A program made the position numbers and the translations under genes. 64,000 bases of DNA from Alphaproteobacteria bacterium (GTDB lineage: Bacteria > Pseudomonadota > Alphaproteobacteria > Geminicoccales > Geminicoccaceae), in the NCBI GenBank assembly GCA_026982705.1, contig JALSGP010000027.1, forward strand, positions 1 through 64,000, read 5' to 3'. Positions 1 to 64,000 of the stretch are shown here, one piece after another. Below the pieces are notes generated by a model that saw only the letters and a program-made list of their open reading frames with translations, searched no databases and was not told the origin of the DNA. Numbering within the stretch: the first letter of the stretch is position 1; each line of letters begins with the position of its first letter.

Positions 1-2
1 TC

Positions 3-380
3 CACGCGGTGCGCCATCTGGAGCCGCTGGGCCCCTTCTACGCGCCGGCCCGGAGCCTCGTGGAACACGGGGAGGCCGATCGCGCCTTCGCCATCGGCGA
101 GGCCGGAGAGATCCCGGAGGCGCGGGCGCGGCTGCTGGGCGAGCGGCTGCGGGCGGCCACCTTCCTGCCGGTGCTGCAGGAACTGGACGAGGGGGTGGCC
201 ACGCCAGAGGCCATCGATCTCGGCGCCCGCGAGGCGCTGAAGTTCGCGCGGCCGCCCTGTGCCCTCATGGACGAGCTGGGGCGGACGGAGGTGACGCGGC
301 TGCTGACGCCGCTGCTGGAGCGCTACGGGATCGCGGCGCCGGCGAGTCTCGCGCGGGTGGGCGCGCTGCTCGGCGGTTAA
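3..380 (+). CDS. 3-hydroxyacyl-CoA dehydrogenase, C-terminal part (cut by window edge)
   Basis: Only the last 125 codons are inside the window; the frame is open to the left edge, so the NAD-binding Rossmann domain lies outside. What remains looks like the helical C-terminal domain of the 3HCDH family, with LQELDEGVATPEAIDLG followed by the KFARPPCALMDELG segment that in this family lines the substrate/dimer interface. These enzymes oxidise 3-hydroxyacyl-CoA to 3-ketoacyl-CoA in beta-oxidation or butanoyl/PHB metabolism in the cytoplasm. The next gene is a phasin, which fits a PHB or fatty-acid context. Substrate chain length cannot be told. Whether the missing part carries a fused hydratase domain is unknown. 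Confidence 0.72.
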   Translation, partial: HAVRHLEPLGPFYAPARSLVEHGEADRAFAIGEAGEIPEARARLLGERLRAATFLPVLQELDEGVATPEAIDLGAREALKFARPPCALMDELGRTEVTRLLTPLLERYGIAAPASLARVGALLGG

Positions 381-385
381 TCCTG

Positions 386-436
386 GGAACACGTTCCTTG
401 TGCAATGCACAAATCCGCTCTTGTGCATTGCAGCAA
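386..436. promoter_or_regulatory. Candidate PhaR-type operator cluster upstream of phaP
   Basis: Two TGC-rich repeats lie 50-100 bp before the phasin start: TTGTGCAATGCACAA at 398-412 is a near-perfect palindrome and TTGTGCATTGCAGCAA at 421-436 repeats its core about 23 bp on, roughly two helical turns. A separate perfect inverted repeat GGAAC-AC-GTTCC is at 386-397. Known PhaR repressors of PHB genes bind TGC-rich sites in front of phasin genes, so autoregulated phasin control is a reasonable inference. phaR itself is not in this window. Confidence 0.55.
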
Positions 437-488
437 GAGGGGCTACATCCCGGCTGGACCCGAGACCCGCCAGCCGACGGAGGAGACC

Positions 489-884
489 ATGACCACCAAG
501 ACCCAGCAGCAGACCCAGGCGCGGAGCACCGTGCCCGGTCTGCCCCGCTTCGATCTCGACGCGCTCTTCGCGCTCCAGAAGGCCAATCTCGAGACCTTCT
601 TCCAGGCCCAGAAGATCGCCTTCGACTTCGTCCAGACCCTGACCCGGCGTCAGGCGGAGCTGGCCCGCGAGGCCTTCGCCCGTGCCGAGGGCCTGCTCCG
701 GGGCTTCGATCCCGGGAAGCAGCCCACGGGCTACGTGGACGAGGCGCGGGCCGCCATCGAGAAGGCGGTGGCCGAGGTGCGCGAGCTCGCCGATCTCGGC
801 CTGCGCGCCCAGAGCGAGATCGTCGATCTCTTCGTCAAGCGCGCCGCCGCCAATCTCGACGAGATCCGCAAGGCGGCCGCCTGA
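489..884 (+). CDS. phaP: Phasin (PHB granule-associated protein)
   Basis: A 131-residue, cysteine-free, largely helical protein. It opens with a Gln/Thr-rich stretch (TTKTQQQTQ) and then carries the amphipathic helices typical of the phasin family: FDLDALFALQKANLETFFQAQ and FDFVQTLTRRQAELAREAF around residues 20-60, then EARAAIEKAVAEVRELADL. Phasins coat polyhydroxyalkanoate granules and control their size. The ATG at 489 is preceded by CGGAGGAG at 479-485; an in-frame ATG at 405 would place the start inside the TGC-rich repeats and is unlikely. The gene is monocistronic, closed by hairpins at about 900-950. PHB biosynthesis genes are not in view. The family call is firm; the operator reading upstream is inference. 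Confidence 0.85.
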   Translation: MTTKTQQQTQARSTVPGLPRFDLDALFALQKANLETFFQAQKIAFDFVQTLTRRQAELAREAFARAEGLLRGFDPGKQPTGYVDEARAAIEKAVAEVRELADLGLRAQSEIVDLFVKRAAANLDEIRKAAA

Positions 885-930
885 CGGGCGCCGATCGGCG
901 GGGCTCCCCCCTTCGGGGCCCCGGATGCGG

Positions 931-950
931 GGGCGGCCCCGGCCGCCCCT
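931..950 (+). terminator. Terminator hairpin after phaP
   Basis: GGGGCGGCC (931-939) and GGCCGCCCC (942-950) form a perfect 9-bp stem around a 2-nt centre, about 47 nt after the phasin stop and before the tmRNA promoter. A smaller CCCC-TTCG-GGG hairpin precedes it near 908-920. There is no T run, as is usual at this GC content. Confidence 0.6.
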
Positions 951-968
951 TCGCACGGACGGCCCCCG

Positions 969-997
969 TTGCGATGGCGGAGGACCGATCCTATATG
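969..997 (+). promoter_or_regulatory. ssrA promoter
   Basis: TTGCGA at 969-974 and TATATG at 992-997 are separated by 17 nt and lie about 7 nt before the expected 5' end of the tmRNA precursor. This is one of the best -35/-10 pairs in the window, in keeping with the high expression of tmRNA genes. Confidence 0.6.
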
Positions 998-1003
998 GGA
1001 GAC

Positions 1004-1340
1004 GTCGGCCGACGGGCCGACTATGGCGATAAATCCCACCCCGACTAGATGCGGCGGACCCGGGGGCGGTACCCGGCGCCTCCACCAGATCTCTCCGCGG
1101 GGGCGAAACAGGTTCGACGCCGCATCGAAAGGGGTGAGGGTTCGCCCGGCATGGCACCGCCGTTATCGGGCCACCCTGACAAGTGCCAACGACAACCGTC
1201 TGGCGCTCGCTGCCTGAGTCCGATCTCGGGTAAGCGCGGCCCGGGGGAGGCCGGGCAACAGAACTCCCCCGCCAAGTCCACGGGCCTCGGCCCGTGGCGG
1301 GGCTCGGAGGGCGCCCGGCAACAGAAGCCCTCCACTTTCG
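1004..1340 (+). ncRNA. ssrA: tmRNA, circularly permuted two-piece form
   Basis: Rescues stalled ribosomes and adds a degradation tag. The acceptor piece comes first and ends ACCA at 1084-1087; the coding piece starts GGGGGCG at 1099. The seven bases 1099-1105 pair fully with 1083-1077, including the G3.U70 pair (1101 with 1081) that directs alanylation. The T stem is 1060-1064 with 1072-1076. Helix P2 joins the two pieces: GATGCGGC (1048-1055) with GCCGCATC (1119-1126). The tag frame runs from GCC at 1185 to TGA at 1215-1217 and encodes ANDNRLALAA. Two pseudoknot-like units sharing CGGCAACAGAA (or CGGGCAACAGAA) follow at about 1244-1270 and 1306-1333. The exact 5' and 3' ends are estimates. 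The order acceptor-then-coding is the alphaproteobacterial arrangement. Confidence 0.95.
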
Positions 1341-1395
1341 TCTCCGCCCGCTTTCTGCCAACATCGCGGCGCACGCGAGGAGGAGCCCGGACCCC

Positions 1396-1938
1396 ATGGC
1401 CGGTGGCCGCGTCGACTATCCCGCCCTCGTGGAGGACGCGCTCCGCGGCGTGGTGCGCGACGTGCTCGCCCGCTTCGCCCGCGGCGAGATCGGGGCGCCG
1501 CACCACTACTACATCACCTTCCTCACCGCCTACCCCGGCGTGGTGATGCCGGACTATCTGCGCGAGCGCTATCCCAACGAGATCACCATCGTCCTCCAGT
1601 ACCAGTACTGGGATCTGGTGGTGGAGGAGGACCGCTTCTCGGTCACCCTCTCCTTCAACAACGTCCACGAGCGGCTCACCGTGCCCTTCCGGGCCATCCG
1701 CATCTTCGCCGATCCTTCCGCGGAATTCGGCCTTTCCTTCGACGTGAAGCTGCCCGAGGCGGCCCCCACGGTGGCCCTGCCGGTGCGCACCGCCGGTGAG
1801 GAGGGGGTGCGGGCGGATGCCGCGGCACCCTCCGAGCGCGCGGCGACGGCACCGGAGGAAGAGCGGGAGCCGGAGGCCCCGGGCGGGTCGCAGGGGGCCG
1901 AGATCGTCACCCTCGACCGCTTCCGTCGCAAGCGCTGA
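1396..1938 (+). CDS. sspB: SspB-family ClpXP adaptor (alpha type)
   Basis: SspB binds the N-terminal half of the tmRNA-encoded tag and tethers tagged proteins to ClpX, speeding their degradation. The 180-residue protein has the substrate-binding fold region at about residues 5-120 (HHYYITFLTAYPGVVMP, ITIVLQYQYWDLVVEEDRF, FSVTLSFNNVHERLTVPF), then an acidic, low-complexity linker and a short conserved tail IVTLDRFRRKR, the position where SspB proteins carry their ClpX-binding motif. The ATG at 1396 follows GAGGAGG; an in-frame upstream ATG at 1294 falls inside the tmRNA and is rejected. It lies about 60 nt after ssrA on the same strand, so tag source and tag adaptor are neighbours. Confidence 0.9.
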   Translation: MAGGRVDYPALVEDALRGVVRDVLARFARGEIGAPHHYYITFLTAYPGVVMPDYLRERYPNEITIVLQYQYWDLVVEEDRFSVTLSFNNVHERLTVPFRAIRIFADPSAEFGLSFDVKLPEAAPTVALPVRTAGEEGVRADAAAPSERAATAPEEEREPEAPGGSQGAEIVTLDRFRRKR

Positions 1939-2010
1939 ACCGTATCGCCCGCCGTCCCTTCCGCCGCGGGCGGCGGCCGGCTATGCCGGTGGGGGCCGCG
2001 GACGCGAGGC

Positions 2011-3816
2011 GTGACGGCGGCGGCGTTCCATCTCGGGCTCGATCTCGGACGCAGCGCCGTCCACGGCGTGGTGGTGGACGAGGACGGGCGACTGCGGGCG
2101 GCCGATGTCCGTTTCCTCGACACCGAAGCGAGCCCGCTTCCCGCGGGCTGGCTGCGGACCCTGCTGCGGCGGGCCGGCACCGCGCCGGTGGTGCGGGTGG
2201 TGGTGGCCACGAGCCGCCTCGACGATCCCGCCCTGCTGCCGCCGGCCCGGGTCGCGCTGCTCCATTTCGGGCCGCCGCCGGCCATGCGGCCGCGCATCCC
2301 CGGGCTCGACCTCCACCTCCACGCCCTGCCGCCCACGGCCGGGGGCGCGGCGGTGGCCGACGCCCTCGCCCGGATCGGCCCGTGCGACGCGGCGGTGCTG
2401 GTCCATGGCGACGGGCCGGCGGCGGATGCGCGACTGACGCGTGTCGTCCGCACCCTCGGCACGCGCGGGGACGTGCCCCTCCTCACCGCGACCGGCCTCG
2501 ACCTCCCCTTCCCCGACTCCGCCCGCCGGCTCACCGCCCTGCTGGCCGCCGCCCGTCTCGCCGCGCCGGTCCGGATGCTGGTGGCGGCGGTGACGGAGGC
2601 GCTCACCGCCGCCGGGATCGGCGCCGCTCCTCTCTTCGTCGGCGGCGACGGTGGACTCCATCCGGCGGAGTCGGTACGGGCGGCGCCGACGAGGCTCGTC
2701 CACGGGGCCTCCGCCGCCGCCCTCCTGGCGACCGCCACCGCCGGCCTCGCCGATCTGGTGCTGGTGGACGGCGGCGGCGTCGACCTGCGCCTGCTCTTCC
2801 GTGACGAGGGCCGCCTCCGGCGGCGGCCGGAGGGGGGTGCATGGGAGGGCGTGCCCCTCGGCCCCGATGCCCTGGACGTGGTGCGCCTGCCGCTCGGCGG
2901 CGACCGCGGCGTGCGCGTGGACCGGCACGGCCGTCCCCGATCCGGCCTGGAGACGGCGATCCCCCTCGTGCGCCTCGCCGCCGATCCCACCTCGGGCCCG
3001 GACCTCCGCCGCCGCCTCGCGGGGTGCCGTCGCCCCGTCTTCCATCTCGAGCCGGGGCCTCCTCCACGTCCGACCGCCCGGCCCGGCCGGGGACGCCGGC
3101 GCGTCGCCTTCACCCTCACCGACGCCGCCCGCCTCCTCGGCCGCAGCGCCCTGGGAGCGGAGGAGGCGGCCCGCACCGGTGCGGCCCGTCTCGCCGCCGG
3201 CGAGGCGCCGCCCGAGCGCTTCGCCCGGCGCCTGCTGGATCTCGTCGAGGGACGACTGGCGGCGGCGTTGGTGGCGGCGACCCTCGCCCGCAGCGGTGAC
3301 GATCCGGCCTGGCTGCGGCGGGCGCTCGCCGGCCCGGTGGTGGCCGCCGCCCTCGCCCCCACCGGCGGCCTGCCGGACCGGTCGCTGGTGACGGTCCATT
3401 TCCGCCTGATGCGCCCCCTGGTGGGCGGCGGCGGCTTCGCGCCCTGCCTGCTGGAGCGTCCCGCCATCCGTCTCGACGCCCCGCGTCTGCTGCCGGCGGC
3501 TCCCGCCCTGCTGGCCGCCTTCGGCACCCTCCACGCACCCCCGCGGGCGTGGGCCGTGGCCCTGGTGGTGGAGACGGGCGCCGGCGTGCGCCTGGTGGAC
3601 GGGACGGAGGAGATCGCGTTCCCCACCGTCGGGGACGCGCGCGCGGCAGCCCGCAGCCGTGTGGCGGCACGGGTGCGGGCGCGGCTGGGCGGCACCGGGA
3701 CCGTCGCCCTCCGTCACGAGGCGGCGCGGTCGCCCGGAGGAGGTCGGGTGCTGGTGGTGGTGGCCGCGGGCGAGGGCACGGTCACGGGGCCGCCGCCGGA
3801 GCCGGAGTGGCGCTGA
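2011..3816 (+). CDS. HyuA-like ASKHA-fold protein (hydantoinase/oxoprolinase-related), function unknown
   Basis: A 601-residue protein starting at GTG. The N-terminus FHLGLDLGRSAVHGVVVDEDG resembles an ASKHA phosphate-1 loop, and the segment around residues 190-275 (MLVAAVTEAL, FVGGDGGLHP, PTRLVHGASAAALL, DLVLVDGGGVDLRLLF) follows the order seen in HyuA: an inner DGG motif, a small-residue stretch and a second nucleotide-loop with GGG. The C-terminal half is Ala/Arg-rich and not recognised. No HyuB partner or hydantoin genes are adjacent, so a hydantoinase role should not be assumed. It may be a degenerate or specialised ATP-binding protein. Its 3' end overlaps the convergent ChaN-like gene by 103 bp. 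Confidence 0.55.
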   Translation: MTAAAFHLGLDLGRSAVHGVVVDEDGRLRAADVRFLDTEASPLPAGWLRTLLRRAGTAPVVRVVVATSRLDDPALLPPARVALLHFGPPPAMRPRIPGLDLHLHALPPTAGGAAVADALARIGPCDAAVLVHGDGPAADARLTRVVRTLGTRGDVPLLTATGLDLPFPDSARRLTALLAAARLAAPVRMLVAAVTEALTAAGIGAAPLFVGGDGGLHPAESVRAAPTRLVHGASAAALLATATAGLADLVLVDGGGVDLRLLFRDEGRLRRRPEGGAWEGVPLGPDALDVVRLPLGGDRGVRVDRHGRPRSGLETAIPLVRLAADPTSGPDLRRRLAGCRRPVFHLEPGPPPRPTARPGRGRRRVAFTLTDAARLLGRSALGAEEAARTGAARLAAGEAPPERFARRLLDLVEGRLAAALVAATLARSGDDPAWLRRALAGPVVAAALAPTGGLPDRSLVTVHFRLMRPLVGGGGFAPCLLERPAIRLDAPRLLPAAPALLAAFGTLHAPPRAWAVALVVETGAGVRLVDGTEEIAFPTVGDARAAARSRVAARVRARLGGTGTVALRHEAARSPGGGRVLVVVAAGEGTVTGPPPEPEWR

Positions 3817-4811
3817 AGCCCGGCACTGCGCCCGCGCGGGCGGATCCCGCGGCAGGGATCGTCGCCCGGCGGATGTGCCCGCGGCGTGAACCAGACATAG
3901 TCGAACGGAAGATCCGCGCGGTCGGGCCCGCCGGCCTCCCCCACCTCCACGAAGCCCAGGCTCGCCACATCCTCGATGCCGCGCGCGCGCAGATACCAGG
4001 GCACGCCGAAGTCGGTCCGGGCGTGGCCCTTGCCGGTGATCAGCACCACCCGCCCCTCGCCGTCGGCCGCGGCCGCCACCATCCGGTCGGCCAGCATGGC
4101 GTCCCGTGCCCGCTGCACCCGCACCAGCCGCGGCAGGAAGTCGCGGGCGAGACGGAAGCAGTGGGCCTCCTCCAGCACCGCCTCGAGCCGCCGCCGCAGC
4201 GGCGGCGGCAGCGGCCGCGCCAGCCCGCTGCGGTCGAGAAAGGTCGCATCCAGCGCCCCGTAACCATCCCGTGCCACCCGCCGCACCCGCGCGCGCGGCA
4301 GATCTCCCGGCATCACCCGCGCCCCCGCCTCGAGAGCGGCGCGGAAGACCGGTTCGTAGAGGGCGAAGTCGGGCCAGCCCCGGTCCTCCCAGCGCACCGC
4401 CCGGGCGAAGGCGGCGAGATCGGCCTCGGGACCGCGCAGATGGCGCGCCACCGCCTCTTCCTGTCCCACCTCCAGCATCTCGAACACCACCACCGCCACC
4501 CCCGGCGGCCGCGCCGCGAGCGCCCGGATCAGCCGCGCCTGCAGGCGGTGGTGGTCGGCATTGTCGTGGGTCTCGCCCAGGAGGACGAAGCGGGCACGGG
4601 CGAGCCGCGCCACCAGCGCCGCCTCGTCCAGCCGCGCGCCGCTTTCCACCTCCACGATCCGGCCCACCCCCGGGTCCGCCGCCCCGTAGGGATGGATCCA
4701 CGCCGGACGGGGCGCGCAGGCGGCGAGCCCCGCGAGCAGGCCCACCGCCACCACCCCTCGCGCCCGGCACCGCCGGGCCGCCGTCGTCCCAGCCATCCGC
4801 GCTCCCGCCAT
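3714..4811 (-). CDS. ChaN-family lipoprotein
   Basis: A 365-residue (or 360 from the second ATG at 4796) exported lipoprotein: a basic start, the hydrophobic stretch VVAVGLLAGLAA and a lipobox Cys (GLAAC). The mature part has the ChaN (DUF399) signature VLLGETHDNADHHRLQ, then VVVFEMLEVGQE, WPDFALYEPVF, PGDLPRARVR, and ITGKGHARTDFGVPWYL. In characterised ChaN the motif region binds haem and the protein sits in the outer membrane; iron/haem dependence here is family knowledge, not shown. The last about 50 residues are Gly/Ser/Arg-rich and lie antisense to the 3' end of the HyuA-like gene, so either the true tail is long or one of the two convergent ends is read-through sequence. Confidence 0.75.
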   Translation of the reverse strand: MAGARMAGTTAARRCRARGVVAVGLLAGLAACAPRPAWIHPYGAADPGVGRIVEVESGARLDEAALVARLARARFVLLGETHDNADHHRLQARLIRALAARPPGVAVVVFEMLEVGQEEAVARHLRGPEADLAAFARAVRWEDRGWPDFALYEPVFRAALEAGARVMPGDLPRARVRRVARDGYGALDATFLDRSGLARPLPPPLRRRLEAVLEEAHCFRLARDFLPRLVRVQRARDAMLADRMVAAAADGEGRVVLITGKGHARTDFGVPWYLRARGIEDVASLGFVEVGEAGGPDRADLPFDYVWFTPRAHPPGDDPCRGIRPRGRSAGLQRHSGSGGGPVTVPSPAATTTSTRPPPGDRAAS

Positions 4812-4915
4812 CGCTCCGCCGCCACTCTACCTGGCCGCCCCGCGACGGCACATCCCCTCCCGCGGCCACACCGGCCCCCTCGCCCTCCTGTCGTCCCGGC
4901 GCTACACCTCGGGCC

Positions 4916-6058
4916 ATGGCCACGGAACGCGCGAACCGGTCCGCCGCGCCCGGAGGATCCGCCCGGATCGACCGCGACGGGGCGGAGCTGGTGATCCGCC
5001 TTTCCGGGCACTGGACCCTCGACGCCCGCATCCGGGGACGGCGGGAGGCGCTCGCCGCCCTCGCGGGCGACGGACTGCGGTCGCTGCGGGTGGAGGTGGT
5101 GGTGGCGGCCTGGGACGGTCGTCTCGTGGCCTTCCTCCACCGACTGCAGCGCACCGCCGCCGCCCGCGGCCTCGCCGTCACCATCACCGGCCTGCCGCCG
5201 GCCGCCGGTGCGCTCCTGCGTCTCGTTCCGCCGACGGCGGTCCCCGCCCCGGCAGCGATGCGGCTCGATCCCCTCGCCCGCCTCGGCCGCGCCGCCTCGA
5301 GCGCGATCCGGACCCTGGACGATGCCGTCGCCTTCGTCGGCGAGCTGGCGCTGGCCCTGGGACGGCTCGTGCGGGGGCGTGCCGACTTCGACTGGCGCGC
5401 GTTCGGCTGGTTCGTCCAGCGCAGCGGTTTCGACGCCCTCGCCATCACCGGCCTCGTGGCCGTGCTGGTGGGCATGGTGCTGGCCTTCGTGGGCGCGGGA
5501 CAGCTCGGCCGCTTCGGGGCCGAGATCTACGTGGCCAATCTCGTCACCCTCGGCATGACGCGGGAGATGGGCGCGCTCATGAGCGCCATCGTCATGGCCG
5601 GGCGCACCGGCGCCGCCTATGCCGCCGAGCTCGCCTCCATGCGCCTCGGCGAGGAGGTGGACGCGCTGGAGACGCTGGGGGTGCGCGTCGTGGACCATCT
5701 GGTGCTGCCGCGGCTGCTAGCCCTGGCGGTGACCCTGCCGCTGCTCTCCCTCTACGCCGTCTTCGTGGGCATGGTCGGCGGTGCCCTGAGCGCCACCCTG
5801 CTGTTCGATCTCGGCCTCACCCGCTATCTCGAACAGAGCCGGCTGTTCCTCGACGGCGGCGACTTCCTGGCCGGTCTCGGCAAGGCGGCGGTGTACGCCT
5901 GGCTCGTGGCCTTCGCCGGCTGCTGGCGCGGCATGCGCGCGCCGCGCACCGCCGCCGGCGTGGGGGACGCCGCCACCTCGGCGGTGGTGCTGGCGCTGGT
6001 GCTGATCGTCTGCGGCGATGCGGTGATGACGGTGATCTACCATGTCCTCGACATCTGA
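4916..6058 (+). CDS. MlaE-type ABC transporter permease with N-terminal STAS domain
   Basis: Permease of an MCE/Mla-type lipid transporter in the inner membrane. Residues about 20-100 form a STAS-like domain (LVIRLSGHWTLDARI, RVEVVVAAWDG, ARGLAVTITGLP); residues about 125-380 are the MlaE domain with GFDALAITGLVAVLVGMVLAF, the conserved EMGALMSAIVMAGRTGAAYAAEL and MRLGEEVDALETLG coupling segments, and terminal membrane helices ending in VLIVCGDAVMTVIY. The ATG at 4916 is chosen because the frame upstream is antisense to the ChaN-like gene. It is first of four overlapping genes (ATPase overlap 17 nt). Such transporters move phospholipids between the outer and inner membrane; direction cannot be read from sequence. 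Confidence 0.87.
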   Translation: MATERANRSAAPGGSARIDRDGAELVIRLSGHWTLDARIRGRREALAALAGDGLRSLRVEVVVAAWDGRLVAFLHRLQRTAAARGLAVTITGLPPAAGALLRLVPPTAVPAPAAMRLDPLARLGRAASSAIRTLDDAVAFVGELALALGRLVRGRADFDWRAFGWFVQRSGFDALAITGLVAVLVGMVLAFVGAGQLGRFGAEIYVANLVTLGMTREMGALMSAIVMAGRTGAAYAAELASMRLGEEVDALETLGVRVVDHLVLPRLLALAVTLPLLSLYAVFVGMVGGALSATLLFDLGLTRYLEQSRLFLDGGDFLAGLGKAAVYAWLVAFAGCWRGMRAPRTAAGVGDAATSAVVLALVLIVCGDAVMTVIYHVLDI

Positions 6059-6845
6059 GCCGCCGCCGGCCCCGCTCCTGGAGGTCCGCGATCTGGCCGT
6101 CGGCTGGGAGGGAGTGCCGGTGCTGGAGGCGGTGGACTTCACCGTCGCCCCCGGGGAGATCCTGGCGGTGGTGGGCGAGAGCGGATGCGGCAAGAGCACG
6201 CTCCTGCGGGCGCTGGTGGGACTGCTGCCGCCGCTCGCCGGCACCGTCCGCCACCACGGGATCTCCTACTGGGAGGCGGGGGAGGAGGAGCGGACGGCGC
6301 TCCGCCGCCGCTTCGGCGTCGCCTTCCAGAGCGGCGCCCTCTGGAGTTCCCTCGACCTCTTCGACAATGTGGCGATGCCGATCCTGCGGGCGGCGCCCGA
6401 CCTCGACGCCGGGGAACTCTCCGATCTCGTCCACCTGCGCCTCGCCCTCGTGGGTCTCGCCGACGCCGCCCGTCGCTTTCCCCACGAGCTCTCCGGCGGC
6501 ATGCGCAAGCGCGCCGCCATCGCCCGCGCCCTCGCCCTCGATCCCGCGCTGGTCTTCCTCGACGAGCCCGCGGCCGGCCTCGACCCCCTCACCGGCCGCC
6601 GCCTCGACGCCCTGCTGCTGGAGCTCCGGGCCGCCCTCGGCATCGCCTTCCTGCTGGTCACCCACGAGCTCGCCAGCATCTGGACGGTGGCCGACCGGGT
6701 GCTGTTCCTCGACGCCGGAAGCCGCCGCCCCCTCGCCCTCGGCCCGCCGGCCGAACTGGTCCGGCACGGTCCGCCGCGGGTGCGGGCCTTCCTCACCCGC
6801 GAGGGCAGCTTCACGCCACCCCCGAGGGCGGAGGCGGTGCCGTGA
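6042..6845 (+). CDS. MlaF-type ABC transporter ATPase
   Basis: ATP-binding subunit pairing with the preceding permease. Walker A GESGCGKST at about residues 45-53, ABC signature ELSGGMRKRAAIARAL near 148-163, Walker B LVFLDEP and D-loop GLDP near 170-180, and switch His in LLVTHEL. The signature GGMRKR is typical of the Mla/Ttg2 branch rather than of sugar or peptide importers. The start ATG lies inside the last codons of the permease gene, and the stop overlaps the GTG of the MCE gene (GTGA), so the subunits are translationally coupled. Confidence 0.9.
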   Translation: MSSTSEPPPAPLLEVRDLAVGWEGVPVLEAVDFTVAPGEILAVVGESGCGKSTLLRALVGLLPPLAGTVRHHGISYWEAGEEERTALRRRFGVAFQSGALWSSLDLFDNVAMPILRAAPDLDAGELSDLVHLRLALVGLADAARRFPHELSGGMRKRAAIARALALDPALVFLDEPAAGLDPLTGRRLDALLLELRAALGIAFLLVTHELASIWTVADRVLFLDAGSRRPLALGPPAELVRHGPPRVRAFLTREGSFTPPPRAEAVP

Positions 6846-7837
6846 GGACGGCCGATCCCCGCCGCGTCGGCCTGTTCGTGCTGGGCGCGCTGGTGCTGGC
6901 GGTGGCGGCCGTGACCATGGTGGGCGGCGGCCGTCTCTGGACCGAGCGCGCGCGCTACGTCGCCTATTTCACGGAGTCCGTGAAGGGCCTGCGCCGGGGG
7001 GCACCCGTCACCTTCGGCGGCGTGCCCGTGGGCGAGGTGGAGGGCATCCGCGCCGAACTCGACCCGGCGAGCGGCGGCCTGCGGGTCAGGGTGATGTTCC
7101 GGGTGGATCCGCGCGCGCTGGCGGTGCGCGACGGCGGCCGGGTGGATCTCGCCGCGCTGGTGGCCCGGGGGCTCAGGGCGGAGCTGCGCCTCGAGAGCCT
7201 CCTCACGGGCCAGCTCTACCTGGCGCTGCGCTTCGCGCCCGGAACGCCGGCCCCGAGCGTCCCCGACGCGCCCTGGCCGCAGATCCCCACCGTCCCCTCC
7301 ACCTGGACGCGGCTCCGGGGGGCCCTGGAGGAGGCGGTGGTGGCGCTCCCCGCCACCGTCGCCGAACTGCGCGCCACCTTCGCCGAGATCCGGGCCCTCG
7401 CCGCCGCCGTCGACCGCCGGCGCCTCGACGGGATGCTGGCGCGGCTCGCCGCCGCCGCGGCGGCGGTGGAACGGGCGGCCGACGCACTGCGGCCCCTCCT
7501 GGCGCAGTGGCGGGAGACGGGGGCGCGGGCGGAGGCGCTGCTGGCCCGGCTCGACGGCGAGGTGGCGGCGCGCGGCCGCGATCTCGAGCGGGCGCTGACC
7601 GGCGTGGCGGGGGCGGCACGCGGCGTGCGCGAGATGGCGGCGGAACTTCGCCGCACGGTTGCGGCGCTGCGGCCGGGCGTGGAGGATTTCGTCACCGAGG
7701 GACTGCCCCGGCTCGTGGGTCTCGTCGAGGATGCCGACCGCATGATCCTGCGCCTCGACAGTCTGCTGCGCGACATCCGGGCCGATCCCCAGCGCTTCCT
7801 GCTGGGCGCCCCGCCGGGGCGCACGGTGCCGCCGTGA
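6842..7837 (+). CDS. MlaD/MCE-domain periplasmic lipid-binding protein
   Basis: A 331-residue protein with a single N-terminal membrane helix (VGLFVLGALVLAVAAVTMV), one MCE domain at about 36-115 (ARYVAYFTESVKGLRRGAPVTFGGVPVGEV, then LRAELRLESLLTGQLYLAL), and a long Ala/Arg-rich alpha-helical tail (about 140-330) with coiled-coil character. MCE hexamers form the periplasmic channel of Mla-type transporters; the long helical tail is nearer to the Mla/Pqi/Mce group with extended tunnels than to short E. coli MlaD. The GTG start overlaps the ATPase stop. The next gene overlaps by 4 nt (GTGA). Confidence 0.86.
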   Translation: MRTADPRRVGLFVLGALVLAVAAVTMVGGGRLWTERARYVAYFTESVKGLRRGAPVTFGGVPVGEVEGIRAELDPASGGLRVRVMFRVDPRALAVRDGGRVDLAALVARGLRAELRLESLLTGQLYLALRFAPGTPAPSVPDAPWPQIPTVPSTWTRLRGALEEAVVALPATVAELRATFAEIRALAAAVDRRRLDGMLARLAAAAAAVERAADALRPLLAQWRETGARAEALLARLDGEVAARGRDLERALTGVAGAARGVREMAAELRRTVAALRPGVEDFVTEGLPRLVGLVEDADRMILRLDSLLRDIRADPQRFLLGAPPGRTVPP

Positions 7838-8502
7838 GGCGCGCCCTCTCCCGCCGCACCCTGGTGGCCCTCGCCGGCACGCTCGCCGGCTGCGTGGCCC
7901 TGCCCGCCGGCGGCCCGCCGCCCAGACTCCTGCGCCTCCAGCCGCGCCCCGTCTTCCCGGACGATCTGCCGCGGGTGATGTGGGCGCTGGCGGTGGCCGA
8001 ACCCTGGGCCGAGCGCGCCCTCGACACCGACCGGGTGGCGGTGCTCACCGCCGGTCGCGAGTTCGCCTATCTGGAAGGCGTGCGCTGGACCGACCGGCTG
8101 CCGCGCCTGTTCCAGCTCCTCACCGTCCGGGCCTTTCTCGCGAGCGGTGCCGTCGCGGCGGTGGCCACCGACCGCGATCCCCTGCGGCCCCACTTCCTGC
8201 TCCGCGCGGTGCTGGAGGCCTTCCAGCTCGAGACCGGCGGCGAGGGCGGGCGGCGGGTGCGGGTGTCGCTGATGGCGACCCTCCTGCGGCTGCCGTGGCG
8301 GCGGGCGGTGGCGAGCCGGCGCTTTGTCGGGGAAGCGCCCGTGACCGGCCGCGATCTCGCCGCCATCGGCGGCGCCTTCGATGCCGCCCTCGCCCCCCTC
8401 CTCGCCCGGATGGTGACCTGGACGCTGGCCCGCGGCGAGGAGGACTGGCGCCGCACGCCACCCCCGTCTTGGCCGGAGGGCGTGCCCTTCCCATTTCCCT
8501 GA
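7834..8502 (+). CDS. ABC-type transport auxiliary lipoprotein (PqiC/LptE-like)
   Basis: A 222-residue lipoprotein: RRALSRRTLVALAGTLAGC is a short signal sequence with lipobox Cys at about residue 20. The body (LLRLQPRPVFPDDLPRVMWALAVAEPWAERALDTDRVAV, WTDRLPRLFQLLTVRAFLASG, LEAFQLETG) matches the ABC-transport auxiliary family usually found as the last gene of MCE operons, where it is thought to anchor the MCE protein to the outer membrane. GTG start overlaps the MCE gene stop. The position in the operon supports the call as much as the sequence does. Confidence 0.82.
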   Translation: MRRALSRRTLVALAGTLAGCVALPAGGPPPRLLRLQPRPVFPDDLPRVMWALAVAEPWAERALDTDRVAVLTAGREFAYLEGVRWTDRLPRLFQLLTVRAFLASGAVAAVATDRDPLRPHFLLRAVLEAFQLETGGEGGRRVRVSLMATLLRLPWRRAVASRRFVGEAPVTGRDLAAIGGAFDAALAPLLARMVTWTLARGEEDWRRTPPPSWPEGVPFPFP

Positions 8503-8533
8503 GTGGACCCCGAACCTTCCGGAACGCCGTCCC

Positions 8534-9478
8534 GTGAACCTGCTGCGCACGGGTCTCCTGCTCGCGGCCCTCACCGCCCTCTTCGGCACGGTGGGGCTGT
8601 TGGCCGGCGGCGAGGCGGGCATGATCCTCGCCCTGCTCTTCGCGGGCCTCGGCAATCTCTTCGCCTGGTGGAACTCGGACCGGCTGGTGCTGGCCTGGCA
8701 TCGGGCCCGGCCGGTCACTCCCGAAAGCCATCCCGGTCTCCACCGGCTGGTGGCGGAACTGGCCGCCCGGGCCGGCATCCCCACGCCCCGCGTCTATCTG
8801 ATCGAGAGCCCGCAGCCCAATGCCTTCGCCACCGGCCGCGATCCGCGCCACGCGGCGGTGGCGGTCACCACCGGTCTCCTGGAGCTGCTCGACCGGGAGG
8901 AGCTGGCAGGGGTGATCGCCCACGAGCTGGCCCACATCCGTCACCGCGACACGCTGACCATGACGGTGGCGGCGACGCTGGCCGGCGCCGTCTCCGCCCT
9001 CGCCAATCTCTTCTTCTGGTTCGGTGGCATCCTCGGCGGCGAACGGCGGGACCATCCGCTGGGGCTCGTGGGCACGCTCCTGCTCCTCTTCCTGGCGCCG
9101 CTGGCGGCGACCCTGATCCAGCTCGCCATCTCCCGCACCCGCGAATTCGCGGCGGACGCCGCCGGGGCCGAGATCTGCGGTCAGCCCCTGTGGCTCGCCC
9201 GGGCGCTCGAGAAGATCGAGGCCCATGCGCGCGCGGCGCCGCTTCCCACCGCCGAGCTCCACCCCGAGACGGCACCGCTGTTCATCGTCAACCCCCTCGC
9301 CGGCGAGGGCGGGATCGCGGCCCTCTTCCGCACCCATCCCCCCACCGGGGAACGGATCCGCCGACTGCGGGAACTGGCCCGGCGCATGCGCCTCGCTCCG
9401 CCGCGGCCACTGCCCACCCATCACGCGCCCGCCCGGCCGCGCCGCTTCGGCAGCGTGCCGCCCACCCGCCGCGGCTGA
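8534..9478 (+). CDS. htpX: M48-family membrane zinc protease (HtpX-like)
   Basis: Membrane-bound heat-shock protease of the inner membrane. Two N-terminal membrane helices (residues about 5-48), zinc motif HELAH at 130-134 and third ligand Glu204 in SRTREFAADAAG, with a second helix pair at about 145-195 (FFWFGGILGG, LVGTLLLLFLAPLAATLIQL). PTPRVYLIESPQPNAFATG is the typical HtpX lead into the active site. Length (314) is within the family range. GTG start at 534 nt past 8000 (position 8534), 31 nt after the lipoprotein gene, so it may be co-transcribed with the lipid transporter; both act on the envelope. The C-terminal tail is Pro/Arg-rich and not conserved. Confidence 0.88.
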   Translation: MNLLRTGLLLAALTALFGTVGLLAGGEAGMILALLFAGLGNLFAWWNSDRLVLAWHRARPVTPESHPGLHRLVAELAARAGIPTPRVYLIESPQPNAFATGRDPRHAAVAVTTGLLELLDREELAGVIAHELAHIRHRDTLTMTVAATLAGAVSALANLFFWFGGILGGERRDHPLGLVGTLLLLFLAPLAATLIQLAISRTREFAADAAGAEICGQPLWLARALEKIEAHARAAPLPTAELHPETAPLFIVNPLAGEGGIAALFRTHPPTGERIRRLRELARRMRLAPPRPLPTHHAPARPRRFGSVPPTRRG

Positions 9479-9487
9479 GGGCGGGGA

Positions 9488-9832
9488 TCAGGCCCCCTCC
9501 CGGTCCTCTCCGCCGAAGCGGTGGCCGTGGGTGCGGGCGTAGGCCTCCTCGAAGGCCGCGCGCTGCTCGGGCGAGGCCTCCCTCTGATAGCGCCGCTTCC
9601 ACTCCTCGTAGGGCATGCCGTAGACGATCTCGCGGGCCTCGTCGTAGGTCATGGCGATGCCCCGTGCCTCGGCGGCGGCCCGGTACCACTTGGCCAGACA
9701 GTTGCGGCAGAAGCCGGCCAGGTTCATGAGGTCGATGTTCTGGACGTCGGTGCGCTCGCGGAGATGCCGCAGCAGCCGACGGAAGGCCGCGGCCTCCAGC
9801 TCGGTGCGGGTGCGGTCGTCCAGCTCGGGCAC
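9488..9832 (-). CDS. DUF1244-family protein
   Basis: A 114-residue soluble protein with the family core EAAAFRRLLRHLRERTDVQNIDLMNLAGFCRNCLAKWY and the following MTYDEAREIVYGMPYEEWKRRYQ. The CRNC pair of cysteines is conserved in this small proteobacterial family, whose function is unknown. GTG start follows a strong GGGAGGAGG. It ends 10 nt from the convergent HtpX-like gene and follows the N-formylglutamate amidohydrolase gene on the same strand. Confidence 0.85.
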   Translation of the reverse strand: MPELDDRTRTELEAAAFRRLLRHLRERTDVQNIDLMNLAGFCRNCLAKWYRAAAEARGIAMTYDEAREIVYGMPYEEWKRRYQREASPEQRAAFEEAYARTHGHRFGGEDREGA

Positions 9833-9920
9833 GGTCCTCCTCCCTCGGTGGGGGTGTCCGTCCGCTCATGTGCCGGCGCCGCCGCCACCGGACAAGGGGC
9901 AGGAGGCGCCACATCCTCCC

Positions 9921-10763
9921 TCAGCCGAAGCGGGCCGCCAGCACCCGCCAGCCCGCGCCGGGCGGGGCACCCGGCGGCGGTGTCGGCCGGCGCCGCCGGT
10001 GGAGATCGGGAGCGGCCAGCGGCGCCCGCAGCGCCTCGGCCAGCAGGTCCGCGAAGCGCTCGGCCCCGGCCCCGTCGGCGATGCGATCCTGGCGGATCTC
10101 GAGGGCGAGATGGGGCAGGCCCGTGCGCTGGGCGTGGAACTCCAGCGTGTAGCCGAGATGGCGCAGACCCGAATAGGGTTCGTTGTCGCCCACCACCAGG
10201 TCACCCCGGGCGCGCAGATGTTCCAGCACCGGCCGGGCGAGGCGGTCGTCGCCCCGCCACAGCACCCCCACGTGCCAGGGCCGCGGCGCACCGCCGTCGA
10301 GCCGCGGCGTGAAACTGTGGACGGCGATCAGCACGGGAACGATCCCCCGGGCGCGGAAACGGGCGACGGCCCGCGCGACGGTGCGGTGATAGGGCAGCCA
10401 GTAGCGGCGGATGCGCCGGCGCACCTCCTCCGGCGGCAGGTCGCGATTGCCCGGGATCACGGTGCCGTCCACCTCGGCCGGGATGGAGGTGGGGGTCCAC
10501 GGCCGGCGGTTGGGATCGATCAAGAGGCGCGAGGCGTGGCAGAGGACGGCCGGCGCATCCAACAGACGCGCCAGGCCGTGGGTGACCCGGGCCGCACCGA
10601 TGTCCCAGCCGATGTGCCGGGCGAGCTCTCGTTCGTCGATGCCGAGACGATCGAGACCGTCCGGGACCTCGCGACCGGCGTGATCGCACAGCAGCAGCAC
10701 CGGACTCCGGCCCTCGGGGTGGTGGACCTCCACCCAGGGAGCGGACGGAACGGACACGGGCAT
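9921..10763 (-). CDS. N-formylglutamate amidohydrolase family protein
   Basis: Metal-dependent amidase of the FGase family, which releases formate and glutamate at the end of one histidine degradation route. Recognisable segments: VLLLCDHAGREVPDGLDRLG, HIGWDIGAARVTHGLARLLDAP, SRLLIDPNRRP, LIAVHSFTPRLDG, VGDNEPYSG, LEFHAQRTGLPHLALEIRQD. The ATG at 10763 is preferred over an in-frame ATG at 10802 because the upstream codons would be read through a perfect hairpin (10775-10800). No hut genes are near, so the true substrate is open. Confidence 0.83.
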   Translation of the reverse strand: MPVSVPSAPWVEVHHPEGRSPVLLLCDHAGREVPDGLDRLGIDERELARHIGWDIGAARVTHGLARLLDAPAVLCHASRLLIDPNRRPWTPTSIPAEVDGTVIPGNRDLPPEEVRRRIRRYWLPYHRTVARAVARFRARGIVPVLIAVHSFTPRLDGGAPRPWHVGVLWRGDDRLARPVLEHLRARGDLVVGDNEPYSGLRHLGYTLEFHAQRTGLPHLALEIRQDRIADGAGAERFADLLAEALRAPLAAPDLHRRRRPTPPPGAPPGAGWRVLAARFG

Positions 10764-10774
10764 CGGACGGGATC

Positions 10775-10800
10775 GTGGGGGCGGAACCTTCCGCCCCCAC
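10775..10800 (-). terminator. Perfect hairpin between cyclase and amidohydrolase genes
   Basis: GTGGGGGCGGAA (10775-10786) and TTCCGCCCCCAC (10789-10800) are exact inverted repeats with a 2-nt centre, 41 nt after the stop of the minus-strand cyclase gene. It probably ends that transcript before the amidohydrolase start at 10763. No T run follows. Confidence 0.65.
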
Positions 10801-10841
10801 AATGGCCTTCCTCTCCCGCGCCTTCAAGCGCCCGGGCCGCC

Positions 10842-11900
10842 TCAGTCGATGGCGATGGGATGGCCGGCAGAGCCGGTGGCGCCGACGATGGGCATGGGCG
10901 CGAACACGTAGGTGAAGGTCCACACCCCGTCCGCCACCAGCCCGGACGGATCGAGATTCTCGTGCAGGAAGATGCCGTGGCGCGTGATGAGATGCTGGTG
11001 CACGCAGAAGGCGCAGCCGGGATCGGGGTTGGGCACCGCCTCCACCGCCCAGGTGTCGGCACCCACGAGACCGGCCCTCACCTCGTCGCTGAGCCAGCGC
11101 GCCACCTCCATGCCGATGCCGGGCTCGCCCGAGTTGAAGGTGGCGTTGTCCTTCTTCCAGAGCCGGCCCCAGCCGGTGTGGAAGATCACCACGTCGCCCT
11201 CCGCGAAGCGGAAGTCGGCCATGCCCTGGCGTTCGAGGGCGGCGCGCACGTCCGCCATGGTGATGACGTAGCCCTTCTCCAGCATCTCCACGCCCTTCGC
11301 CCCGGCGATGTCGAGGAGGATGCCCCGGGCCACGATGGGGTGCAGCTTCTCGACGCCGATCCTCCGCAGGCCGTAGGCGCCGCCCACCTCGGTCTCGGTG
11401 TAGCCGTTGTAGTAGACCATCCGGTCCTTGTCGCCGGGACCGCCCATCATCACCCCGATGTGGCCGAGACCGTCGAACTGGGTGCCCACCTGGCCGATCT
11501 CGGTGGCCAGGAACTCGTCGTGCCAGATGATGCGGTTGGCCCCGAAGGGCCCGCCGGTGGGCGTGGCGGGAATGCGCAGCACGAAGCGCCGCTGCCCGAA
11601 GAGCGGCATCTCGGCGTCGTAGGGCCGCGCGAGACTGTACACCCGTCCCCGGTCCGCCTCGGCCAGCGCCCGCCGCACCACCTCCGGCCGGGTGTACCAG
11701 TTGGAGGCCCCCGCCTCGTCACCCTCGCCCCAGAGGGGATGGGGCCACCATTTCTCGCCGATGGGCGTCTCCGGCTCGCCGATCACCCACGGCTTGCCCG
11801 CACAGTCCTTCCAGTTCTCCGGAGAACATTCGGCCCGCGCCGTGGCGCCGAACAGCAGCGACAGCAGGGCGACACCCCTCACCAGGTGTGCGATGGTCAT
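10842..11900 (-). CDS. Secreted cyclase-family metal-dependent hydrolase
   Basis: A 352-residue exported protein. MTIAHLVRGVALLSLLFGATARAE is a Sec signal peptide with probable cleavage after ARA; the ATG at 11900 follows GAGGGAGGCC. The mature part is of the cyclase/kynurenine-formamidase fold: IGQVGTQFDGLGHIG corresponds to the metal-binding GTxxDxxxH motif, with later GDVVIFHTGWGRLW and DTWAVEAVPNP. Four cysteines near the ends (AECSPENWKDC, DPGCAFC) may form disulfides in the periplasm. These enzymes hydrolyse formamides, isatin-like lactams or related amides; which one cannot be told. Transcription ends at the hairpin 10775-10800. Confidence 0.8.
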   Translation of the reverse strand: MTIAHLVRGVALLSLLFGATARAECSPENWKDCAGKPWVIGEPETPIGEKWWPHPLWGEGDEAGASNWYTRPEVVRRALAEADRGRVYSLARPYDAEMPLFGQRRFVLRIPATPTGGPFGANRIIWHDEFLATEIGQVGTQFDGLGHIGVMMGGPGDKDRMVYYNGYTETEVGGAYGLRRIGVEKLHPIVARGILLDIAGAKGVEMLEKGYVITMADVRAALERQGMADFRFAEGDVVIFHTGWGRLWKKDNATFNSGEPGIGMEVARWLSDEVRAGLVGADTWAVEAVPNPDPGCAFCVHQHLITRHGIFLHENLDPSGLVADGVWTFTYVFAPMPIVGATGSAGHPIAID

Positions 11901-11963
11901 GTCCCGGGCCTCCCTCTCGCGTCTCGATCTTCGACGGGACGATCCGATGCTACGCAAAGGCCG

Positions 11964-13193
11964 TCACGGGCGCAAGCGCCCCGCGGCCGCCTCGCGCTCG
12001 CCTTCCGCCGCCGGTCCCCCGCCGTCCAGCAGCGCCTCGATCCGCGCCGGATCGGCCCGCAGCGCCTCGTACTGTTCGCACACATAGCGGGCCGTGTCGG
12101 ATCCGTAGACCATCTCCCGCCCCTCCCGGAAACACGCCTCGGCCAGCTCCAGCGCCATCCGCAGCGCCAGATAGTGGCCGGTGGGCAGCCCGGCCCTGGC
12201 GCAGAGAGCGGCGAAGGGCCGCCGGTCGGTGGCGGTGAGGATGGCGCGCACCCGCTCCGGCGGCAGATCGCTGGCGGCGGCGAAGGCGGCCTCGAGGGCG
12301 AGGACGTCGCCGTCGCGCAGGAAGGCGAGGAACTCGTCCGGCGAAAGCTCCCCCGCCCTCCAGCGCCGGCGCATGTGACGCAGGACCCGCTCCTGGTCTC
12401 GGTCACGGGCGGTGAGCCCCACCGCCACCCGGTGCTTGAGGGCGGTGACGAGCCGCCGGGCCTCTTCCGGCGTCATGCGGCGGCTGCGCACCAGATCCCA
12501 GGAGAGCGCCTCGCCCACCGCCTCCGCCAGCCGCTCCAGCACCTCGAAGGGCAGAGCCGGCCGCCGCACCAGCCGCTCGCGCACGGTCGGCGCGTCGCGG
12601 TATTCCTCCGCCAGCCGCTCCAGAACCCGACGGGTGAGCGCGCTCCGCAGATTGCCGGCGAGGCGTGCCGCCACCCGCTCTTCACCCACGTCCAGCAGCG
12701 CGTGGGCGAGTTCCTCGGAGATGCCGCTGCGTCCGGCCACGGCGAGGGCATAGGGCCAGGAGTGGGTGCGGACGATGTCCATCAGCTCGGCCTCGTCCAG
12801 CACCGGACTGCGCTCCAGCACCGGCCGCGCCACCTCGATGGCGTCGCGGGCGAGGCGGCGGGCGACGGCGGGCGGCAGGGCGGGGCTGTCGGCGATGCTC
12901 TCGGCCAGGGCCGCGCGCACCTCCCGGGCCACGTCGGCCACCAGCAGCTCGAGGACGGCGCGGGCGAGCTCGGCGCTGCCGCCCCGCGCCAGCTCGTCGT
13001 ACTGGCGGCCGAACTTGCGGGCGATCCGGCTCCGGGTGGTGGGCGAACGGTCGCGGGCCAGCGCCGCCACGTCCTCCCGGCCCAGCCGGCCGTCCCGGGC
13101 CGGGTCCCCGTCACCGGCCAGGAGCCGGCGCAGGCGCCGGCTCGTGCCCGTCTCGGATGCGCGCTCGCGGGGTTGTCGCCACCCGAAGACCAT
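11964..13193 (-). CDS. DUF2336-domain protein
   Basis: A 409-residue all-helical, Arg/Glu/Ala-rich soluble protein. The central part, with repeated units such as DEAELMDIVRTHS, AVAGRSGISEELAHALLDVGE, VAARLAGNLRSALTRRVLERLAEEYRD and RPALPFEVLERLAEAVGEAL, matches DUF2336, an alphaproteobacterial family of HEAT-like helical repeats of unknown function. ATG at 13193 follows GGAGG; upstream in-frame codons are antisense to the divergent MmcB gene and were excluded. The 40-bp gap to that gene must hold both start signals. Confidence 0.8.
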   Translation of the reverse strand: MVFGWRQPRERASETGTSRRLRRLLAGDGDPARDGRLGREDVAALARDRSPTTRSRIARKFGRQYDELARGGSAELARAVLELLVADVAREVRAALAESIADSPALPPAVARRLARDAIEVARPVLERSPVLDEAELMDIVRTHSWPYALAVAGRSGISEELAHALLDVGEERVAARLAGNLRSALTRRVLERLAEEYRDAPTVRERLVRRPALPFEVLERLAEAVGEALSWDLVRSRRMTPEEARRLVTALKHRVAVGLTARDRDQERVLRHMRRRWRAGELSPDEFLAFLRDGDVLALEAAFAAASDLPPERVRAILTATDRRPFAALCARAGLPTGHYLALRMALELAEACFREGREMVYGSDTARYVCEQYEALRADPARIEALLDGGGPAAEGEREAAAGRLRP

Positions 13194-13233
13194 GCCACCT
13201 CCATCCGGGCCCCGTTCTTCCTGCCACGCACCG

Positions 13234-13734
13234 GTGAAGGATTCGTTGACGCCGACCGCCGACGACGATTCCCGCGCGCTCCGGACCCTCCGGGTGCGGC
13301 GGGGCACGGGTCGGCTGCTGCACCGCGAGGGCTGGGCCTGGGTGGCGGAATTCCCCCTCGCCAGCGGCCACCGGGCCGATCTGCTGGCGGTGGATGCCCG
13401 GGGCCGGATCCTGCTGGTCGAGATCAAGTCCTGCCTCGCCGACCTCCGCGCCGACGGCAAATGGCCGGCCTACCGCGCCTGGTGCGATCTCTTCGCCTTC
13501 GCCGTGCCCGAGGACTTCCCGCGGGCGGCCCTGCCGGCGGAGACCGGCGTGGTGGTGAGCGACGGTTTCGAGGCGGAATGGCTGCGTCCGCCGCCGGAGC
13601 GGCGGCTCGCGCCGGCACGACGGCGGGCGCTGCTGCTGGCCTTCGCCCGCACCGCCGCCTATCGGCTGGCGCGGCTCTCGGAGCCGGATCCCGCCACCGG
13701 CACCGCCCCCGCGAGCCAGCACTCGATCAGATAG
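13234..13734 (+). CDS. mmcB: MmcB-family DNA repair-associated protein
   Basis: A 166-residue PD-(D/E)XK-type nuclease-fold protein. The core GHRADLLAVDARGRILLVEIKSCLADLRADGKWPAYRAWCDLF (given here as its parts HRADLLAVD, LLVEIKSC, DLRADGKWPAY) carries the Asp and the E-x-K pair of such folds; MmcB in Caulobacter is an SOS-linked repair protein. GTG at 13234 is the likely start; TTG at 13246 is an alternative. No LexA box was seen at the start. The last 76 bp overlap the convergent nudC gene. Confidence 0.8.
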   Translation: MKDSLTPTADDDSRALRTLRVRRGTGRLLHREGWAWVAEFPLASGHRADLLAVDARGRILLVEIKSCLADLRADGKWPAYRAWCDLFAFAVPEDFPRAALPAETGVVVSDGFEAEWLRPPPERRLAPARRRALLLAFARTAAYRLARLSEPDPATGTAPASQHSIR

Positions 13735-14576
13735 CGGGCGATGGAGTCCCGTCGCGGCAGCCGGACGGGACGGTGGCGGGGATCGGCGAGCTCCGCGCGG
13801 GTGAACCAGCGGGCGTCCACCAGTTCGCCGCGGTCCACCACCAGCGTCCGATCGCGGGCGCGGGCGAGGAATCCCAGCATCAGACTCCGGGGGAAGGGCC
13901 AGGGCTGGGCCGAAACATAGAGGGGCGGATCGACGGCGATCCCCACCTCCTCCCGCACCTCGCGCGCCACCGCCGCCTCCGGGCTCTCGCCCGGCTCCAC
14001 GAAACCGGCGAGAGTCGAATAGAGTCCGGGTGGAAAGTGTGGCGCGCGGCCCAGGAGACAGCGGTCACCGCCGTCGTGGACCAGGACGATCACCGCCGGA
14101 TCGGTGCGGGGATGGATCTCGAGGCCACAGGCGGGACATCGGCGGAGATGACCACCCTCCTCCACCCGGGTGAGGGTGCCGCAGCGGCCGCAGTGGCGGT
14201 GGGTGGCGTGCCAGTGGAGCAGCGCGCGGGCACAGGCACACAGCCCCAGCTCCGTGGCCGTGAGGCGGACCGCCACCTCGCGGAGGGGCAAGTGGCGCAC
14301 GCCCGGCGGCGTGGCGTTGACGGGGACGGCGAAGACGGGGATCCCGCCCGCGAGTCCGAGGAAGACCTCGGGCTCCCCGGCCTCCGCGGGCCGCGGGCCG
14401 AGGGCGAGCCCGAGACCGTCTCTGCAGGCGACCACCGGGATCGCCAGCTCCCGCAGTCCCAGCCAGCGGCTCGCGGGATCCGCGGCCAGCGCCACGAGCC
14501 GTCCGGCATCGCGGCGTAGATCCGGGGCGCGATCCAGTCCGACGCTCTCGTAGGGATGGACGACCGGCCGTCTCAT
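13659..14576 (-). CDS. nudC: NADH pyrophosphatase (Nudix)
   Basis: Cleaves NADH/NAD (and decaps NAD-capped RNA in E. coli). The 305-residue protein has the three NudC parts: an N-terminal domain, a zinc ribbon at about 130-160 (HCGRCGT and CPACG), and a Nudix box GFVEPGESPEAAVAREVREEVGI (residues about 205-227, key residues G, E, RE and EE-x-G), followed by SAQPWPFPRSLMLGF, the SQPWPFPxS motif that specifies NAD(H) hydrolases. ATG at 14576 is chosen; further upstream in-frame codons run through tRNA-Glu. Convergent overlap of 76 bp with mmcB. Confidence 0.92.
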   Translation of the reverse strand: MRRPVVHPYESVGLDRAPDLRRDAGRLVALAADPASRWLGLRELAIPVVACRDGLGLALGPRPAEAGEPEVFLGLAGGIPVFAVPVNATPPGVRHLPLREVAVRLTATELGLCACARALLHWHATHRHCGRCGTLTRVEEGGHLRRCPACGLEIHPRTDPAVIVLVHDGGDRCLLGRAPHFPPGLYSTLAGFVEPGESPEAAVAREVREEVGIAVDPPLYVSAQPWPFPRSLMLGFLARARDRTLVVDRGELVDARWFTRAELADPRHRPVRLPRRDSIARYLIECWLAGAVPVAGSGSESRASR

Positions 14577-14658
14577 GGCCCCCGACCCACGGGACCGGGC
14601 CCCACGGATCCCGGCCGCCGCACCGGCCCGGAGAGGACAGGGCCCCCACGGGGCACGA

Positions 14659-14733
14659 TGGCGTCCCCAGCGGGAATCGAACCCGCGTTTCCAGCTTGAA
14701 AGGCTGGTGTCCTGACCACTAGACGATGGGGAC
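14659..14733 (-). tRNA. tRNA-Glu (anticodon UUC)
   Basis: On the minus strand the acceptor arms GUCCCC (from 14733) and GGGGAC (14668-14663) pair, the discriminator is G14662 and CCA is encoded at 14661-14659. The anticodon stem CCAGC/GCUGG encloses loop CUUUCAA with anticodon UUC, and the T arm is GCGGG-UUCGAUU-CCCGC. It lies between nudC and the decarboxylase gene. Confidence 0.97.
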
Positions 14734-14784
14734 GGTGGCGCTCCCGGTTTAGGGGCCCCGGGGGGCGAAATCAACCCGCGGCGC

Positions 14785-15960
14785 TCAGGCGGCGGCCATC
14801 TCCGTCGTCACCGGTGGCGCCGGATCGACCAGGTACCAGGGCTCGTCCGCCACCTCCACCACCCGCGCCTCGCCGAGGCCGTTGAAGCGGGTCGCCAGCG
14901 TGCGAGTGTAGGCGCCGGCCATGCCCACCTCGATCCAGTCGCCCGCCGCCACGTCGGCCGGCAGCCAGTGGGGACCGGGCATGCTGTCCACCGAATCGCA
15001 GGTGGGACCGAACAGATCGTAGCCCAGCTCGGCCCGGCGGTCGATGCCCTCGGGCCGCACCCGGGCCAGCGGGAAGCGGGGTCCCAGCCACTTGAGCTCG
15101 GCGAGGCTGCCGTAGATGCCGTCGTTGAGATAGAGACGCCGGCCACGCCGCTGCTCCACCCGCACCAGCACCGAGACGCCGTCGGCCACCAGCAGCCGCC
15201 CGGGCTCGCAGGCGAGATCCACCGCGCCGATGCCGTGCCCCACCGCCTCGCGGACGACGGCCACGAAGGCCTCGAAGGGCGGCTCGTCGCCGACATAGCG
15301 GGCGGGGAAGCCGCCGCCCACGTCCAGATGCTCGATGCCGCCGGCCGCCGCCGCCACCTCGCCGGCGAGATGGATCGCGCGGGCGAAGGCCCCCGGATCC
15401 AGGCACTGGGAGCCCACGTGGAAGGTGAGGCCGAGGCGCCGGACGTGGGGCCGGGCCCGGCGCAGCAGCGCCACCGCCTCCTCCGGTTCGGCGCCGAACT
15501 TGCCGGAAAGCGCCAGCAACGCGCCGTCGTTGGCCACCGCCAGCCGCACCACCAGTTCGAGGTCGCGGGCCCCGCCCGTGACGGCCACGATCTTCTCCAG
15601 CTCCGAGACGTGGTCGAGGGCGAAGCGGCGGACGCCGTGACGGTGATAGGCCTCGGCCACCGCCGCGGCCGGTTTCACGGGATGCATGAAGGCGATCTCG
15701 ACGTCGGTGCCGAAGAGGGCGCGGATGCGGCGCACCTCGCCGATGGAGGCCACGTCGAAGGCGCGGATGCCGCCCTCGTGGAGGGCCCGCAGCACCCGTT
15801 CGTCGTCGTTGCACTTGACCGCGTAGAGCACGCGGCCGGGAAAGGCCGCCACCACCCCCTGCGCCCGGCGCCGCAGCACGTGCGGGCGGATCAGCACCAC
15901 CGGCAGATCGGGAGACGTGCGGGAGAGCAGCGCCGCGGCGCTGCCGAGGACTTCAGCCAT
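14785..15960 (-). CDS. Ornithine/arginine-type PLP decarboxylase (fold type III)
   Basis: A 391-residue group IV decarboxylase, probably ornithine decarboxylase making putrescine. PLP Lys49 sits in LYAVKCN; the phosphate loop is LDVGGGFP near residue 220; CEPGR and FGPTCDSVD (Cys near 320, the catalytic Cys of eukaryote-like ODCs) are present, as is the terminal GAYTRTLATRFNG. Length and FGPTCDS fit the short ODC/lysine-ornithine decarboxylase group, not DapC or biosynthetic SpeA. ATG at 15960 follows GGGAGG. The precise substrate (ornithine or lysine as well) needs assay. Confidence 0.85.
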   Translation of the reverse strand: MAEVLGSAAALLSRTSPDLPVVLIRPHVLRRRAQGVVAAFPGRVLYAVKCNDDERVLRALHEGGIRAFDVASIGEVRRIRALFGTDVEIAFMHPVKPAAAVAEAYHRHGVRRFALDHVSELEKIVAVTGGARDLELVVRLAVANDGALLALSGKFGAEPEEAVALLRRARPHVRRLGLTFHVGSQCLDPGAFARAIHLAGEVAAAAGGIEHLDVGGGFPARYVGDEPPFEAFVAVVREAVGHGIGAVDLACEPGRLLVADGVSVLVRVEQRRGRRLYLNDGIYGSLAELKWLGPRFPLARVRPEGIDRRAELGYDLFGPTCDSVDSMPGPHWLPADVAAGDWIEVGMAGAYTRTLATRFNGLGEARVVEVADEPWYLVDPAPPVTTEMAAA

Positions 15961-16046
15961 ACCGACCTCCCAACCCGGAGCAGTCGAGTCCGATCGGTCG
16001 GCCGCAGCCGCGGCATGCCGCGTTGCCTTGGCCGGACGAGCCGGCG

Positions 16047-16074
16047 CATATGGCCCGCGTCTTCCGGTTGTAAA
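16047..16074 (-). promoter_or_regulatory. Candidate promoter of the decarboxylase gene
   Basis: Minus strand: TTTACA (complement of 16069-16074) and CATATG (16047-16052) with a 16-nt spacer, about 85 nt before the ATG at 15960. A 14-nt palindrome CGCGGCATGCCGCG lies downstream in the leader, at roughly 16010-16023. Moderate match only. Confidence 0.4.
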
Positions 16075-16117
16075 CCCCCTGCCGGGTGCGACACGATGGC
16101 CGCCGGCAGCGGTGGCC

Positions 16118-16618
16118 CTATTTGACCGCCAGCACCGGACAGGGGGCGAGCCGGAGCAGCTCGTGGGAGACGCTGCCCAGGAGCAGCGCCGTCAGCTCGC
16201 CGTGGCCGCGGGTCCCACAGGCGAGCAGATCCGCCCCCGCCCGCTCCGCCTCCTCCAGCAGGGCCTCGGCCGGCTCGCCCTCGCGCACCCGCGTCTCCAC
16301 CCGCCGCACGCCCCGTCCGCGGGCGCGGCTCTCGGCGTCGGCGAGGAACTTCTCGGCCAGGGCGGCGATGATCCGCATGTCCTCGGTGGGCTCCGGCGGC
16401 AGTTCGATCCAGGTGGTGGGCACCACCCGCCGCGTCTCCGGCTCCACCAGATGCTCCACTTCCGCCATGCGCCTGAGGGCCTCGGGCAGCGGACGGAAGA
16501 CCATGACGTGGCACAGGAGCAGCCGGGCATCGAAACGGGCGGCGATGTCGGCAGCGAGCTCCACCGCCCGGGTGGACGGATCGGAACCGTCGACGGCGGC
16601 GAGCACGGTGCGGATCAT
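16118..16618 (-). CDS. Universal stress protein (UspA family), single domain
   Basis: A 166-residue single Usp domain. MIRTVLAAVDGSDPSTRAVELA opens the fold and the ATP-binding motif is present near the end: GTRGHGELTALLLGSVSHELL followed by CPVLAV (G-x2-G-x9-G-S pattern). It should therefore bind ATP. Start ATG at 16618 is picked because GGAGGAG lies 6 nt before it; in-frame ATGs at 16624 and 16633 would overlap that site. Divergent from the ECF sigma gene across about 250 bp. Confidence 0.88.
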   Translation of the reverse strand: MIRTVLAAVDGSDPSTRAVELAADIAARFDARLLLCHVMVFRPLPEALRRMAEVEHLVEPETRRVVPTTWIELPPEPTEDMRIIAALAEKFLADAESRARGRGVRRVETRVREGEPAEALLEEAERAGADLLACGTRGHGELTALLLGSVSHELLRLAPCPVLAVK

Positions 16619-16865
16619 GGCCATCTCCTCCACCGGTCTCCCGGCGCGCTAGCAGATCCGACGCGACGGCGGCAAGGGCCGTCCCGCCGGCGTGACCTTC
16701 CGGCCACGGCCGCGGTTGACCCGCCGGCGGCACCCCGGCAGGCTCCCCCCGACCGGGAATAGGAGGGACCGCCGTCACGTCGGTGGGGTGCAGCCGCCGG
16801 ATCGGCCGCGCGGCCCTCTCCGGTCGCAGCCCGTCCCATCGGCCGCCGGAGGGAGGAGACGAAGG

Positions 16866-17477
16866 GTGAAGCCGCCGTCGAAGCGCATCCGCGACGCCGC
16901 CTTCCCGTCCACGCCCCGCGTGCGCCCGTCCCCCGCGGCGCCCGCACGCGCGGGAATCGACCAGGAGATGATCGCCCATATCGCCGCCCTGCGCCGCTAT
17001 GCGCTGCTGCTGGTGGGCGAGGCCCACGACGCCGACGATCTGGTGCAGGAAGCTCTCGCCCGTGTGCTGGCACGGACACGGAGCTGGACCCGGGTGCGGG
17101 ACGTGAGGTCATATCTATTTACGACCCTGCACCATGTCTTCATAGATGCGATGCGGAGGCGGCGCCATGTCCGCATGGCGGTGGACGTGGACGAGATCGT
17201 CGACCGGCTGGCGGTGCCCGCGGGTCAGCTCGACCGTCTGGCCTGGCGGGATTTCGTGCGGGCGCTGGCGACGATCCCGGCGGAGCAGCGGGAAGTGGTG
17301 CTGCTCGTGGGGATGGAGGGGATGAGCTACGCGGAGGCGGCGCGTGTGCTGGGGGTGCCCATCGGCACGGTGATGTCGCGGCTCTCCCGCGGGCGCGAGG
17401 CCCTGCGCCGCCTCACCCACCGCGGCGCGCCGGTGCGGCTGCGGGTGGTGGGACGAACGCGGAGGGACGATCCGTGA
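16866..17477 (+). CDS. ECF-type RNA polymerase sigma factor
   Basis: A 203-residue two-domain sigma factor: region 2 at about 40-105 (ALRRYALLLVGEAHDADDLVQEALARVL, then VRSYLFTTLHHVFIDAMRRRRH) and region 4 at about 135-190 (LATIPAEQREVVLLVGMEGMSYAEAARVLGVPIGTVMSRLSRGRE, helix-turn-helix). GTG at 16866 follows GGAGGGAGGAG. The gene overlaps the anti-sigma gene by 4 nt (GTGA), so the pair is coupled. It is not EcfG: the partner is a membrane protein and no NepR/PhyR genes are present. A candidate -35 TTGACC is at 16716-16721 but no convincing -10 was found. Confidence 0.88.
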   Translation: MKPPSKRIRDAAFPSTPRVRPSPAAPARAGIDQEMIAHIAALRRYALLLVGEAHDADDLVQEALARVLARTRSWTRVRDVRSYLFTTLHHVFIDAMRRRRHVRMAVDVDEIVDRLAVPAGQLDRLAWRDFVRALATIPAEQREVVLLVGMEGMSYAEAARVLGVPIGTVMSRLSRGREALRRLTHRGAPVRLRVVGRTRRDDP

Positions 17478-18286
17478 GCGAGTGCGGACCATCTCGGCCC
17501 TTCCCGGTGGACGACGCCACGCTCGTCGCCTATGCCGACGGGATGCTGCGCGGTGCCCGGCGCCGCCGGCTCGACCGGCTGGTGCGCGGCGATCCCGCAG
17601 TGGCGGCACGGGCGGCCGTCTACGCCGAACAGCGGCGGCGTCTGGGCGGCCTGCGCACCGCCCTCCCCATGGCCGATTCCGTCGATTTCCATCCCGAGCT
17701 GGTGGCGGCGGTGGCGGACCGGCTGCGCCGTCATCGCCGGACCCGCCGCCTCGCCGTCGCCGCGGTGCTGGCCCTGCTGCTCTCGAGCGGCGCGCTGCTG
17801 CGCACGATGGAGACGACGCGGCCATCTCTCGGGCGGCCGGTGGCGACGGCCGGGGACGTGGCGGGGCACGCCGCCGACGCCGTCCGTTTCCAGCGTCCCG
17901 ATCTCCGGGCCTTCGGCCTGCGGCTGGTGGCCGAGGCGACGCTGCCGCGTGCCCGCGTGCCGGCCGTGCGGCTGGTGTACGAGGACGCGGAGGGGGCTCC
18001 CGTCTATCTGGTGGTGGGCGTGGTCCAGGGCGAGGAGGCGGAGGCCATCGGCACCGTGCCGGAGGGCTATGTGGCGCTGGAATGGCGACGCGGCCCCACC
18101 CTTCTGGCCTTGGTGGCGCCGAGCGGCCGACCCTGGATGCGCGACGTCATGAAGGAGGTGGAGCGCAGCCTGTTGGAGCCGCCCGCCGCGCCACCCCCGG
18201 GTGGGGTGGTCCCGGCGGCCGACGGCGGCGCGGCCGTCGAGCCCCCGGATCCCGCCGCCGACGACGGCGGAGCCGCGACCCTCTGA
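17474..18286 (+). CDS. Membrane anti-sigma factor
   Basis: A 270-residue single-pass protein. The cytoplasmic part (about 1-95) begins like an anti-sigma domain, DATLVAYADGMLRGARRRRLDRLVRGDP, lacking the zinc-binding H-x3-C-x2-C signature; one membrane helix follows at about 97-112 (LAVAAVLALLLSSGALL), then an extracytoplasmic domain of 130 residues and a Pro/Ala/Gly-rich tail. This layout and the 4-nt overlap with the sigma gene support a sigma-sequestering role. The signal sensed is not indicated. Confidence 0.78.
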   Translation: MSECGPSRPFPVDDATLVAYADGMLRGARRRRLDRLVRGDPAVAARAAVYAEQRRRLGGLRTALPMADSVDFHPELVAAVADRLRRHRRTRRLAVAAVLALLLSSGALLRTMETTRPSLGRPVATAGDVAGHAADAVRFQRPDLRAFGLRLVAEATLPRARVPAVRLVYEDAEGAPVYLVVGVVQGEEAEAIGTVPEGYVALEWRRGPTLLALVAPSGRPWMRDVMKEVERSLLEPPAAPPPGGVVPAADGGAAVEPPDPAADDGGAATL

Positions 18287-18380
18287 ATGATCCCCGTGGC
18301 CGTGCCGCCGCGGTCCCGATCCGCGCACCGGCGCCCGCCGCTCCGTACCTTCCGCCGACCGTCTCCACCTCCTATCTAAG

Positions 18381-18402
18381 GCGCGGGATCCCGGACCCGC
18401 GC
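18381..18402 (+). other. Hairpin in the leader of the double-Usp gene
   Basis: GCGCGGG (18381-18387) and CCCGCGC (18396-18402) form a 7-bp stem with an 8-nt loop ending directly before the ribosome-binding GGGGAGGAGG. A possible -10, TATCTA, is at 18373-18378. The hairpin may stabilise the 5' end or adjust translation; no direct evidence. Confidence 0.35.
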
Positions 18403-18419
18403 AGGGGAGGAGGTGGACG

Positions 18420-19262
18420 ATGGCCCTCAAGGATCTGCTGGTGCTGATCGACCGCAGCGAGGCGTCGCTCGCGCGGTTCGACTTCGCGCTCTCGCTGGCC
18501 GATGCCGACGACGCCCACCTCACCGCCCTGCTGCTGGTGGCCGAACCCTACATTCCGGCCTCCGTGGGCGTGAACATCCCCGCCGACGTGCTGGCCCAGC
18601 AGCGGGCCCGCGCCGAGGAGGAGGCGCGGGAGCTGATCGCCCGCTACGATCGGCACGCCGGCCGTTTCGGCCGCCCGGTGGAGTTCCGTCACGAGATCGC
18701 GCCCGTCGATCGCCTGCCCGCCATCTTCACCCGTCACGCGCGGCACGCCGATCTCGCGGTGGTGGGTCAGCCGGATCCGGAACAGGAGGGCGTGGACCAG
18801 GCCCTGCTGGCCGAGGCCGCCTTCATGCACTCGGGCCGGCCGGCCATCGTGGTGCCCTACATCGGTCATCGCCGCTCGCCGCCGCGGGTGGTGATGTGCT
18901 GCTGGGACGGCTCGAGAGAGGCGGCCCGCGCCATCAACGACGCCCTGCCGCTGCTGGAGGATGCCGAACGGGTGCTGATGGTGACGGTGGACGCCGAGAA
19001 ACTGGGCGGACGCGTGGGGCCCATCGCCGGCGCCGACATGGCCGCCCATCTCGCCCATCACGGCATCGAGGTGGAGGTCAAGGACATGGAGAGCGGCGGG
19101 CTGGACGTGCCCGACGTGATCCTCTCCGCGGCCGCCGACGAGGGTGCGGATCTCCTCGTCATGGGCGGCTACGGCCACTCCCGGCTGCGGGAGATCGTCT
19201 TCGGCGGCGTCACCCAGCACATCATGGAACACATGACGGTGCCGGTGCTCTTCTCCCACTGA
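18420..19262 (+). CDS. Universal stress protein, tandem Usp domains
   Basis: A 280-residue protein with two Usp-like halves. The second half has VVMCCWDGSREAARAINDALPLLE and ends with LLVMGGYGHSRLREIVFGGVTQHIMEHMTVPVLF, keeping the G-x2-G-x9-G pattern of nucleotide-binding Usps; the first half (MALKDLLVLIDRSEASLARFDFALSLA) lacks a clear motif. Strong GGGGAGGAGG precedes the ATG. It follows the sigma/anti-sigma pair on the same strand after 133 bp and ends at a hairpin shared with gyrB. Confidence 0.87.
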   Translation: MALKDLLVLIDRSEASLARFDFALSLADADDAHLTALLLVAEPYIPASVGVNIPADVLAQQRARAEEEARELIARYDRHAGRFGRPVEFRHEIAPVDRLPAIFTRHARHADLAVVGQPDPEQEGVDQALLAEAAFMHSGRPAIVVPYIGHRRSPPRVVMCCWDGSREAARAINDALPLLEDAERVLMVTVDAEKLGGRVGPIAGADMAAHLAHHGIEVEVKDMESGGLDVPDVILSAAADEGADLLVMGGYGHSRLREIVFGGVTQHIMEHMTVPVLFSH

Positions 19263-19285
19263 CCGGCACCGCGGTCCCGGACGGA

Positions 19286-19308
19286 ACGGCCGCCCCGCGG
19301 GCGGCCGT
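19286..19308. terminator. Bidirectional terminator between usp and gyrB
   Basis: ACGGCCGCCC (19286-19295) and GGGCGGCCGT (19299-19308) form a perfect 10-bp stem with loop CGC, 24 nt after the usp stop and 7 nt after the convergent gyrB stop. It can act on both strands. Confidence 0.75.
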
Positions 19309-19314
19309 CGCCGT

Positions 19315-23998
<4,684 letters not shown>

Positions 23999-24126
23999 CG
24001 GTTGCCCTCTGTCGCCAGGTTGCGCTGCCGCCCGCGGCGGCCGCGGGCCCCGACGCTCCCCGTCGGGGCGCGCACGCTAGCAGAATTGGCGCCGTCCGTC
24101 GAAGGGGGAATGGTCGCGCCGGCCCC

Positions 24127-25614
24127 TCAGCCCTGCAGCCGCCGCATCAGCACCTCCAGATCCTCGCGGATCTGGGGGTCCTCCGCCCGCAGCCGCTCGA
24201 TGGTGCGGACGGCGTGCATCACCGTGGTGTGGTCGCGCCCGCCGAACCGGCGGCCGATCTCCGGCAGCGAACGGGTGGTGAGCTGCTTGCAGAGGTACAT
24301 GGCCACCTGGCGCGGCCGTGCCACCGAGCGCGAGCGGCGCGCCGAGGCCATGTCGCTCATCTTGAGGCCGTAATGCTCCACCACGGCCCGCTGGATCTCG
24401 TCGATGGTGATGCGGCGTTCGCTGGCACGCAGGAGGTCCTGCAGCACCTCCTGGCACATCTTCACCGTCATGGGACGGCCGCTGAACCGGGAGGCGTGGA
24501 CCAGGCGGTTGAGGGCGCCCTCCAGCTCGCGCACGTTGCTGGTGATCTTGGCCGCCAGGAACTCCATCACCTCGCGCGGCACCGCCACCCCCATCTGCTC
24601 GGCCTTGGCCTCGAGGATGCCGAGGCGGAGCTCGTAGGTGGTGGGATGGATGTCCGCCACCAGTCCCCAGGAGAGACGCGAGCGGATCCGCTCCTCGAGA
24701 CCGGAGAGGTCGGCGGGACTGCGGTCGGCGGAGATGACGATCTGACGGCCCCGCTCGATCAGGGCGTTGAAGGTGTGGAAGAACTCCTCCTGGGTGCTGT
24801 CCTTGCCGCTGATGAACTGGACGTCGTCCACCATCAGCACGTCGACGGAGCGGAACAGCTCCTTGAACTGCATGGTCTCCTTCGCCCGCAGCGCCCGGAC
24901 GAACTGGTACATGAACTTCTCCGCCGACAGATAGATCACCCGCCGGTGCGGCGCCCGCTGGCGGATGCGCCAGCCGATGGCGTGCATCAGGTGGGTCTTG
25001 CCCAGCCCCACCCCGCCGTAGAGGAACAGCGGGTTGAAGGGGGGCGCGTCGGACATGGCCACCCGCTCGGCGGCGGCGAAGGCGAACTCGTTGGGCTTGC
25101 CCACCACGAAGGTCTCGAAGGTGAAGCGGGGATCGAGGCGCGCGCCCAGCTCCTCCAGCTCGTCCTCCCGCGCCTCCCCGGCCGCGGGCACCGGCGCCGG
25201 TGCGGTCCCGGCCGTAGGGCGCGCCGACACCGCGGTCGCGGGGCCGCCGCGCGGGCGCGGGGGACGGACGGTGAGGGCGATGGAGCGCACTGCCGGGTTC
25301 ACCTCCGCCCACAGGGAGCGGATGCGATCGGCATAGTGGGAGACGATCCAGTCCCGCATGAACTGGGTGGGCACGGCCAGCACCAGCTTGTCGCCCTCCA
25401 CCCCCTCCACCTCCAGCGGTCGCAGCCAGGTGCGGAAGGCCGTCTCGCCGAACTCGGCACGCAACGCCTCGCGCACGCGCTCCCACTGTTCGTGCAGTCG
25501 GCTCGACGGCGGCACCATCCCTGCCTCGGCATACACCGGCGCGTCCTCCGTACTGGCGACGATGCGCCCTCCCGTCCGGCCCCACGGGGGCCGGAGCCCT
25601 GGTCCCGAGTCCAT
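24127..25614 (-). CDS. dnaA: Chromosomal replication initiator DnaA
   Basis: Initiator ATPase that unwinds oriC. Domain I ([28 protein letters not shown]), a low-complexity Pro/Ala/Glu linker (domain II), the AAA+ domain III with Walker [10 protein letters not shown] (about residue 200) and Walker [15 protein letters not shown], and domain IV with the DnaA-box reading motif [18 protein letters not shown]. The start is uncertain: ATG 25614 (495 aa) has poor ribosome-binding sequence; ATG 25518 (463 aa), 7 codons before domain I, is equally possible; the open frame reaches 25731. Confidence 0.97.
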
Positions 25615-25733
25615 GTGTCGAACGGTCGCCGGGGGATCCCCTGCGGGCTCCTCCCCTCCGCCCCTCACTCTACCACGGCGGTGCCGTCCCCGCACGCGGA
25701 TCGTTGTCCGCTCCCCGGCCCGCCGGCGCACGC

Positions 25734-25760
25734 GAAAGTGTCACGGATCCGGCCACTTTC
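25734..25760. promoter_or_regulatory. Inverted repeat upstream of dnaA
   Basis: GAAAGTG and CACTTTC are exact 7-nt inverted repeats separated by 13 nt (centre-to-centre 20 bp, two helical turns), about 120-145 bp before the dnaA ATG. The geometry suits a dimeric regulator; the protein is unknown. Confidence 0.35.
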
Positions 25761-25897
25761 CTCGATCCCCTCGTCCCGTTCCGGCACCGGCGAAGGCTAA
25801 TCGGCGGCCCCGTGGCGGGCAAGGGGATCGAACCGCGAACGCCCGCTTTCGCCCTTCGGTTGAATTGCACGCCAACCGGGGAGCCCCGACACGACGA

Positions 25898-25918
25898 GGG
25901 CCGCACAGGGGCGGCCCC
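25898..25918 (-). terminator. rpsT terminator hairpin
   Basis: On the minus strand GGGCCGC and GCGGCCC pair across a 6-nt loop about 25 nt after the rpsT stop. Confidence 0.6.
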
Positions 25919-25942
25919 CGCGTCGCGGCCCGGACGTCCCGC

Positions 25943-26230
25943 TCAACCCGCCGGCTGGGCCGCGGCCTCCTCGAGGGCCTTCACCCGCCGGGCGAGGCGC
26001 GAGATCTTGCGGGCGGCGGTGTTGATGTGGAGGACGCCCTTGGTGACGCCCCGCCGCAGCTCGGACTCGGCCTTCACGAAGGCCTCCCGCGCCGCCTCGT
26101 GGTCGCCGCGGGCGATGGCCTCCTCCACCTTGCGCACGAAGGTGCGGATGCGGCTCCTGCGGGACTTGTTGCGGAGCGTCCGTCTCGCGATCTGCCGGAC
26201 GCGCTTCTTCGCGGACAGGGAGTGTGCCAC
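25943..26230 (-). CDS. rpsT: 30S ribosomal protein bS20
   Basis: A 95-residue basic helical-bundle protein that binds 16S rRNA. It opens [36 protein letters not shown], the diagnostic S20 start, and has [26 protein letters not shown]. The tail EEAAAQPAG is longer and more acidic than in E. coli. It sits directly upstream of dnaA on the same strand, an arrangement common in alphaproteobacteria. Confidence 0.97.
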
Positions 26231-26308
26231 GGATCCCCTCTTCCGGTTGGCTCCACGCGACGACGCCCCGCCGCCGACGGGCGGGGCGATCCCGCGATCT
26301 AGTGCGGC

Positions 26309-27082
26309 TCAGCGGTTTTTGAAGTCCGGCTTGCGCTTCTCGGCGAAGGCCACCATCCCCTCGCGGCGGTCCTCGGTGGCGAAGGTGGCGTAGAACAGCC
26401 GCCGCTCGAAGCGCAGTCCCTCGGCCAGCGTGGTCTCGTAGGCCCGGTTCACCGCCTCCTTGGCCATCTGCACCGCCGGCTGCGACTTGGCGGCGATCTC
26501 CTCGGCCAGTTTCAGCGCCTCCTCCATCAGCTTCTCGGTGGGCACCACCCGCGCCACCAGATTGGAGCGTTCCGCCTCCTCGGCGGTCATCATGCGGCCG
26601 GTGAGGATCATCTCCATGGCCTTGGCCTTGCCCACCGCCCGGGTGAGACGCTGGGTGCCGCCGGCACCGGGAATGGTGCCGAGGTTGATCTCCGGCTGGC
26701 CGAAGCGGGCGTTCTCGGCGGCGATGACGATGTCGCACATCATGGCGAGCTCGCAGCCGCCGCCCAGCGCATAGCCCGCCACCGCGGCGATCAGCGGCTT
26801 GCGCCGATCGGCCACCCGCTGCCAGGGCGCGATGAAGTCGCTGCGGAACGCGCCCATGAAGTCCAGCTCCATCATCTCCTTGATGTCGGCGCCGGCGGCG
26901 AAGGCCCTCTCGCTGCCGGTGACGATCACCACCGCGATGGCGTCGTCGGCCTCGAACTCGTCCAGCGCCCGGTTGAGCTCGCGGATGAGCTGGCCGTTCA
27001 GGGCATTGAGCTGTTTGGGGCGATTGAGCGTCACGATGCCGACGGCACCGCGACGATCGACCAGAATGGTCTCGTAGGCCAT
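26309..27082 (-). CDS. Enoyl-CoA hydratase
   Basis: Hydrates trans-2-enoyl-CoA in beta-oxidation. 257 residues, crotonase fold. The oxyanion-hole segments [11 protein letters not shown] and [13 protein letters not shown] are present, and both catalytic glutamates can be placed (Glu in GGCELA near 112 and in [20 protein letters not shown] near 132). The C-terminal [21 protein letters not shown] is typical of the FadB1x/PaaF-like mitochondrial-type short-chain hydratases. It lies between rpsT and mutM on the same strand; an acyl-CoA role in PHB or the ethylmalonyl-CoA pathway (crotonyl-CoA supply) is plausible but inferred. Confidence 0.9.
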
Positions 27083-27169
27083 CGCTACCTCCGTTCCCTC
27101 GTCCTCCGGACGGATCCGCCCGCCGGCCGCCGTCCTCGGACGGCCCGGCCCTATAGCGCCCCCGTCTCC

Positions 27170-28000
27170 TCAGGGGAACACCCGCCGCCGCCGCTGGCAG
27201 CGCGGACAGAAGAAGCTGGAACGTCCGCCCCGCGCCTCCCGCACCACCGCGCCGCCGCAGCGCGGACAGGGCGCGCCCGCCCGCCCGTAGACCCGGAAGG
27301 CGTTCTGGAACCTGCCGAGGCGGCCGTCGGCCGCGACATAGTCGCGCAGCGTCGAGCCGCCGGCGCCAATGGCCTCCTCCAGCACCTTCCGGATCGCCGC
27401 GACCAGCCGCGCCCGCGTGCGCGGCCCCAGCGTCGCCGCCGGCGCGAAGGGGTGGATGCGGGCCGCGAACAGCGCCTCGCACACGTAGATGTTGCCGAGA
27501 CCGGCCACCACCCGCTGATCCAGCAGCACGTCACGGATGGCGGCGCGGCGCCCCACGAGCGCCCGCCCCAGCCCCGTGGCGTCGAAACCGGGCGCGAGCG
27601 GTTCGGGCCCCAGCACGGCGAGGCGCGGATCGCGGAGGAGATCCCGTCGCGGCACCAGGTCCACCGTCCCGAAGCGGCGCGGGTCCACATAGTCCAGGAC
27701 CGCGCCGCCGGAGAACCGCAGGCGCAGATGGGTGTGCGGCCGCGGCGGCCCGTCCAGCACCAGCCGTCCCGACATGCCGAGGTGGACCAGCAGCACCTCC
27801 GGCCCGTCGGTGACCAGCAGCAGATACTTGCCGCGGCGGCCGAAGGCCACGAGCCGCCTTCCGGCGAGCCGCGCCGGCAGATCCGCCGGTACCGGCGTGC
27901 GCAGGTCGCGCCGGCGCAGCTCCACCGCCTCGATGCGGGCGTGGCGGAGCCGCCGCGCCAGCGCCCGCCGCGTGGTCTCGACCTCCGGGAGTTCCGGCAC
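27170..28000 (-). CDS. mutM: Formamidopyrimidine-DNA glycosylase
   Basis: Removes 8-oxoguanine and FapyG from DNA. The start is decided by chemistry: the nucleophile is the N-terminal proline, so translation must begin at GTG 28000, giving fM-PELPEVETT; an in-frame ATG at 28030 would bury it. 276 residues with Glu of PELPE, the Lys in GRRGKYLL (near 57), the H2TH region (VVAGLGNIYVCEALF) and a C-terminal zinc finger CPRCGG...FFCPRCQR. Divergent from ubiE, as in many alphaproteobacteria. Confidence 0.96.
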   Translation of the reverse strand: MPELPEVETTRRALARRLRHARIEAVELRRRDLRTPVPADLPARLAGRRLVAFGRRGKYLLLVTDGPEVLLVHLGMSGRLVLDGPPRPHTHLRLRFSGGAVLDYVDPRRFGTVDLVPRRDLLRDPRLAVLGPEPLAPGFDATGLGRALVGRRAAIRDVLLDQRVVAGLGNIYVCEALFAARIHPFAPAATLGPRTRARLVAAIRKVLEEAIGAGGSTLRDYVAADGRLGRFQNAFRVYGRAGAPCPRCGGAVVREARGGRSSFFCPRCQRRRRVFP

Positions 28001-28065
28001 GGGCCGTGCTTGTCCCCCACCCGCCGCCACCCTAGAACCGGACGGGTGGAGGTGGAAGAGGGGCG

Positions 28066-28851
28066 ATGGCGCGGGAGGAGAGCCGGGAGGAGGCGGCGCG
28101 GCTGGCGGCGGAACTCGCCCGCTCCTTCGGCGCGCGGCCGGTGGATCCCGAGGAGAAGGCGCGGCTGGTGGGCGAGGTCTTCGCCCGCGTCGCCGGGCGC
28201 TACGATCTCATGAACGACCTCATGAGCGGCGGCGTCCACCGGCTGTGGAAGGACGCCCTCGTGGACTGGCTGGTGCCGCGCTCGGGGATGCGGGTGCTGG
28301 ACCTCGCCGGTGGCACCGGCGACGTGGCCTTCCGCATCCTCGAGCGCACCGACGGTCGCGCCGGGGTGGTGCTGGCCGACATCAGTCCCGCCATGCTGGA
28401 GGTGGGGCGCGATCGGGCGCTGGACCGCGGCTGGCTGGGCGAACTCGTCTTCATCGCCGCCGACGCCGAGGCCCTGCCCTTTGCCGACCGGAGGTTCGAC
28501 GCCGTCACCATCGCCTTCGGCATCCGCAACGTCACCCGCATCGACCGGGCCCTGGCCGAGATCCGGCGCGTGCTGCGCCCCGGCGGCCGCTTCCTCTGCC
28601 TCGAGTTCTCGCGGGTGGTGCTGCCGTGGCTGGACCGGCTCTACGAGCGCTATGCCTTCCACGTGCTGCCGCGGCTCGGGCGGCTGGTGCTGGGGGATGC
28701 CGCCAGCTACCGCTATCTGGCCGAGAGCATCCGCCGCTTTCCCGACCAGCACGCCTTCGCCCGGCTGATCGAAGAGGCGGGTCTCGCCCGGGTGCGCTTC
28801 CGCAACCTCTCGGGCGGCATCGCCGCCATCCATTCGGCCTGGCGGCTCTGA
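28066..28851 (+). CDS. ubiE: Ubiquinone/menaquinone biosynthesis C-methyltransferase
   Basis: SAM-dependent C-methylation of the benzoquinol ring in ubiquinone synthesis. 261 residues; KARLVGEVFARVAGRYDLMNDLMSGGVHRLWKD is the UbiE N-terminal signature, VLDLAGGTGDVAF is SAM motif I, and FGIRNVTRIDRALAEIRRVLRPGGRFLCLEFS matches the second UbiE signature. GGGGCGATG start. 6 nt before ubiB, so co-transcribed. Confidence 0.96.
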   Translation: MAREESREEAARLAAELARSFGARPVDPEEKARLVGEVFARVAGRYDLMNDLMSGGVHRLWKDALVDWLVPRSGMRVLDLAGGTGDVAFRILERTDGRAGVVLADISPAMLEVGRDRALDRGWLGELVFIAADAEALPFADRRFDAVTIAFGIRNVTRIDRALAEIRRVLRPGGRFLCLEFSRVVLPWLDRLYERYAFHVLPRLGRLVLGDAASYRYLAESIRRFPDQHAFARLIEEAGLARVRFRNLSGGIAAIHSAWRL

Positions 28852-28857
28852 GGGACG

Positions 28858-30357
28858 ATGCTGCGCCATCTCCGTCACGGCCGGCGGCTCGTCGCCACCG
28901 CCCGGGTGTTCGCCCGTCACGACGCCCTCTTTCCCCTCGACCTGCTGCCGCAAACCCGCCCCCTCCACCGTCTCGCCCGCCGTCTCGCCCGCCGCGACGC
29001 CCCGGGCCGGCCGGGTCAGCGCCTCGCCCGCGCCTTCCAGGAGGCCGGTCCCAGTTTCGTCAAGCTGGGCCAGAGTCTCTCCACCCGCGTCGATCTCCTG
29101 GGCGAGGAGGTGGCCGCCGATCTCGCCCTCCTGCAGGACCGCCTGCCCCCCTTCCCGGGGCGGGAGGCAGTGCGCACCATCGAGGCCGAGCTGGAACGTC
29201 CCCTCGCCGCGCTGTTCACCGATTTCGCACCGGAGCCGGTGGCGGCCGCCTCCATCGCCCAGGTGCATCGGGCCGTCACCACCGACGGCCGCACCGTCGC
29301 CGTCAAGGTGCTGCGGCCGGGCATCGAGCGGGCCATGGAGCGCGACATCGCCTTCTTCCTCTGGCTGGCGGAGACGGCCGAACGCCTGCATCCGCCGCTG
29401 CGGCGGCTGCGCCCGCGGGAGGCGGTGGAGATCTTCGCCGAGACCACCCGCCGCGAGCTGGACCTGCGGCTGGAGGCGGCGGCGGCGGCGGAGTTCGCCC
29501 GCAACAACGCCGATCAGGAGGGCTTCCGGGTGCCGGCGGTGGACTGGGAGCGCACCGCCCGCCGCGTGCTGACCCTGGAGTGGGTGGAGGGGCTGCCGCT
29601 CACCGACCGTCGGGCGCTGCTGGAGGCCGGTTTCGACCCGCGGGTGCTGATGGAACGGGCGGCGCGGGTGCTCTTCACCCAGATCTTCCGCGACGGCTTC
29701 TTCCACGGCGACATGCACCCGGGCAACATGCTGGTGGACGCCCGCGGCGACATCGTCGCCCTCGACTTCGGGATCATGGGGCGGCTCGACTTCGACACCC
29801 GCGTCCAGCTCGCCCGCATGCTCACCGGCTTCCTGCAGGGGGACTATGCGGCGGTGGCGGACGTCTTCTACGCCACCGGCTTCCTCGTGGACGAGCGCCA
29901 CCGCGAGGCCTTCACCCAGGCCTGCCGTGCCATCGGCGAGCCCATCCGCGGTCGGCCGCTGGCCGAGATCTCCTTCGGCCGCCTCCTCGGCCAGGTGCTG
30001 TCCATGGCCCGCGAATTCGAGATGGAGACCCAGCCCCATCTGCTGCTCCTGCAGAAGACCATGGTGACGGCCGAGGGCGTCGGCCGCGCCCTCGACCCCG
30101 AGGTCAATCTGTGGGCGCTGGCCGAACCGTTGGTGGCCGACTGGATGCGGGAGAATCTGGGGCCGGAGGCGGAGCTGCGCCGGGCCCTGGGCGAGGGCGC
30201 GGAGGCGCTGCGGCGGCTGCCGGCGCTGCTCACCCGCGGCGAGCGCGTCCTCGCCCGGCTGGAGGCGGAGGCGGCGGCCCCGGCCGCCCCGCCCTGGCTG
30301 CGCTCGCCCTGGCCGTGGGTGCTGTTGGGAATCGCCCTCGGGCTTGCGCTCGGCTGA
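28858..30357 (+). CDS. ubiB: UbiB-family atypical kinase for ubiquinone biosynthesis
   Basis: ATPase/kinase-like protein supporting the later ubiquinone steps at the inner membrane. 499 residues; the KxGQ segment GPSFVKLGQSLSTRVDLL near 62-80, the Ala-rich loop PVAAASIAQVHRAVTTDG, the ATP Lys in VAVKVLRPG, catalytic FFHGDMHPGNMLV and metal-binding LDFGIMGRLD are all present. A C-terminal membrane anchor PWPWVLLGIALGLALG closes the protein. Follows ubiE and precedes coaBC. Confidence 0.95.
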   Translation: MLRHLRHGRRLVATARVFARHDALFPLDLLPQTRPLHRLARRLARRDAPGRPGQRLARAFQEAGPSFVKLGQSLSTRVDLLGEEVAADLALLQDRLPPFPGREAVRTIEAELERPLAALFTDFAPEPVAAASIAQVHRAVTTDGRTVAVKVLRPGIERAMERDIAFFLWLAETAERLHPPLRRLRPREAVEIFAETTRRELDLRLEAAAAAEFARNNADQEGFRVPAVDWERTARRVLTLEWVEGLPLTDRRALLEAGFDPRVLMERAARVLFTQIFRDGFFHGDMHPGNMLVDARGDIVALDFGIMGRLDFDTRVQLARMLTGFLQGDYAAVADVFYATGFLVDERHREAFTQACRAIGEPIRGRPLAEISFGRLLGQVLSMAREFEMETQPHLLLLQKTMVTAEGVGRALDPEVNLWALAEPLVADWMRENLGPEAELRRALGEGAEALRRLPALLTRGERVLARLEAEAAAPAAPPWLRSPWPWVLLGIALGLALG

Positions 30358-30391
30358 GGAAACTCCATACTCGGCACGTGAAAAGCGGGCC

Positions 30392-31609
30392 ATGTCGGTG
30401 CCGGAGAGACGCATCCTCCTCATCGTCACGGGCGGCATCGCCGCCTACAAGTGTCTGGAGCTGATCCGCCGCGGCCGCGAGCGGGGCCTCCGCTTCCGCT
30501 GCGTCACCACCCGTGCCGCCGAGCGGTTCGTCACCCCCCTCGCCCTCGCCGCCCTCTCCGGCCACCCCGTCCACCGCGAGCTGTTCTCCCTCACCGAGGA
30601 GGCGGAGATGGGCCACATCCGCCTCGCCCGCGAGGCGGACCTGGTGGTGGTGGCCCCCGCCAGCGCGGACTTCCTCGCCAAGATGGCGAACGGTCACGCC
30701 GACGATCTCGCCTCCACCCTGCTGCTGGCCACCGACCGGCCGGTGCTGGTGGCGCCGGCCATGAACCCGCGCATGTGGGCCCATCCCGCCACCCGCCGCA
30801 ACGTGGCGCGGCTCAGGGCCGACGGCATCCATCTGGTGGGCCCGGAGCCGGGGGACATGGCCTGCGGCGAGGAGGGGGTGGGGCGCATGGCCGAGCCCGC
30901 CACCATCCTCGCCGCCATCGAGGCGCTGCTGGAGGATGGCCGCCGCCCGCTCGCGGGCGTCCGGGCGCTGGTCACCAGCGGTCCCACCCGCGAGCCCCTC
31001 GATCCCGTCCGCTTCCTCTCCAACCGCAGCTCCGGCCGCCAGGGCCACGCCATCGCCGAGGCGCTGGCGCGGGCCGGGGCCGAGGTGGTGCTGGTGACGG
31101 GCCCGGTGTGTCTGCCGGATCCGCCCGGGGTGCGGACGGTCCACGTGGAGACGGCGCGGGAGATGCTGGAGGCCTGTCTCGCCGCCCTCCCCGTGGAGGT
31201 GGCCGTCTGCGCCGCCGCCGTCGCCGACTGGCGGCCGGCCCGGATCGCCAAGGACAAGCTCAAGAAGCGGCCGGGCGCACCGCCGCCGGTGCTGGAGCTG
31301 GAGGAGAATCCGGACATCCTCGCCACCCTCGCCGCCCGCGGCACCGACCGCCCCCGGCTGGTGATCGGCTTCGCCGCCGAGACGGAGCGGGTGGTGGAGC
31401 ACGCCCGCGCCAAGCTCACCCGCAAGGGCTGCGATCTCGTCCTCGCCAACGAGGTGGGCCCCGCGAGCGGCGTCCTCGGCGGACCCCGCAACCGCATCCT
31501 GGTGGTGGCGCCGGACGGGACGGTGGAACCCTGGCCGGAGCTGGACAAGCGCGAGGTGGCGCGGCGGGTGGCGGAGCTGGTGGCGGCGCGGCTGGGGACG
31601 GCGGCATGA
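30392..31609 (+). CDS. coaBC: Bifunctional phosphopantothenoylcysteine decarboxylase/synthetase
   Basis: Two successive steps of coenzyme A synthesis. CoaC (about 1-185): [43 protein letters not shown] and the active-site Cys in [13 protein letters not shown]. CoaB (about 190-400): [42 protein letters not shown] (CTP site) and [16 protein letters not shown] at 30392 is used since the preceding in-frame codons overlap the ubiB-coaBC gap. Stop overlaps the dut start (ATGA). Confidence 0.96.
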
Positions 31610-32088
31610 GGCTGGTGGTGCGCGTCGAACGGCTGTCCCACGGCCGCGATCTGCCGCTCCCCGCCTACGCCACGCCCGGGGCCGTCGGCCTCGACCTCGT
31701 GGCGGCGGTACCGGCGGATCGGCCGCTGATGCTGGCGCCCGGCCGCTGGGCGGCGGTCCCCACCGGCCTGCGCCTCGCCATCCCCGAAGGCTTCGAGGGT
31801 CAGGTGCGGCCACGCTCGGGTCTCGCCCTCCGCCACGGCGTCACCGTCCTCAACGCCCCCGGCACCGTCGACTGCGACTATCGCGGCGAGCTGCGGGTGC
31901 TGCTGGTCAATCTCGGGCCGGAACCCTTCACCGTCCGCCGCGGGCTGCGCATCGCCCAGCTGGTGATCTGCCCCGTCGCCCGGGTGCGGCTCGTGGAAAC
32001 GGCGCTGGATCCCGCCGAGACCGCGCGCGGTGCCGGCGGTTTCGGTTCCACCGGATTCACGACCCCGACCGATCCACCATCACCGTGA
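31606..32088 (+). CDS. dut: dUTP pyrophosphatase
   Basis: Hydrolyses dUTP to dUMP, keeping uracil out of DNA. 160 residues, trimeric dUTPase with motif I ([11 protein letters not shown]), motif II ([11 protein letters not shown]), motif III ([17 protein letters not shown]), motif IV ([11 protein letters not shown]) and the Gly-rich motif V ([10 protein letters not shown]). ATG overlaps the coaBC stop; stop overlaps the start of the Rrf2 gene. Confidence 0.96.
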
Positions 32089-32549
32089 GGGAGGAGATGC
32101 TGCGACCGTCCAGGAAGATCGCCCTCGCCGTCGAGGCCGTCCTCCACATCGCCCATCACGGCGGCGCCAATCCGGTGCAGAGCCGCGACATCGCCGAGCG
32201 CATGGGCCTGCCCCGGCGCTATCTGGAACAGGTCATGCAGCAGCTGGTGCGTGGCGGCATCCTGCGCGGCGTGCGCGGACCCCGCGGCGGCTACCGCCTC
32301 GCCCGCGAGCGCCGGCGCATCACCGTGGGGGAGATCGTCCGGACCCTCGCCGGTCTCGACCGCGAGGATCCCGCCGATCTGACCTCCGCCTCCGAACTGG
32401 GACGGCGGGTGATGCTGCCCTTCTGGACGGAGGTGGCGCGCGACCTCCTGACCCGCCTCGATGCCGTCACCGTGGAGGACCTCTGCCGGCAGGCGGAGGA
32501 GGCCGGCATCGAGAGCGAGGCGCGGCGGTCCTACGACTTCGTCATCTGA
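32085..32549 (+). CDS. Rrf2-family transcriptional regulator
   Basis: A 154-residue (150 if ATG 32097 is used) winged-helix regulator: [55 protein letters not shown] is the Rrf2 recognition and wing segment. It has only one cysteine, so the three-Cys [2Fe-2S] site of IscR/NsrR is absent, and Fe-S sensing in those modes is unlikely. GTG 32085 overlaps the dut stop. Last gene of the ubiE operon; its 3' end overlaps the convergent IMPase gene by 19 nt. In several alphaproteobacteria an Rrf2 gene at the head of a cys operon behaves similarly, but target genes are not evident here. Confidence 0.85.
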
Positions 32550-33340
32550 AGACCGCCCGCGGCGCAGGCCCGGACCACCACCGCCTCGAGGACGGGCGCG
32601 ATGGCCGGTGCGGCGGCGAACACCGGCGCCGGTGCCGGCTCGGGCCCGAAGGCGTCGAAGGGCGTGGTGACGCCGCCGGCTTCCCGGACCAGCAGCATGC
32701 CGCCCAGCACGTCCCACACGTTGGCGGAGAGGAACACGGTGCCCTCCAGTCGCCCGTCCGCCACGTACGCGAGGGCGAGGGCGGCCGAGCCCGGCCGGCG
32801 ATGGTCGAAGCCGGCATCCAGCAGCCCTTCCAGCAGGGCGAGATAGGCCGTCTTCGGCACCCGGAAGGTGTGGGAGAGGCCGATGCAGGCCTCGCCGGGG
32901 ACCGTGGCCGCGGAGGTGCGGATGGGCGTGCCGTCGCGGAAGGCGCCCTCGCCGGCCCGTGCCTCGAACAGCTCGTCGTGGAGCGGATCGTAGACCCAAC
33001 CCGCCACCGGCCGCCCCGCCTCCACCAGCGCCAGGGTGATGGACCAGTAGGGGATGCCCCGCAGGAAGTTGGCGGTGCCGTCGATGGGATCGAGGATCCA
33101 GGCCCGGCCGGCGGCGCGGCCCCCTTCCTCCTCGCCGAGGAAGGCGTCGTCGGGAAAGGCGCGGGCCAGTTCGCCGCGGACCAGCGCCTCGATCTCGCGG
33201 TCGAGGGCGGTGACGAAGTCCTGCGGTCCCTTGCGGGCAACGGCCAGCTCCGCCCGTCGGCCGGCCATGCGGCGCGCCCGTGCCCCCGCCTCCCGCAGCA
33301 GTTCGCGGGCCAGTCCCAGCCGTGCCCGGAATCCGTTCAT
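32531..33340 (-). CDS. Inositol monophosphatase-family phosphatase
   Basis: A 269-residue Mg-dependent sugar-phosphate phosphatase. Metal ligands are in FLGEEEGG, WILDPIDGTANFLRG and (late) NVWDVLGGMLLVREAGG. The family includes SuhB, HisN and CysQ; DPIDGTANFLRGIPYWSITLAL is closest in style to SuhB/HisN types, but substrate cannot be assigned. ATG overlaps the recD2 stop (ATGA), so the two are co-transcribed. Confidence 0.88.
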   Translation of the reverse strand: MNGFRARLGLARELLREAGARARRMAGRRAELAVARKGPQDFVTALDREIEALVRGELARAFPDDAFLGEEEGGRAAGRAWILDPIDGTANFLRGIPYWSITLALVEAGRPVAGWVYDPLHDELFEARAGEGAFRDGTPIRTSAATVPGEACIGLSHTFRVPKTAYLALLEGLLDAGFDHRRPGSAALALAYVADGRLEGTVFLSANVWDVLGGMLLVREAGGVTTPFDAFGPEPAPAPVFAAAPAIAPVLEAVVVRACAAGGLQMTKS

Positions 33341-35532
33341 GTCGCCGTCACCTCCTCCACCGGTCGTCCCACGAGCCGCGCCTCCAGCAGCGAACGGCGC
33401 CGCCCCGCCGTGTGGCGTACCGCCCGCGCGAGCGCCCCCGGCTCCGTCAGCAGCACGGCGAGCCGCTCGGCGCGGGTGAGGGCGGTGTAGAGCAGGCGCC
33501 GCTCCAACATGCGACCGTGGCAGCGGGCCAGCACCAGCACCACCGCCGGATACTCGCTGCCCTGGGCCTTGTGGACGGTGATGGCCCAGGCCGGCACCAG
33601 CCGGTCCAGCTCCTCGCCGGCGTAGATCAGGCGGCGGCCGTCCACGTCCACCTCCAGCGCGCGCCGACGCCGGTCCACCGCCACCACCCGGCCGACGTCG
33701 CCGTTGTAGACCTCGCGTTCGTGATCGTTCTCCGTCTGCATCACCCGGTCGCCCACGCCGAAGCGGAAACCGCGGTGGTCGAGGGCGGCCACGGGATCCG
33801 GGTTGAGCACCTCCTGCAGCAGACGGTTGAGGCCGCGGGTGCCCAGCGGATCGCGATGGACCGGCACCAGCACCTGGATGTCGCGGCGGGGATCGAGGCC
33901 GAAGCGCTCGGGGATGCGGCGGGTGACCAGTTCCACCAGCTTGGCGCGGGCGTCCTCCGGCGAACGGATGCGGATGCCGAACACCTCGCCCCCCTCGCCG
34001 CTCTCGGAGAAGCGGGGCGCGGTGCCGCGGGCGACCGCGTGGGCCGCCCGCACCAGATCACCGCCCTCCGCCTGGCGGAAGATCTCGTCGAGCCGCGCCA
34101 CCGGCACCTGTCCGCTCGCCACCAGCGCCGCGAAGGGCTCACCCGGGCCCACCGGCGGCAACTGATCGGCGTCGCCCACCAGCAGCAGCGCCGCCCTCTC
34201 CGGCAGCGCCTCCAGCAACGCCGCCATCAGGGGCAGGTCGATCATGGAGGCCTCGTCCACCACCAGCAGGTCGAGGGCGAGCCGGTGACCGGCGTGGCGC
34301 CGGAAGCCGCGGCCGGGCTCGGCCTCCAGCAGCCGGTGGAGGGTGGTGGCCTCGCGGCCGGTGCTGTCGGCGAGGCGACGGGCGGCACGACCGGTGGGGG
34401 CGGCCAGGGCGACGCGCAGTCCGCTGTCGGCGAGGCGGGCCAGCAGGGCCCGCACCAGCGTGGTCTTGCCGGTGCCGGGCCCGCCCGTGAGGATGGCGAA
34501 GCGATGATCCAGCAGCAGCGCCAGCGCCGCGCGCTGGCTCGACGAGGGGGTGAAGTCGCCGGGCGGATCGGCGAGGGGACGATCGTGCCACGGCGGCGGT
34601 CCGCCACGGAGCCGCGCCACCGCGCGCGCGACGCTCTCCTCCGCCCGCTCCAGCTCCGGCGCCAGCAGCCACGTCTCGCCGTCAGAGCGGCGCAGCACCG
34701 CCCGGCCCGCCGCCACCGCCTCCGCCACCGCCCGCGCCGCCGCCGCCGCCGGCACCGCCAGCAGCCGCGCCACCACCGCCTCCACCCGCGCCCGCGGCGT
34801 CGCCGCGTGGCCCTCCTCCGCCTCCCGCCGCAGCACCTCCTCCACTCCGGCGACGAGGCGCACCCCGGCGTCGACGGCGAGGCCGAGCCGGCGGGCGAGG
34901 GCATCGGCGGTGCGGAATCCCACGCCGCCCACCTCGCGGGCGAGACACCAGGGATCGCGGGCGATGCGGGCGAGGGCGTCGTCGCCGTAGCGGGCGAGGA
35001 TGCGGGCGGCGCGGGCGGGGCCGATGCCGTGGGCGCGGAGCAGGGCCTGCAGCTCCTCCCGCCGCCCGTGGCGCCGCCAGGCCTCGGTGATGCGGGCGGC
35101 GAGCCGCCGGCCGATGCCGCGCACCTCGGCGAGACGGGCCGGCTCCCGGTCGAGGACGTCCACCAGCGTGTCGCCGAAGTGGGCCTCGATGCGCGCCGCC
35201 AGGCGCTCGCCGAGCCCCCTCACCGCGCCGGATCGCAGGAAGGCCGCGGCCCGCGCCCGGGCATCCGGGCCGACGCGCTCGACGCGGGTCACCCGCAGCC
35301 GTGCGCCCCAGGCGGGATGCCGCTCCAGCCGGCCGGCGAGACGCACGGTCTCGCCCTCGCGGAGCGCCGCGAGATCGCCGAGGGCGGCGATACGGCGGCC
35401 GTCGGCGAGGCGCACCCGCAGCAGGGTGTGGCCGTCGCCATCGGTGCCCAGCACGCGCTCCACCGTCGCCACCGTCTCCAGCGGCGGCGCCGCGGGGGCA
35501 GGGGTGGAGGCGGGCGGTTCGGCCGGGCTCAC
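33337..35532 (-). CDS. recD2: RecD2-type ATP-dependent DNA helicase
   Basis: 5'-3' SF1B helicase acting without RecBC. 731 residues from GTG 35532: an N-terminal OB-like part, helix-hairpin-helix repeats at about 90-230 (RGLGERLAARIEAHFG, VRGIGRRLAARITEAW, HGIGPARAARILARYGDDAL, VGGVGFRTADALARRLG), then motor domains with Walker A LTGGPGTGKTTLVRALL near 350, LLVVDEASMIDLPLM, GDADQLPPVGPGEPFA, the insert VYNGDVGRVV and ITVHKAQGSEYP/LYTALTRAERL at the end. The HhH array separates RecD2 from RecD. No LexA box was seen at its start. Divergent from the GDPD gene. Confidence 0.93.
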   Translation of the reverse strand: MSPAEPPASTPAPAAPPLETVATVERVLGTDGDGHTLLRVRLADGRRIAALGDLAALREGETVRLAGRLERHPAWGARLRVTRVERVGPDARARAAAFLRSGAVRGLGERLAARIEAHFGDTLVDVLDREPARLAEVRGIGRRLAARITEAWRRHGRREELQALLRAHGIGPARAARILARYGDDALARIARDPWCLAREVGGVGFRTADALARRLGLAVDAGVRLVAGVEEVLRREAEEGHAATPRARVEAVVARLLAVPAAAAARAVAEAVAAGRAVLRRSDGETWLLAPELERAEESVARAVARLRGGPPPWHDRPLADPPGDFTPSSSQRAALALLLDHRFAILTGGPGTGKTTLVRALLARLADSGLRVALAAPTGRAARRLADSTGREATTLHRLLEAEPGRGFRRHAGHRLALDLLVVDEASMIDLPLMAALLEALPERAALLLVGDADQLPPVGPGEPFAALVASGQVPVARLDEIFRQAEGGDLVRAAHAVARGTAPRFSESGEGGEVFGIRIRSPEDARAKLVELVTRRIPERFGLDPRRDIQVLVPVHRDPLGTRGLNRLLQEVLNPDPVAALDHRGFRFGVGDRVMQTENDHEREVYNGDVGRVVAVDRRRRALEVDVDGRRLIYAGEELDRLVPAWAITVHKAQGSEYPAVVLVLARCHGRMLERRLLYTALTRAERLAVLLTEPGALARAVRHTAGRRRSLLEARLVGRPVEEVTAT

Positions 35533-35604
35533 GGGATGCGGGAACTCCGGTTCCGGTGCGCCATATAGACGGGCCGGGCGGCGACCCAATGCGGGGAGGC
35601 GGCG

Positions 35605-36378
35605 GTGACGGCGGGCGGCGCGGACGCGGACTTCTGGGAGACGGTCCGGGTGATCGGCCACCGCGGTGCGGCCGGTCTCGCACCCGAGAACAGCCTCGAC
35701 GGCCTCCGGCGGGCAAGGGCGGCGGGCGTGCGGGCGGTGGAGTTCGACGTCCGCCTCGCCGCCGACGGCACGCCGGTGCTCGGCCACGACCGGCGACTGC
35801 GCCTCGCCGACGGCAGCCGGCCGCCCATCGGCCGCTTCACCCGGGACGAACTGGCACGGCTGGACGCCGAACACGGTGCACCGGCACCGGTCCCGACCCT
35901 GGCGCAGGCCCTCGCCGTCTGCCGCGAGCTGGCGCTGGCGCCGGTGGTGGAGATCAAGCCGGCCCCCGGACGCGAGGCGCAGGTGGCGGCGGCGGTGGCC
36001 GGGGCGCTCTCGGCCCCGGAGATGCGCGCCCTGCCGGCGCTGGTCTCCAGCTTCTGCCGCACCGTCCTCGCCCACCTCGCCCGGATGCTGCCGGCGCGAC
36101 CGCGCGCCCTCAACGCCCATCCGCTGCCGCGCCGCTGGCGCGAGGACGTGGCGGCGCTGGGGCTCGCCGCCCTCCATCTCAACGTGCGCTGGCTGGATGG
36201 GGCGCGCCTCGCCGCCTTGCGGGCGGCGGGAGTGACGGTGCGGGTGTTCACGGTGGACGATCCGGCCGAGGCCGACGCCCTGTTCGCCCACGGCGTGCGG
36301 GCCGTCTTCTCCGACCGGCCGGATCGCCTGCTGGGCCCGCACGATCCGGAGCCGGCCGCCCCCGTCCCGCGCACGTGA
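35605..36378 (+). CDS. Glycerophosphodiester phosphodiesterase
   Basis: A 257-residue cytoplasmic GDPD: VIGHRGAAGLAPENSLDGLRRARAAGVRAVEFDVRLAADGTPVLGHDRRLRL supplies the catalytic His pair and the metal-binding Glu/Asp (parts: GHRGA, APENS, EFDVRL, LGHD). VVEIKPAPG and RVFTVDDPAEADALFAHGVRAVFSDRPDRL complete the TIM barrel. No signal peptide, so UgpQ-like and intracellular. GTG start at 35605; 72 bp from the divergent recD2 start. A cytoplasmic location implies the glycerophosphodiester substrate is imported or produced inside. Confidence 0.9.
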   Translation: MTAGGADADFWETVRVIGHRGAAGLAPENSLDGLRRARAAGVRAVEFDVRLAADGTPVLGHDRRLRLADGSRPPIGRFTRDELARLDAEHGAPAPVPTLAQALAVCRELALAPVVEIKPAPGREAQVAAAVAGALSAPEMRALPALVSSFCRTVLAHLARMLPARPRALNAHPLPRRWREDVAALGLAALHLNVRWLDGARLAALRAAGVTVRVFTVDDPAEADALFAHGVRAVFSDRPDRLLGPHDPEPAAPVPRT

Positions 36379-36535
36379 GCGCGAGCGGAGGCCCCACGCC
36401 CCACCACCGGCGGGGTTCCTCGTTCCGCGGGGCGCCGCCCGGTCCCGCCGCGCCCGGGAGCCCGGAGGGGAATCGCCCGATCCGGGCCGACGGTCCGCCG
36501 GCCATCCTCCGCGGCCGGCCGGAGATGCAGATGTC

Positions 36536-37246
36536 TCAGTAGCGGCGCAGCAGGCCCACCACCTTGCCCTGGATGCGGACCTGATGGGGGCCGAAGATGC
36601 GGGTCTCGTAGGCGGGATTGGCGGCCTCGAGGGCGATGGAGGCGCCGCGGCGGCGCAGCCGCTTGAGGGTGACCTCGCGCTCCTCGATGAGCGCCACCAC
36701 GATGTCGCCGTTCTCGGCGGTCTCGCAGCGGCGCACCACCACATAGTCCCCGTCGAGGATGCCGGCCTCCACCATGGAATCGCCCACCACCTGCAGCACG
36801 TAGTGCTCGCCGTCGCCCAGGAGCATCCCCGGCACCTCGACCACGGTGCCGCCGTCGGCCAGCGCCTCGATGGGGGTGCCGGCGGCGATGCGGCCGTAGA
36901 GGGGCAGGCGGGTGGTGTCGCGGACGCCGGTGAGCGGCCGGCGGCTGCGGAAGAGGCCGCGCACCACGTTACGGGCGGCCGGCAGCGGGATCGCGCCCCG
37001 CCCCTCTTCGCCGGCCTCCTCCCGCGCCGCCTCGAGGGGCGGGCGCACCACCTCCAGCGCCCGGGCGCGATAGGGCAGCCGCCGGATGTAGCCGCGCTCC
37101 TCGAGGCCGGAGATGAGCCGGTGGACGCCGGACTTGGACCGCAGTCCCAGCGCGTGCCGCATCTCCTCGAAGGAGGGGGGCACGCCGTGCTCCTGCATGT
37201 AGGCGTGGATGAAGCGCAAGAGCTGGAGCTGGCGCTGGGTGAGCAC
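36536..37246 (-). CDS. lexA: LexA repressor
   Basis: SOS repressor. GTG 37246 (236 aa) is chosen since [28 protein letters not shown] is the conserved N-terminus and GGGAG lies 8 nt before. Winged HTH at about 22-60 ([20 protein letters not shown]). Self-cleavage site Ala122-Gly123 in [11 protein letters not shown]; catalytic Ser157 in [10 protein letters not shown] and Lys195 in REVTLKRL. Transcribed from its own promoter in the moeA-lexA gap, with a LexA box over the -10 region, so it is autoregulated. Confidence 0.97.
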
Positions 37247-37292
37247 CCGGCGTTCTCCCGGACCACGGGTCGGCGCGGAGGGTTGCGCAGAT

Positions 37293-37307
37293 GTTCTAAT
37301 TTGGTTC
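37293..37307. promoter_or_regulatory. LexA (SOS) box upstream of lexA
   Basis: GTTC (37293-37296), seven bases, GTTC (37304-37307): exact alphaproteobacterial LexA box. It covers the -10 of the lexA promoter, 47-61 bp before the GTG. Confidence 0.9.
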
Positions 37308-37322
37308 GCCCCGACTGTCAAC
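37297..37322 (-). promoter_or_regulatory. lexA promoter
   Basis: Minus strand: TTGACA (complement of 37317-37322), 17-nt spacer, TAGAAC (complement of 37294-37299). It is the only full -35 consensus in this gap and lies inside the 101-bp interval after the moeA stop. The -10 is embedded in the LexA box, so repression would act by blocking polymerase. Confidence 0.75.
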
Positions 37323-37347
37323 CGGAACGTGATCCGCGCCGCGGACG

Positions 37348-38559
37348 TCACCCCGCGGTCACCCGCGCGAGCTCGATCACCGCCACGGCTTCGCCGGCCC
37401 GCCGCGGGGGATCGTGGCGGGGACGGCGGATCAGCACGTCGGCGAGGGCGAAGGTGCGATACATGGAACTGTCCTGGCGCGGCGCCGGCCGCACCCGCGG
37501 GCGTCCATGATCGTCCTCACCCTCCACCAAACCGCGCAGGAAGTCCTCGCGTTCGTCGTTGGCCGGCAGGTCCACCGCCAGCACCGCCGTCCGCTCCGGC
37601 AGCGCCGGATCGAGACCGAGGGCGGCGCGCAGCACGCCGCGCAGATAGACCAGGGCGCAGACCGCCGCCGAGACGGGATTGCCGGGCAGGCCCAGGAAGA
37701 GGGTGGGGCCGAGGGTGCCGAAGACCAGCGGCTTGCCCGGCCGCATGGCCACCTTCCAGAAGTCCAGCTCAAGGCCGAGGCGGCCGGCCGCGTCCTGCAC
37801 GAAATCATACGCACCCACCGAGGCGCCGCCGGTGGTCACCAGCACGTCCATGCCCCGGGCCTGCTCCAGCGCCCGCACGAGATCGGCGGGATCGTCGCGG
37901 GCGATGCCGAGGTCGTGGACCTCGGCCCCCCAGGCCTCCGCCAGGGCCCCCACGGCGGTGGAGTTGGAGGAGACGATCTGCGCGCCCCGCGGAGTGGCGC
38001 CGGGGAAGACGAGCTCGTCGCCGGTGGCCAGCACCGCCACCCGCGGCCGCCTGCGCACCGGCAGCCAGCCGTGGCCCATGGCAGCGGCGAGACCGAGACT
38101 GCGGCCGTCCAGCACCGTGCCGGCGACGAGACCGGGATCGCCCGCCCGGAAGTCGAGCCCGGCCGGCCGTACGAAGCGTCCCGGCGGCACCGCCACCTCC
38201 GGCACCACCCGGTCCCCCTCGCGGCGGGCGCGCTCCTGGATCAGCACGGCATCGGCCCCCGCCGGCAGGGGGGCGCCGGTGAAGATGCGCACCGCCTCGC
38301 CCGGCCCCATCCGGCCGGCGAAGGTGTGCCCGGCCGCCACCTCGCCGACCACCCGCAGCGGTCGCCCCGGCGGATCGGTGTCGGCGGCGCGGACGGCATA
38401 GCCGTCCATGGCCGAGACGTCGTGGGGCGGCTGGGTACGCAGCGCCGGGAGATCGCGCGCCAGGACCCGCCCGCGGGCCTCGCGCAGCGTCACCCATTCC
38501 TCCGCCACCGGCCGCACCCGCTGGAGGATGCGGGCCCGCGCCTCGGCCACGGGGATCAC
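37348..38559 (-). CDS. moeA: Molybdopterin molybdenumtransferase
   Basis: Inserts molybdate into adenylylated molybdopterin. 403 residues from GTG 38559, just after the moaC stop (4-nt overlap); parts recognised: [102 protein letters not shown], and [14 protein letters not shown]. The C-terminal domain IV is present ([30 protein letters not shown]). No molybdoenzyme gene is in the window. Confidence 0.95.
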
Positions 38560-39062
38560 GGCGCCTCCTCCCCGCCGGCCGCCTCGGGCGCGCGATACTC
38601 GCCGCTGCGGCCGCCGGCCTTGTGGAGCAGGCGCAGACCCTCGATGCGCATGCCGCGGTCGACGGCCTTGCACATGTCGTAGACGGTGAGCGCCGCCACG
38701 GCGGCGGCGGTCAGGGCCTCCATCTCCACGCCGGTGCGGGCGGTGACCCGGCAGGTGGCGCGGATGCGCACGGCGCTCCGCGCCACCAGCGGCTCCAGTT
38801 CCACCCGCACCGAGGAGAGGGGCAGCGGATGGCAGAGGGGGATCAGATCGGGCGTGCGCTTGGCCCCCTGGATGCCGGCGAGCTGGGCCACCGCCAGCAC
38901 GTCGCCCTTGGCGATGCGGCGCTCGAGGATGCGGGCGAGGGTCTCGGGCCGCATCACCACCAGCGCCTCGGCGGTGGCGGTGCGGTCGGTGACCGCCTTC
39001 TCCGAGACGTCCACCATCACCGCGTTGCCGGCCTCGTCGAAATGGGTGAAGTCGCCGCTCAT
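38556..39062 (-). CDS. moaC: Cyclic pyranopterin monophosphate synthase
   Basis: Makes cyclic pyranopterin monophosphate in molybdopterin synthesis. 168 residues with [52 protein letters not shown] (active site His and Lys regions) and [30 protein letters not shown] with the catalytic Asp/Lys near the end. ATG overlaps the trpC stop. moaA is not present here. Confidence 0.96.
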
Positions 39063-39856
39063 CGTTCCTCCCCGCCCAGGAGCCGGCGCGTGGCCGCCGT
39101 CACGTCCGCCTCGCGCATGAGGGACTCGCCCACGAGGAAGGCGTGGGCGCCGGCCCGGGCCATGCGCCTGAGATCGTCGTGCGTGTAGAGACCGCTCTCC
39201 GCCACCCGCAGCACCCCCTCGGGCAGTCGCGGGGCGAGGCGCTCGAAGGTGGCGAGCGACACCTCGAGGGTGCGGAGATCGCGGTTGTTGATGCCGATCG
39301 TGTCGGCGTCGAGGGCGAGGGCCCGCTCCAGCTCCCCCTCGTCGTGGACCTCCACCAGCGCGTCCAGTCCCCATTCCCGGGCGGCGGCCAGCAGCTCGCG
39401 GGCGAGGCCGTCGTCCACCGCCGCCAGGATCACCAGCACGCCGTCGGCGCCGATGGCGCGCGCCTCCACCACCTGCCAGGGATCCACCAGGAAGGACTTG
39501 CGCAGCACCGGCAGATCCACGGCGGCGCGGGCGGCGGTGAGATGGGCGTCCGCACCCCCGAAGAAGGGACCGTTGGTGAGCACCGAGAGACAGGTGGCGC
39601 CGCCCCGGGCGTAGGCACGGGCGAGGGCGGCGGGATCGAAGTCGGCGCGGATGAGCCCGCGCGAGGGAGAGGCGCGCTTGATCTCGGCGACGAGGGCGAA
39701 GCGGCCGGCGGCGTGGGCTTCGGCCAGCGCCCGGCGGAAGCCGCGGGGACGGACGGCCCGTGCCCGCGCCTCCAGCTCCGCGCGCGGGACCCGACACCGG
39801 CGACGGGCCAGATCCTCGCGTTCCACCTCGAGGATGCGGGTGAGGACGTCGCTCAC
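39059..39856 (-). CDS. trpC: Indole-3-glycerol phosphate synthase
   Basis: Closes the indole ring in tryptophan synthesis. 265 residues, TIM barrel; [22 protein letters not shown] (catalytic Lys and Glu), [39 protein letters not shown] and [12 protein letters not shown] are canonical. Single-function protein, not fused to TrpF. GTG 39856 overlaps the trpD stop by 4 nt. Confidence 0.97.
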
Positions 39857-40893
39857 GCCTCCTCTCCCTCGCCGCGGGTGATGGCCACCAGCCGCCGCAG
39901 CACCCGCTCCGCACGGCCGGAATCGATGGCCTCGGCGGCCATCTCCGCCCCCTCGCGCAGATCCCGCGCCCGCTCCGCCACCACCAGAGCGGCGGCGGTG
40001 GCCAGCAGGACGGCGTCGCGGAAGGGACCGCGCACGCCGGCCAGCACCGCGCGGATGGCCTCGGCATTGTGGCGGGGATCCCCGCCCCGCAGATCCTCGA
40101 CGCGCCCGCGGGGGAGGCCCGCGTCCTCCGGCACCACTTCGAAAGTGCGCACCTCGCGGCCGGTCCACTCCGCGACCCGGGTGGGGCCGGCGATGGAGAG
40201 CTCGTCGAGGCCGCCCTCGCCGTGGACCACCCACGCCCGCTCGCTGCCGAGGCGTCCCAGCACCTCCGCCAGCGGTTCCACCCAGGCGGCGTCGAACACG
40301 CCCATCACCTGGCGGCGCACGCCGGCGGGATTGCACAGCGGTCCCAGCAGATTGAAGATGGTGCGGGTGCCCAGTTCGGTGCGCGGGCCGGCCACATGGC
40401 GCATGGCGCCGTGGTGGCGCGGGGCCATGAGGAAGCCGATGCCGGCCTCGGCCATGGCCCGTTCGATGCGTTCGAAGGGCGCGTCGATGTCCACCCCCAG
40501 CGCCTGCAGCACGTCGGAGGAGCCGGAGCGGGAGCTGAGGCCGCGGTTGCCGTGCTTGGCCACGGGCACGCCACAGGCCGCCACCACCAGCGCCGAGGCG
40601 GTGGAGATGTTGTAGGTGCCCCTGGCGTCGCCGCCGGTCCCGCAGGTGTCGATGGCCCCCTCGGGAGCGCGCACGCGCCGCATCTTCTCCCGCAGCACGG
40701 TGGCGCCGGCACGGATCTCGTCCACCGTCTCGCCCCGCACCCGGAGTCCCATGAGGAAGGCCCCGATCTGAGCCGGCGTGGCGTCGCCCGCCATCATGAT
40801 GGCGAAGGCCTCGCGCGCGCGGTCGAAGGCGAGGGGCGTCCCCGTCGCCACCTCGCTCAGGATCGCCCGGAATCGCTGGAGTTCGGCCGTCAC
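39853..40893 (-). CDS. trpD: Anthranilate phosphoribosyltransferase
   Basis: Transfers phosphoribosyl to anthranilate. 346 residues; [20 protein letters not shown] binds PRPP phosphate, [21 protein letters not shown] and [22 protein letters not shown] are hallmark segments. [16 protein letters not shown] lies in the C-terminal catalytic part. GTG 40893 overlaps the trpG stop. Separate from TrpG, so the synthase amidase and transferase are not fused. Confidence 0.97.
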
Positions 40894-41474
40894 CTTCGGG
40901 TCTCTCCGCGGCAGAGTTGCAGGAAGTTGGCGAGCAGGCGGTGGCCCGCCCCGGTCTCGATGCTCTCGGGATGGAACTGGACGCCGTGGACCGGCAGCGT
41001 ACGATGGCGGATCCCCATCACCACCCCGCCCGCGGTGGTGGCGTTGACCAGGAGCTCGTCGGGCAGCGTGGCGGGATCGGCCACCAGGGAATGGTAGCGG
41101 GTGGCCCGGAGCGGGCTCTCGAGGCCGGCGAAGAGGCCGGTGCCGTCGTGATGGACGGTGTCCACCTTGCCGTGGACCACCTCCGGGGCGCGGACGATGC
41201 GGGCCCCGAAGGCCTGGGCGATGGTCTGATGGCCGAGGCAGACGCCGAGCAGCGGCACGCGGCCGGCGGCGGCGCGCACCAGCTCGAGGCCGATGCCGGC
41301 GCGGTCGGGATCGCAGGGGCCGGGGGAGAGGACGATGCCCGCGGGTTCGAGGGCGAGGACCTCGGCGACGGTGAGGGCGTCGTTGCGCACCACCCGCACC
41401 TCGGCGCCGAGTTCGCCGAGATAGTGGTACAGGTTCCAGACGAAGCTGTCGTAGTTGTCGACGAGCAGCAGCAC
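40890..41474 (-). CDS. trpG: Anthranilate synthase glutamine amidotransferase component
   Basis: Supplies ammonia from glutamine to TrpE. 194 residues, class I GATase: [23 protein letters not shown], nucleophile Cys in [16 protein letters not shown] and the His/Glu pair in [11 protein letters not shown]. Could also serve PabA. GTG start at 41474 follows GGAAGG. No trpE in the window; the cognate gene must lie elsewhere. In the leader a Gly/Pro-rich hairpin (CCGGGGGC region at about 41484-41502) is close to the ribosome-binding site. Confidence 0.95.
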
Positions 41475-41552
41475 GGCGCCTTCCGGGGGCTCCCCCCGGG
41501 GGAAAAAGCGCGGCGGGCGGCGTGGTCAAGGGGCGCGGGGGCACCCCGCATC

Positions 41553-41583
41553 TTGACAGGCACATATAAAGAAATCTAGATAT
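41553..41583 (+). promoter_or_regulatory. Promoter and overlapping operator of the ArsR-MTase/metF/metH operon
   Basis: TTGACA (41553-41558), 18-nt spacer, TAGATA (41577-41582). Over the spacer and -10 lies an imperfect palindrome with arms ATATAAAGA (41564-41572) and TCTAGATAT (41575-41583) around AA, pairing 7 of 9 positions. Such an AT-rich island is exceptional in this DNA. ArsR-family dimers bind imperfect palindromes with ATA ends, so autorepression is likely. Confidence 0.65.
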
Positions 41584-41612
41584 CGGGATACCTGGATGAC
41601 GGAGGCCGCGCC

Positions 41613-42578
41613 GTGCCCGACTCCCTCGACCAGCTGGTGGACCGCCTCAAGGCCGCCGCCGAACCCAGCCGCCTGCGCCTGCTCGCCATCTGCAGCCGCG
41701 GCGAGTGGACCGTCTCCGAACTCGTCCGCATCCTCGGCCAGAGCCAGCCCCGCGTCTCCCGCCACCTCCGGATCCTCGCCGAGGCCGGCCTGCTGGAGCG
41801 ACTGCCCGAGGGCAGCCTCGCCTTCTATCGCCGCGTGCGCGAGGGCCCCGGCGTCCTCCTCGCCCGACGTCTCCTGGAGCTGCTGCCGCCCGGCGATCCG
41901 ATGGTGGAGGCCGACCGTCGCCGCATGGAGGCGGTGCGCGAGGAGCGTCGGCGACGGGTGGAGCGCTGGTTCGACACCCGTGCGCTCGCCTGGGACAGCG
42001 AGCGCGACCTCGGCGTCGACGGTCGCCGGGTGGAACGGGCGCTGCTGGAGCGGCTGGGCGGCGTCCGCCCGCGTCGGCTGCTGGACGTGGGCACCGGCAC
42101 CGGCCGCATCCTCGAACTGCTGGCGCCCCTCGTGGGCGAGGGAATCGGCATCGACATCTCCCACCGCATGCTGGAGGTGGCGCGGGTGCGGCTCGACCGT
42201 GCCGGCTTCCGCCACTGCCGGGTCCAGCAGGCGGACATGTACGCCCTCCCCTTTCCCGACGGCCACTTCGACCTCGTCACCTTCCACCAGGTGCTGCACT
42301 TCGCCGACGATCCCGAGGCCGCCCTCGGCGAGACCGTCCGCGTGCTGGCGCCGGGCGGCCGTCTCGTGGTGGTGGATCTGGCCCGTCACGACCGCGAGGA
42401 GCTGCGCCGCGAGCGCCGCCACCGCCGCCTCGGCTTCGAGGATGCCGAGATGCGGAGCTGGTTCGCCACCCTCGGTCTCGAGCCGGAAGAGCCGGTGCGC
42501 CTCGCCGGCGAGGAACTCACCGTTGTGATCTGGACCGGCCGCAAGCCCGCCCCCCGCGGGCTCAGGGTCGCCGCCTGA
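41613..42578 (+). CDS. ArsR-family regulator fused to a SAM-dependent methyltransferase domain (SahR-like)
   Basis: A 321-residue fusion. Residues 1-90 are an ArsR winged helix (LKAAAEPSRLRLLAICSRGEWTVSELVRILGQSQPRVSRHLRILAEAGLLERLPEG). Residues about 110-300 are a class I methyltransferase: RRLLDVGTGTGRILELLAP (motif I), DMYALPFPDGHFDLVTFHQVLHFADDP, VLAPGGRLVVVDLARHD. No metal-sensor cysteines are seen in the ArsR part. Fusions of this type upstream of methionine-cycle genes are known as SAH-responsive repressors (SahR); here metF and metH follow with gaps of 26 and 23 nt. Ligand is inferred. Confidence 0.82.
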   Translation: MPDSLDQLVDRLKAAAEPSRLRLLAICSRGEWTVSELVRILGQSQPRVSRHLRILAEAGLLERLPEGSLAFYRRVREGPGVLLARRLLELLPPGDPMVEADRRRMEAVREERRRRVERWFDTRALAWDSERDLGVDGRRVERALLERLGGVRPRRLLDVGTGTGRILELLAPLVGEGIGIDISHRMLEVARVRLDRAGFRHCRVQQADMYALPFPDGHFDLVTFHQVLHFADDPEAALGETVRVLAPGGRLVVVDLARHDREELRRERRHRRLGFEDAEMRSWFATLGLEPEEPVRLAGEELTVVIWTGRKPAPRGLRVAA

Positions 42579-42604
42579 CTCTCCGCCGCACCGTCGAAGG
42601 GAGC

Positions 42605-43549
42605 ATGTCGCGCATGGAAGGAATCCCCGTCGCCCTCGAGCGTCTCCTGCCGTGGCTGGAGCGGCCGCTGCCGCGGCTCGCCGTCTCGGTGGAGCTGTTC
42701 CCGCCGCGTACGCCCGAGGCCAGAGCGCGCTTCTGGGACGAGGTGACACGCCTCGCCGCCCTCCGCCCCCGCTTCTTCTCCGTCACCTGCGGGGCCGGTG
42801 GCACCGGCCGCGACGGCACCTATCCCACGGTGCTGGAGATCCGCCGCCGCTTCGGCGTCCCCGTCGCCGCCCATCTCACCTGCGCCGGGCATTCCCGCGC
42901 GGAGGTGGACGAACTGGCCCGCGCCTACTGGCGGGCGGGAGTCCGCCACATCGTGGCGCTGCGTGGCGATCCGCCCCGGGGCGAACGCTATCGTCCGCGC
43001 CCCGACGGCTATGCCTATGCGGCGGACCTGGTGCGGGGGCTGCGGGCGGTGGCCGACTTCGAGATCTCCGTGGCCGGCTATCCCGAGGTCCATCCCGAGG
43101 CCCCCTCGCCCGCCTTCGATCTCGAGAACGTGCTCCGCAAGGTGGAGGCGGGGGCGGTGCGGGTGATCGGCCAGTACTGCTTCGACACCGACACGGTGCT
43201 CCGCTACCGCGACGCCCTCGCCCGTCTCGGTCTCGACGACGTGTTCGTGCCGGGCATCATGCCCATTCACGACTTCCGGAAGATCCGCCGTTTCAGCGAG
43301 GCCTGCGGGGCCTCCATCCCGCCCTGGCTCGCCACCCTCTTCGAGGGGGTGGAGCCGGGTTCGGCGATCCACGGCATGCTCGCCGCGGCGGTGGCGGCGG
43401 AACAGATGCGGCGGCTGGTGGCCGAGGGTTTCCGCCATCTCCACCTCTACGCGCTCAACCGGGCCGATCTCACCCTCGCCGTCTGCCGTCTCGCCGGCGT
43501 GCGGCCGGTGCCGCCGGAGACCGCGGCCGTGACCGCCACCGGCGCCTGA
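42605..43549 (+). CDS. metF: Methylenetetrahydrofolate reductase
   Basis: Reduces 5,10-methylene-THF to 5-methyl-THF for methionine synthase. 314 residues, FAD TIM barrel: VSVELFPPRTPEARARFWDEVTRLA, FFSVTCGAGGTGRDGTYPTVLEI, AAHLTCAGHSRAEVDELARAYWRAGVRHIVALRGDPP, SVAGYPEVHPEAPS, GQYCFDTDTVLRY and GIMPIHDFRKIRRFSEACGASIP are all present. ATG 42605; ATG 42614 (three codons later) has better spacing from GGGAG. Feeds metH directly downstream. Confidence 0.95.
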   Translation: MSRMEGIPVALERLLPWLERPLPRLAVSVELFPPRTPEARARFWDEVTRLAALRPRFFSVTCGAGGTGRDGTYPTVLEIRRRFGVPVAAHLTCAGHSRAEVDELARAYWRAGVRHIVALRGDPPRGERYRPRPDGYAYAADLVRGLRAVADFEISVAGYPEVHPEAPSPAFDLENVLRKVEAGAVRVIGQYCFDTDTVLRYRDALARLGLDDVFVPGIMPIHDFRKIRRFSEACGASIPPWLATLFEGVEPGSAIHGMLAAAVAAEQMRRLVAEGFRHLHLYALNRADLTLAVCRLAGVRPVPPETAAVTATGA

Positions 43550-43572
43550 TCCCTGAAGTGAGGAGTGCACGC

Positions 43573-47082
<3,510 letters not shown>

Positions 47083-47119
47083 CCCGGCCCGCTCCGGAGG
47101 GCCCCGTTGGAGAGCGACG

Positions 47120-47686
47120 GTGAACGGGACGGCCCGGCGTGCGGATCCCCTCACGGTGGACGAATTCCTCGCCTTCGAGGGCGAGGCGGACGTCCGCTAC
47201 GAGCTGGTGGACGGCGAGATCCGCGCCATGGCGCCCGCCGGCGACCGCCACGGTCTGATCTGCGCCAATGTCGCCATCCTCCTCCACCGTCGCCGGCCAC
47301 GTCCCGAGTGCGCACCCCGGGTCGAGGCCGGGATCCGCGTCGACGACCACGATTTCTTCGTCGCCGACGTGGTGCTGGCCTGCGGCCGTCCGCGGGCCGA
47401 GCCCGGCACGCCCGACCCGTGGCTGATCGTCGAGGTGCTCTCCCCGTCGACGCGCCTCCACGATCTCGGCCTCAAGGCCGACCGCTACCGGGAGCTTGCG
47501 GGTCTGCGCGAGCTGTGGCTCGTGGACTCCGAACGCCGCCGTGTCCAGCAGTGGCTGCGCCGCGGCCCCCGCGACTGGCACGTGCGCGACGTCATCGGCA
47601 CCGGCACCTTCGACAGCCCCGTCCTCGCCGCCACCGTCTCCCTCGACGAACTCTACGAGGGAATCGCCTTCGCGGAGGAAGGGTGA
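47120..47686 (+). CDS. Uma2-family protein, copy A
   Basis: 188 residues, PD-(D/E)XK nuclease-like fold as in the Uma2 family (function unknown). VDEFLAFEGEADVRYELVDGEIRAMAP is the N-terminal signature; the acidic strand FFVADVVLA and the following LIVEVLSPSTRLHDLGLKADRYRELAG hold the Asp, Glu and Lys of the fold; VREL... and TFDSPVLAATVSLDELYEGI end it. GTG at 47120. It is the upstream member of a tandem pair with a 1-nt TGATG junction. Confidence 0.85.
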   Translation: MNGTARRADPLTVDEFLAFEGEADVRYELVDGEIRAMAPAGDRHGLICANVAILLHRRRPRPECAPRVEAGIRVDDHDFFVADVVLACGRPRAEPGTPDPWLIVEVLSPSTRLHDLGLKADRYRELAGLRELWLVDSERRRVQQWLRRGPRDWHVRDVIGTGTFDSPVLAATVSLDELYEGIAFAEEG

Positions 47687-48240
47687 TGGCCGAGCCGCTG
47701 CCCCGCCGCATGCGGGTGGAGGAGTTCCTCGCCTTCGAGGGCGAGGCGGACGTCCGCTACGAGCTGGTGGACGGCGAGATCCGCGCCATGGCGCCCGCCG
47801 GCGACCGCCACGGCTGGCTCGCCGGCAACGTGGGATACGTGCTCCGACGGCGTCTCGCCGGCCGGGGCTGCGGCGTCGTCCACGAGGCCGGCGTCCGCAT
47901 CGACGACCACAATTTCTTCGTCGCCGATCTCGTGGTCCAGTGCACGCCCCCGAGTGGCCGCCCCTTCGTGGAGGCGCCGCGTCTGGTGGTGGAGATCCTC
48001 TCGCCCTCCACCCGCCAGCACGACCGGGACGTCAAGCTCGACGCCTATCGCGCGCTCTCCCCGGTCGAGGAGATCTGGCTCGTGGACTCCGAACGCCGCC
48101 GCGTCCAGCAGTGGATCCGCGAGGGCCCCCGCGACTGGCACGTGCGCGACGTCATCGGCACCGGCACCTTCGACAGCCCCGTCCTTGCCGCCACCGTCTC
48201 CCTCGACGAGCTCTACGAGGGAATCGCCTTCGCGGAGGAG
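47165..48240 (+). repeat. Tandem Uma2 gene repeat, 560-bp offset
   Basis: 47165-47253 is identical to 47725-47813 over 89 nt. 47515-47680 matches 48075-48240 with about nine differences in 166 nt. The equal-length middles (47254-47514 and 47814-48074) are clearly diverged. The offset is 560 bp at both ends. Confidence 0.9.
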
Positions 48241-48282
48241 ACGGAGGCGGACGGGAGCGGTGCGGCGGACGGGGATGCCTAG
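47686..48282 (+). CDS. Uma2-family protein, copy B
   Basis: 198 residues, the second member of the pair. Same N- and C-terminal blocks as copy A, but the middle differs: it reads GWLAGNVGYVLRRRLAGRGCGVVHEAGVRIDDHNFFVADLVVQC and LVVEILSPSTRQHDRDVKLDAYRALSPVEEIW where copy A has its own version. The nuclease-fold Asp, Glu and Lys remain. A 10-residue acidic tail (ETEADGSGAADGDA) is unique to this copy. Ends 4 nt into the convergent mcd gene. Confidence 0.85.
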   Translation: MAEPLPRRMRVEEFLAFEGEADVRYELVDGEIRAMAPAGDRHGWLAGNVGYVLRRRLAGRGCGVVHEAGVRIDDHNFFVADLVVQCTPPSGRPFVEAPRLVVEILSPSTRQHDRDVKLDAYRALSPVEEIWLVDSERRRVQQWIREGPRDWHVRDVIGTGTFDSPVLAATVSLDELYEGIAFAEETEADGSGAADGDA

Positions 48283-49937
48283 GTCTCCAGCAGGCGCCGG
48301 GCGATCACCTGCGCCTGGATCTCCGCCGCGCCCTCGAAGATGTTGAGGATCCGCGCATCGCACAGCACCCGGCTGATCTCGTACTCCAGCGCATAGCCGT
48401 TGCCGCCGTGGATCTGCAGGGCGTTGTCCGCGGCCGCCCAGGCCACCGCGGCGCCGAGCAGCTTGGCCAGCCCGGCCTCCAGATCGCAGCGCCGATCCCG
48501 ATCCTTCTCGCGCGCGGCGAACAGGGTGAGCTGACGGGCGATCATGAGCTCCGTCGCCATCCAGGCGAGCTTGCCGTGCACCCGCGGGAAGTCGAAGATC
48601 GGCCGGCCGAACTGGCGCCGCTCCAGGGCGTAGCGCAGGCCGAGCTCGAGCGCGTTGGCGGCGACCCCGACGGCGCGCGCGGCGGTCTGGATGCGGGCGC
48701 TCTCGAAGGTGGCCATGAGCTGCCGGAAGCCCTGTCCCTCCACGCCGCCGAGCAGGCCCTCGACGGGCACCCGGAAGCCGTCGAAGGAGAGGGTGTACTC
48801 CTTCATGCCGCGATAGCCGAGCACCGGGATCTCGGAGCCGTCCAGCCCCGCCACCGGGAAGGGATCGTCGTCGCGGCCGCGCGGCTTCTCGGCCAGCAGG
48901 ATGGAGAGCCCCCGGTACCCCGCCTCCTCCGGATCGGTGCGCACCAGCATGGTCATGAGATCGGCGCGCGCCGCGTGCGTGATCCAGGTCTTGGCGCCGT
49001 GCACCTCGTAGTGGTCGTCGCGGCGGATCGCCCGCGTGCGGACGTGCGCGAGATCCGAGCCGTGGTCCGGTTCGGTGAACACCGCGGTCGGCAGGGTCTC
49101 GCCACTGGCGATGCGCGGCAGCCAGTGGCGCTTCTGCGCCTCGGTACCGCCCAGACGCACGAGCTCGGCGGCGATCTCCGAGCGGGTGGAGAGCGAGCCC
49201 ACGCCGAGATAGCCGCGCGAGAGCTCCTCGGTGACCACGCACATGGCCTCCTTGCTCATGCCGAGGCCGCCATAGGCCTCCGGCACGGTCAGGCCGAAGA
49301 CGCCGAGCTCGGCCAGCTCGGCGATCAGCTCGAGGGGGACGAGCCGGTCCTCCAGGTGCCAGCGATGGCAGTGCGGCGCCACCTTCTCGCGCGCGAAGCG
49401 GCGGAACTGGTCCTGCACCAGGGCGAGATCGTCGTCGCTGTAGGCGGGATCGCCCCACACCTCCTCCGCCACCAGCTCGGCCAGACGGCGCACCCGCGCC
49501 GGATCGCGCCCCCGGAGCCGGAGATCGCGCACCGCCGGATCGTGCAGGAAGCGCGCCACCGACTCCGGCTCGACGCCGAGGTCCTCGGGGCGGACCATCT
49601 CCACCTGGCTCATGGGCACGCCGCCCGCGAGCCGGCCGAGATATTCGGCGAAGGCCAGGGTGGTGATCAGCCGCTCCACCTCGCCCAGCCGGTCGCGGTC
49701 GGCCAGCCGGGCACACCAGCGGTGCATCTCGTGCAGCGCCTGACGGTAGACCTCGAACCAGGCGAGCCCGTGGGCGGCGAACTGGTGGGCGGCCAGCGCC
49801 CGACCGTCCACCCGCCCCTCGGGGGCGAGACGGGCGCGCAGACGGTCGCGGGCCTCCGCCACCAGCCGGTCGACGGGCGCGAGGGCGGCGCCCGTGAGTT
49901 CCACGAGCTCGGGTGTGCGCGGATCGGCGGCGCTCAT
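48279..49937 (-). CDS. mcd: (2S)-Methylsuccinyl-CoA dehydrogenase
   Basis: FAD enzyme of the ethylmalonyl-CoA pathway oxidising methylsuccinyl-CoA to mesaconyl-CoA. 552 residues: an acyl-CoA dehydrogenase core (ELAELGVFGLTVPEAYGGLGMSKEAMCVVTEELSRG, FTEPDHGSDL, ESARIQTAARAVGVA, RRQFGRPIFDFPRVHGKLA, GGNGYALEYEISRVLCDARILNIFEGAAEIQ) preceded by about 150 extra N-terminal residues. That extension is characteristic of Mcd among acyl-CoA dehydrogenases, and ccr lies 53 bp upstream on the same strand, so the assignment is strong. No such extension occurs in generic FadE. Confidence 0.92.
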   Translation of the reverse strand: MSAADPRTPELVELTGAALAPVDRLVAEARDRLRARLAPEGRVDGRALAAHQFAAHGLAWFEVYRQALHEMHRWCARLADRDRLGEVERLITTLAFAEYLGRLAGGVPMSQVEMVRPEDLGVEPESVARFLHDPAVRDLRLRGRDPARVRRLAELVAEEVWGDPAYSDDDLALVQDQFRRFAREKVAPHCHRWHLEDRLVPLELIAELAELGVFGLTVPEAYGGLGMSKEAMCVVTEELSRGYLGVGSLSTRSEIAAELVRLGGTEAQKRHWLPRIASGETLPTAVFTEPDHGSDLAHVRTRAIRRDDHYEVHGAKTWITHAARADLMTMLVRTDPEEAGYRGLSILLAEKPRGRDDDPFPVAGLDGSEIPVLGYRGMKEYTLSFDGFRVPVEGLLGGVEGQGFRQLMATFESARIQTAARAVGVAANALELGLRYALERRQFGRPIFDFPRVHGKLAWMATELMIARQLTLFAAREKDRDRRCDLEAGLAKLLGAAVAWAAADNALQIHGGNGYALEYEISRVLCDARILNIFEGAAEIQAQVIARRLLET

Positions 49938-49989
49938 GACGGATCTCCGGAATGGCGGGAGGGCGGCGTCGCGCCGCTTCCCCCGGCGG

Positions 49990-51588
49990 TCAGTCCTCCA
50001 GGGCCTCCTCCAGCGTCCGCATGCCGGGCCGCTTCGCCTGGACCAGCACCGCCATGTTGCCGGGCTTGTGCTGGTTCTTCATCATCTTCTGGTGGGCGAG
50101 CGGGATGTCGTTCCAGGCGAACACCTCGCTCATGCAGGGATCGACCTGACGGTTGAGGACGAAGCGGTTGGCGGCCGAGGCCTGCTTGAGGTGGGCGAAG
50201 TGGCTGCCCTGCACGCGCTTCTGACGCATCCACAGGTACCGGGCATCGAGGGTGAGCTTGTAGCCGGTGGTGCCGGCGCAGATCACCACCATGCCGCCGC
50301 GCTTGACCACGAACACCGAGACCGGGAAGGTGGCGGCTCCCGGATGCTCGAAGACGATGTCCACGTCGCGGCCGCCGGTGATCTCCCAGATGGCCTTGCC
50401 GAAGCGGCGCGCCTCCTTGATCCACGCCTTGTAGGCCTCGCGGTCCATGGGATCGGGCATCTCGCCCCAGCAGGAGAACTCCCGGCGGTTGATCGCTCCC
50501 TTGGCACCGAGGGAGAGCACGTAGTCGCGCTTCTCCTCGTCGGAGATGACCGCGATGGCGTTCGCCCCGCTCGCGGCGATCAGCTGGATGGCCATGGAGC
50601 CGAGGCCACCCGCCCCGCCCCACACCAGCACGTTGTCGCCGGGCTTGAGCGTGTGCGGCTGGTGGCCGAAGAGCATGCGGTAGGCGGTGGCGAGGGTGAG
50701 CACGTAGCAGCCGGACTCCTCCCAGGTGAGATGCTTCGGGCGCGGCATCAGCTGGCGCGACTGCACCCGGCAGAACTGGGCGAAGCTGCCGTCCGGCGTC
50801 TCGTAGCCCCAGATGCGCTGGGAGGGCGAGAGCATGGGATCGCCGCCGTTGCACTCCTCGTCGTCGCCGTCGTCCTGGTTGCAGTGGATCACCACCTCGT
50901 CGCCCACCTTCCAGCGCCGGACCTTGGAGCCCACCGCCCAGACGATGCCGGCGGCGTCCGAGCCGGCGATGTGATAGGGACTCTTGTGCACGTCGAGGGG
51001 CGAGATGGGCTTGCCGAGGGCGGCCCACACACCGTTGTAGTTGACGCCGGCGGCCATCACCATCACCAGCACCTCGTCCTCGCCGATGTCCCACACCGGC
51101 ACCACCTCCTGCTGCATGGCGTGCACCGGCTCGCCGTGGCGGTCCTTGCGGATCACCCAGGCGTACATGTTCCTGGGCACGTGGCCGAGCGGCGGGATCT
51201 CGCCGATCTCGTAGAGATCCTTGGTGGGCCGCACGGCGGCCGGGGCGCGTTCGAGACGGAGGGCGCGGGCGGGTTCGGCGTTCATGGCGGTGCTCTCTCC
51301 CCCTTGACTGCGGTCGCTGCCGGCACGGTCGACGGAGACGGTGCCCGCCCGGGAGGCCGTTCCGCCCGCACCATTGTCGCGGACGAGGGCGTCGGGGAAG
51401 AAGTCCTCCGGGCGCAGGTCGATGCCCTCGCGGCGGGCGATGGCGAGCAGCTCCTGCTGGCGCCGGGCGGGGATGGCGCCGCGGCGGATCCAGCCGGAGA
51501 CGGCGGTCTGCCAGATGCCCAGCAGCTCGGCCACGCGCTGTTGCGAGCCGAATTTGCGGATGATGCGCTCCACCTGTTCCCTGCTCAT
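49990..51588 (-). CDS. ccr: Crotonyl-CoA carboxylase/reductase with an N-terminal helix-turn-helix extension
   Basis: Reductive carboxylation of crotonyl-CoA to ethylmalonyl-CoA. From the ATG at 51588 the frame codes 532 residues without a stop. Residues about 1-68 are a Cro-like HTH (QRVAELLGIWQTAVSGWIRRG). Residues 69-101 are a Gly/Ser/Thr-rich linker. From Met102 (51285) a normal 431-residue Ccr follows: KDLYEIGEIPPLGHVPRNMYAW, VIHCNQDDGDDEECNGGDPM, VLVWGGAGGLGSMAIQL (NADPH loop), VFEHPG and LTLDARYLWMRQKRVQGSHFAHLKQA. Ccr is usually about 430 residues and starts here. Either both forms are made or the reading frame was fused by an error. Divergent from ecm. Confidence 0.9.
   Translation of the reverse strand: MSREQVERIIRKFGSQQRVAELLGIWQTAVSGWIRRGAIPARRQQELLAIARREGIDLRPEDFFPDALVRDNGAGGTASRAGTVSVDRAGSDRSQGGESTAMNAEPARALRLERAPAAVRPTKDLYEIGEIPPLGHVPRNMYAWVIRKDRHGEPVHAMQQEVVPVWDIGEDEVLVMVMAAGVNYNGVWAALGKPISPLDVHKSPYHIAGSDAAGIVWAVGSKVRRWKVGDEVVIHCNQDDGDDEECNGGDPMLSPSQRIWGYETPDGSFAQFCRVQSRQLMPRPKHLTWEESGCYVLTLATAYRMLFGHQPHTLKPGDNVLVWGGAGGLGSMAIQLIAASGANAIAVISDEEKRDYVLSLGAKGAINRREFSCWGEMPDPMDREAYKAWIKEARRFGKAIWEITGGRDVDIVFEHPGAATFPVSVFVVKRGGMVVICAGTTGYKLTLDARYLWMRQKRVQGSHFAHLKQASAANRFVLNRQVDPCMSEVFAWNDIPLAHQKMMKNQHKPGNMAVLVQAKRPGMRTLEEALED
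51283..51303 (-). promoter_or_regulatory. Internal translation start of ccr
   Basis: ATG at 51285 (Met102 of the long frame) is preceded, 9-15 nt upstream on the minus strand, by GGGGGAGAG. The protein from here, 431 residues with N-terminus MNAEPARALRLERAP, has the usual Ccr length. This start decides whether the HTH domain is part of the enzyme. Confidence 0.6.
51286..51588 (-). other. HTH domain and linker coded in frame with ccr
   Basis: MSREQVERIIRKFGSQQRVAELL begins a YdaS/Cro-type helix-turn-helix; the second helix WQTAVSGWIRRG and RRQQELLAIARREGIDLRPEDFF follow. The block ends in a charged, Gly-rich linker. No stop separates it from ccr, so any ribosome starting at 51588 makes the fusion. 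Confidence 0.8.
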
Positions 51589-51649
51589 CGGACGGCTCCC
51601 GTGCTGGTGGCGGGCCGGCGCCCCCGCCCTGCACCATCACGCCAGGTGT

Positions 51650-51697
51650 TGTCAACGAAAAAATGTGTTTGACGCACCGCCGAAGGAGTGTTAGTGC
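51650..51697. promoter_or_regulatory. Divergent promoter region of ecm and HTH-ccr
   Basis: GTCAA (51651-51655) and TTGAC (51669-51673) are inverted repeats 13 nt apart. Each is part of a -35: TTGACA on the minus strand (51655-51650) towards ccr and TTGACG on the plus strand (51669-51674) towards ecm, where TAGTGC follows after 17 nt (51692-51697). The minus-side -10 is weak. The 13-nt gap is A-rich. Confidence 0.5.
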
Positions 51698-51729
51698 GGC
51701 GCGGGAGGACCCTCACGGAAGGTGTCGAG

Positions 51730-53721
51730 ATGTCCGGCGACGCTCCCCGGCGCGACCGCCCCTGGCTGTTCCGCACCTACGCCGGTCACAGTTCGGCGGA
51801 GACCAGCAACGAACTGTTCCGGCGCAACCTCGCGCGCGGCCAGACCGGCCTGTCCGTGGCCTTCGACCTGCCGACCCAGACCGGCTACGACAGCGATCAC
51901 CCCCTCGCGCGCGGCGAGGTGGGCAAGGTGGGGGTCCCCGTCTGCCACATCGACGACATGCGCCGCCTGTTCGACGGCATCCCCCTGGCGCGCACCAACA
52001 CCTCCATGACCATCAACGCCACCGCGCCCTGGCTGCTGGCCCTCTACGTGGCGGTGGCGGAGGAACAGGGGGCGGACCGGCGGACGCTGCAGGGCACCGT
52101 CCAGAACGACATCGTCAAGGAATACCTCTCGCGGGGCACGTACATCTTCCCGCCGCGACCGTCGCTGCGCCTGACCCGCGACGTCATCACCTTCTGTGCC
52201 CGTGAGATGCCCCGGTGGAATCCCGTCAACGTCTGCAGCTACCATCTCCAGGAGGCGGGGGCCACGCCGGTGCAGGAGCTGGCCTTCGCCCTCGCCAACG
52301 CCCTCTGCATCCTGGACGAGGTCCGCGGGAGCGGCGAGATCCCGGAAGAGGATTTCCCGCGCGTCTTCGGCCGGATCAGCTTCTTCGTCAACGCCGGCAT
52401 CCGCTTCGTCACCGAACTCTGCAAGATGCGGGCGTTCGTCGAGCTGTGGGACGAGATCGGACGCGAGCGCTACGGCGTCGAGGACCCGAAGCTGCGCCGC
52501 TTCCGCTATGGGGTGCAGGTCAATTCGCTGGGGCTCACCGAGCAGCAGCCCGAGAACAACGTCTATCGCATCCTCCTCGAGATGCTCGGCGTGACGCTCT
52601 CGAAGCGTGCCCGCGCCCGCGCCGTCCAGCTGCCGGCCTGGAACGAGGCCCTCGGCCTGCCGCGCCCGTGGGACCAGCAGTGGTCGCTGCGCGCCCAGCA
52701 GATCCTCGCCTTCGAGACCGACCTCCTGGAGTACGACGACATCTTCGACGGCTCGCACGTGATCGAGGCGAAGGTGCGCGAACTGGTCGAGGCGGCGCGC
52801 GAGGAGCTGGCGCGCATCGAGGCCATGGGCGGGGCGCTCGCGGCGGTCGAGAACGGCTACATGAAGTCCCGGCTGGTGGAGTCCAACGCGAAACGTGTTG
52901 GCGACATCGCGGCCGGTCGGATCCCGGTGGTGGGGATCAACTGCTACACGGAAAGTGAACCCTCGCCGCTGCTCACCGGCGACGGGCCGGCCTTCCTCGC
53001 CGTCGACGAGACCGCCGAGGCCCGGCAGATCGAGCGGTTGCAGGCCTTCCGTGCGGCACGCGACGCGCGCGCGGTGGCCCGTGCGCTGGAAGAGCTGCGG
53101 CAGGCGGCGGTGGAGGGGCGCAACATCGTGCCACCCTCCATCGCCTGTGCGCGGGCCGGCGTGACCACCGGCGAGTGGGCCGGCGTGCTGCGCGAGGTGT
53201 TCGGCGAGTATCGGGCGCCCACCGGCCTCGGCGAGGTCCGGACGGCACTGCCGGACGAGGTGTTCGAGCCGGTGCGGCGCAAGGTGGAGGAGGCCTCGCG
53301 CATCCTCCGCCGGCGCCTCAAGATCCTGGTGGGCAAGCCCGGCCTCGACGGGCACTCCAATGGTGCCGAACAGATCGCCGTGGCCGCGCGCGACAGCGGC
53401 ATGGAGGTGGTCTACGAGGGCATCCGTCTCTCGCCCGCCCGCATCGCCAACACCGCCCTCGAGGAGGGGGTGCACCTCGTCGGCCTCTCCATCCTCTCCG
53501 GCTCGCATCTGCCGCTGGTGCGGGAGGTGCTGGAGCGCATGCGCGCCCTCGGCATCGGCGACGTGCCGGTGGTGGTGGGCGGCATCGTCCCGGAGGCGGA
53601 CGCCGAGCGCCTGCGCGCCATGGGCGTGGCGGCGGTCTACACGCCCAAGGACTACCGGATCCACGAGATCATGGCGGAGCTGGTGGACATCGTGCTCGCC
53701 GCCCACCATCGCGCCGCCTGA
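51730..53721 (+). CDS. ecm: Ethylmalonyl-CoA mutase
   Basis: B12-dependent isomerisation of ethylmalonyl-CoA to methylsuccinyl-CoA. 663 residues. Substrate barrel (1-520): PWLFRTYAGHSSAETSNELFRRNLARGQTGLSVAFDLPTQTGYDSDHP, TSMTINATAPWLLALYVAVAEEQG, GTVQNDIVKEYLSRGTYIFPP (parts). Cobalamin domain (about 530-663): KILVGKPGLDGHSNGAEQIA with the DxHxxG signature near 539-544, GIRLSPARIANTALEEGV, GLSILSGSHLPLV, VVVGGIVPEAD. The single chain combining both and the sequence style fit Ecm rather than MutA/MutB methylmalonyl-CoA mutases. Position opposite ccr and mcd agrees. Confidence 0.93.
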   Translation: MSGDAPRRDRPWLFRTYAGHSSAETSNELFRRNLARGQTGLSVAFDLPTQTGYDSDHPLARGEVGKVGVPVCHIDDMRRLFDGIPLARTNTSMTINATAPWLLALYVAVAEEQGADRRTLQGTVQNDIVKEYLSRGTYIFPPRPSLRLTRDVITFCAREMPRWNPVNVCSYHLQEAGATPVQELAFALANALCILDEVRGSGEIPEEDFPRVFGRISFFVNAGIRFVTELCKMRAFVELWDEIGRERYGVEDPKLRRFRYGVQVNSLGLTEQQPENNVYRILLEMLGVTLSKRARARAVQLPAWNEALGLPRPWDQQWSLRAQQILAFETDLLEYDDIFDGSHVIEAKVRELVEAAREELARIEAMGGALAAVENGYMKSRLVESNAKRVGDIAAGRIPVVGINCYTESEPSPLLTGDGPAFLAVDETAEARQIERLQAFRAARDARAVARALEELRQAAVEGRNIVPPSIACARAGVTTGEWAGVLREVFGEYRAPTGLGEVRTALPDEVFEPVRRKVEEASRILRRRLKILVGKPGLDGHSNGAEQIAVAARDSGMEVVYEGIRLSPARIANTALEEGVHLVGLSILSGSHLPLVREVLERMRALGIGDVPVVVGGIVPEADAERLRAMGVAAVYTPKDYRIHEIMAELVDIVLAAHHRAA

Positions 53722-53783
53722 CACCGCCGCCGCGTGCCACCCCCGCCGCCGTGCGCTATGTTGGCCGGGCGGAGGTGTGTCTC

Positions 53784-54281
53784 ATGACGGACGTCTCGGA
53801 CCTCGAACGCCTCTACGAGGAGGACTTCTATGCCTGGACGCGGGCCCAGGCGCGGGCCCTCCGCCAGCTCGCCCGCACCCGTCCGAACGTGCCGGTGGAC
53901 TGGAAGCATCTGGTCGAGGAGGTGGAGGACTTGGGCCGCAGCGAGCTGCACGCCGTGCGCAGCCATCTCGTCGTCGTACTCGAACATCTCCTCAAGCTGC
54001 AGGCCTCGACGGCGGATGCGCCACGCCGCGGCTGGATGCTGACGGTGCAGCGCGCTCGGAGCGAGCTGGAGGAGCGATTGACGCCGAGCCTGCGACGTCA
54101 TCTGCGGGCGGCCCTCCCCCGCCTCTACACGAGGGCGCGACGCGATGCCCGCTTCGCGCTCGAGCTCCACGGCGAACACGAGGCGGCCGCCCACCTTCCC
54201 GAACGCTGCCCCTGGACCCTCGCCCAGCTCCTCGATCCCGACTTCTGGCCGGAGCCCCGCCATGCCCACGGTGACGGATGA
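53784..54281 (+). CDS. DUF29-family protein, array copy 1
   Basis: 165 residues, first of four DUF29 paralogues. Core EEDFYAWTRAQARALRQ, PNVPVDWKHLVEEVEDLGRSE and LVVVLEHLLKLQAS, then a diverged middle (ADAPRRGWMLTVQRARSELEERLTPSLRRHLRAALPRLYTRARRD) and the conserved tail PERCPWTLAQLLDPDFWPEP. DUF29 is a small-protein family expanded in cyanobacteria and some proteobacteria, without known function; its helical profile and the family habit of occurring near toxin-antitoxin loci are only suggestive. ATG after GGAGG. No signal or membrane segment. Ends 20 nt inside copy 2. Confidence 0.82.
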   Translation: MTDVSDLERLYEEDFYAWTRAQARALRQLARTRPNVPVDWKHLVEEVEDLGRSELHAVRSHLVVVLEHLLKLQASTADAPRRGWMLTVQRARSELEERLTPSLRRHLRAALPRLYTRARRDARFALELHGEHEAAAHLPERCPWTLAQLLDPDFWPEPRHAHGDG

Positions 54282-54762
54282 GCTGAAGCGCCTCTACGAG
54301 GAGGACTTCTATGCCTGGACGCGGGCCCAGGCGCGGGCCCTCCGCCAGCTCGCCCGCAGCCGTCCGAACGTGCCGGTGGACTGGAAGCATCTGGTCGAGG
54401 AGGTCGAGGACTTGGGCAGGAGCGAGCTGCACACCGTGCGAAGCCTCCTCGAAACGATCATCGAGCACCTCTTGAAGCTCACCTTCTCGCCGGCCGTGGA
54501 CCCGCGGCGGGGCTGGCGTTCCACCGTGCTGCGCGCGCGCCACGACCTGCAGCGGCGACTGACGCCAACCCTGCGCCGTCGGCTCACCCGTGAGCTCCCG
54601 CGGCTCTACGCGGATGCCCGCGCCGTCGCGGCCTTGGCCCTCGAAGAGTATGGCGAACACGAGGCGGCCGCGCGCCTTCCCGAGCGCTGCCTCTGGTCGC
54701 TCGCCGAGATCCTCGATGCCGACTTCTGGCCGGAGCCGATCGATGCCCCGCGCACCGGATGA
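54262..54762 (+). CDS. DUF29-family protein, array copy 2
   Basis: 166 residues. Its ATG lies 20 nt before the stop of copy 1, in the next frame, so its translation is likely coupled to copy 1. Core as in copy 1 but with Ser in place of Thr (QLARSRPNVPV) and Thr at HTVRS. Middle LLETIIEHLLKLTFSPAVDPRRGWRSTVLRARHDLQRRLTPTLRRRLTRELPRLYADARAVAALALEEY is its own. Tail LPERCLWSLAEILDADFWPEP is the most diverged of the four. The 3' junction sequence (CGATCGATGCCCC) differs from the other two junctions. Confidence 0.82.
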   Translation: MPTVTDELKRLYEEDFYAWTRAQARALRQLARSRPNVPVDWKHLVEEVEDLGRSELHTVRSLLETIIEHLLKLTFSPAVDPRRGWRSTVLRARHDLQRRLTPTLRRRLTRELPRLYADARAVAALALEEYGEHEAAARLPERCLWSLAEILDADFWPEPIDAPRTG

Positions 54763-55243
54763 GCTGGAACGTCTCTACGAGGAGGACTTCTACGCCTGGA
54801 CGCGGGCCCAGGCGCGGGCCCTGCGCCAGCTCGCCCGCACCCGTCCGAACGTGCCGGTGGACTGGAAGCACCTGGTCGAGGAGGTGGAGGACTTGGGCAG
54901 GAGCGAGCTTCATGCGGTGCGCAGCCAGTTGCGTCGGGCGTTGGTCCACCTTCTCAAACTCGCCGTCTCCCCGGCCTGTGGTCCCCGACGCCTCTGGCGG
55001 GCGAGCGTGCTCGATGCGCGGGCGGAAATCGAGGAACGCCTGAGCGCGACCTTGCGCCGGCGCCTCGCACGCGAACTCTCGGAGATCTACGTCCGGGCGC
55101 GGGCGATCGCAGCCGAGGAGCTCGCCGCCCACGGCGAACACGAGGCGGCCGCACACCTTCCCGAACGCTGCCCCTGGACCCTCGCCCAGCTCCTCGATCC
55201 CGACTTCTGGCCGGAGCCCCGCCATGCCCACGGTGACGGATGA
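54743..55243 (+). CDS. DUF29-family protein, array copy 3
   Basis: 166 residues. Overlaps copy 2 by 20 nt in the next frame. Middle SQLRRALVHLLKLAVSPACGPRRLWRASVLDARAEIEERLSATLRRRLARELSEIYVRARAIAAEELAAH is the most unlike copies 1 and 4, and has one Cys. The tail and the junction to copy 4 are almost base-for-base those of copy 1 (…CCATGCCCACGGTGACGG), an odd pattern for simple serial duplication, because copy 3 resembles copy 1 at its end and copy 2 at its start. Same helical family, function unknown. Confidence 0.82.
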   Translation: MPRAPDELERLYEEDFYAWTRAQARALRQLARTRPNVPVDWKHLVEEVEDLGRSELHAVRSQLRRALVHLLKLAVSPACGPRRLWRASVLDARAEIEERLSATLRRRLARELSEIYVRARAIAAEELAAHGEHEAAAHLPERCPWTLAQLLDPDFWPEPRHAHGDG

Positions 55244-55706
55244 GCTGGAACGCCTCTACGAGGAAGACTTCTATGCCTGGACGCGGGCCCAGGCGCGGGC
55301 CCTCCGCCAGCTCGCCCGCACCCGTCCGAACGTGCCGGTGGACTGGAAGCACCTGGTCGAGGAGGTGGAGGACTTGGGCAGGAGCGAGCTGCACGCCGTC
55401 CAAAGCCTGCTCGAGATCATCGTCGAGCATCTGCTCAAACTGCTGGTCTCTCCCGCCGAGGATCCCCGGCGGGGATGGATGATCACGGTCTGGCGCAGCC
55501 GTCGCGAGCTCGCCCGTCGCCTCACACCGTCTCTGCGCCGTCGGCTCGCGCGTGATCTCACCGTCCACTGGCAGGCCGGCCGCGAAGCGGCCCGCTTCGC
55601 GCTCGAACTCCACGGCGAACACGGGGCGGCGGAGCGGTTGCCGGAGCGCTGCCCCTGGACCCTCGCCCAGCTCCTCGATCCCGACTTCTGGCCCCACGAG
55701 CGTTGA
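55224..55706 (+). CDS. DUF29-family protein, array copy 4
   Basis: 160 residues, last of the array; overlaps copy 3 by 20 nt. Middle LLEIIVEHLLKLLVSPAEDPRRGWMITVWRSRRELARRLTPSLRRRLARDLTVHWQAGREAARFALELH resembles copy 2 in its first half and copy 1 at RFALELHGEH, a mosaic. The stop comes earlier (DPDFWPHER) so there is no fifth start. Spacer to the next gene 84 bp. Confidence 0.82.
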   Translation: MPTVTDELERLYEEDFYAWTRAQARALRQLARTRPNVPVDWKHLVEEVEDLGRSELHAVQSLLEIIVEHLLKLLVSPAEDPRRGWMITVWRSRRELARRLTPSLRRRLARDLTVHWQAGREAARFALELHGEHGAAERLPERCPWTLAQLLDPDFWPHER

Positions 55707-55790
55707 AGATCCCCCTCGACGGGACTTCCGGCGCCGTCGGTGGCCGTGCTAACCCGGAGGCGGCGAAGGATCCGAGGGAGGAGCGGAGCG

Positions 55791-56480
55791 ATGCGCATCA
55801 CCTGGCTGGGCCATGCCGCCTTCCACATCCAGGCGGCCGGACGGGACATCCTCGTCGATCCCTTCTGGACCGGCAATCCCCGGTTCCCGCAGGGCTACGA
55901 GGACGGGCTCGCCAAGGTGGACACCATCGTCCTCACCCACGGTCACGAGGACCATCTCGGCGATACCGTCCGCCTCGCGAAGAAGTACGGCGCCACCGTG
56001 GTGGCCCAGTACGAGATCTGCATGTTCGTCGGCGGCCAGGGCGTGGAGAGGCTGGAACCCATGAACACCGGCGGCTGCATCCGCCGCGACGGGGTGCGCT
56101 ACTGCATGGTCCCCGCCTTTCACAGTTCGGCCGTGATCCGGGACGGCACGCCGGTGACCATGGGCGATCCCGCCGGTTTCGTCATCGAGGCCGAGGGCAC
56201 GGCGGTCTATCACGCCGGCGATACCTGCGTCTTCTCCGACATGGCCCTGATCCAGCGCATCCACCGTCCGAAAGTGGGGCTCATCCCGGTGGGCGATCGC
56301 TTCACCATGGGACCGGAGACGGCGGCCCTCGCCTGCAACGAGTTCCTCGATCTCGAGATCGTGGTGCCCATTCACTGGGGGACCTTCGACCTGCTCCACG
56401 GCGATCCCCACGAATTCGCGCGTCTCGTCCGGCGCGGCCGGGTGGTGATCCTGGAGCCGGGCCAGTCCCTCGAGGTCTGA
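55791..56480 (+). CDS. UPF0173-family metallo-beta-lactamase-fold hydrolase
   Basis: A 229-residue MBL-fold protein. MRITWLGHAAFHIQAAGRDILVDPFWTGNP is the UPF0173 opening; the metal motif is VLTHGHEDHLGD near residues 47-56; further ligands are expected in MVPAFHSS and AVYHAGDTC; the terminal VPIHWGTFDLL completes the set. Cytoplasmic. ATG follows GGGAGGAGCGGAG. It starts a short plus-strand run with a crotonase-like protein and a CoA-transferase; a link to acyl-CoA chemistry is suggested only by position. Substrate unknown. Confidence 0.85.
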   Translation: MRITWLGHAAFHIQAAGRDILVDPFWTGNPRFPQGYEDGLAKVDTIVLTHGHEDHLGDTVRLAKKYGATVVAQYEICMFVGGQGVERLEPMNTGGCIRRDGVRYCMVPAFHSSAVIRDGTPVTMGDPAGFVIEAEGTAVYHAGDTCVFSDMALIQRIHRPKVGLIPVGDRFTMGPETAALACNEFLDLEIVVPIHWGTFDLLHGDPHEFARLVRRGRVVILEPGQSLEV

Positions 56481-56543
56481 GATCCGACGTCGCCGGCCCG
56501 CGGACGGCCGGCGGCGCTCCATCACCGCAAGGGGGAGGCCGCG

Positions 56544-57332
56544 ATGACCACCGCCATCCACGTCCTGCGCGACGAGGCCCGGGCCGAGGTGGCCCACGTG
56601 GTGCTGGACCGTCCCGAGAAGCTCAACGCCCTCGATCTCGCCGCCTGGCGGCGGCTGGCCGAGGTGTTCCGGGAGCTCGACGCCGACCCGGATCTGCGCT
56701 GCATCGTCCTGCGGGGCGTGGACGCGCGCGCCTTCGCCGCCGGCGCCGACATCTCCGCCTTCGCGCGCGAACGGGCCGACGTGGAGCAGGCCCGCATCTA
56801 TGCGCACACCATGCACGCCGCCATGGAGGCGGTGATGTCCTGCCGGCACCCGGTGGTGGCCGCCATCCGCGGCGTGTGCGTGGGCGGCGGCCTCGAGCTT
56901 GCCTGCGCCTGCGATCTGCGCATCGCCGGCACGGGATCGCGCTTCGGCGTGCCGGTCAAGCGTCTCGGCCTCACCATGTCCTATCGCGAACTCCAGGTCC
57001 TGCTCCGCCTCGTCGGGCCCGCCCATGCCGCCGAGATCCTGCTGGAAGGACGCATCTTCGGCGCCGAGCGGGCGCGGGAGATGGGACTGGTCAACCGCGT
57101 GGTGCCCGACGAACGGGTGATGGACGAGGTGGCCGAAACCTGCGCCCGCATCGCCGAGGGCTCACCGCTGGTGGCCCGCTGGCACAAGAAGTTCATCCGT
57201 CGTCTGCTGGATCCCACGCCCCTCGCCCCCCACGAGATCGAGGAGGGATTCGCCGCCCTCGCCACCGAGGACTATCGCCGGGGCGTGCGTGCCTTCCTCG
57301 CCCGTACCGAACCGGAGTTCACGGGGGAGTAG
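56544..57332 (+). CDS. Enoyl-CoA hydratase/isomerase-family protein
   Basis: 262 residues, crotonase fold: [46 protein letters not shown] and CVGGGLELACACDLRIAG give the oxyanion hole and the first catalytic Glu. The second region differs from true hydratases: instead of PExxLGxxPGxGGTQRL it reads FGVPVKRLGLTMSYRELQVLLRLVG, with no Glu at the usual position. So simple hydratase activity is doubtful; isomerase, thioesterase-like or acyl-CoA decyclase activity is open. The CoA-transferase gene starts 5 nt downstream. Confidence 0.82.
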   Translation: MTTAIHVLRDEARAEVAHVVLDRPEKLNALDLAAWRRLAEVFRELDADPDLRCIVLRGVDARAFAAGADISAFARERADVEQARIYAHTMHAAMEAVMSCRHPVVAAIRGVCVGGGLELACACDLRIAGTGSRFGVPVKRLGLTMSYRELQVLLRLVGPAHAAEILLEGRIFGAERAREMGLVNRVVPDERVMDEVAETCARIAEGSPLVARWHKKFIRRLLDPTPLAPHEIEEGFAALATEDYRRGVRAFLARTEPEFTGE

Positions 57333-57336
57333 CGCC

Positions 57337-58644
57337 GTGTCCGGACCGCTCGCCGGCGTGCGGGTCATCGAGCTGGCCCACATCATGGCCGGCCCGGTCT
57401 GCGGGCTGATGCTGGCCGACCTCGGCGCCGACGTGATCAAGGTGGAGCGGCCCCCCGACGGCGACGACACCCGCCGCGCCGTTCCGCCGGAGATCGACGG
57501 CGAGTCCGCCGCCTTCCTGATGATGAACCGCAACAAGCGGGGTATCGTGCTGGACCTGCGCCGGCCGGAGGGGCGCGAGGCGCTGCTGCGGCTCCTGGAC
57601 GGCGCCGATGTGCTGATCGAGAACCACCGTCGGGGTACCATGGAGCGACTCGGCCTCGGCTACGCCGAGGTGCTGCGGCCGCGCAATCCCCGCCTCGTCT
57701 ACTGTGCCGTCTCCGGCTGGGGCCGCAGCGGCCCCTTCGCCGACCGCGCCGGCTTCGACCTGGTGGCCCAGGGCGTGGCCGGCCTCATGAGCATCACCGG
57801 CGAGGGACCGGGACGGCCGCCGGTCAAGATGGGGGCGCCGGTCACCGACATCACCGCCGGCATCCTCGCCGCCTTCGGCGTGGTGGCCGCCCTCTTCGAC
57901 CGCGCCCGCACCGGACGCGGCCGCATGGTGGACACCTCGCTGCTGGAGGGCGGCGTGATCCACACCTACTGGCACTCCGCCATCGCCTTCGCCACCGGCA
58001 CCGCTCCCGGCCCGCTGGGCAGCGCCCATCCCCTCAACGCCCCTTACGAGGCCTTTCCCACCCGCGACGGCTGGATCAACGTGGGTGCCGCCAATCAGGC
58101 CAACTGGCTGCGGCTGGTGCGGGCGCTGGAGGCGCCGACGCTGGCGGAGGATCCGCGGTTCCGCGACAATGCCGCCCGCATGCGCCACCGGCGGGAGCTG
58201 ACGGCGGTCCTGGCCACGCTGTTCCGCCGCCGGACCACCGCCGAATGGCTGGCGCGGCTGGATGCCGCCGGCGTGCCGGCGGGACCGGTGCTGTCGGTGA
58301 CGGAGATGCACGACCATCCGCAGGTGCGGGCCCGGCGGATGGTGGTGGACGTGCCCCACGCGCGGCTGGGCCGCCAGCGCACCCTCGGCTGTCCCGTCAA
58401 GTTCGACGATGCGGAGACCGGTCCCCGCCGCGGCGCGCCGCTCCTGGGCGAGCACACCCGCGAGGTGCTGGCGGAGGCGGGCTACCGGGAGGAGGAGATC
58501 GAGGCCCTGCTGCGCGCCGGGATCGCCGTCGCCGCGGAGGCTTCCGAAAGCAGCGACGCCAGTCCCCGGCGCCACAGGGGAACGGCGAGGAAGACCGCCC
58601 GCGCCAGCAGGAACAGCAGGAAGGCACCCCACAGTCCCGCCTGA
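57337..58644 (+). CDS. CaiB/BaiF-family CoA-transferase (family III)
   Basis: A 435-residue CoA-transferase. LAGVRVIELAHIMAGPVCGLMLADLGADVIKVERPPDGDDTR, VLDLRRPEGREALLRLLDGADVLIENHRRGTMERLGL and CAVSGWGRSGPFADRAGFD are typical; the acyl-enzyme Asp sits in GAPVTDITAGILAAFGVVAALF near 165-186. WRGAPLLGEHTREVLAEAGYREEEIEALLRAG marks the normal family end near residue 395; about 40 residues beyond it are Ser/Arg-rich. That tail is antisense to the MATE gene. GTG 57337 is used. Donor and acceptor acids are unknown; the neighbour suggests a small carboxylic acid degradation step. Confidence 0.87.
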   Translation: MSGPLAGVRVIELAHIMAGPVCGLMLADLGADVIKVERPPDGDDTRRAVPPEIDGESAAFLMMNRNKRGIVLDLRRPEGREALLRLLDGADVLIENHRRGTMERLGLGYAEVLRPRNPRLVYCAVSGWGRSGPFADRAGFDLVAQGVAGLMSITGEGPGRPPVKMGAPVTDITAGILAAFGVVAALFDRARTGRGRMVDTSLLEGGVIHTYWHSAIAFATGTAPGPLGSAHPLNAPYEAFPTRDGWINVGAANQANWLRLVRALEAPTLAEDPRFRDNAARMRHRRELTAVLATLFRRRTTAEWLARLDAAGVPAGPVLSVTEMHDHPQVRARRMVVDVPHARLGRQRTLGCPVKFDDAETGPRRGAPLLGEHTREVLAEAGYREEEIEALLRAGIAVAAEASESSDASPRRHRGTARKTARASRNSRKAPHSPA

Positions 58645-59849
58645 CCCGCCACCGGCACCAGGGCGAGAGCCGCGGCCAGGAACAGCAGCAGCGCCCGGAT
58701 CATGCTGCGCCGCAGCGGTGCCGTCCGCACCGCGCCGGCATGGATGCCGTCCAGCACGAAGGCGGCGGCACCCGCCGGCGGCACCAGGACCGCCAGCGGC
58801 AGCAGCGCCCGTACCGTCGCCGACGTGGCCGCATCGCCCGCCAGCAGCGGGATCCACAGCTCCCGGCCGAGAAGGATCAGGAGCGCCAGTGCGAGGGCGG
58901 TGAGGCCCGCGTGTTCGAAGGCGTGGCGCACGGCCCGCGCCAGGGCCGACCGGTCACCGGTACCGACGGCCCGTCCCACCATGGTCTCGGCGGCGAAGGC
59001 GAAGCCGTCCAGCAGATGGGAGGAAAGTGCGAAGACCTGCATGAGCACCGCCTGGGCGGCCAGCGCCACGCTGCCGAGCCGCGCCGCCAGCGCGGCGTGG
59101 ACGAGGAAGGCGGTCTGGAGGGCGAGATTGCGCAGGAAGAGGTCGCGGTTGACCCTCAGCAGTTCGCCGAGCGCCCGCCGATCCCGGCGGAGGCGTGCGA
59201 GCCCCGGCCGGAGGGGACCGAGCCGATGGCGGGCCCGCGCCAGCCCCAGCACGGCGGCGATCAGATCGGCCAGCGCCGTGGCGAGGCCGATGCCGGCGGT
59301 CCCGAGCCCCAGCCCCAGCGCCAGCAGCGGATCCAGGAGGGCGTTGACGAGCGCGCCGCATCCCACGAGGGAGAGGGGCGTGCGGGCATCCCCCAGGCCC
59401 AGGAACCAGCCCGCCAGCACCAGCACGACGAGAGCCGCCGGCAGCCCGGGCAGGCGCGCCGCGAAATAGGCCGTGAACGGCGGCACCACCTCCGGATCCG
59501 GGCCCAGCAGCGCCACGGCCGCCGGCAGCAGCAGCGGCCCCGCCACCACCAGCCCCACGCCGACGGTGAGAGCCAGTCCCAGGCCCCGCAGCAGATGGGC
59601 GGCCACGCCCACCCGATCCCCGCGCCCGTGGTCGCGGGCGGTGGGACCGACGAGGCCCATCCGCAGGAAGCCGAAGAGGAACAGCAGGCCCGAGAGGGCC
59701 GCGGCCCCGAGGCCCACCGCGGCGAGCGGGGCGGCGCCGGGAAGCCGGGCGGCGGTGGCTGTGTCCACGAGCCCGGCCAGGGGCGTCGCGAGATTGGCGA
59801 GGGTGAGGGTGGCGGCGAGACGCAGCGCCGTCCGGCGGGAGGAACTCAT
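58482..59849 (-). CDS. MATE-family efflux transporter (DinF-like)
   Basis: Inner-membrane multidrug/toxin exporter. 455 residues with about twelve hydrophobic helices; ANLATPLAGLVDTATAARL is the conserved opening, LFLFGFLRMGLVGPTARDHGRGD follows, and in the second half FLVHAALAARLGSVALAAQAVLMQVFALSSHLLDGFAFAAETMVGRAVG is diagnostic of the DinF branch. Cation coupling is not clear from sequence. 163 nt of its 3' part overlap the convergent CoA-transferase; MATE ends normally near LASLLSEAS, so the terminal residues are probably extra. Three nt before the threonine-dehydratase-like gene. Confidence 0.9.
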   Translation of the reverse strand: MSSSRRTALRLAATLTLANLATPLAGLVDTATAARLPGAAPLAAVGLGAAALSGLLFLFGFLRMGLVGPTARDHGRGDRVGVAAHLLRGLGLALTVGVGLVVAGPLLLPAAVALLGPDPEVVPPFTAYFAARLPGLPAALVVLVLAGWFLGLGDARTPLSLVGCGALVNALLDPLLALGLGLGTAGIGLATALADLIAAVLGLARARHRLGPLRPGLARLRRDRRALGELLRVNRDLFLRNLALQTAFLVHAALAARLGSVALAAQAVLMQVFALSSHLLDGFAFAAETMVGRAVGTGDRSALARAVRHAFEHAGLTALALALLILLGRELWIPLLAGDAATSATVRALLPLAVLVPPAGAAAFVLDGIHAGAVRTAPLRRSMIRALLLFLAAALALVPVAGQAGLWGAFLLFLLARAVFLAVPLWRRGLASLLSEASAATAIPARSRASISSSR

Positions 59850-59852
59850 GGC

Positions 59853-60851
59853 TCAGCCGCCGTCCCGCGCCAGTACCCGGGCGAAGAGCCCGGCGTCCAC
59901 ATTGCCGCCGGAGAGGACCGCCACCACCGTGCGCCCCTCCAGTGGAATGCGGCCGGCCAGGATGGCGGCCAGCGCCACGGCACCGCCGGGCTCCACCACC
60001 AGCTTGAAGCGGTCGAAGGCCCAGCGCATGGCCGCCTCCACCTCGGCGTCGGTGACGGCGACGCCGCCCGTGAGGAGCCGCCGGTTCAAGGGGAAGGTGA
60101 TCTCGCCGGGTTCGGGTGCCATCAGTGCGTCGCAGAGGGTGCGGCCGCCGGACGGATTGCGCAGGCGGCGGCCGGCGGCGAGGGAGCGGCGGGTGTCGTC
60201 GAAACCGGCGGGCTCGGCGATCCACACCTCGGCCGCCGGCAGGAGGGTCGCCAGCGCCGTGGCGATCCCCGCCGACAGACCGCCGCCGCCACAGGGGACC
60301 ACGACCCGATCGGCCAGCATGTGGCGGGCGAGGAGATCGCGGGCGATCTCCACCCCCACCGTCCCCTGCCCGGCGATCACCAGCGGTTCGTCGTAGGGGC
60401 GGATCACCGTGGCGCCGAGCTCCCGTGCCAGCGCGAGGCCGATCTCCTCGCGCGATTCCCGCGCCCGGTCGTAGAGGACGAGACGCGCCCCCAGCGCCTC
60501 GGTGTTGCGGCGCTTGATGGCGGGGGCATCGGCGGGCATGACGATGGTGGCGGGGATGCCGAGACGGGCGGCGGCGAGCGCCACCCCCTGGGCATGGTTG
60601 CCGGAGGACCAGGCCACCACCGCTCGCGGCCGCAGCACGGCGAGCGCATTGTAGGCGCCGCGGAACTTGAAGGACCCGGAATACTGCAGGCATTCGGGCT
60701 TGAGCAGCAAGCGCCCGCCGAGATCCCGGTCGGTGCGGGGATCGTCCAGGAGCGGGGTCCGCCGCACCACCCCGGCCAGTCGCGCCGCCGCCGCCAGCAC
60801 GTCGCGGACGGTGGGCGGTCGTACACGGTCCGACGTTGCACCCCCGCTCAC
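59853..60851 (-). CDS. Threonine/serine dehydratase-like PLP enzyme (no ACT domain)
   Basis: 332 residues. PLP Lys is in CLQYSGSFKFRGAYNAL near residue 63; VVAWSSGNHAQGVALAAARLGI and VVVPCGGGGLSAGIATAL (phosphate loop) are characteristic. It lacks the C-terminal ACT/regulatory domain of biosynthetic IlvA, so it is a catabolic-type threonine dehydratase or serine racemase/dehydratase. GTG 60851 overlaps the HAD gene stop by 4 nt. Two reactions (threonine to 2-oxobutyrate, serine racemisation) cannot be separated here. Confidence 0.85.
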   Translation of the reverse strand: MSGGATSDRVRPPTVRDVLAAAARLAGVVRRTPLLDDPRTDRDLGGRLLLKPECLQYSGSFKFRGAYNALAVLRPRAVVAWSSGNHAQGVALAAARLGIPATIVMPADAPAIKRRNTEALGARLVLYDRARESREEIGLALARELGATVIRPYDEPLVIAGQGTVGVEIARDLLARHMLADRVVVPCGGGGLSAGIATALATLLPAAEVWIAEPAGFDDTRRSLAAGRRLRNPSGGRTLCDALMAPEPGEITFPLNRRLLTGGVAVTDAEVEAAMRWAFDRFKLVVEPGGAVALAAILAGRIPLEGRTVVAVLSGGNVDAGLFARVLARDGG

Positions 60852-61537
60852 GGCTCGAGTCCCAGGAGCGGCAGCAGGCCCGCGAGATCGCGCACCTCCG
60901 CCTCCGGCTCGCCCGGCAGCGGTTCACGCGGCTGCCCCGTCCGGTTCACCCACACCGCGCGGAGGCCGAAACTCGCGGCGCCATGGGCGTCCCAAGGGTT
61001 GGCGGAGAGGAAGGCGATCTCGCGGGCGGCGAGACCGAGGCCGCGGGTCGCCCGTTCGTAGACCTGCGGATCCGGCTTGTAGATGCGGATGGCGTCCACC
61101 GACCACACGGCATCGAGCAGCCCGCCGAGCCCGGCTGCGGCCACGGCCCGCTCCAGCATCGCCGGCGTGCCGTTGGAGAGGATGGCGGTGCGGAGGTCGG
61201 CGGCCCGCAGCCGTTCGAGGGTCGTCCGGACCTCCGGATAGGGATCCAGCTCCTCGTAGGCGCGCATCAGCCGTGCCACCAGCGCCTCGTCCTCGATGGC
61301 GAGGGCGGCCATGCACCAGCGCAGCGCCGCCTCGGTCACGGTGCGGAAGTCGGCGTAGCGATGCATCAGCGTCCGCAGCCAGGTGTATTCCAGCTGCTTG
61401 CGCCGCCAGAGGGCGTCCAGCGCCGCCGCCCGCTCGCCGATGCGGGCCTTCTCCCGCGCCACCGCCGAGGAGAAGTCGAACAGCGTACCGTAGGCGTCGA
61501 AGACACAGGCGCGGATTCCTTCGAGTCGCGTCGTCAC
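60848..61537 (-). CDS. Haloacid dehalogenase, type II
   Basis: A 229-residue HAD-superfamily enzyme cleaving 2-haloacids (or, in many bacteria, acting on phosphate esters). Nucleophile Asp in CVFDAYGTLFDFSSA near 10-14; the Ser in AILSNGTPAMLE; Lys in RIYKPDPQVYERA; and FLSANPWDAHGAASFGLRAVWVNRTGQPRE at the end, the segment distinguishing type II dehalogenases from phosphatases. GTG 61537 with GGGGGAGG 8 nt before. Halogenated substrates are only suggested by the family. Confidence 0.87.
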   Translation of the reverse strand: MTTRLEGIRACVFDAYGTLFDFSSAVAREKARIGERAAALDALWRRKQLEYTWLRTLMHRYADFRTVTEAALRWCMAALAIEDEALVARLMRAYEELDPYPEVRTTLERLRAADLRTAILSNGTPAMLERAVAAAGLGGLLDAVWSVDAIRIYKPDPQVYERATRGLGLAAREIAFLSANPWDAHGAASFGLRAVWVNRTGQPREPLPGEPEAEVRDLAGLLPLLGLEP

Positions 61538-61554
61538 GCCCACACCTCCCCCGT

Positions 61555-63759
61555 TCACGGTCGCGGATGCGGACGGGGACGGGACACACGGACACCACCC
61601 GGCCGGAAGGCGGGCAGTTCGGCCTCCCGTCCGGCCAGGGCCCGGTAGACGGCGCGCCCCTCCAGCACCCGCTGGACGTAGTTGCGGGTCTCCGCATAGG
61701 GGATGCGCTCCAGCCAGTCGAGCCGGCCGGCGGCGTCCATCCGTCGCGGATCGCCGAAGCGGGCGATCCAGCGCGCCACCCGGGCGGGCCCGGCGTTGTA
61801 GGCGGCGAGGGCGAGCAGCGGATCGCCGCCGAAACGGTCGAGGAGCGCGCGCAGGTAGCGGGCGGCGAGGTCCAGCTGATAGCGGGGATCGCGGGTGAGG
61901 CGCAGCCATCCGAAGGGAAGACCGTGGCGGCGGGCGACGGCCCGGGCGGTGGCCGGCAGCAGTTGAGTGAGACCGACGGCGCCGGCGGGACTGCGCGCGT
62001 CCACGGCGAAGTGGCTTTCCTGGCGGGCCAGCGCCAGCAGCAGCGCGGGGTCGATGGCGGCGGTGCGGGCGGCCGCCGGGACCGCGTCGCCGGCGAGGTG
62101 CGGATAGGCGAGCAGCCGCGGGACCAGCCCCCGTCGGGCCAGCTCCTTGGCGGCGGTGACATAGAGACGGGCGTCGCCCCAGCCGGCGACGGCGGCGAGC
62201 CGCGCCCGCGCCTCGGCCGGGTCGCTCACCTCCCGCAACACCGCGCGCAGATAGGGCACGGCCTGTCCCGCGGCCCCGGCGGCGGCGAGGCGGCGGGCGA
62301 GCCGCAGCCGGTCGTCCCGGCGCAGCGCCACCGGCAGCAGCCGCGGTCGATCCCGCCCATCGAGCACCTCGGCGATGGCCTCCTCCATCGGCCGTCCGAG
62401 CGCCGCCAGCGCCATCTGGCCGTAGAAGGCGGTGGGATGGCGGGCGGCCCGGCGGTACCAGCGCCGCGCCACCTCGGCACGGCCCAGCCGCTCCGCCGCC
62501 CGCCCCGCCCAGTAGGCCATGCGGGCGCGGCTCACCGGACTGCGTACCGCTTCGTGGAGGTGCCGGAACCGTTCGTAGGCCTCGCCCGGTCGTCCCAGCG
62601 CGAGGGCGAGCCAGCCGGCGCGCCAGCCCGCCTCCGCCCGCGCCGCCGGCGTCGGCGCCTCGTGGCGGCGCAGCAGGCCCCACGCCTCCCGCAGGGATCC
62701 GCGCTCCAAGAGCGCCCACACCAGCCGGCGCCGCAGCCGCCACCAGGCGAGGGCGTGGGAGGGATCCGCCGGCGCCCCGCGCAGGAGTTCCGCCGCGGCC
62801 GCCACGCGCCCGCGGGCGAGACGGAAGCGGATGCGGTCGAAGCGGAGGCCGGGATCGTCGCGCAGACGGACCGGCACCGCACGGATCGCGGCATCGACGC
62901 CGGGGAGCCGCCGCTGCAGGCGGATGCGGGCCTCCACCAGCCGCCGCATGTCCGGTTCGAGATGCGGCCGCAATCGTCGGGCCTCGCGCCAGCGGCCGCG
63001 CCACAGCAGGCGATCGGCGCGGGCGGCGTCCAGCGCCGGGTCGATCCACGCGCCGAAGCGGCGGCGCCAGTCCCGTTCCTCCGCCGCCCCGAGCTCCGCC
63101 TCCGGCCACGCGGCCCGCACCAGTGCCCGCGCCCGCGCCGTCTCGCCGCGCGCCGCGAGCCGTTCGGCGAGGGCGAGGCGGCCGCGGCCGGTGAGCGGCG
63201 GGAAGCGGGCGAGGAAGGCATCCCGCGCCGCCGGCGGCAGCTCGTCCAGCCGCCGCTCGACGATGCGCCGCAGCGTCGCCGCCCCCGGCCAGTGGGGCCG
63301 CCGCGCCAGGAGTGCCGTCACCTCCGTCAGCGGGACGGTGCGGGGGCGCGCCAGCGCCCACGTCCGCCGTACGTGATCGAGGAGCAGGGGATCCGCGAGC
63401 CGGTCGGCGACGGCGCGGGCGCGGACGAAGTCGCCATGGGCGAGGGCCCGCAGCAGCGGGGCCGGATCGTCGTCCGGCGGAGCCCCGTGCGGCCTCGTCT
63501 CCACCGCTCCGGGCGCGGGCATGGCCGGCAGCAGGAGCACCGGCAGGAGGATGCGGGCGATCCACGCCGCCCACCGCCGGCCCGCCGCACCGCCACGGTG
63601 GCGCTTCCGTCCGGCGGCCGTTCCCGCGACGCGACGGGATCCCGCGCGCGATCCGCGACCTGTCGCGATCCCCGCCCCCGCACCGGTCGTGCTTCGCCAT
63701 GCGGGCCGTCGTCCCGGAATCCCCACGGGTCCGTCTCCGCCCCTTCGGACTCCGCTCAT
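61555..63759 (-). CDS. slt: Periplasmic soluble lytic transglycosylase
   Basis: Cleaves peptidoglycan to 1,6-anhydromuropeptides. About 734 residues from ATG 63759; N-terminal basic run and hydrophobic RRWAAWIARILLPVLLLPAMPAPGA form a signal or anchor. Residues about 80-530 are superhelical alpha-repeats (U/L domain). The catalytic domain has Glu in LLALARQESHFAVDARSPAGAVGLTQLLPATA near 590, DPRYQLDLAARYLRALLDRFGGDPLLALAAYNAGPARVARW, and RIPYAETRNYVQRVLEGRAVYRAL. The frame is open upstream to 63987 but nothing there looks coding. Start of the mature gene is uncertain. Confidence 0.92.
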   Translation of the reverse strand: MSGVRRGGDGPVGIPGRRPAWRSTTGAGAGIATGRGSRAGSRRVAGTAAGRKRHRGGAAGRRWAAWIARILLPVLLLPAMPAPGAVETRPHGAPPDDDPAPLLRALAHGDFVRARAVADRLADPLLLDHVRRTWALARPRTVPLTEVTALLARRPHWPGAATLRRIVERRLDELPPAARDAFLARFPPLTGRGRLALAERLAARGETARARALVRAAWPEAELGAAEERDWRRRFGAWIDPALDAARADRLLWRGRWREARRLRPHLEPDMRRLVEARIRLQRRLPGVDAAIRAVPVRLRDDPGLRFDRIRFRLARGRVAAAAELLRGAPADPSHALAWWRLRRRLVWALLERGSLREAWGLLRRHEAPTPAARAEAGWRAGWLALALGRPGEAYERFRHLHEAVRSPVSRARMAYWAGRAAERLGRAEVARRWYRRAARHPTAFYGQMALAALGRPMEEAIAEVLDGRDRPRLLPVALRRDDRLRLARRLAAAGAAGQAVPYLRAVLREVSDPAEARARLAAVAGWGDARLYVTAAKELARRGLVPRLLAYPHLAGDAVPAAARTAAIDPALLLALARQESHFAVDARSPAGAVGLTQLLPATARAVARRHGLPFGWLRLTRDPRYQLDLAARYLRALLDRFGGDPLLALAAYNAGPARVARWIARFGDPRRMDAAGRLDWLERIPYAETRNYVQRVLEGRAVYRALAGREAELPAFRPGGVRVSRPRPHPRP

Positions 63760-64000
63760 ACCTCCGTTCGTCGCCGCACCCAAGCGCCATCGCGGGCCCG
63801 CGCCCGCGGCGGCGCCGGGTTCCCGGGAGCCCGCCCGCTCCGACGACGGGGCGCTCCCCCCGACCACCCCTGTCCCCGCCGACCGGACCACCGGCGGACG
63901 GAGCCGCCACCGCCCGCCGGCACCCGTCGCCGACGGCCGCTGCGGCGCCGCGCCATCCCACCGGATCCCCGGGAGCACGGCCCGCACCGCGCCGGGGCCG

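Follow-up and report, generated by a model that had tools for sequence, protein, structure and literature searches.

A tandem copy of the last pseudoknot in a permuted alphaproteobacterial tmRNA encoded upstream of sspB

Introduction

Two forms of the two-piece tmRNAs of alphaproteobacteria are distinguished here: type I RNAs carry a hairpin and a distal pseudoknot and encode a tag of 12 residues, while in type II RNAs the pseudoknot stands right behind a shorter tag. The tmRNA described here resembles the other members of Rfam model RF01849, the two-piece tmRNAs of Caulobacter and Sinorhizobium, in its permuted gene, its acceptor and coding pieces, its promoter box, its ANDN tag and its GGCAACAGAA pseudoknot. 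It differs from them in carrying the last pseudoknot twice, with a hairpin between the copies and one of the pseudoknots directly behind the tag.

The coding piece of two-piece tmRNAs typically has only two pseudoknots, and the last three pseudoknots of E. coli tmRNA are reported to be dispensable in vitro (2014 review, PMC3985003). A 2005 comparative study places pk1, pk2 and pk3 in the coding chain of C. crescentus, where pk4 is reduced to a helix (PMC1168896). A third pseudoknot is therefore not unprecedented in itself, the total varying with the interpretation of the small element that precedes the last pseudoknot; the novelty here lies in the duplication in tandem of that last pseudoknot. 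The same study also describes one tmRNA pseudoknot present as two tandem units, the pk4a and pk4b of cyanobacteria, but there it is another pseudoknot, in another phylum and in a one-piece RNA, with pk4 replaced by two smaller ones (PMC1168896). Duplicated pseudoknots go unmentioned in the accessible part of a 2025 tmRNA database paper (PMC11915505), and no published description of a duplication of the last pseudoknot was found in the literature searched.

For the neighbourhood of the gene, a paper on S. meliloti reports a 5' tmRNA piece of 82 nt, conservation of both tmRNA-flanking genes in alphaproteobacteria and an unlinked smpB (PMC2245857); the word sspB is absent from the main text of that paper, although the conserved flanking genes are reported there. 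Delivery of substrates to ClpXP by SspB has been described for the protein family, with alphaproteobacteria qualified by a "perhaps" in the review (PMC3985003).

Results

A permuted tmRNA gene and sspB on one strand

The window, the 64,000-nt stretch of DNA analysed here, is the start of contig G000:C27. The features discussed below are the following.

969..997, + strand: promoter-like element of ssrA, TTGCGA, 17 nt, TATATG (CTATAT); from sequence, with a signal conserved across 98 loci
about 1004-1336, + strand: tmRNA gene (ssrA); from sequence, ARAGORN and Rfam, with putative ends
1004..1087, + strand: tmRNA acceptor piece, with its CCA end at 1085-1087; from ARAGORN, Rfam and sequence, 5' end inferred
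1099..1336, + strand: tmRNA coding piece, about 238 nt; from sequence and Rfam, 3' end inferred
1185..1217, + strand: tag frame ANDNRLALAA (residue codons 1185-1214) and stop TGA; from ARAGORN
1237..1270, + strand: PKa, the first pseudoknot copy; stem 1 CGGC/GCCG and stem 2 GGGGGAG/CTCCCCC, surrounding GCAACAGAA
1278..1297, + strand: hairpin separating PKa and PKb
1300..1333, + strand: PKb, the second pseudoknot copy; stem 1 GGGC/GCCC and stem 2 GGAGGGC/GCCCTCC, surrounding GCAACAGAA
1396..1938, + strand: sspB, a ClpXP adaptor gene of alphaproteobacterial type, 180 aa, ATG at 1396; from PF04386 and structure relatives

The preliminary description of this DNA had read it as a permuted tmRNA gene followed by sspB on one strand, and independent models bear this out. 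ARAGORN calls a 'tmRNA*' at 995-1308 on the + strand with the tag ANDNRLALAA, and the Rfam model for permuted alphaproteobacterial tmRNA, RF01849, matches 965-1273 with 197.6 bits (E=1.3e-55, cut-off 50), its single match in the 2.66 Mb genome (48 contigs). A second Rfam model, RF04321, matches at 1025-1217. The CCA-bearing acceptor segment lies upstream of the coding segment, which holds the tag frame, and the acceptor stem joins the two pieces, GGGGGCG at 1099-1105 pairing with CGCCTCC at 1077-1083. A phasin gene (PF09361) lies upstream of ssrA; smpB and clpX are both present, each elsewhere in the genome.

Automatic annotation appears to misplace both ends of the gene, because the ARAGORN and Rfam starts overlap the promoter-like element (TTGCGA at 969-974, TATATG at 992-997) and both predictions end before the end of PKb, RF01849 after PKa and ARAGORN within PKb. 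The start at 1004 that had been proposed earlier fits a transcription start near this position, downstream of the TTGCGA-17-TATATG element. The spacing of about 60 nt to sspB claimed with it holds if the RNA ends after PKb (about 1336, 59 nt from the ATG); counted from the Rfam end it is 122 nt.

The sspB product matches PF04386 with 140.4 bits (cut-off 27, E=6.6e-41), and AGGAGGAG stands ahead of its ATG at 1378-1385. Its closest solved relatives are 2nys (AGR_C_3712p, Agrobacterium) and 2qas/2qaz ('Hypothetical protein' / 'SspB Protein'), with all of which it has the core domain in common. With 2nys it also shares the conserved C-terminal tail (EIVTLDRFRRKR; EIVTLDRFRRK aligns with SVVSLDAFRKK), which we take to be the ClpX-binding motif. 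Set against these alphaproteobacterial structures, nothing in the protein is notably different by sequence, and an adaptor role is predicted. An SspB gene of alphaproteobacterial type also turned up in a record titled Thermoanaerobaculia (L073), probably on a wrongly binned contig.

The gene pair is widespread in the class

SspB was found in 38 of 40 genomes, the window's own included. Of 30 loci (L002-L031, the window's own and 29 relatives), 28 gave an ARAGORN tmRNA call, and every one of these tmRNAs precedes sspB on its strand. The class sample comprised 385 genomes, 352 with a match to RF01849 and 338 with one to PF04386. Both genes could be placed in the 86 genomes in which the best 150 of the 352 and the best 150 of the 338 overlap; in 65 of these 86, sspB follows ssrA directly and on one strand with it (gap below 400 between model ends, median 121). 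The order was kept at a distance of 0.8-4.1 kb in another 11; the remaining 10 comprise two same-strand pairs at 31 and 247 kb, one pair on opposite strands and seven on different contigs. With 21 of 86 genomes showing no direct adjacency, linkage is not obligatory. The synteny survey of ssrA-sspB, set beforehand, thus finds adjacency conserved, and by this comparison the pair is an old, ancestral alphaproteobacterial arrangement, ordinary and not peculiar to this genome.

A promoter signal precedes ssrA

A strict sigma-70 promoter and terminator scan found neither, with generic models that are uninformative for a GC-rich genome. For a comparison across loci, 98 of 131 were retained: those in which both the tmRNA and its pseudoknot were identified and sspB begins no more than 500 nt away, each counted once. 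The best promoter score 5' of ssrA averaged 9.14 of 12 against 7.21 in shuffled sequence, for a CTATAT box picked with the Rfam and S. meliloti consensus sequences already known. In the ssrA-sspB gap the score was 6.66 against 6.69 shuffled, i.e. no signal above chance, although alphaproteobacterial promoters fit the consensus poorly and an sspB promoter may have escaped the scan. The median gap from the last pseudoknot to sspB was 72.5 nt, and runs of five T occurred within 70 nt 3' of the last pseudoknot in 12 of the 98 loci. A signal at ssrA with none above chance in the gap fits read-through from ssrA into sspB, and co-transcription is plausible on these grounds. Co-expression or co-inheritance of tag and adaptor had been suggested for this locus: co-inheritance stands, as a property of the class and not of this genome in particular, while co-expression is plausible from the promoter asymmetry.

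The short tag goes with the compact RNA form

The tag of 10 coded residues is, as described earlier, short, but it is also common. Among 94 tags from 100 regions (six gave no ARAGORN hit), 25 had 10 residues, 12 had 11 and 45 had 12; the regions were hand-chosen for spread among the 150 best-scoring tmRNA places, so the proportions do not carry over to the class as a whole. Type I RNAs, taken as those whose last pseudoknot lies at least 60 nt past the stop codon, have tags of 12-13 residues in 37 of 37 cases, in contrast to the 10 of the window. Of 51 type II RNAs, 25 encode 10 residues, 12 encode 11 and 11 encode 12. In these sequences, tag length goes with tmRNA anatomy.

The N-terminal ANDN, whose retention had been pointed out, is indeed general in genomes with SspB: it opens the tag in 88 of 91 of them, a set from which three SspB-less genomes had been taken out first. 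Tags from 24 genomes lacking a PF04386 match began with ANDN in 3 of 18 cases, and in 1 of 14 where the genome was at least 90% complete. The link to SspB is, however, confounded by genome reduction. In a control of 30 small SspB-bearing genomes (at most 1.5 Mb), 10 of the 24 tags found began with ANDN, several ARAGORN tags in this set looking wrong (p=0.10 against 3/18 and 0.03 against 1/14). Genome reduction explains much of the difference, and we do not claim co-evolution in which ANDN is retained owing to SspB.

Two further observations concern the tags. In an SspB-less genus (g46; L285, L286, L287) the sequences ANDNELALAA, ANNNELALAA and AKNNQLALAA give the impression of a motif in decay. 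At L277, L316 and L229 the predicted tags are unusually long and repeat an NDN-like part, as in ANQNNAFVVACNDNAPIAIAA and ANDNFVACNDNYGDAISVAA.

The last pseudoknot is present twice

Behind the tag, PKa and PKb are alike in their loop, GCAACAGAA, a stem 1 of four pairs and a stem 2 of seven. We found this array in 12 sequences, 11 of them distinct, all from the window's family; the two that are identical at the array (L036 and G406) probably represent one genome. Read singly, every one of the 12 forms the full set of pairs (7/7 and 4/4) in PKa and in PKb alike. Seven versions of PKa stem 2 were seen, each of them compensated; its pairing is 100%, and six of its seven pairs show double changes. 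For the array as a whole, 96.4% of 330 cells were paired, compared with 42-54% in slid registers and 83.1% after shuffling. Pairs changed on both sides numbered 13 of 30, the covariation score was 0.391 versus 0.135, and none of 500 shuffles reached the observed paired fraction or number of double changes. The unpaired cells (5.2% in PKb stem 2, two in PKa stem 1) arise because rows are aligned one base out of register, and they pair when the rows are read singly. Minimum-energy folding gave nothing out of the ordinary for the region (z -0.81 to -1.88), as expected of a method that cannot draw pseudoknots.

Judged by this covariation, each copy is a pseudoknot that folds independently. The window tmRNA, as read from its letters, carries PK1 and, behind the tag, two 3' pseudoknots in place of a single one, and so departs from the pattern in which the coding piece has only PK1 and PK2, a pattern that is typical rather than a strict criterion. 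The type II flank beside the tag belongs to PKa and the type II terminal sequence to PKb, an outcome that a tandem duplication would be expected to give. The earlier reading of the locus thus keeps its gene pair and its tag; the tandem pseudoknot was absent from it.

Distribution and origin of the second copy

A two-copy pattern was present in 12 of the 385 genomes of the class sample, inside the tmRNA only in G000, the window's genome, and in G016; among the ten pattern loci fetched (L104-L113), ARAGORN called a tmRNA in these two alone. The unfetched hits (G125, G140 and the second hit of G195) have letters that look unrelated, and that in G125 lies off the contig of its tmRNA. Within the window's family other genera are single-copy, and a congener, G001, keeps a PKa-like copy and has no PKb. 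Outside the window, the tandem second copy turned up in some close relatives only.

The two-copy genomes fall into two clades (genera g7, g9 and g13; g1, g2 and g14) in a tree built from SspB, RpoB and LepA. The tree holds 29 rows of an intended 30, G034 having been left out for too little data, and no LepA of their own was used for G014, G024 and G034. The two-copy character needs a minimum of three changes on it, and a single gain would, by our reading, need five losses. Both clades have AAGUCC ahead of the hairpin, which favours one origin over repeated ones. Type I RNAs usually have AAGUCC as well, but PKb carries type II letters (GCGCGG except in G000 and G002, and CCGGGCAACAG in most), so these sequences do not demonstrate that PKb descends directly from type I.

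Other arrangements were seen among the single-copy RNAs. At four loci (L155, L169, L189, L236) a single pseudoknot with type I-like letters (CGGGGUUCG...CCUGGCAACAG) stands right behind the tag, which suggests more than one origin of the compact form. At L019, L020 and L022 a single pseudoknot is followed directly by a strong GC hairpin that contains GUCC, or by one like it; these loci may preserve what was left of a PKa-hairpin-PKb array once PKb had been lost.

Discussion

The gene pair is ordinary. What is new is a structural variant of a known RNA, for whose extra pseudoknot a function can only be proposed. We propose, with a probability of roughly 0.8, that the locus is an ancestral ssrA-sspB pair whose 3' pseudoknot has become a tandem array, PKa-hairpin-PKb, of nearly interchangeable copies, with sspB expressed partly by read-through. 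The transcript would be cut into the acceptor and coding pieces; the tmRNA, bound by SmpB, would add A-ANDNRLALAA to stalled proteins, and SspB would pass the tagged proteins to ClpXP. At least part of the sspB message would come from the ssrA promoter. The second copy most likely stems from the duplication in tandem of an element that is modular and replaceable. It would lengthen the arc behind the tag while the 3' end of the coding piece stays folded, and would act as a redundant structural module. Its repeated presence and absence among relatives suggests near-interchangeability and no new function. The dispensability in vitro of the last three E. coli pseudoknots, reported in the review, fits gain and loss of such copies (PMC3985003).

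If one promoter supplied both an abundant, stable RNA and an mRNA, processing or partial termination would be needed, which counts against read-through. The two genes may be neighbours only by ancestry and slow rearrangement, sspB having its own promoter and no regulatory link to ssrA. This we regard as a serious but minority possibility: some genomes keep the order at kilobase distances, others have them at long distance, on opposite strands or split between contigs, and smpB is unlinked both here and in S. meliloti (PMC2245857). It sits less well with the short ssrA-sspB gaps of most families and with a promoter signal in the gap that does not exceed shuffles.

The array itself allows two other readings. 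An adaptive role for the extra pseudoknot, for example in stability of the coding piece at high temperature or in tuning the processing of the ssrA-sspB transcript, would agree with the compensatory changes that uphold seven versions of one stem, PKa stem 2, and with the existence of two double-copy clades; it is unlikely, as the congener G001 and many other members of the family do without the copy. Slightly less likely still, the RNA stops behind PKa, where the Rfam model ends, and the hairpin and PKb, lying between PKa and sspB, form a leader or attenuator of sspB outside the tmRNA. The RF01849 end at 1273 agrees with this, as does the strong hairpin directly after the single pseudoknot at L019, L020 and L022. 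Yet it is PKb that bears the terminal sequence of most single-copy relatives (GGGGGGC...GCCCCCC with an ACU tail), the divergent copy is PKa, and the distance from PKb to sspB, about 59-61 nt in the window and 37-127 nt in ten other two-copy loci, resembles theirs, the median over the 98 loci being 72.5 nt.

Under the duplication proposal, the tandem array shows that present models place the 3' end of two-copy tmRNA genes wrongly. At even odds, part of the family has an expanded two-piece tmRNA whose array was built by duplication and collapsed by different routes, and which may represent an intermediate between type I and type II. If this is true, the family is a natural experiment on the purpose of tmRNA pseudoknots: with relatives that have one or two copies, and one congener that has lost one, the question of why tmRNAs have several pseudoknots would become testable in natural RNAs.

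Follow-up and report, generated by a model that had tools for sequence, protein, structure and literature searches.

The window, by which we mean the whole 64-kb stretch of DNA analysed here, carries a gene on the reverse strand (49990..51588, -) whose 532-aa product joins an N-terminal helix-turn-helix (HTH) DNA-binding head, a variable linker and a complete crotonyl-CoA carboxylase/reductase (Ccr). Read from 51588 to 49990, its 532 codons contain zero stops on translation. Divergent to this HTH-ccr gene lies an ethylmalonyl-CoA mutase (51730..53721, +), named ecm by context, with MM_CoA_mutase and B12-binding domains; its start at 51730 is likely and was placed from an SD-like sequence. Downstream of ccr is an acyl-CoA dehydrogenase (48279..49937, -), named mcd by context, with Acyl-CoA_dh domains. 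As inferred from sequence context, the ecm/HTH-ccr/mcd neighbourhood has the appearance of a gene cluster for the ethylmalonyl-CoA pathway. These pathway genes are flanked by frames that encode DUF29 and Uma2 domains, at 53175-54281 (+) and 47107-48282 (+).

Both ends of the fusion are matched by known families. The head (residues 6-58; 51415..51573, -) is a carph-isopro or P22-Cro-like HTH: it reaches 60.6 bits with NCBIfam NF046037 'carph-isopro', whose curated cut-off is 38, and its residues 7-46 match Pfam P22_Cro (PF14549) with an E of 2.7e-7, barely exceeding the cut-off. The fit to the YdaS toxin family (PF15943, gathering cut-off 30) is poorer, with 26.5 bits for the whole protein and 30.0 for the isolated head, and the solved structures closest to the HTH by sequence are Cro proteins. 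The catalytic core (49993..51222, -) is 75% identical to the solved Ccr 4gi2, and residues 136-526 score 633 bits with TIGR01751 (cut-off 379), covering the full catalytic domain. This score shows the core to be a member of the crotonyl-CoA carboxylase/reductase family; its reductive carboxylation activity is inferred. Because the alignment was shallow, an AF2 model of the whole fusion was confident only in the HTH (pLDDT about 78-92 for residues 1-60) and part of the Ccr core, and a fold search with this model matched Ccr structures with poor superposition.

The linker (residues 65-122, 58 aa; 51223..51396, -) takes 13 different lengths, from 46 to 65 aa, among the 23 fused loci described below, and is always in-frame. 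It contains an internal ATG at codon 102 (51283..51285, -) with the SD-like GGGGGAGAG upstream, from which a short form might be made. A Met with an SD-like sequence is found in the linker of the window and of five relatives, that is, in six loci from two genera, and four others (L014, which is of the same genus as the window, L019, L024 and L031) have a linker without any Met. A short Ccr may exist in the window's genus and in one related genus, and is not general. It remains conceivable in the window, for which there are no peptide or transcript data, and is probably not what selection preserves in fused Ccrs.

A sequence-only reading of the locus had described a stop-free frame joining a Cro/YdaS-like head through a Gly/Ser linker to a full-length Ccr. 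The frame held, by translation and by the family matches, as did the Cro half of the head's assignment, for which P22_Cro and carph-isopro are both above their cut-offs; for YdaS the whole protein falls below the cut-off and the isolated head is level with it. The Gly/Ser linker held only in part, as the linker is rich in Ala, Gly, Pro, Ser and Thr and is very variable. An internal start at 51285 had been noted too, and it is indeed codon 102 behind the SD-like sequence; this start is not conserved across the family, and the shorter form proposed from it is possible in the two genera only.

We used the HTH region alone as a query against 60 relatives and found it adjoining Ccr in 23 Geminicoccaceae genomes, the window's own included; Arboricoccus pini, Bacterium HR39, HR40 and KatS3mg117 are among the genomes of this family that were compared. 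HTH and Ccr are in-frame, without stop or frameshift, in 23/23 loci showing the Ccr N-terminus, and the HTH of the other 22 loci is 71-99% identical to that of the window. When Ccr itself was searched in 31 genomes of the family, every Ccr with its N-terminus present was fused; the remaining matches were fragments whose start falls within the gene or at, or close to, the end of a contig. The HTH codons have a pN/pS of 0.00-0.48 (median 0.24), showing that the head is under purifying selection, and the HTH core and its recognition region GIWQTAVSGW are almost unchanged among fused Ccrs. A chance open frame in GC-rich DNA is ruled out by the HTH match, the selection and the conservation. The linker is no artefact of sequencing or assembly, since all 23 genomes are in-frame.

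No HTH was found upstream of the 24 nearest Ccrs outside Geminicoccaceae, which rules out the fusion as a general Ccr trait. In the tree, the fused Ccrs form one clade, split from these 24 solo Ccrs with 100/100 support, which is consistent with a single origin. Many linkers keep a 'VIPL'-like stretch resembling the N-termini of solo Ccrs (e.g., 'MSEAAEVIPL' in L119), suggesting that two neighbouring genes were joined by read-through long ago. Such an origin is plausible, although inferred. The sequence-only reading had offered a former regulator gene with a lost stop as one explanation; this failed as a recent accident or artefact and remains plausible as an ancient origin. Two of its proposed checks, for an indel or frameshift in the linker and for an N-terminal HTH in Ccr homologues, gave none of the former in 23 loci and, for the latter, an HTH in 23/23 Geminicoccaceae and not upstream of the 24 nearest Ccrs outside.

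The 141-bp intergenic region between ecm and ccr (51589..51729) holds back-to-back promoters, whose elements we assigned by visual inspection of conserved sequence. For ccr, the presumed -35 (TTGACA) lies at 51650..51655 (-), and most relatives have TTGAC at the same position; the presumed ecm promoter, TTTGAC-N17-TTAGTG, lies at 51668..51696 (+), with its -10 at 51691-51696, and appears in most relatives as GTCAA on the ccr strand. Three AACAC sites on the reverse strand are placed among these elements. Site 1 (CAACACC, 51646..51650, -) adjoins the ccr -35, site 2 (AAACACA, 51665..51669, -) lies between the two -35 boxes, and site 3 (TAACACT, 51688..51692, -) overlaps the presumed ecm -10. 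They form the only cluster of three copies within 47 bp in the 64 kb, and at least three copies in 150 bp had a P of 0.0026 by shuffling. The motif is present at 23/23 fused loci, with 67 copies in the 150 bp upstream of the fused gene against 10 expected; with one locus per genus (12 genera) there were 36 against 6.1 expected, and 2000 shuffles never gave more than 14. Solo-Ccr controls had only 8 in total, in the 200 bp upstream of each of 24 loci. Several relatives have AACAC sites between the two -35 boxes and also upstream of them.

The evidence for a palindromic operator at ccr is weaker. Six fused-Ccr relatives have a 17-bp dyad, GTGTTG-N5-CAACAC, at 11-12 of 12 matches, positioned at the ccr -35 in five and further upstream in L029; a related dyad of 16 bp is found in L025. 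Only a minority of fused loci have the exact 6-5-6 geometry. The window's best such dyad matches at just 9 of 12 positions, a score within the range expected by chance; this is the main weakness of the operator case. An unbiased palindrome scan of fused-Ccr promoters peaked at spacer 13, corresponding to the back-to-back pair of -35 boxes and not to the 6-5-6 dyad. Because the AACAC signal lies partly in or beside conserved promoter boxes, some of its conservation may reflect the promoter and not an operator. A regulon scan with the dyad GTGTT-N4-7-AACAC gave a few matches per genome, mostly away from ccr, and was uninformative; paired direct YAACACY sites gave four matches in the own genome, zero of them at the HTH-ccr locus, so these scans revealed no regulon other than ecm/ccr. 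The AACAC enrichment is specific to fused loci, but the window's dyad is not significant and there are no binding data; we regard the sites as a putative operator.

The carph-isopro HTH is also found in-frame at the N-terminus of other enzymes, namely CarA, LeuA, a class-V aminotransferase and one YjeF. In family f27 (alphaproteobacterial, taxonomy inferred), it scored above cut-off in 56/60 genomes, and nearly all loci read out were HTH-CarA (L194-L223, L182-L186). HTH-LeuA (2-isopropylmalate synthase) was found at seven loci of gammaproteobacterial type, again with inferred taxonomy (L177, L179, L224-L228). Five loci (L230-L234) carry a Cro-like head on a class-V aminotransferase of the alanine-glyoxylate type, an enzyme named from its sequence and not by family search. 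The NCBIfam name 'carph-isopro' probably stands for carbamoyl-phosphate synthase plus isopropylmalate synthase, although we infer this. The YjeF (NAD(P)H-hydrate epimerase) with an in-frame head is at L065 (G143:C17). In many other alphaproteobacteria (L066-L090), the same HTH forms the N-terminal part of a protein that has a coiled coil and probably spans the membrane, mitofilin-like by eye; these might be membrane-anchored DNA-binding proteins.

The CarA, LeuA and aminotransferase groups each have a different 17-bp palindrome of 6-5-6 geometry in their own promoter. HTH-CarA promoters contain one or two palindromes each, with TGGGAA-N5-TTCCCA perfect in 24/33; HTH-LeuA promoters have TTAGAC-N5-GTCTAA at 11-12 of 12 in 5/7, and HTH-aminotransferase promoters GTCAAA-N5-TTTGAC at 11-12 of 12 in 5/5. 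Because these consensus words were picked after seeing the enrichment, the per-group scores are descriptive only. An unbiased spacer scan of the CarA promoters found spacer 5 in 27/33, against 1.8 expected. Cleaner than the per-group scores is the genome-wide test, in which 35/38 perfect CarA-type sites in 170 Mb lay no more than 200 bp from the HTH of the fusion gene. This result raises the likelihood that Ccr, too, is regulated through its own fused head.

HTH-Ccr has the architecture of a trigger enzyme, with an enzyme and a DNA-binding domain in one protein; its cognate operator is putative, and DNA binding and regulation that depend on substrate are predicted. The fusion itself, its family-wide conservation and selection, and the reiterated sites that co-occur with it are shown by the sequences. 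A conserved Cro-like head together with repeated matching sites in the own promoter makes it likely that HTH-Ccr controls its own gene, as a PutA-like fused trigger enzyme; that the head binds DNA, whether it represses and which ligand it responds to are all inferences, made without binding or expression data. In the mechanism that we propose, full-length HTH-Ccr would be the main product, and its head would bind the AACAC sites (about YAACACYT) in the ecm/ccr spacer as a dimer, perhaps with the Ccr oligomer bridging sites. As these sites lie on or beside the two divergent promoters, transcription of ccr(-mcd), and probably of ecm, would depend on how much Ccr is present or on its state. We predict repression of ccr/ecm, inferred from the overlap of the sites with the presumed -35 and -10. 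A substrate or cofactor (crotonyl-CoA, NADPH) in the Ccr core may then alter DNA binding, probably relieving repression, an inference without direct evidence; the pathway would in this way be on when acetyl units need assimilation. The idea that the enzyme reports the state of its own pathway through DNA binding had been put forward in the sequence-only reading, and is supported by the conservation of the fusion, the selection on the HTH and the repeated AACAC sites, which are not found upstream of solo Ccr; binding itself remains an inference.

Other explanations can be weighed against this. The head may bind DNA without repressing, and instead activate a gene such as ecm or anchor the enzyme. 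The AACAC sites between and upstream of the -35 boxes in several relatives would suit this, but the overlap of sites with -35 and -10 elements fits a repressor, and PutA is one; we find this alternative unlikely. It is likewise doubtful that the head has lost specific DNA binding and serves oligomerisation, protein contacts or stability, with the AACAC sites belonging to another regulator. In favour of this, transmembrane coiled-coil proteins also carry the domain N-terminally, and it is harder to see what it would do with DNA there; against it, the HTH core and recognition region are almost invariant, the AACAC sites accompany the fusion and not solo Ccr, and every enzyme group has its own palindrome.

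A third possibility concerns the products: Ccr might be made solely from the internal start, the upstream codons being a regulatory leader or encoding a small HTH protein. The SD-like sequence before codon 102, with a similar arrangement in the six loci of two genera, speaks for it. We consider it very unlikely, as there are zero stops between HTH and Ccr in 23 loci and the linker Met is missing in four relatives. That the fusion is an artefact of assembly or sequencing, or that a single genome has recently lost a stop, is all but excluded by the 23 in-frame genomes, and nothing was found in favour of either.

Self-regulation by HTH-Ccr remains our preferred reading, and it can be extended. 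In the bolder form, the carph-isopro HTH would be the hallmark of metabolic enzymes that regulate themselves, a general class in Pseudomonadota that has apparently not been described: a single kind of Cro-like head would sit on Ccr, CarA, LeuA, class-V aminotransferase and YjeF, at least the first four with an operator in their own promoter, and each enzyme would be a single-target sensor and regulator. HTH-Ccr would be the ethylmalonyl-CoA-pathway member of this class. We lean towards this reading by a narrow margin, binding being inferred throughout. Our search of the open-access literature found no HTH-Ccr, HTH-CarA or HTH-LeuA fusion, no mention of 'carph-isopro' and no head-operator link across several enzymes. 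Trigger enzymes and the carph-isopro HTH domain are already known; HTH-Ccr and the head-operator link across enzymes appear to be new, as far as this search goes. If true, the CO2-fixing enzyme of the ethylmalonyl-CoA pathway doubles as its own transcription regulator, and HTH-Ccr gives a direct test of how cells can sense the occupancy of an enzyme and not the pool of a metabolite. That CarA, LeuA and the aminotransferase share this head, each with its own palindrome, would point to a modular natural route from enzyme to self-regulator, with sharp predictions for the operator sequence and a single target.

HTH-Ccr can be compared with several known systems. Solo Ccrs such as PDB 4gi2 share its catalytic domain and family model, but lack the HTH, the linker and, at the 24 loci compared, the upstream AACAC cluster. 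P22 Cro and the Xylella-type Cro (PDB 1rzs, 3bd1), the closest solved sequence relatives of the head, are stand-alone phage repressors with no enzyme attached. RamB and PccR, of the ScfR family, regulate alphaproteobacterial genes for related pathways, the assimilation of acetate and propionate, and the signals for RamB are CoA esters of the ethylmalonyl-CoA pathway (PMC10370305); unlike HTH-Ccr, these are separate regulators without a Ccr domain. The trigger enzymes PutA, BirA, NadR and PepA (PMC8249747) are, like HTH-Ccr, enzymes with an added DNA-binding domain, and the only DNA that PutA binds is the spacer separating its own gene from the divergent putP (PMC8249747), which resembles the ecm/ccr spacer. 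PutA-type trigger enzymes have another DNA-binding fold and another enzyme, and their regulation is proven, whereas that of HTH-Ccr is inferred. HTH-CarA and HTH-LeuA (NF046037) differ from HTH-Ccr in the enzyme and in the sequence of the putative operator, yet have the same HTH in the same N-terminal position, with a metabolic enzyme behind it and sites in their own promoters.
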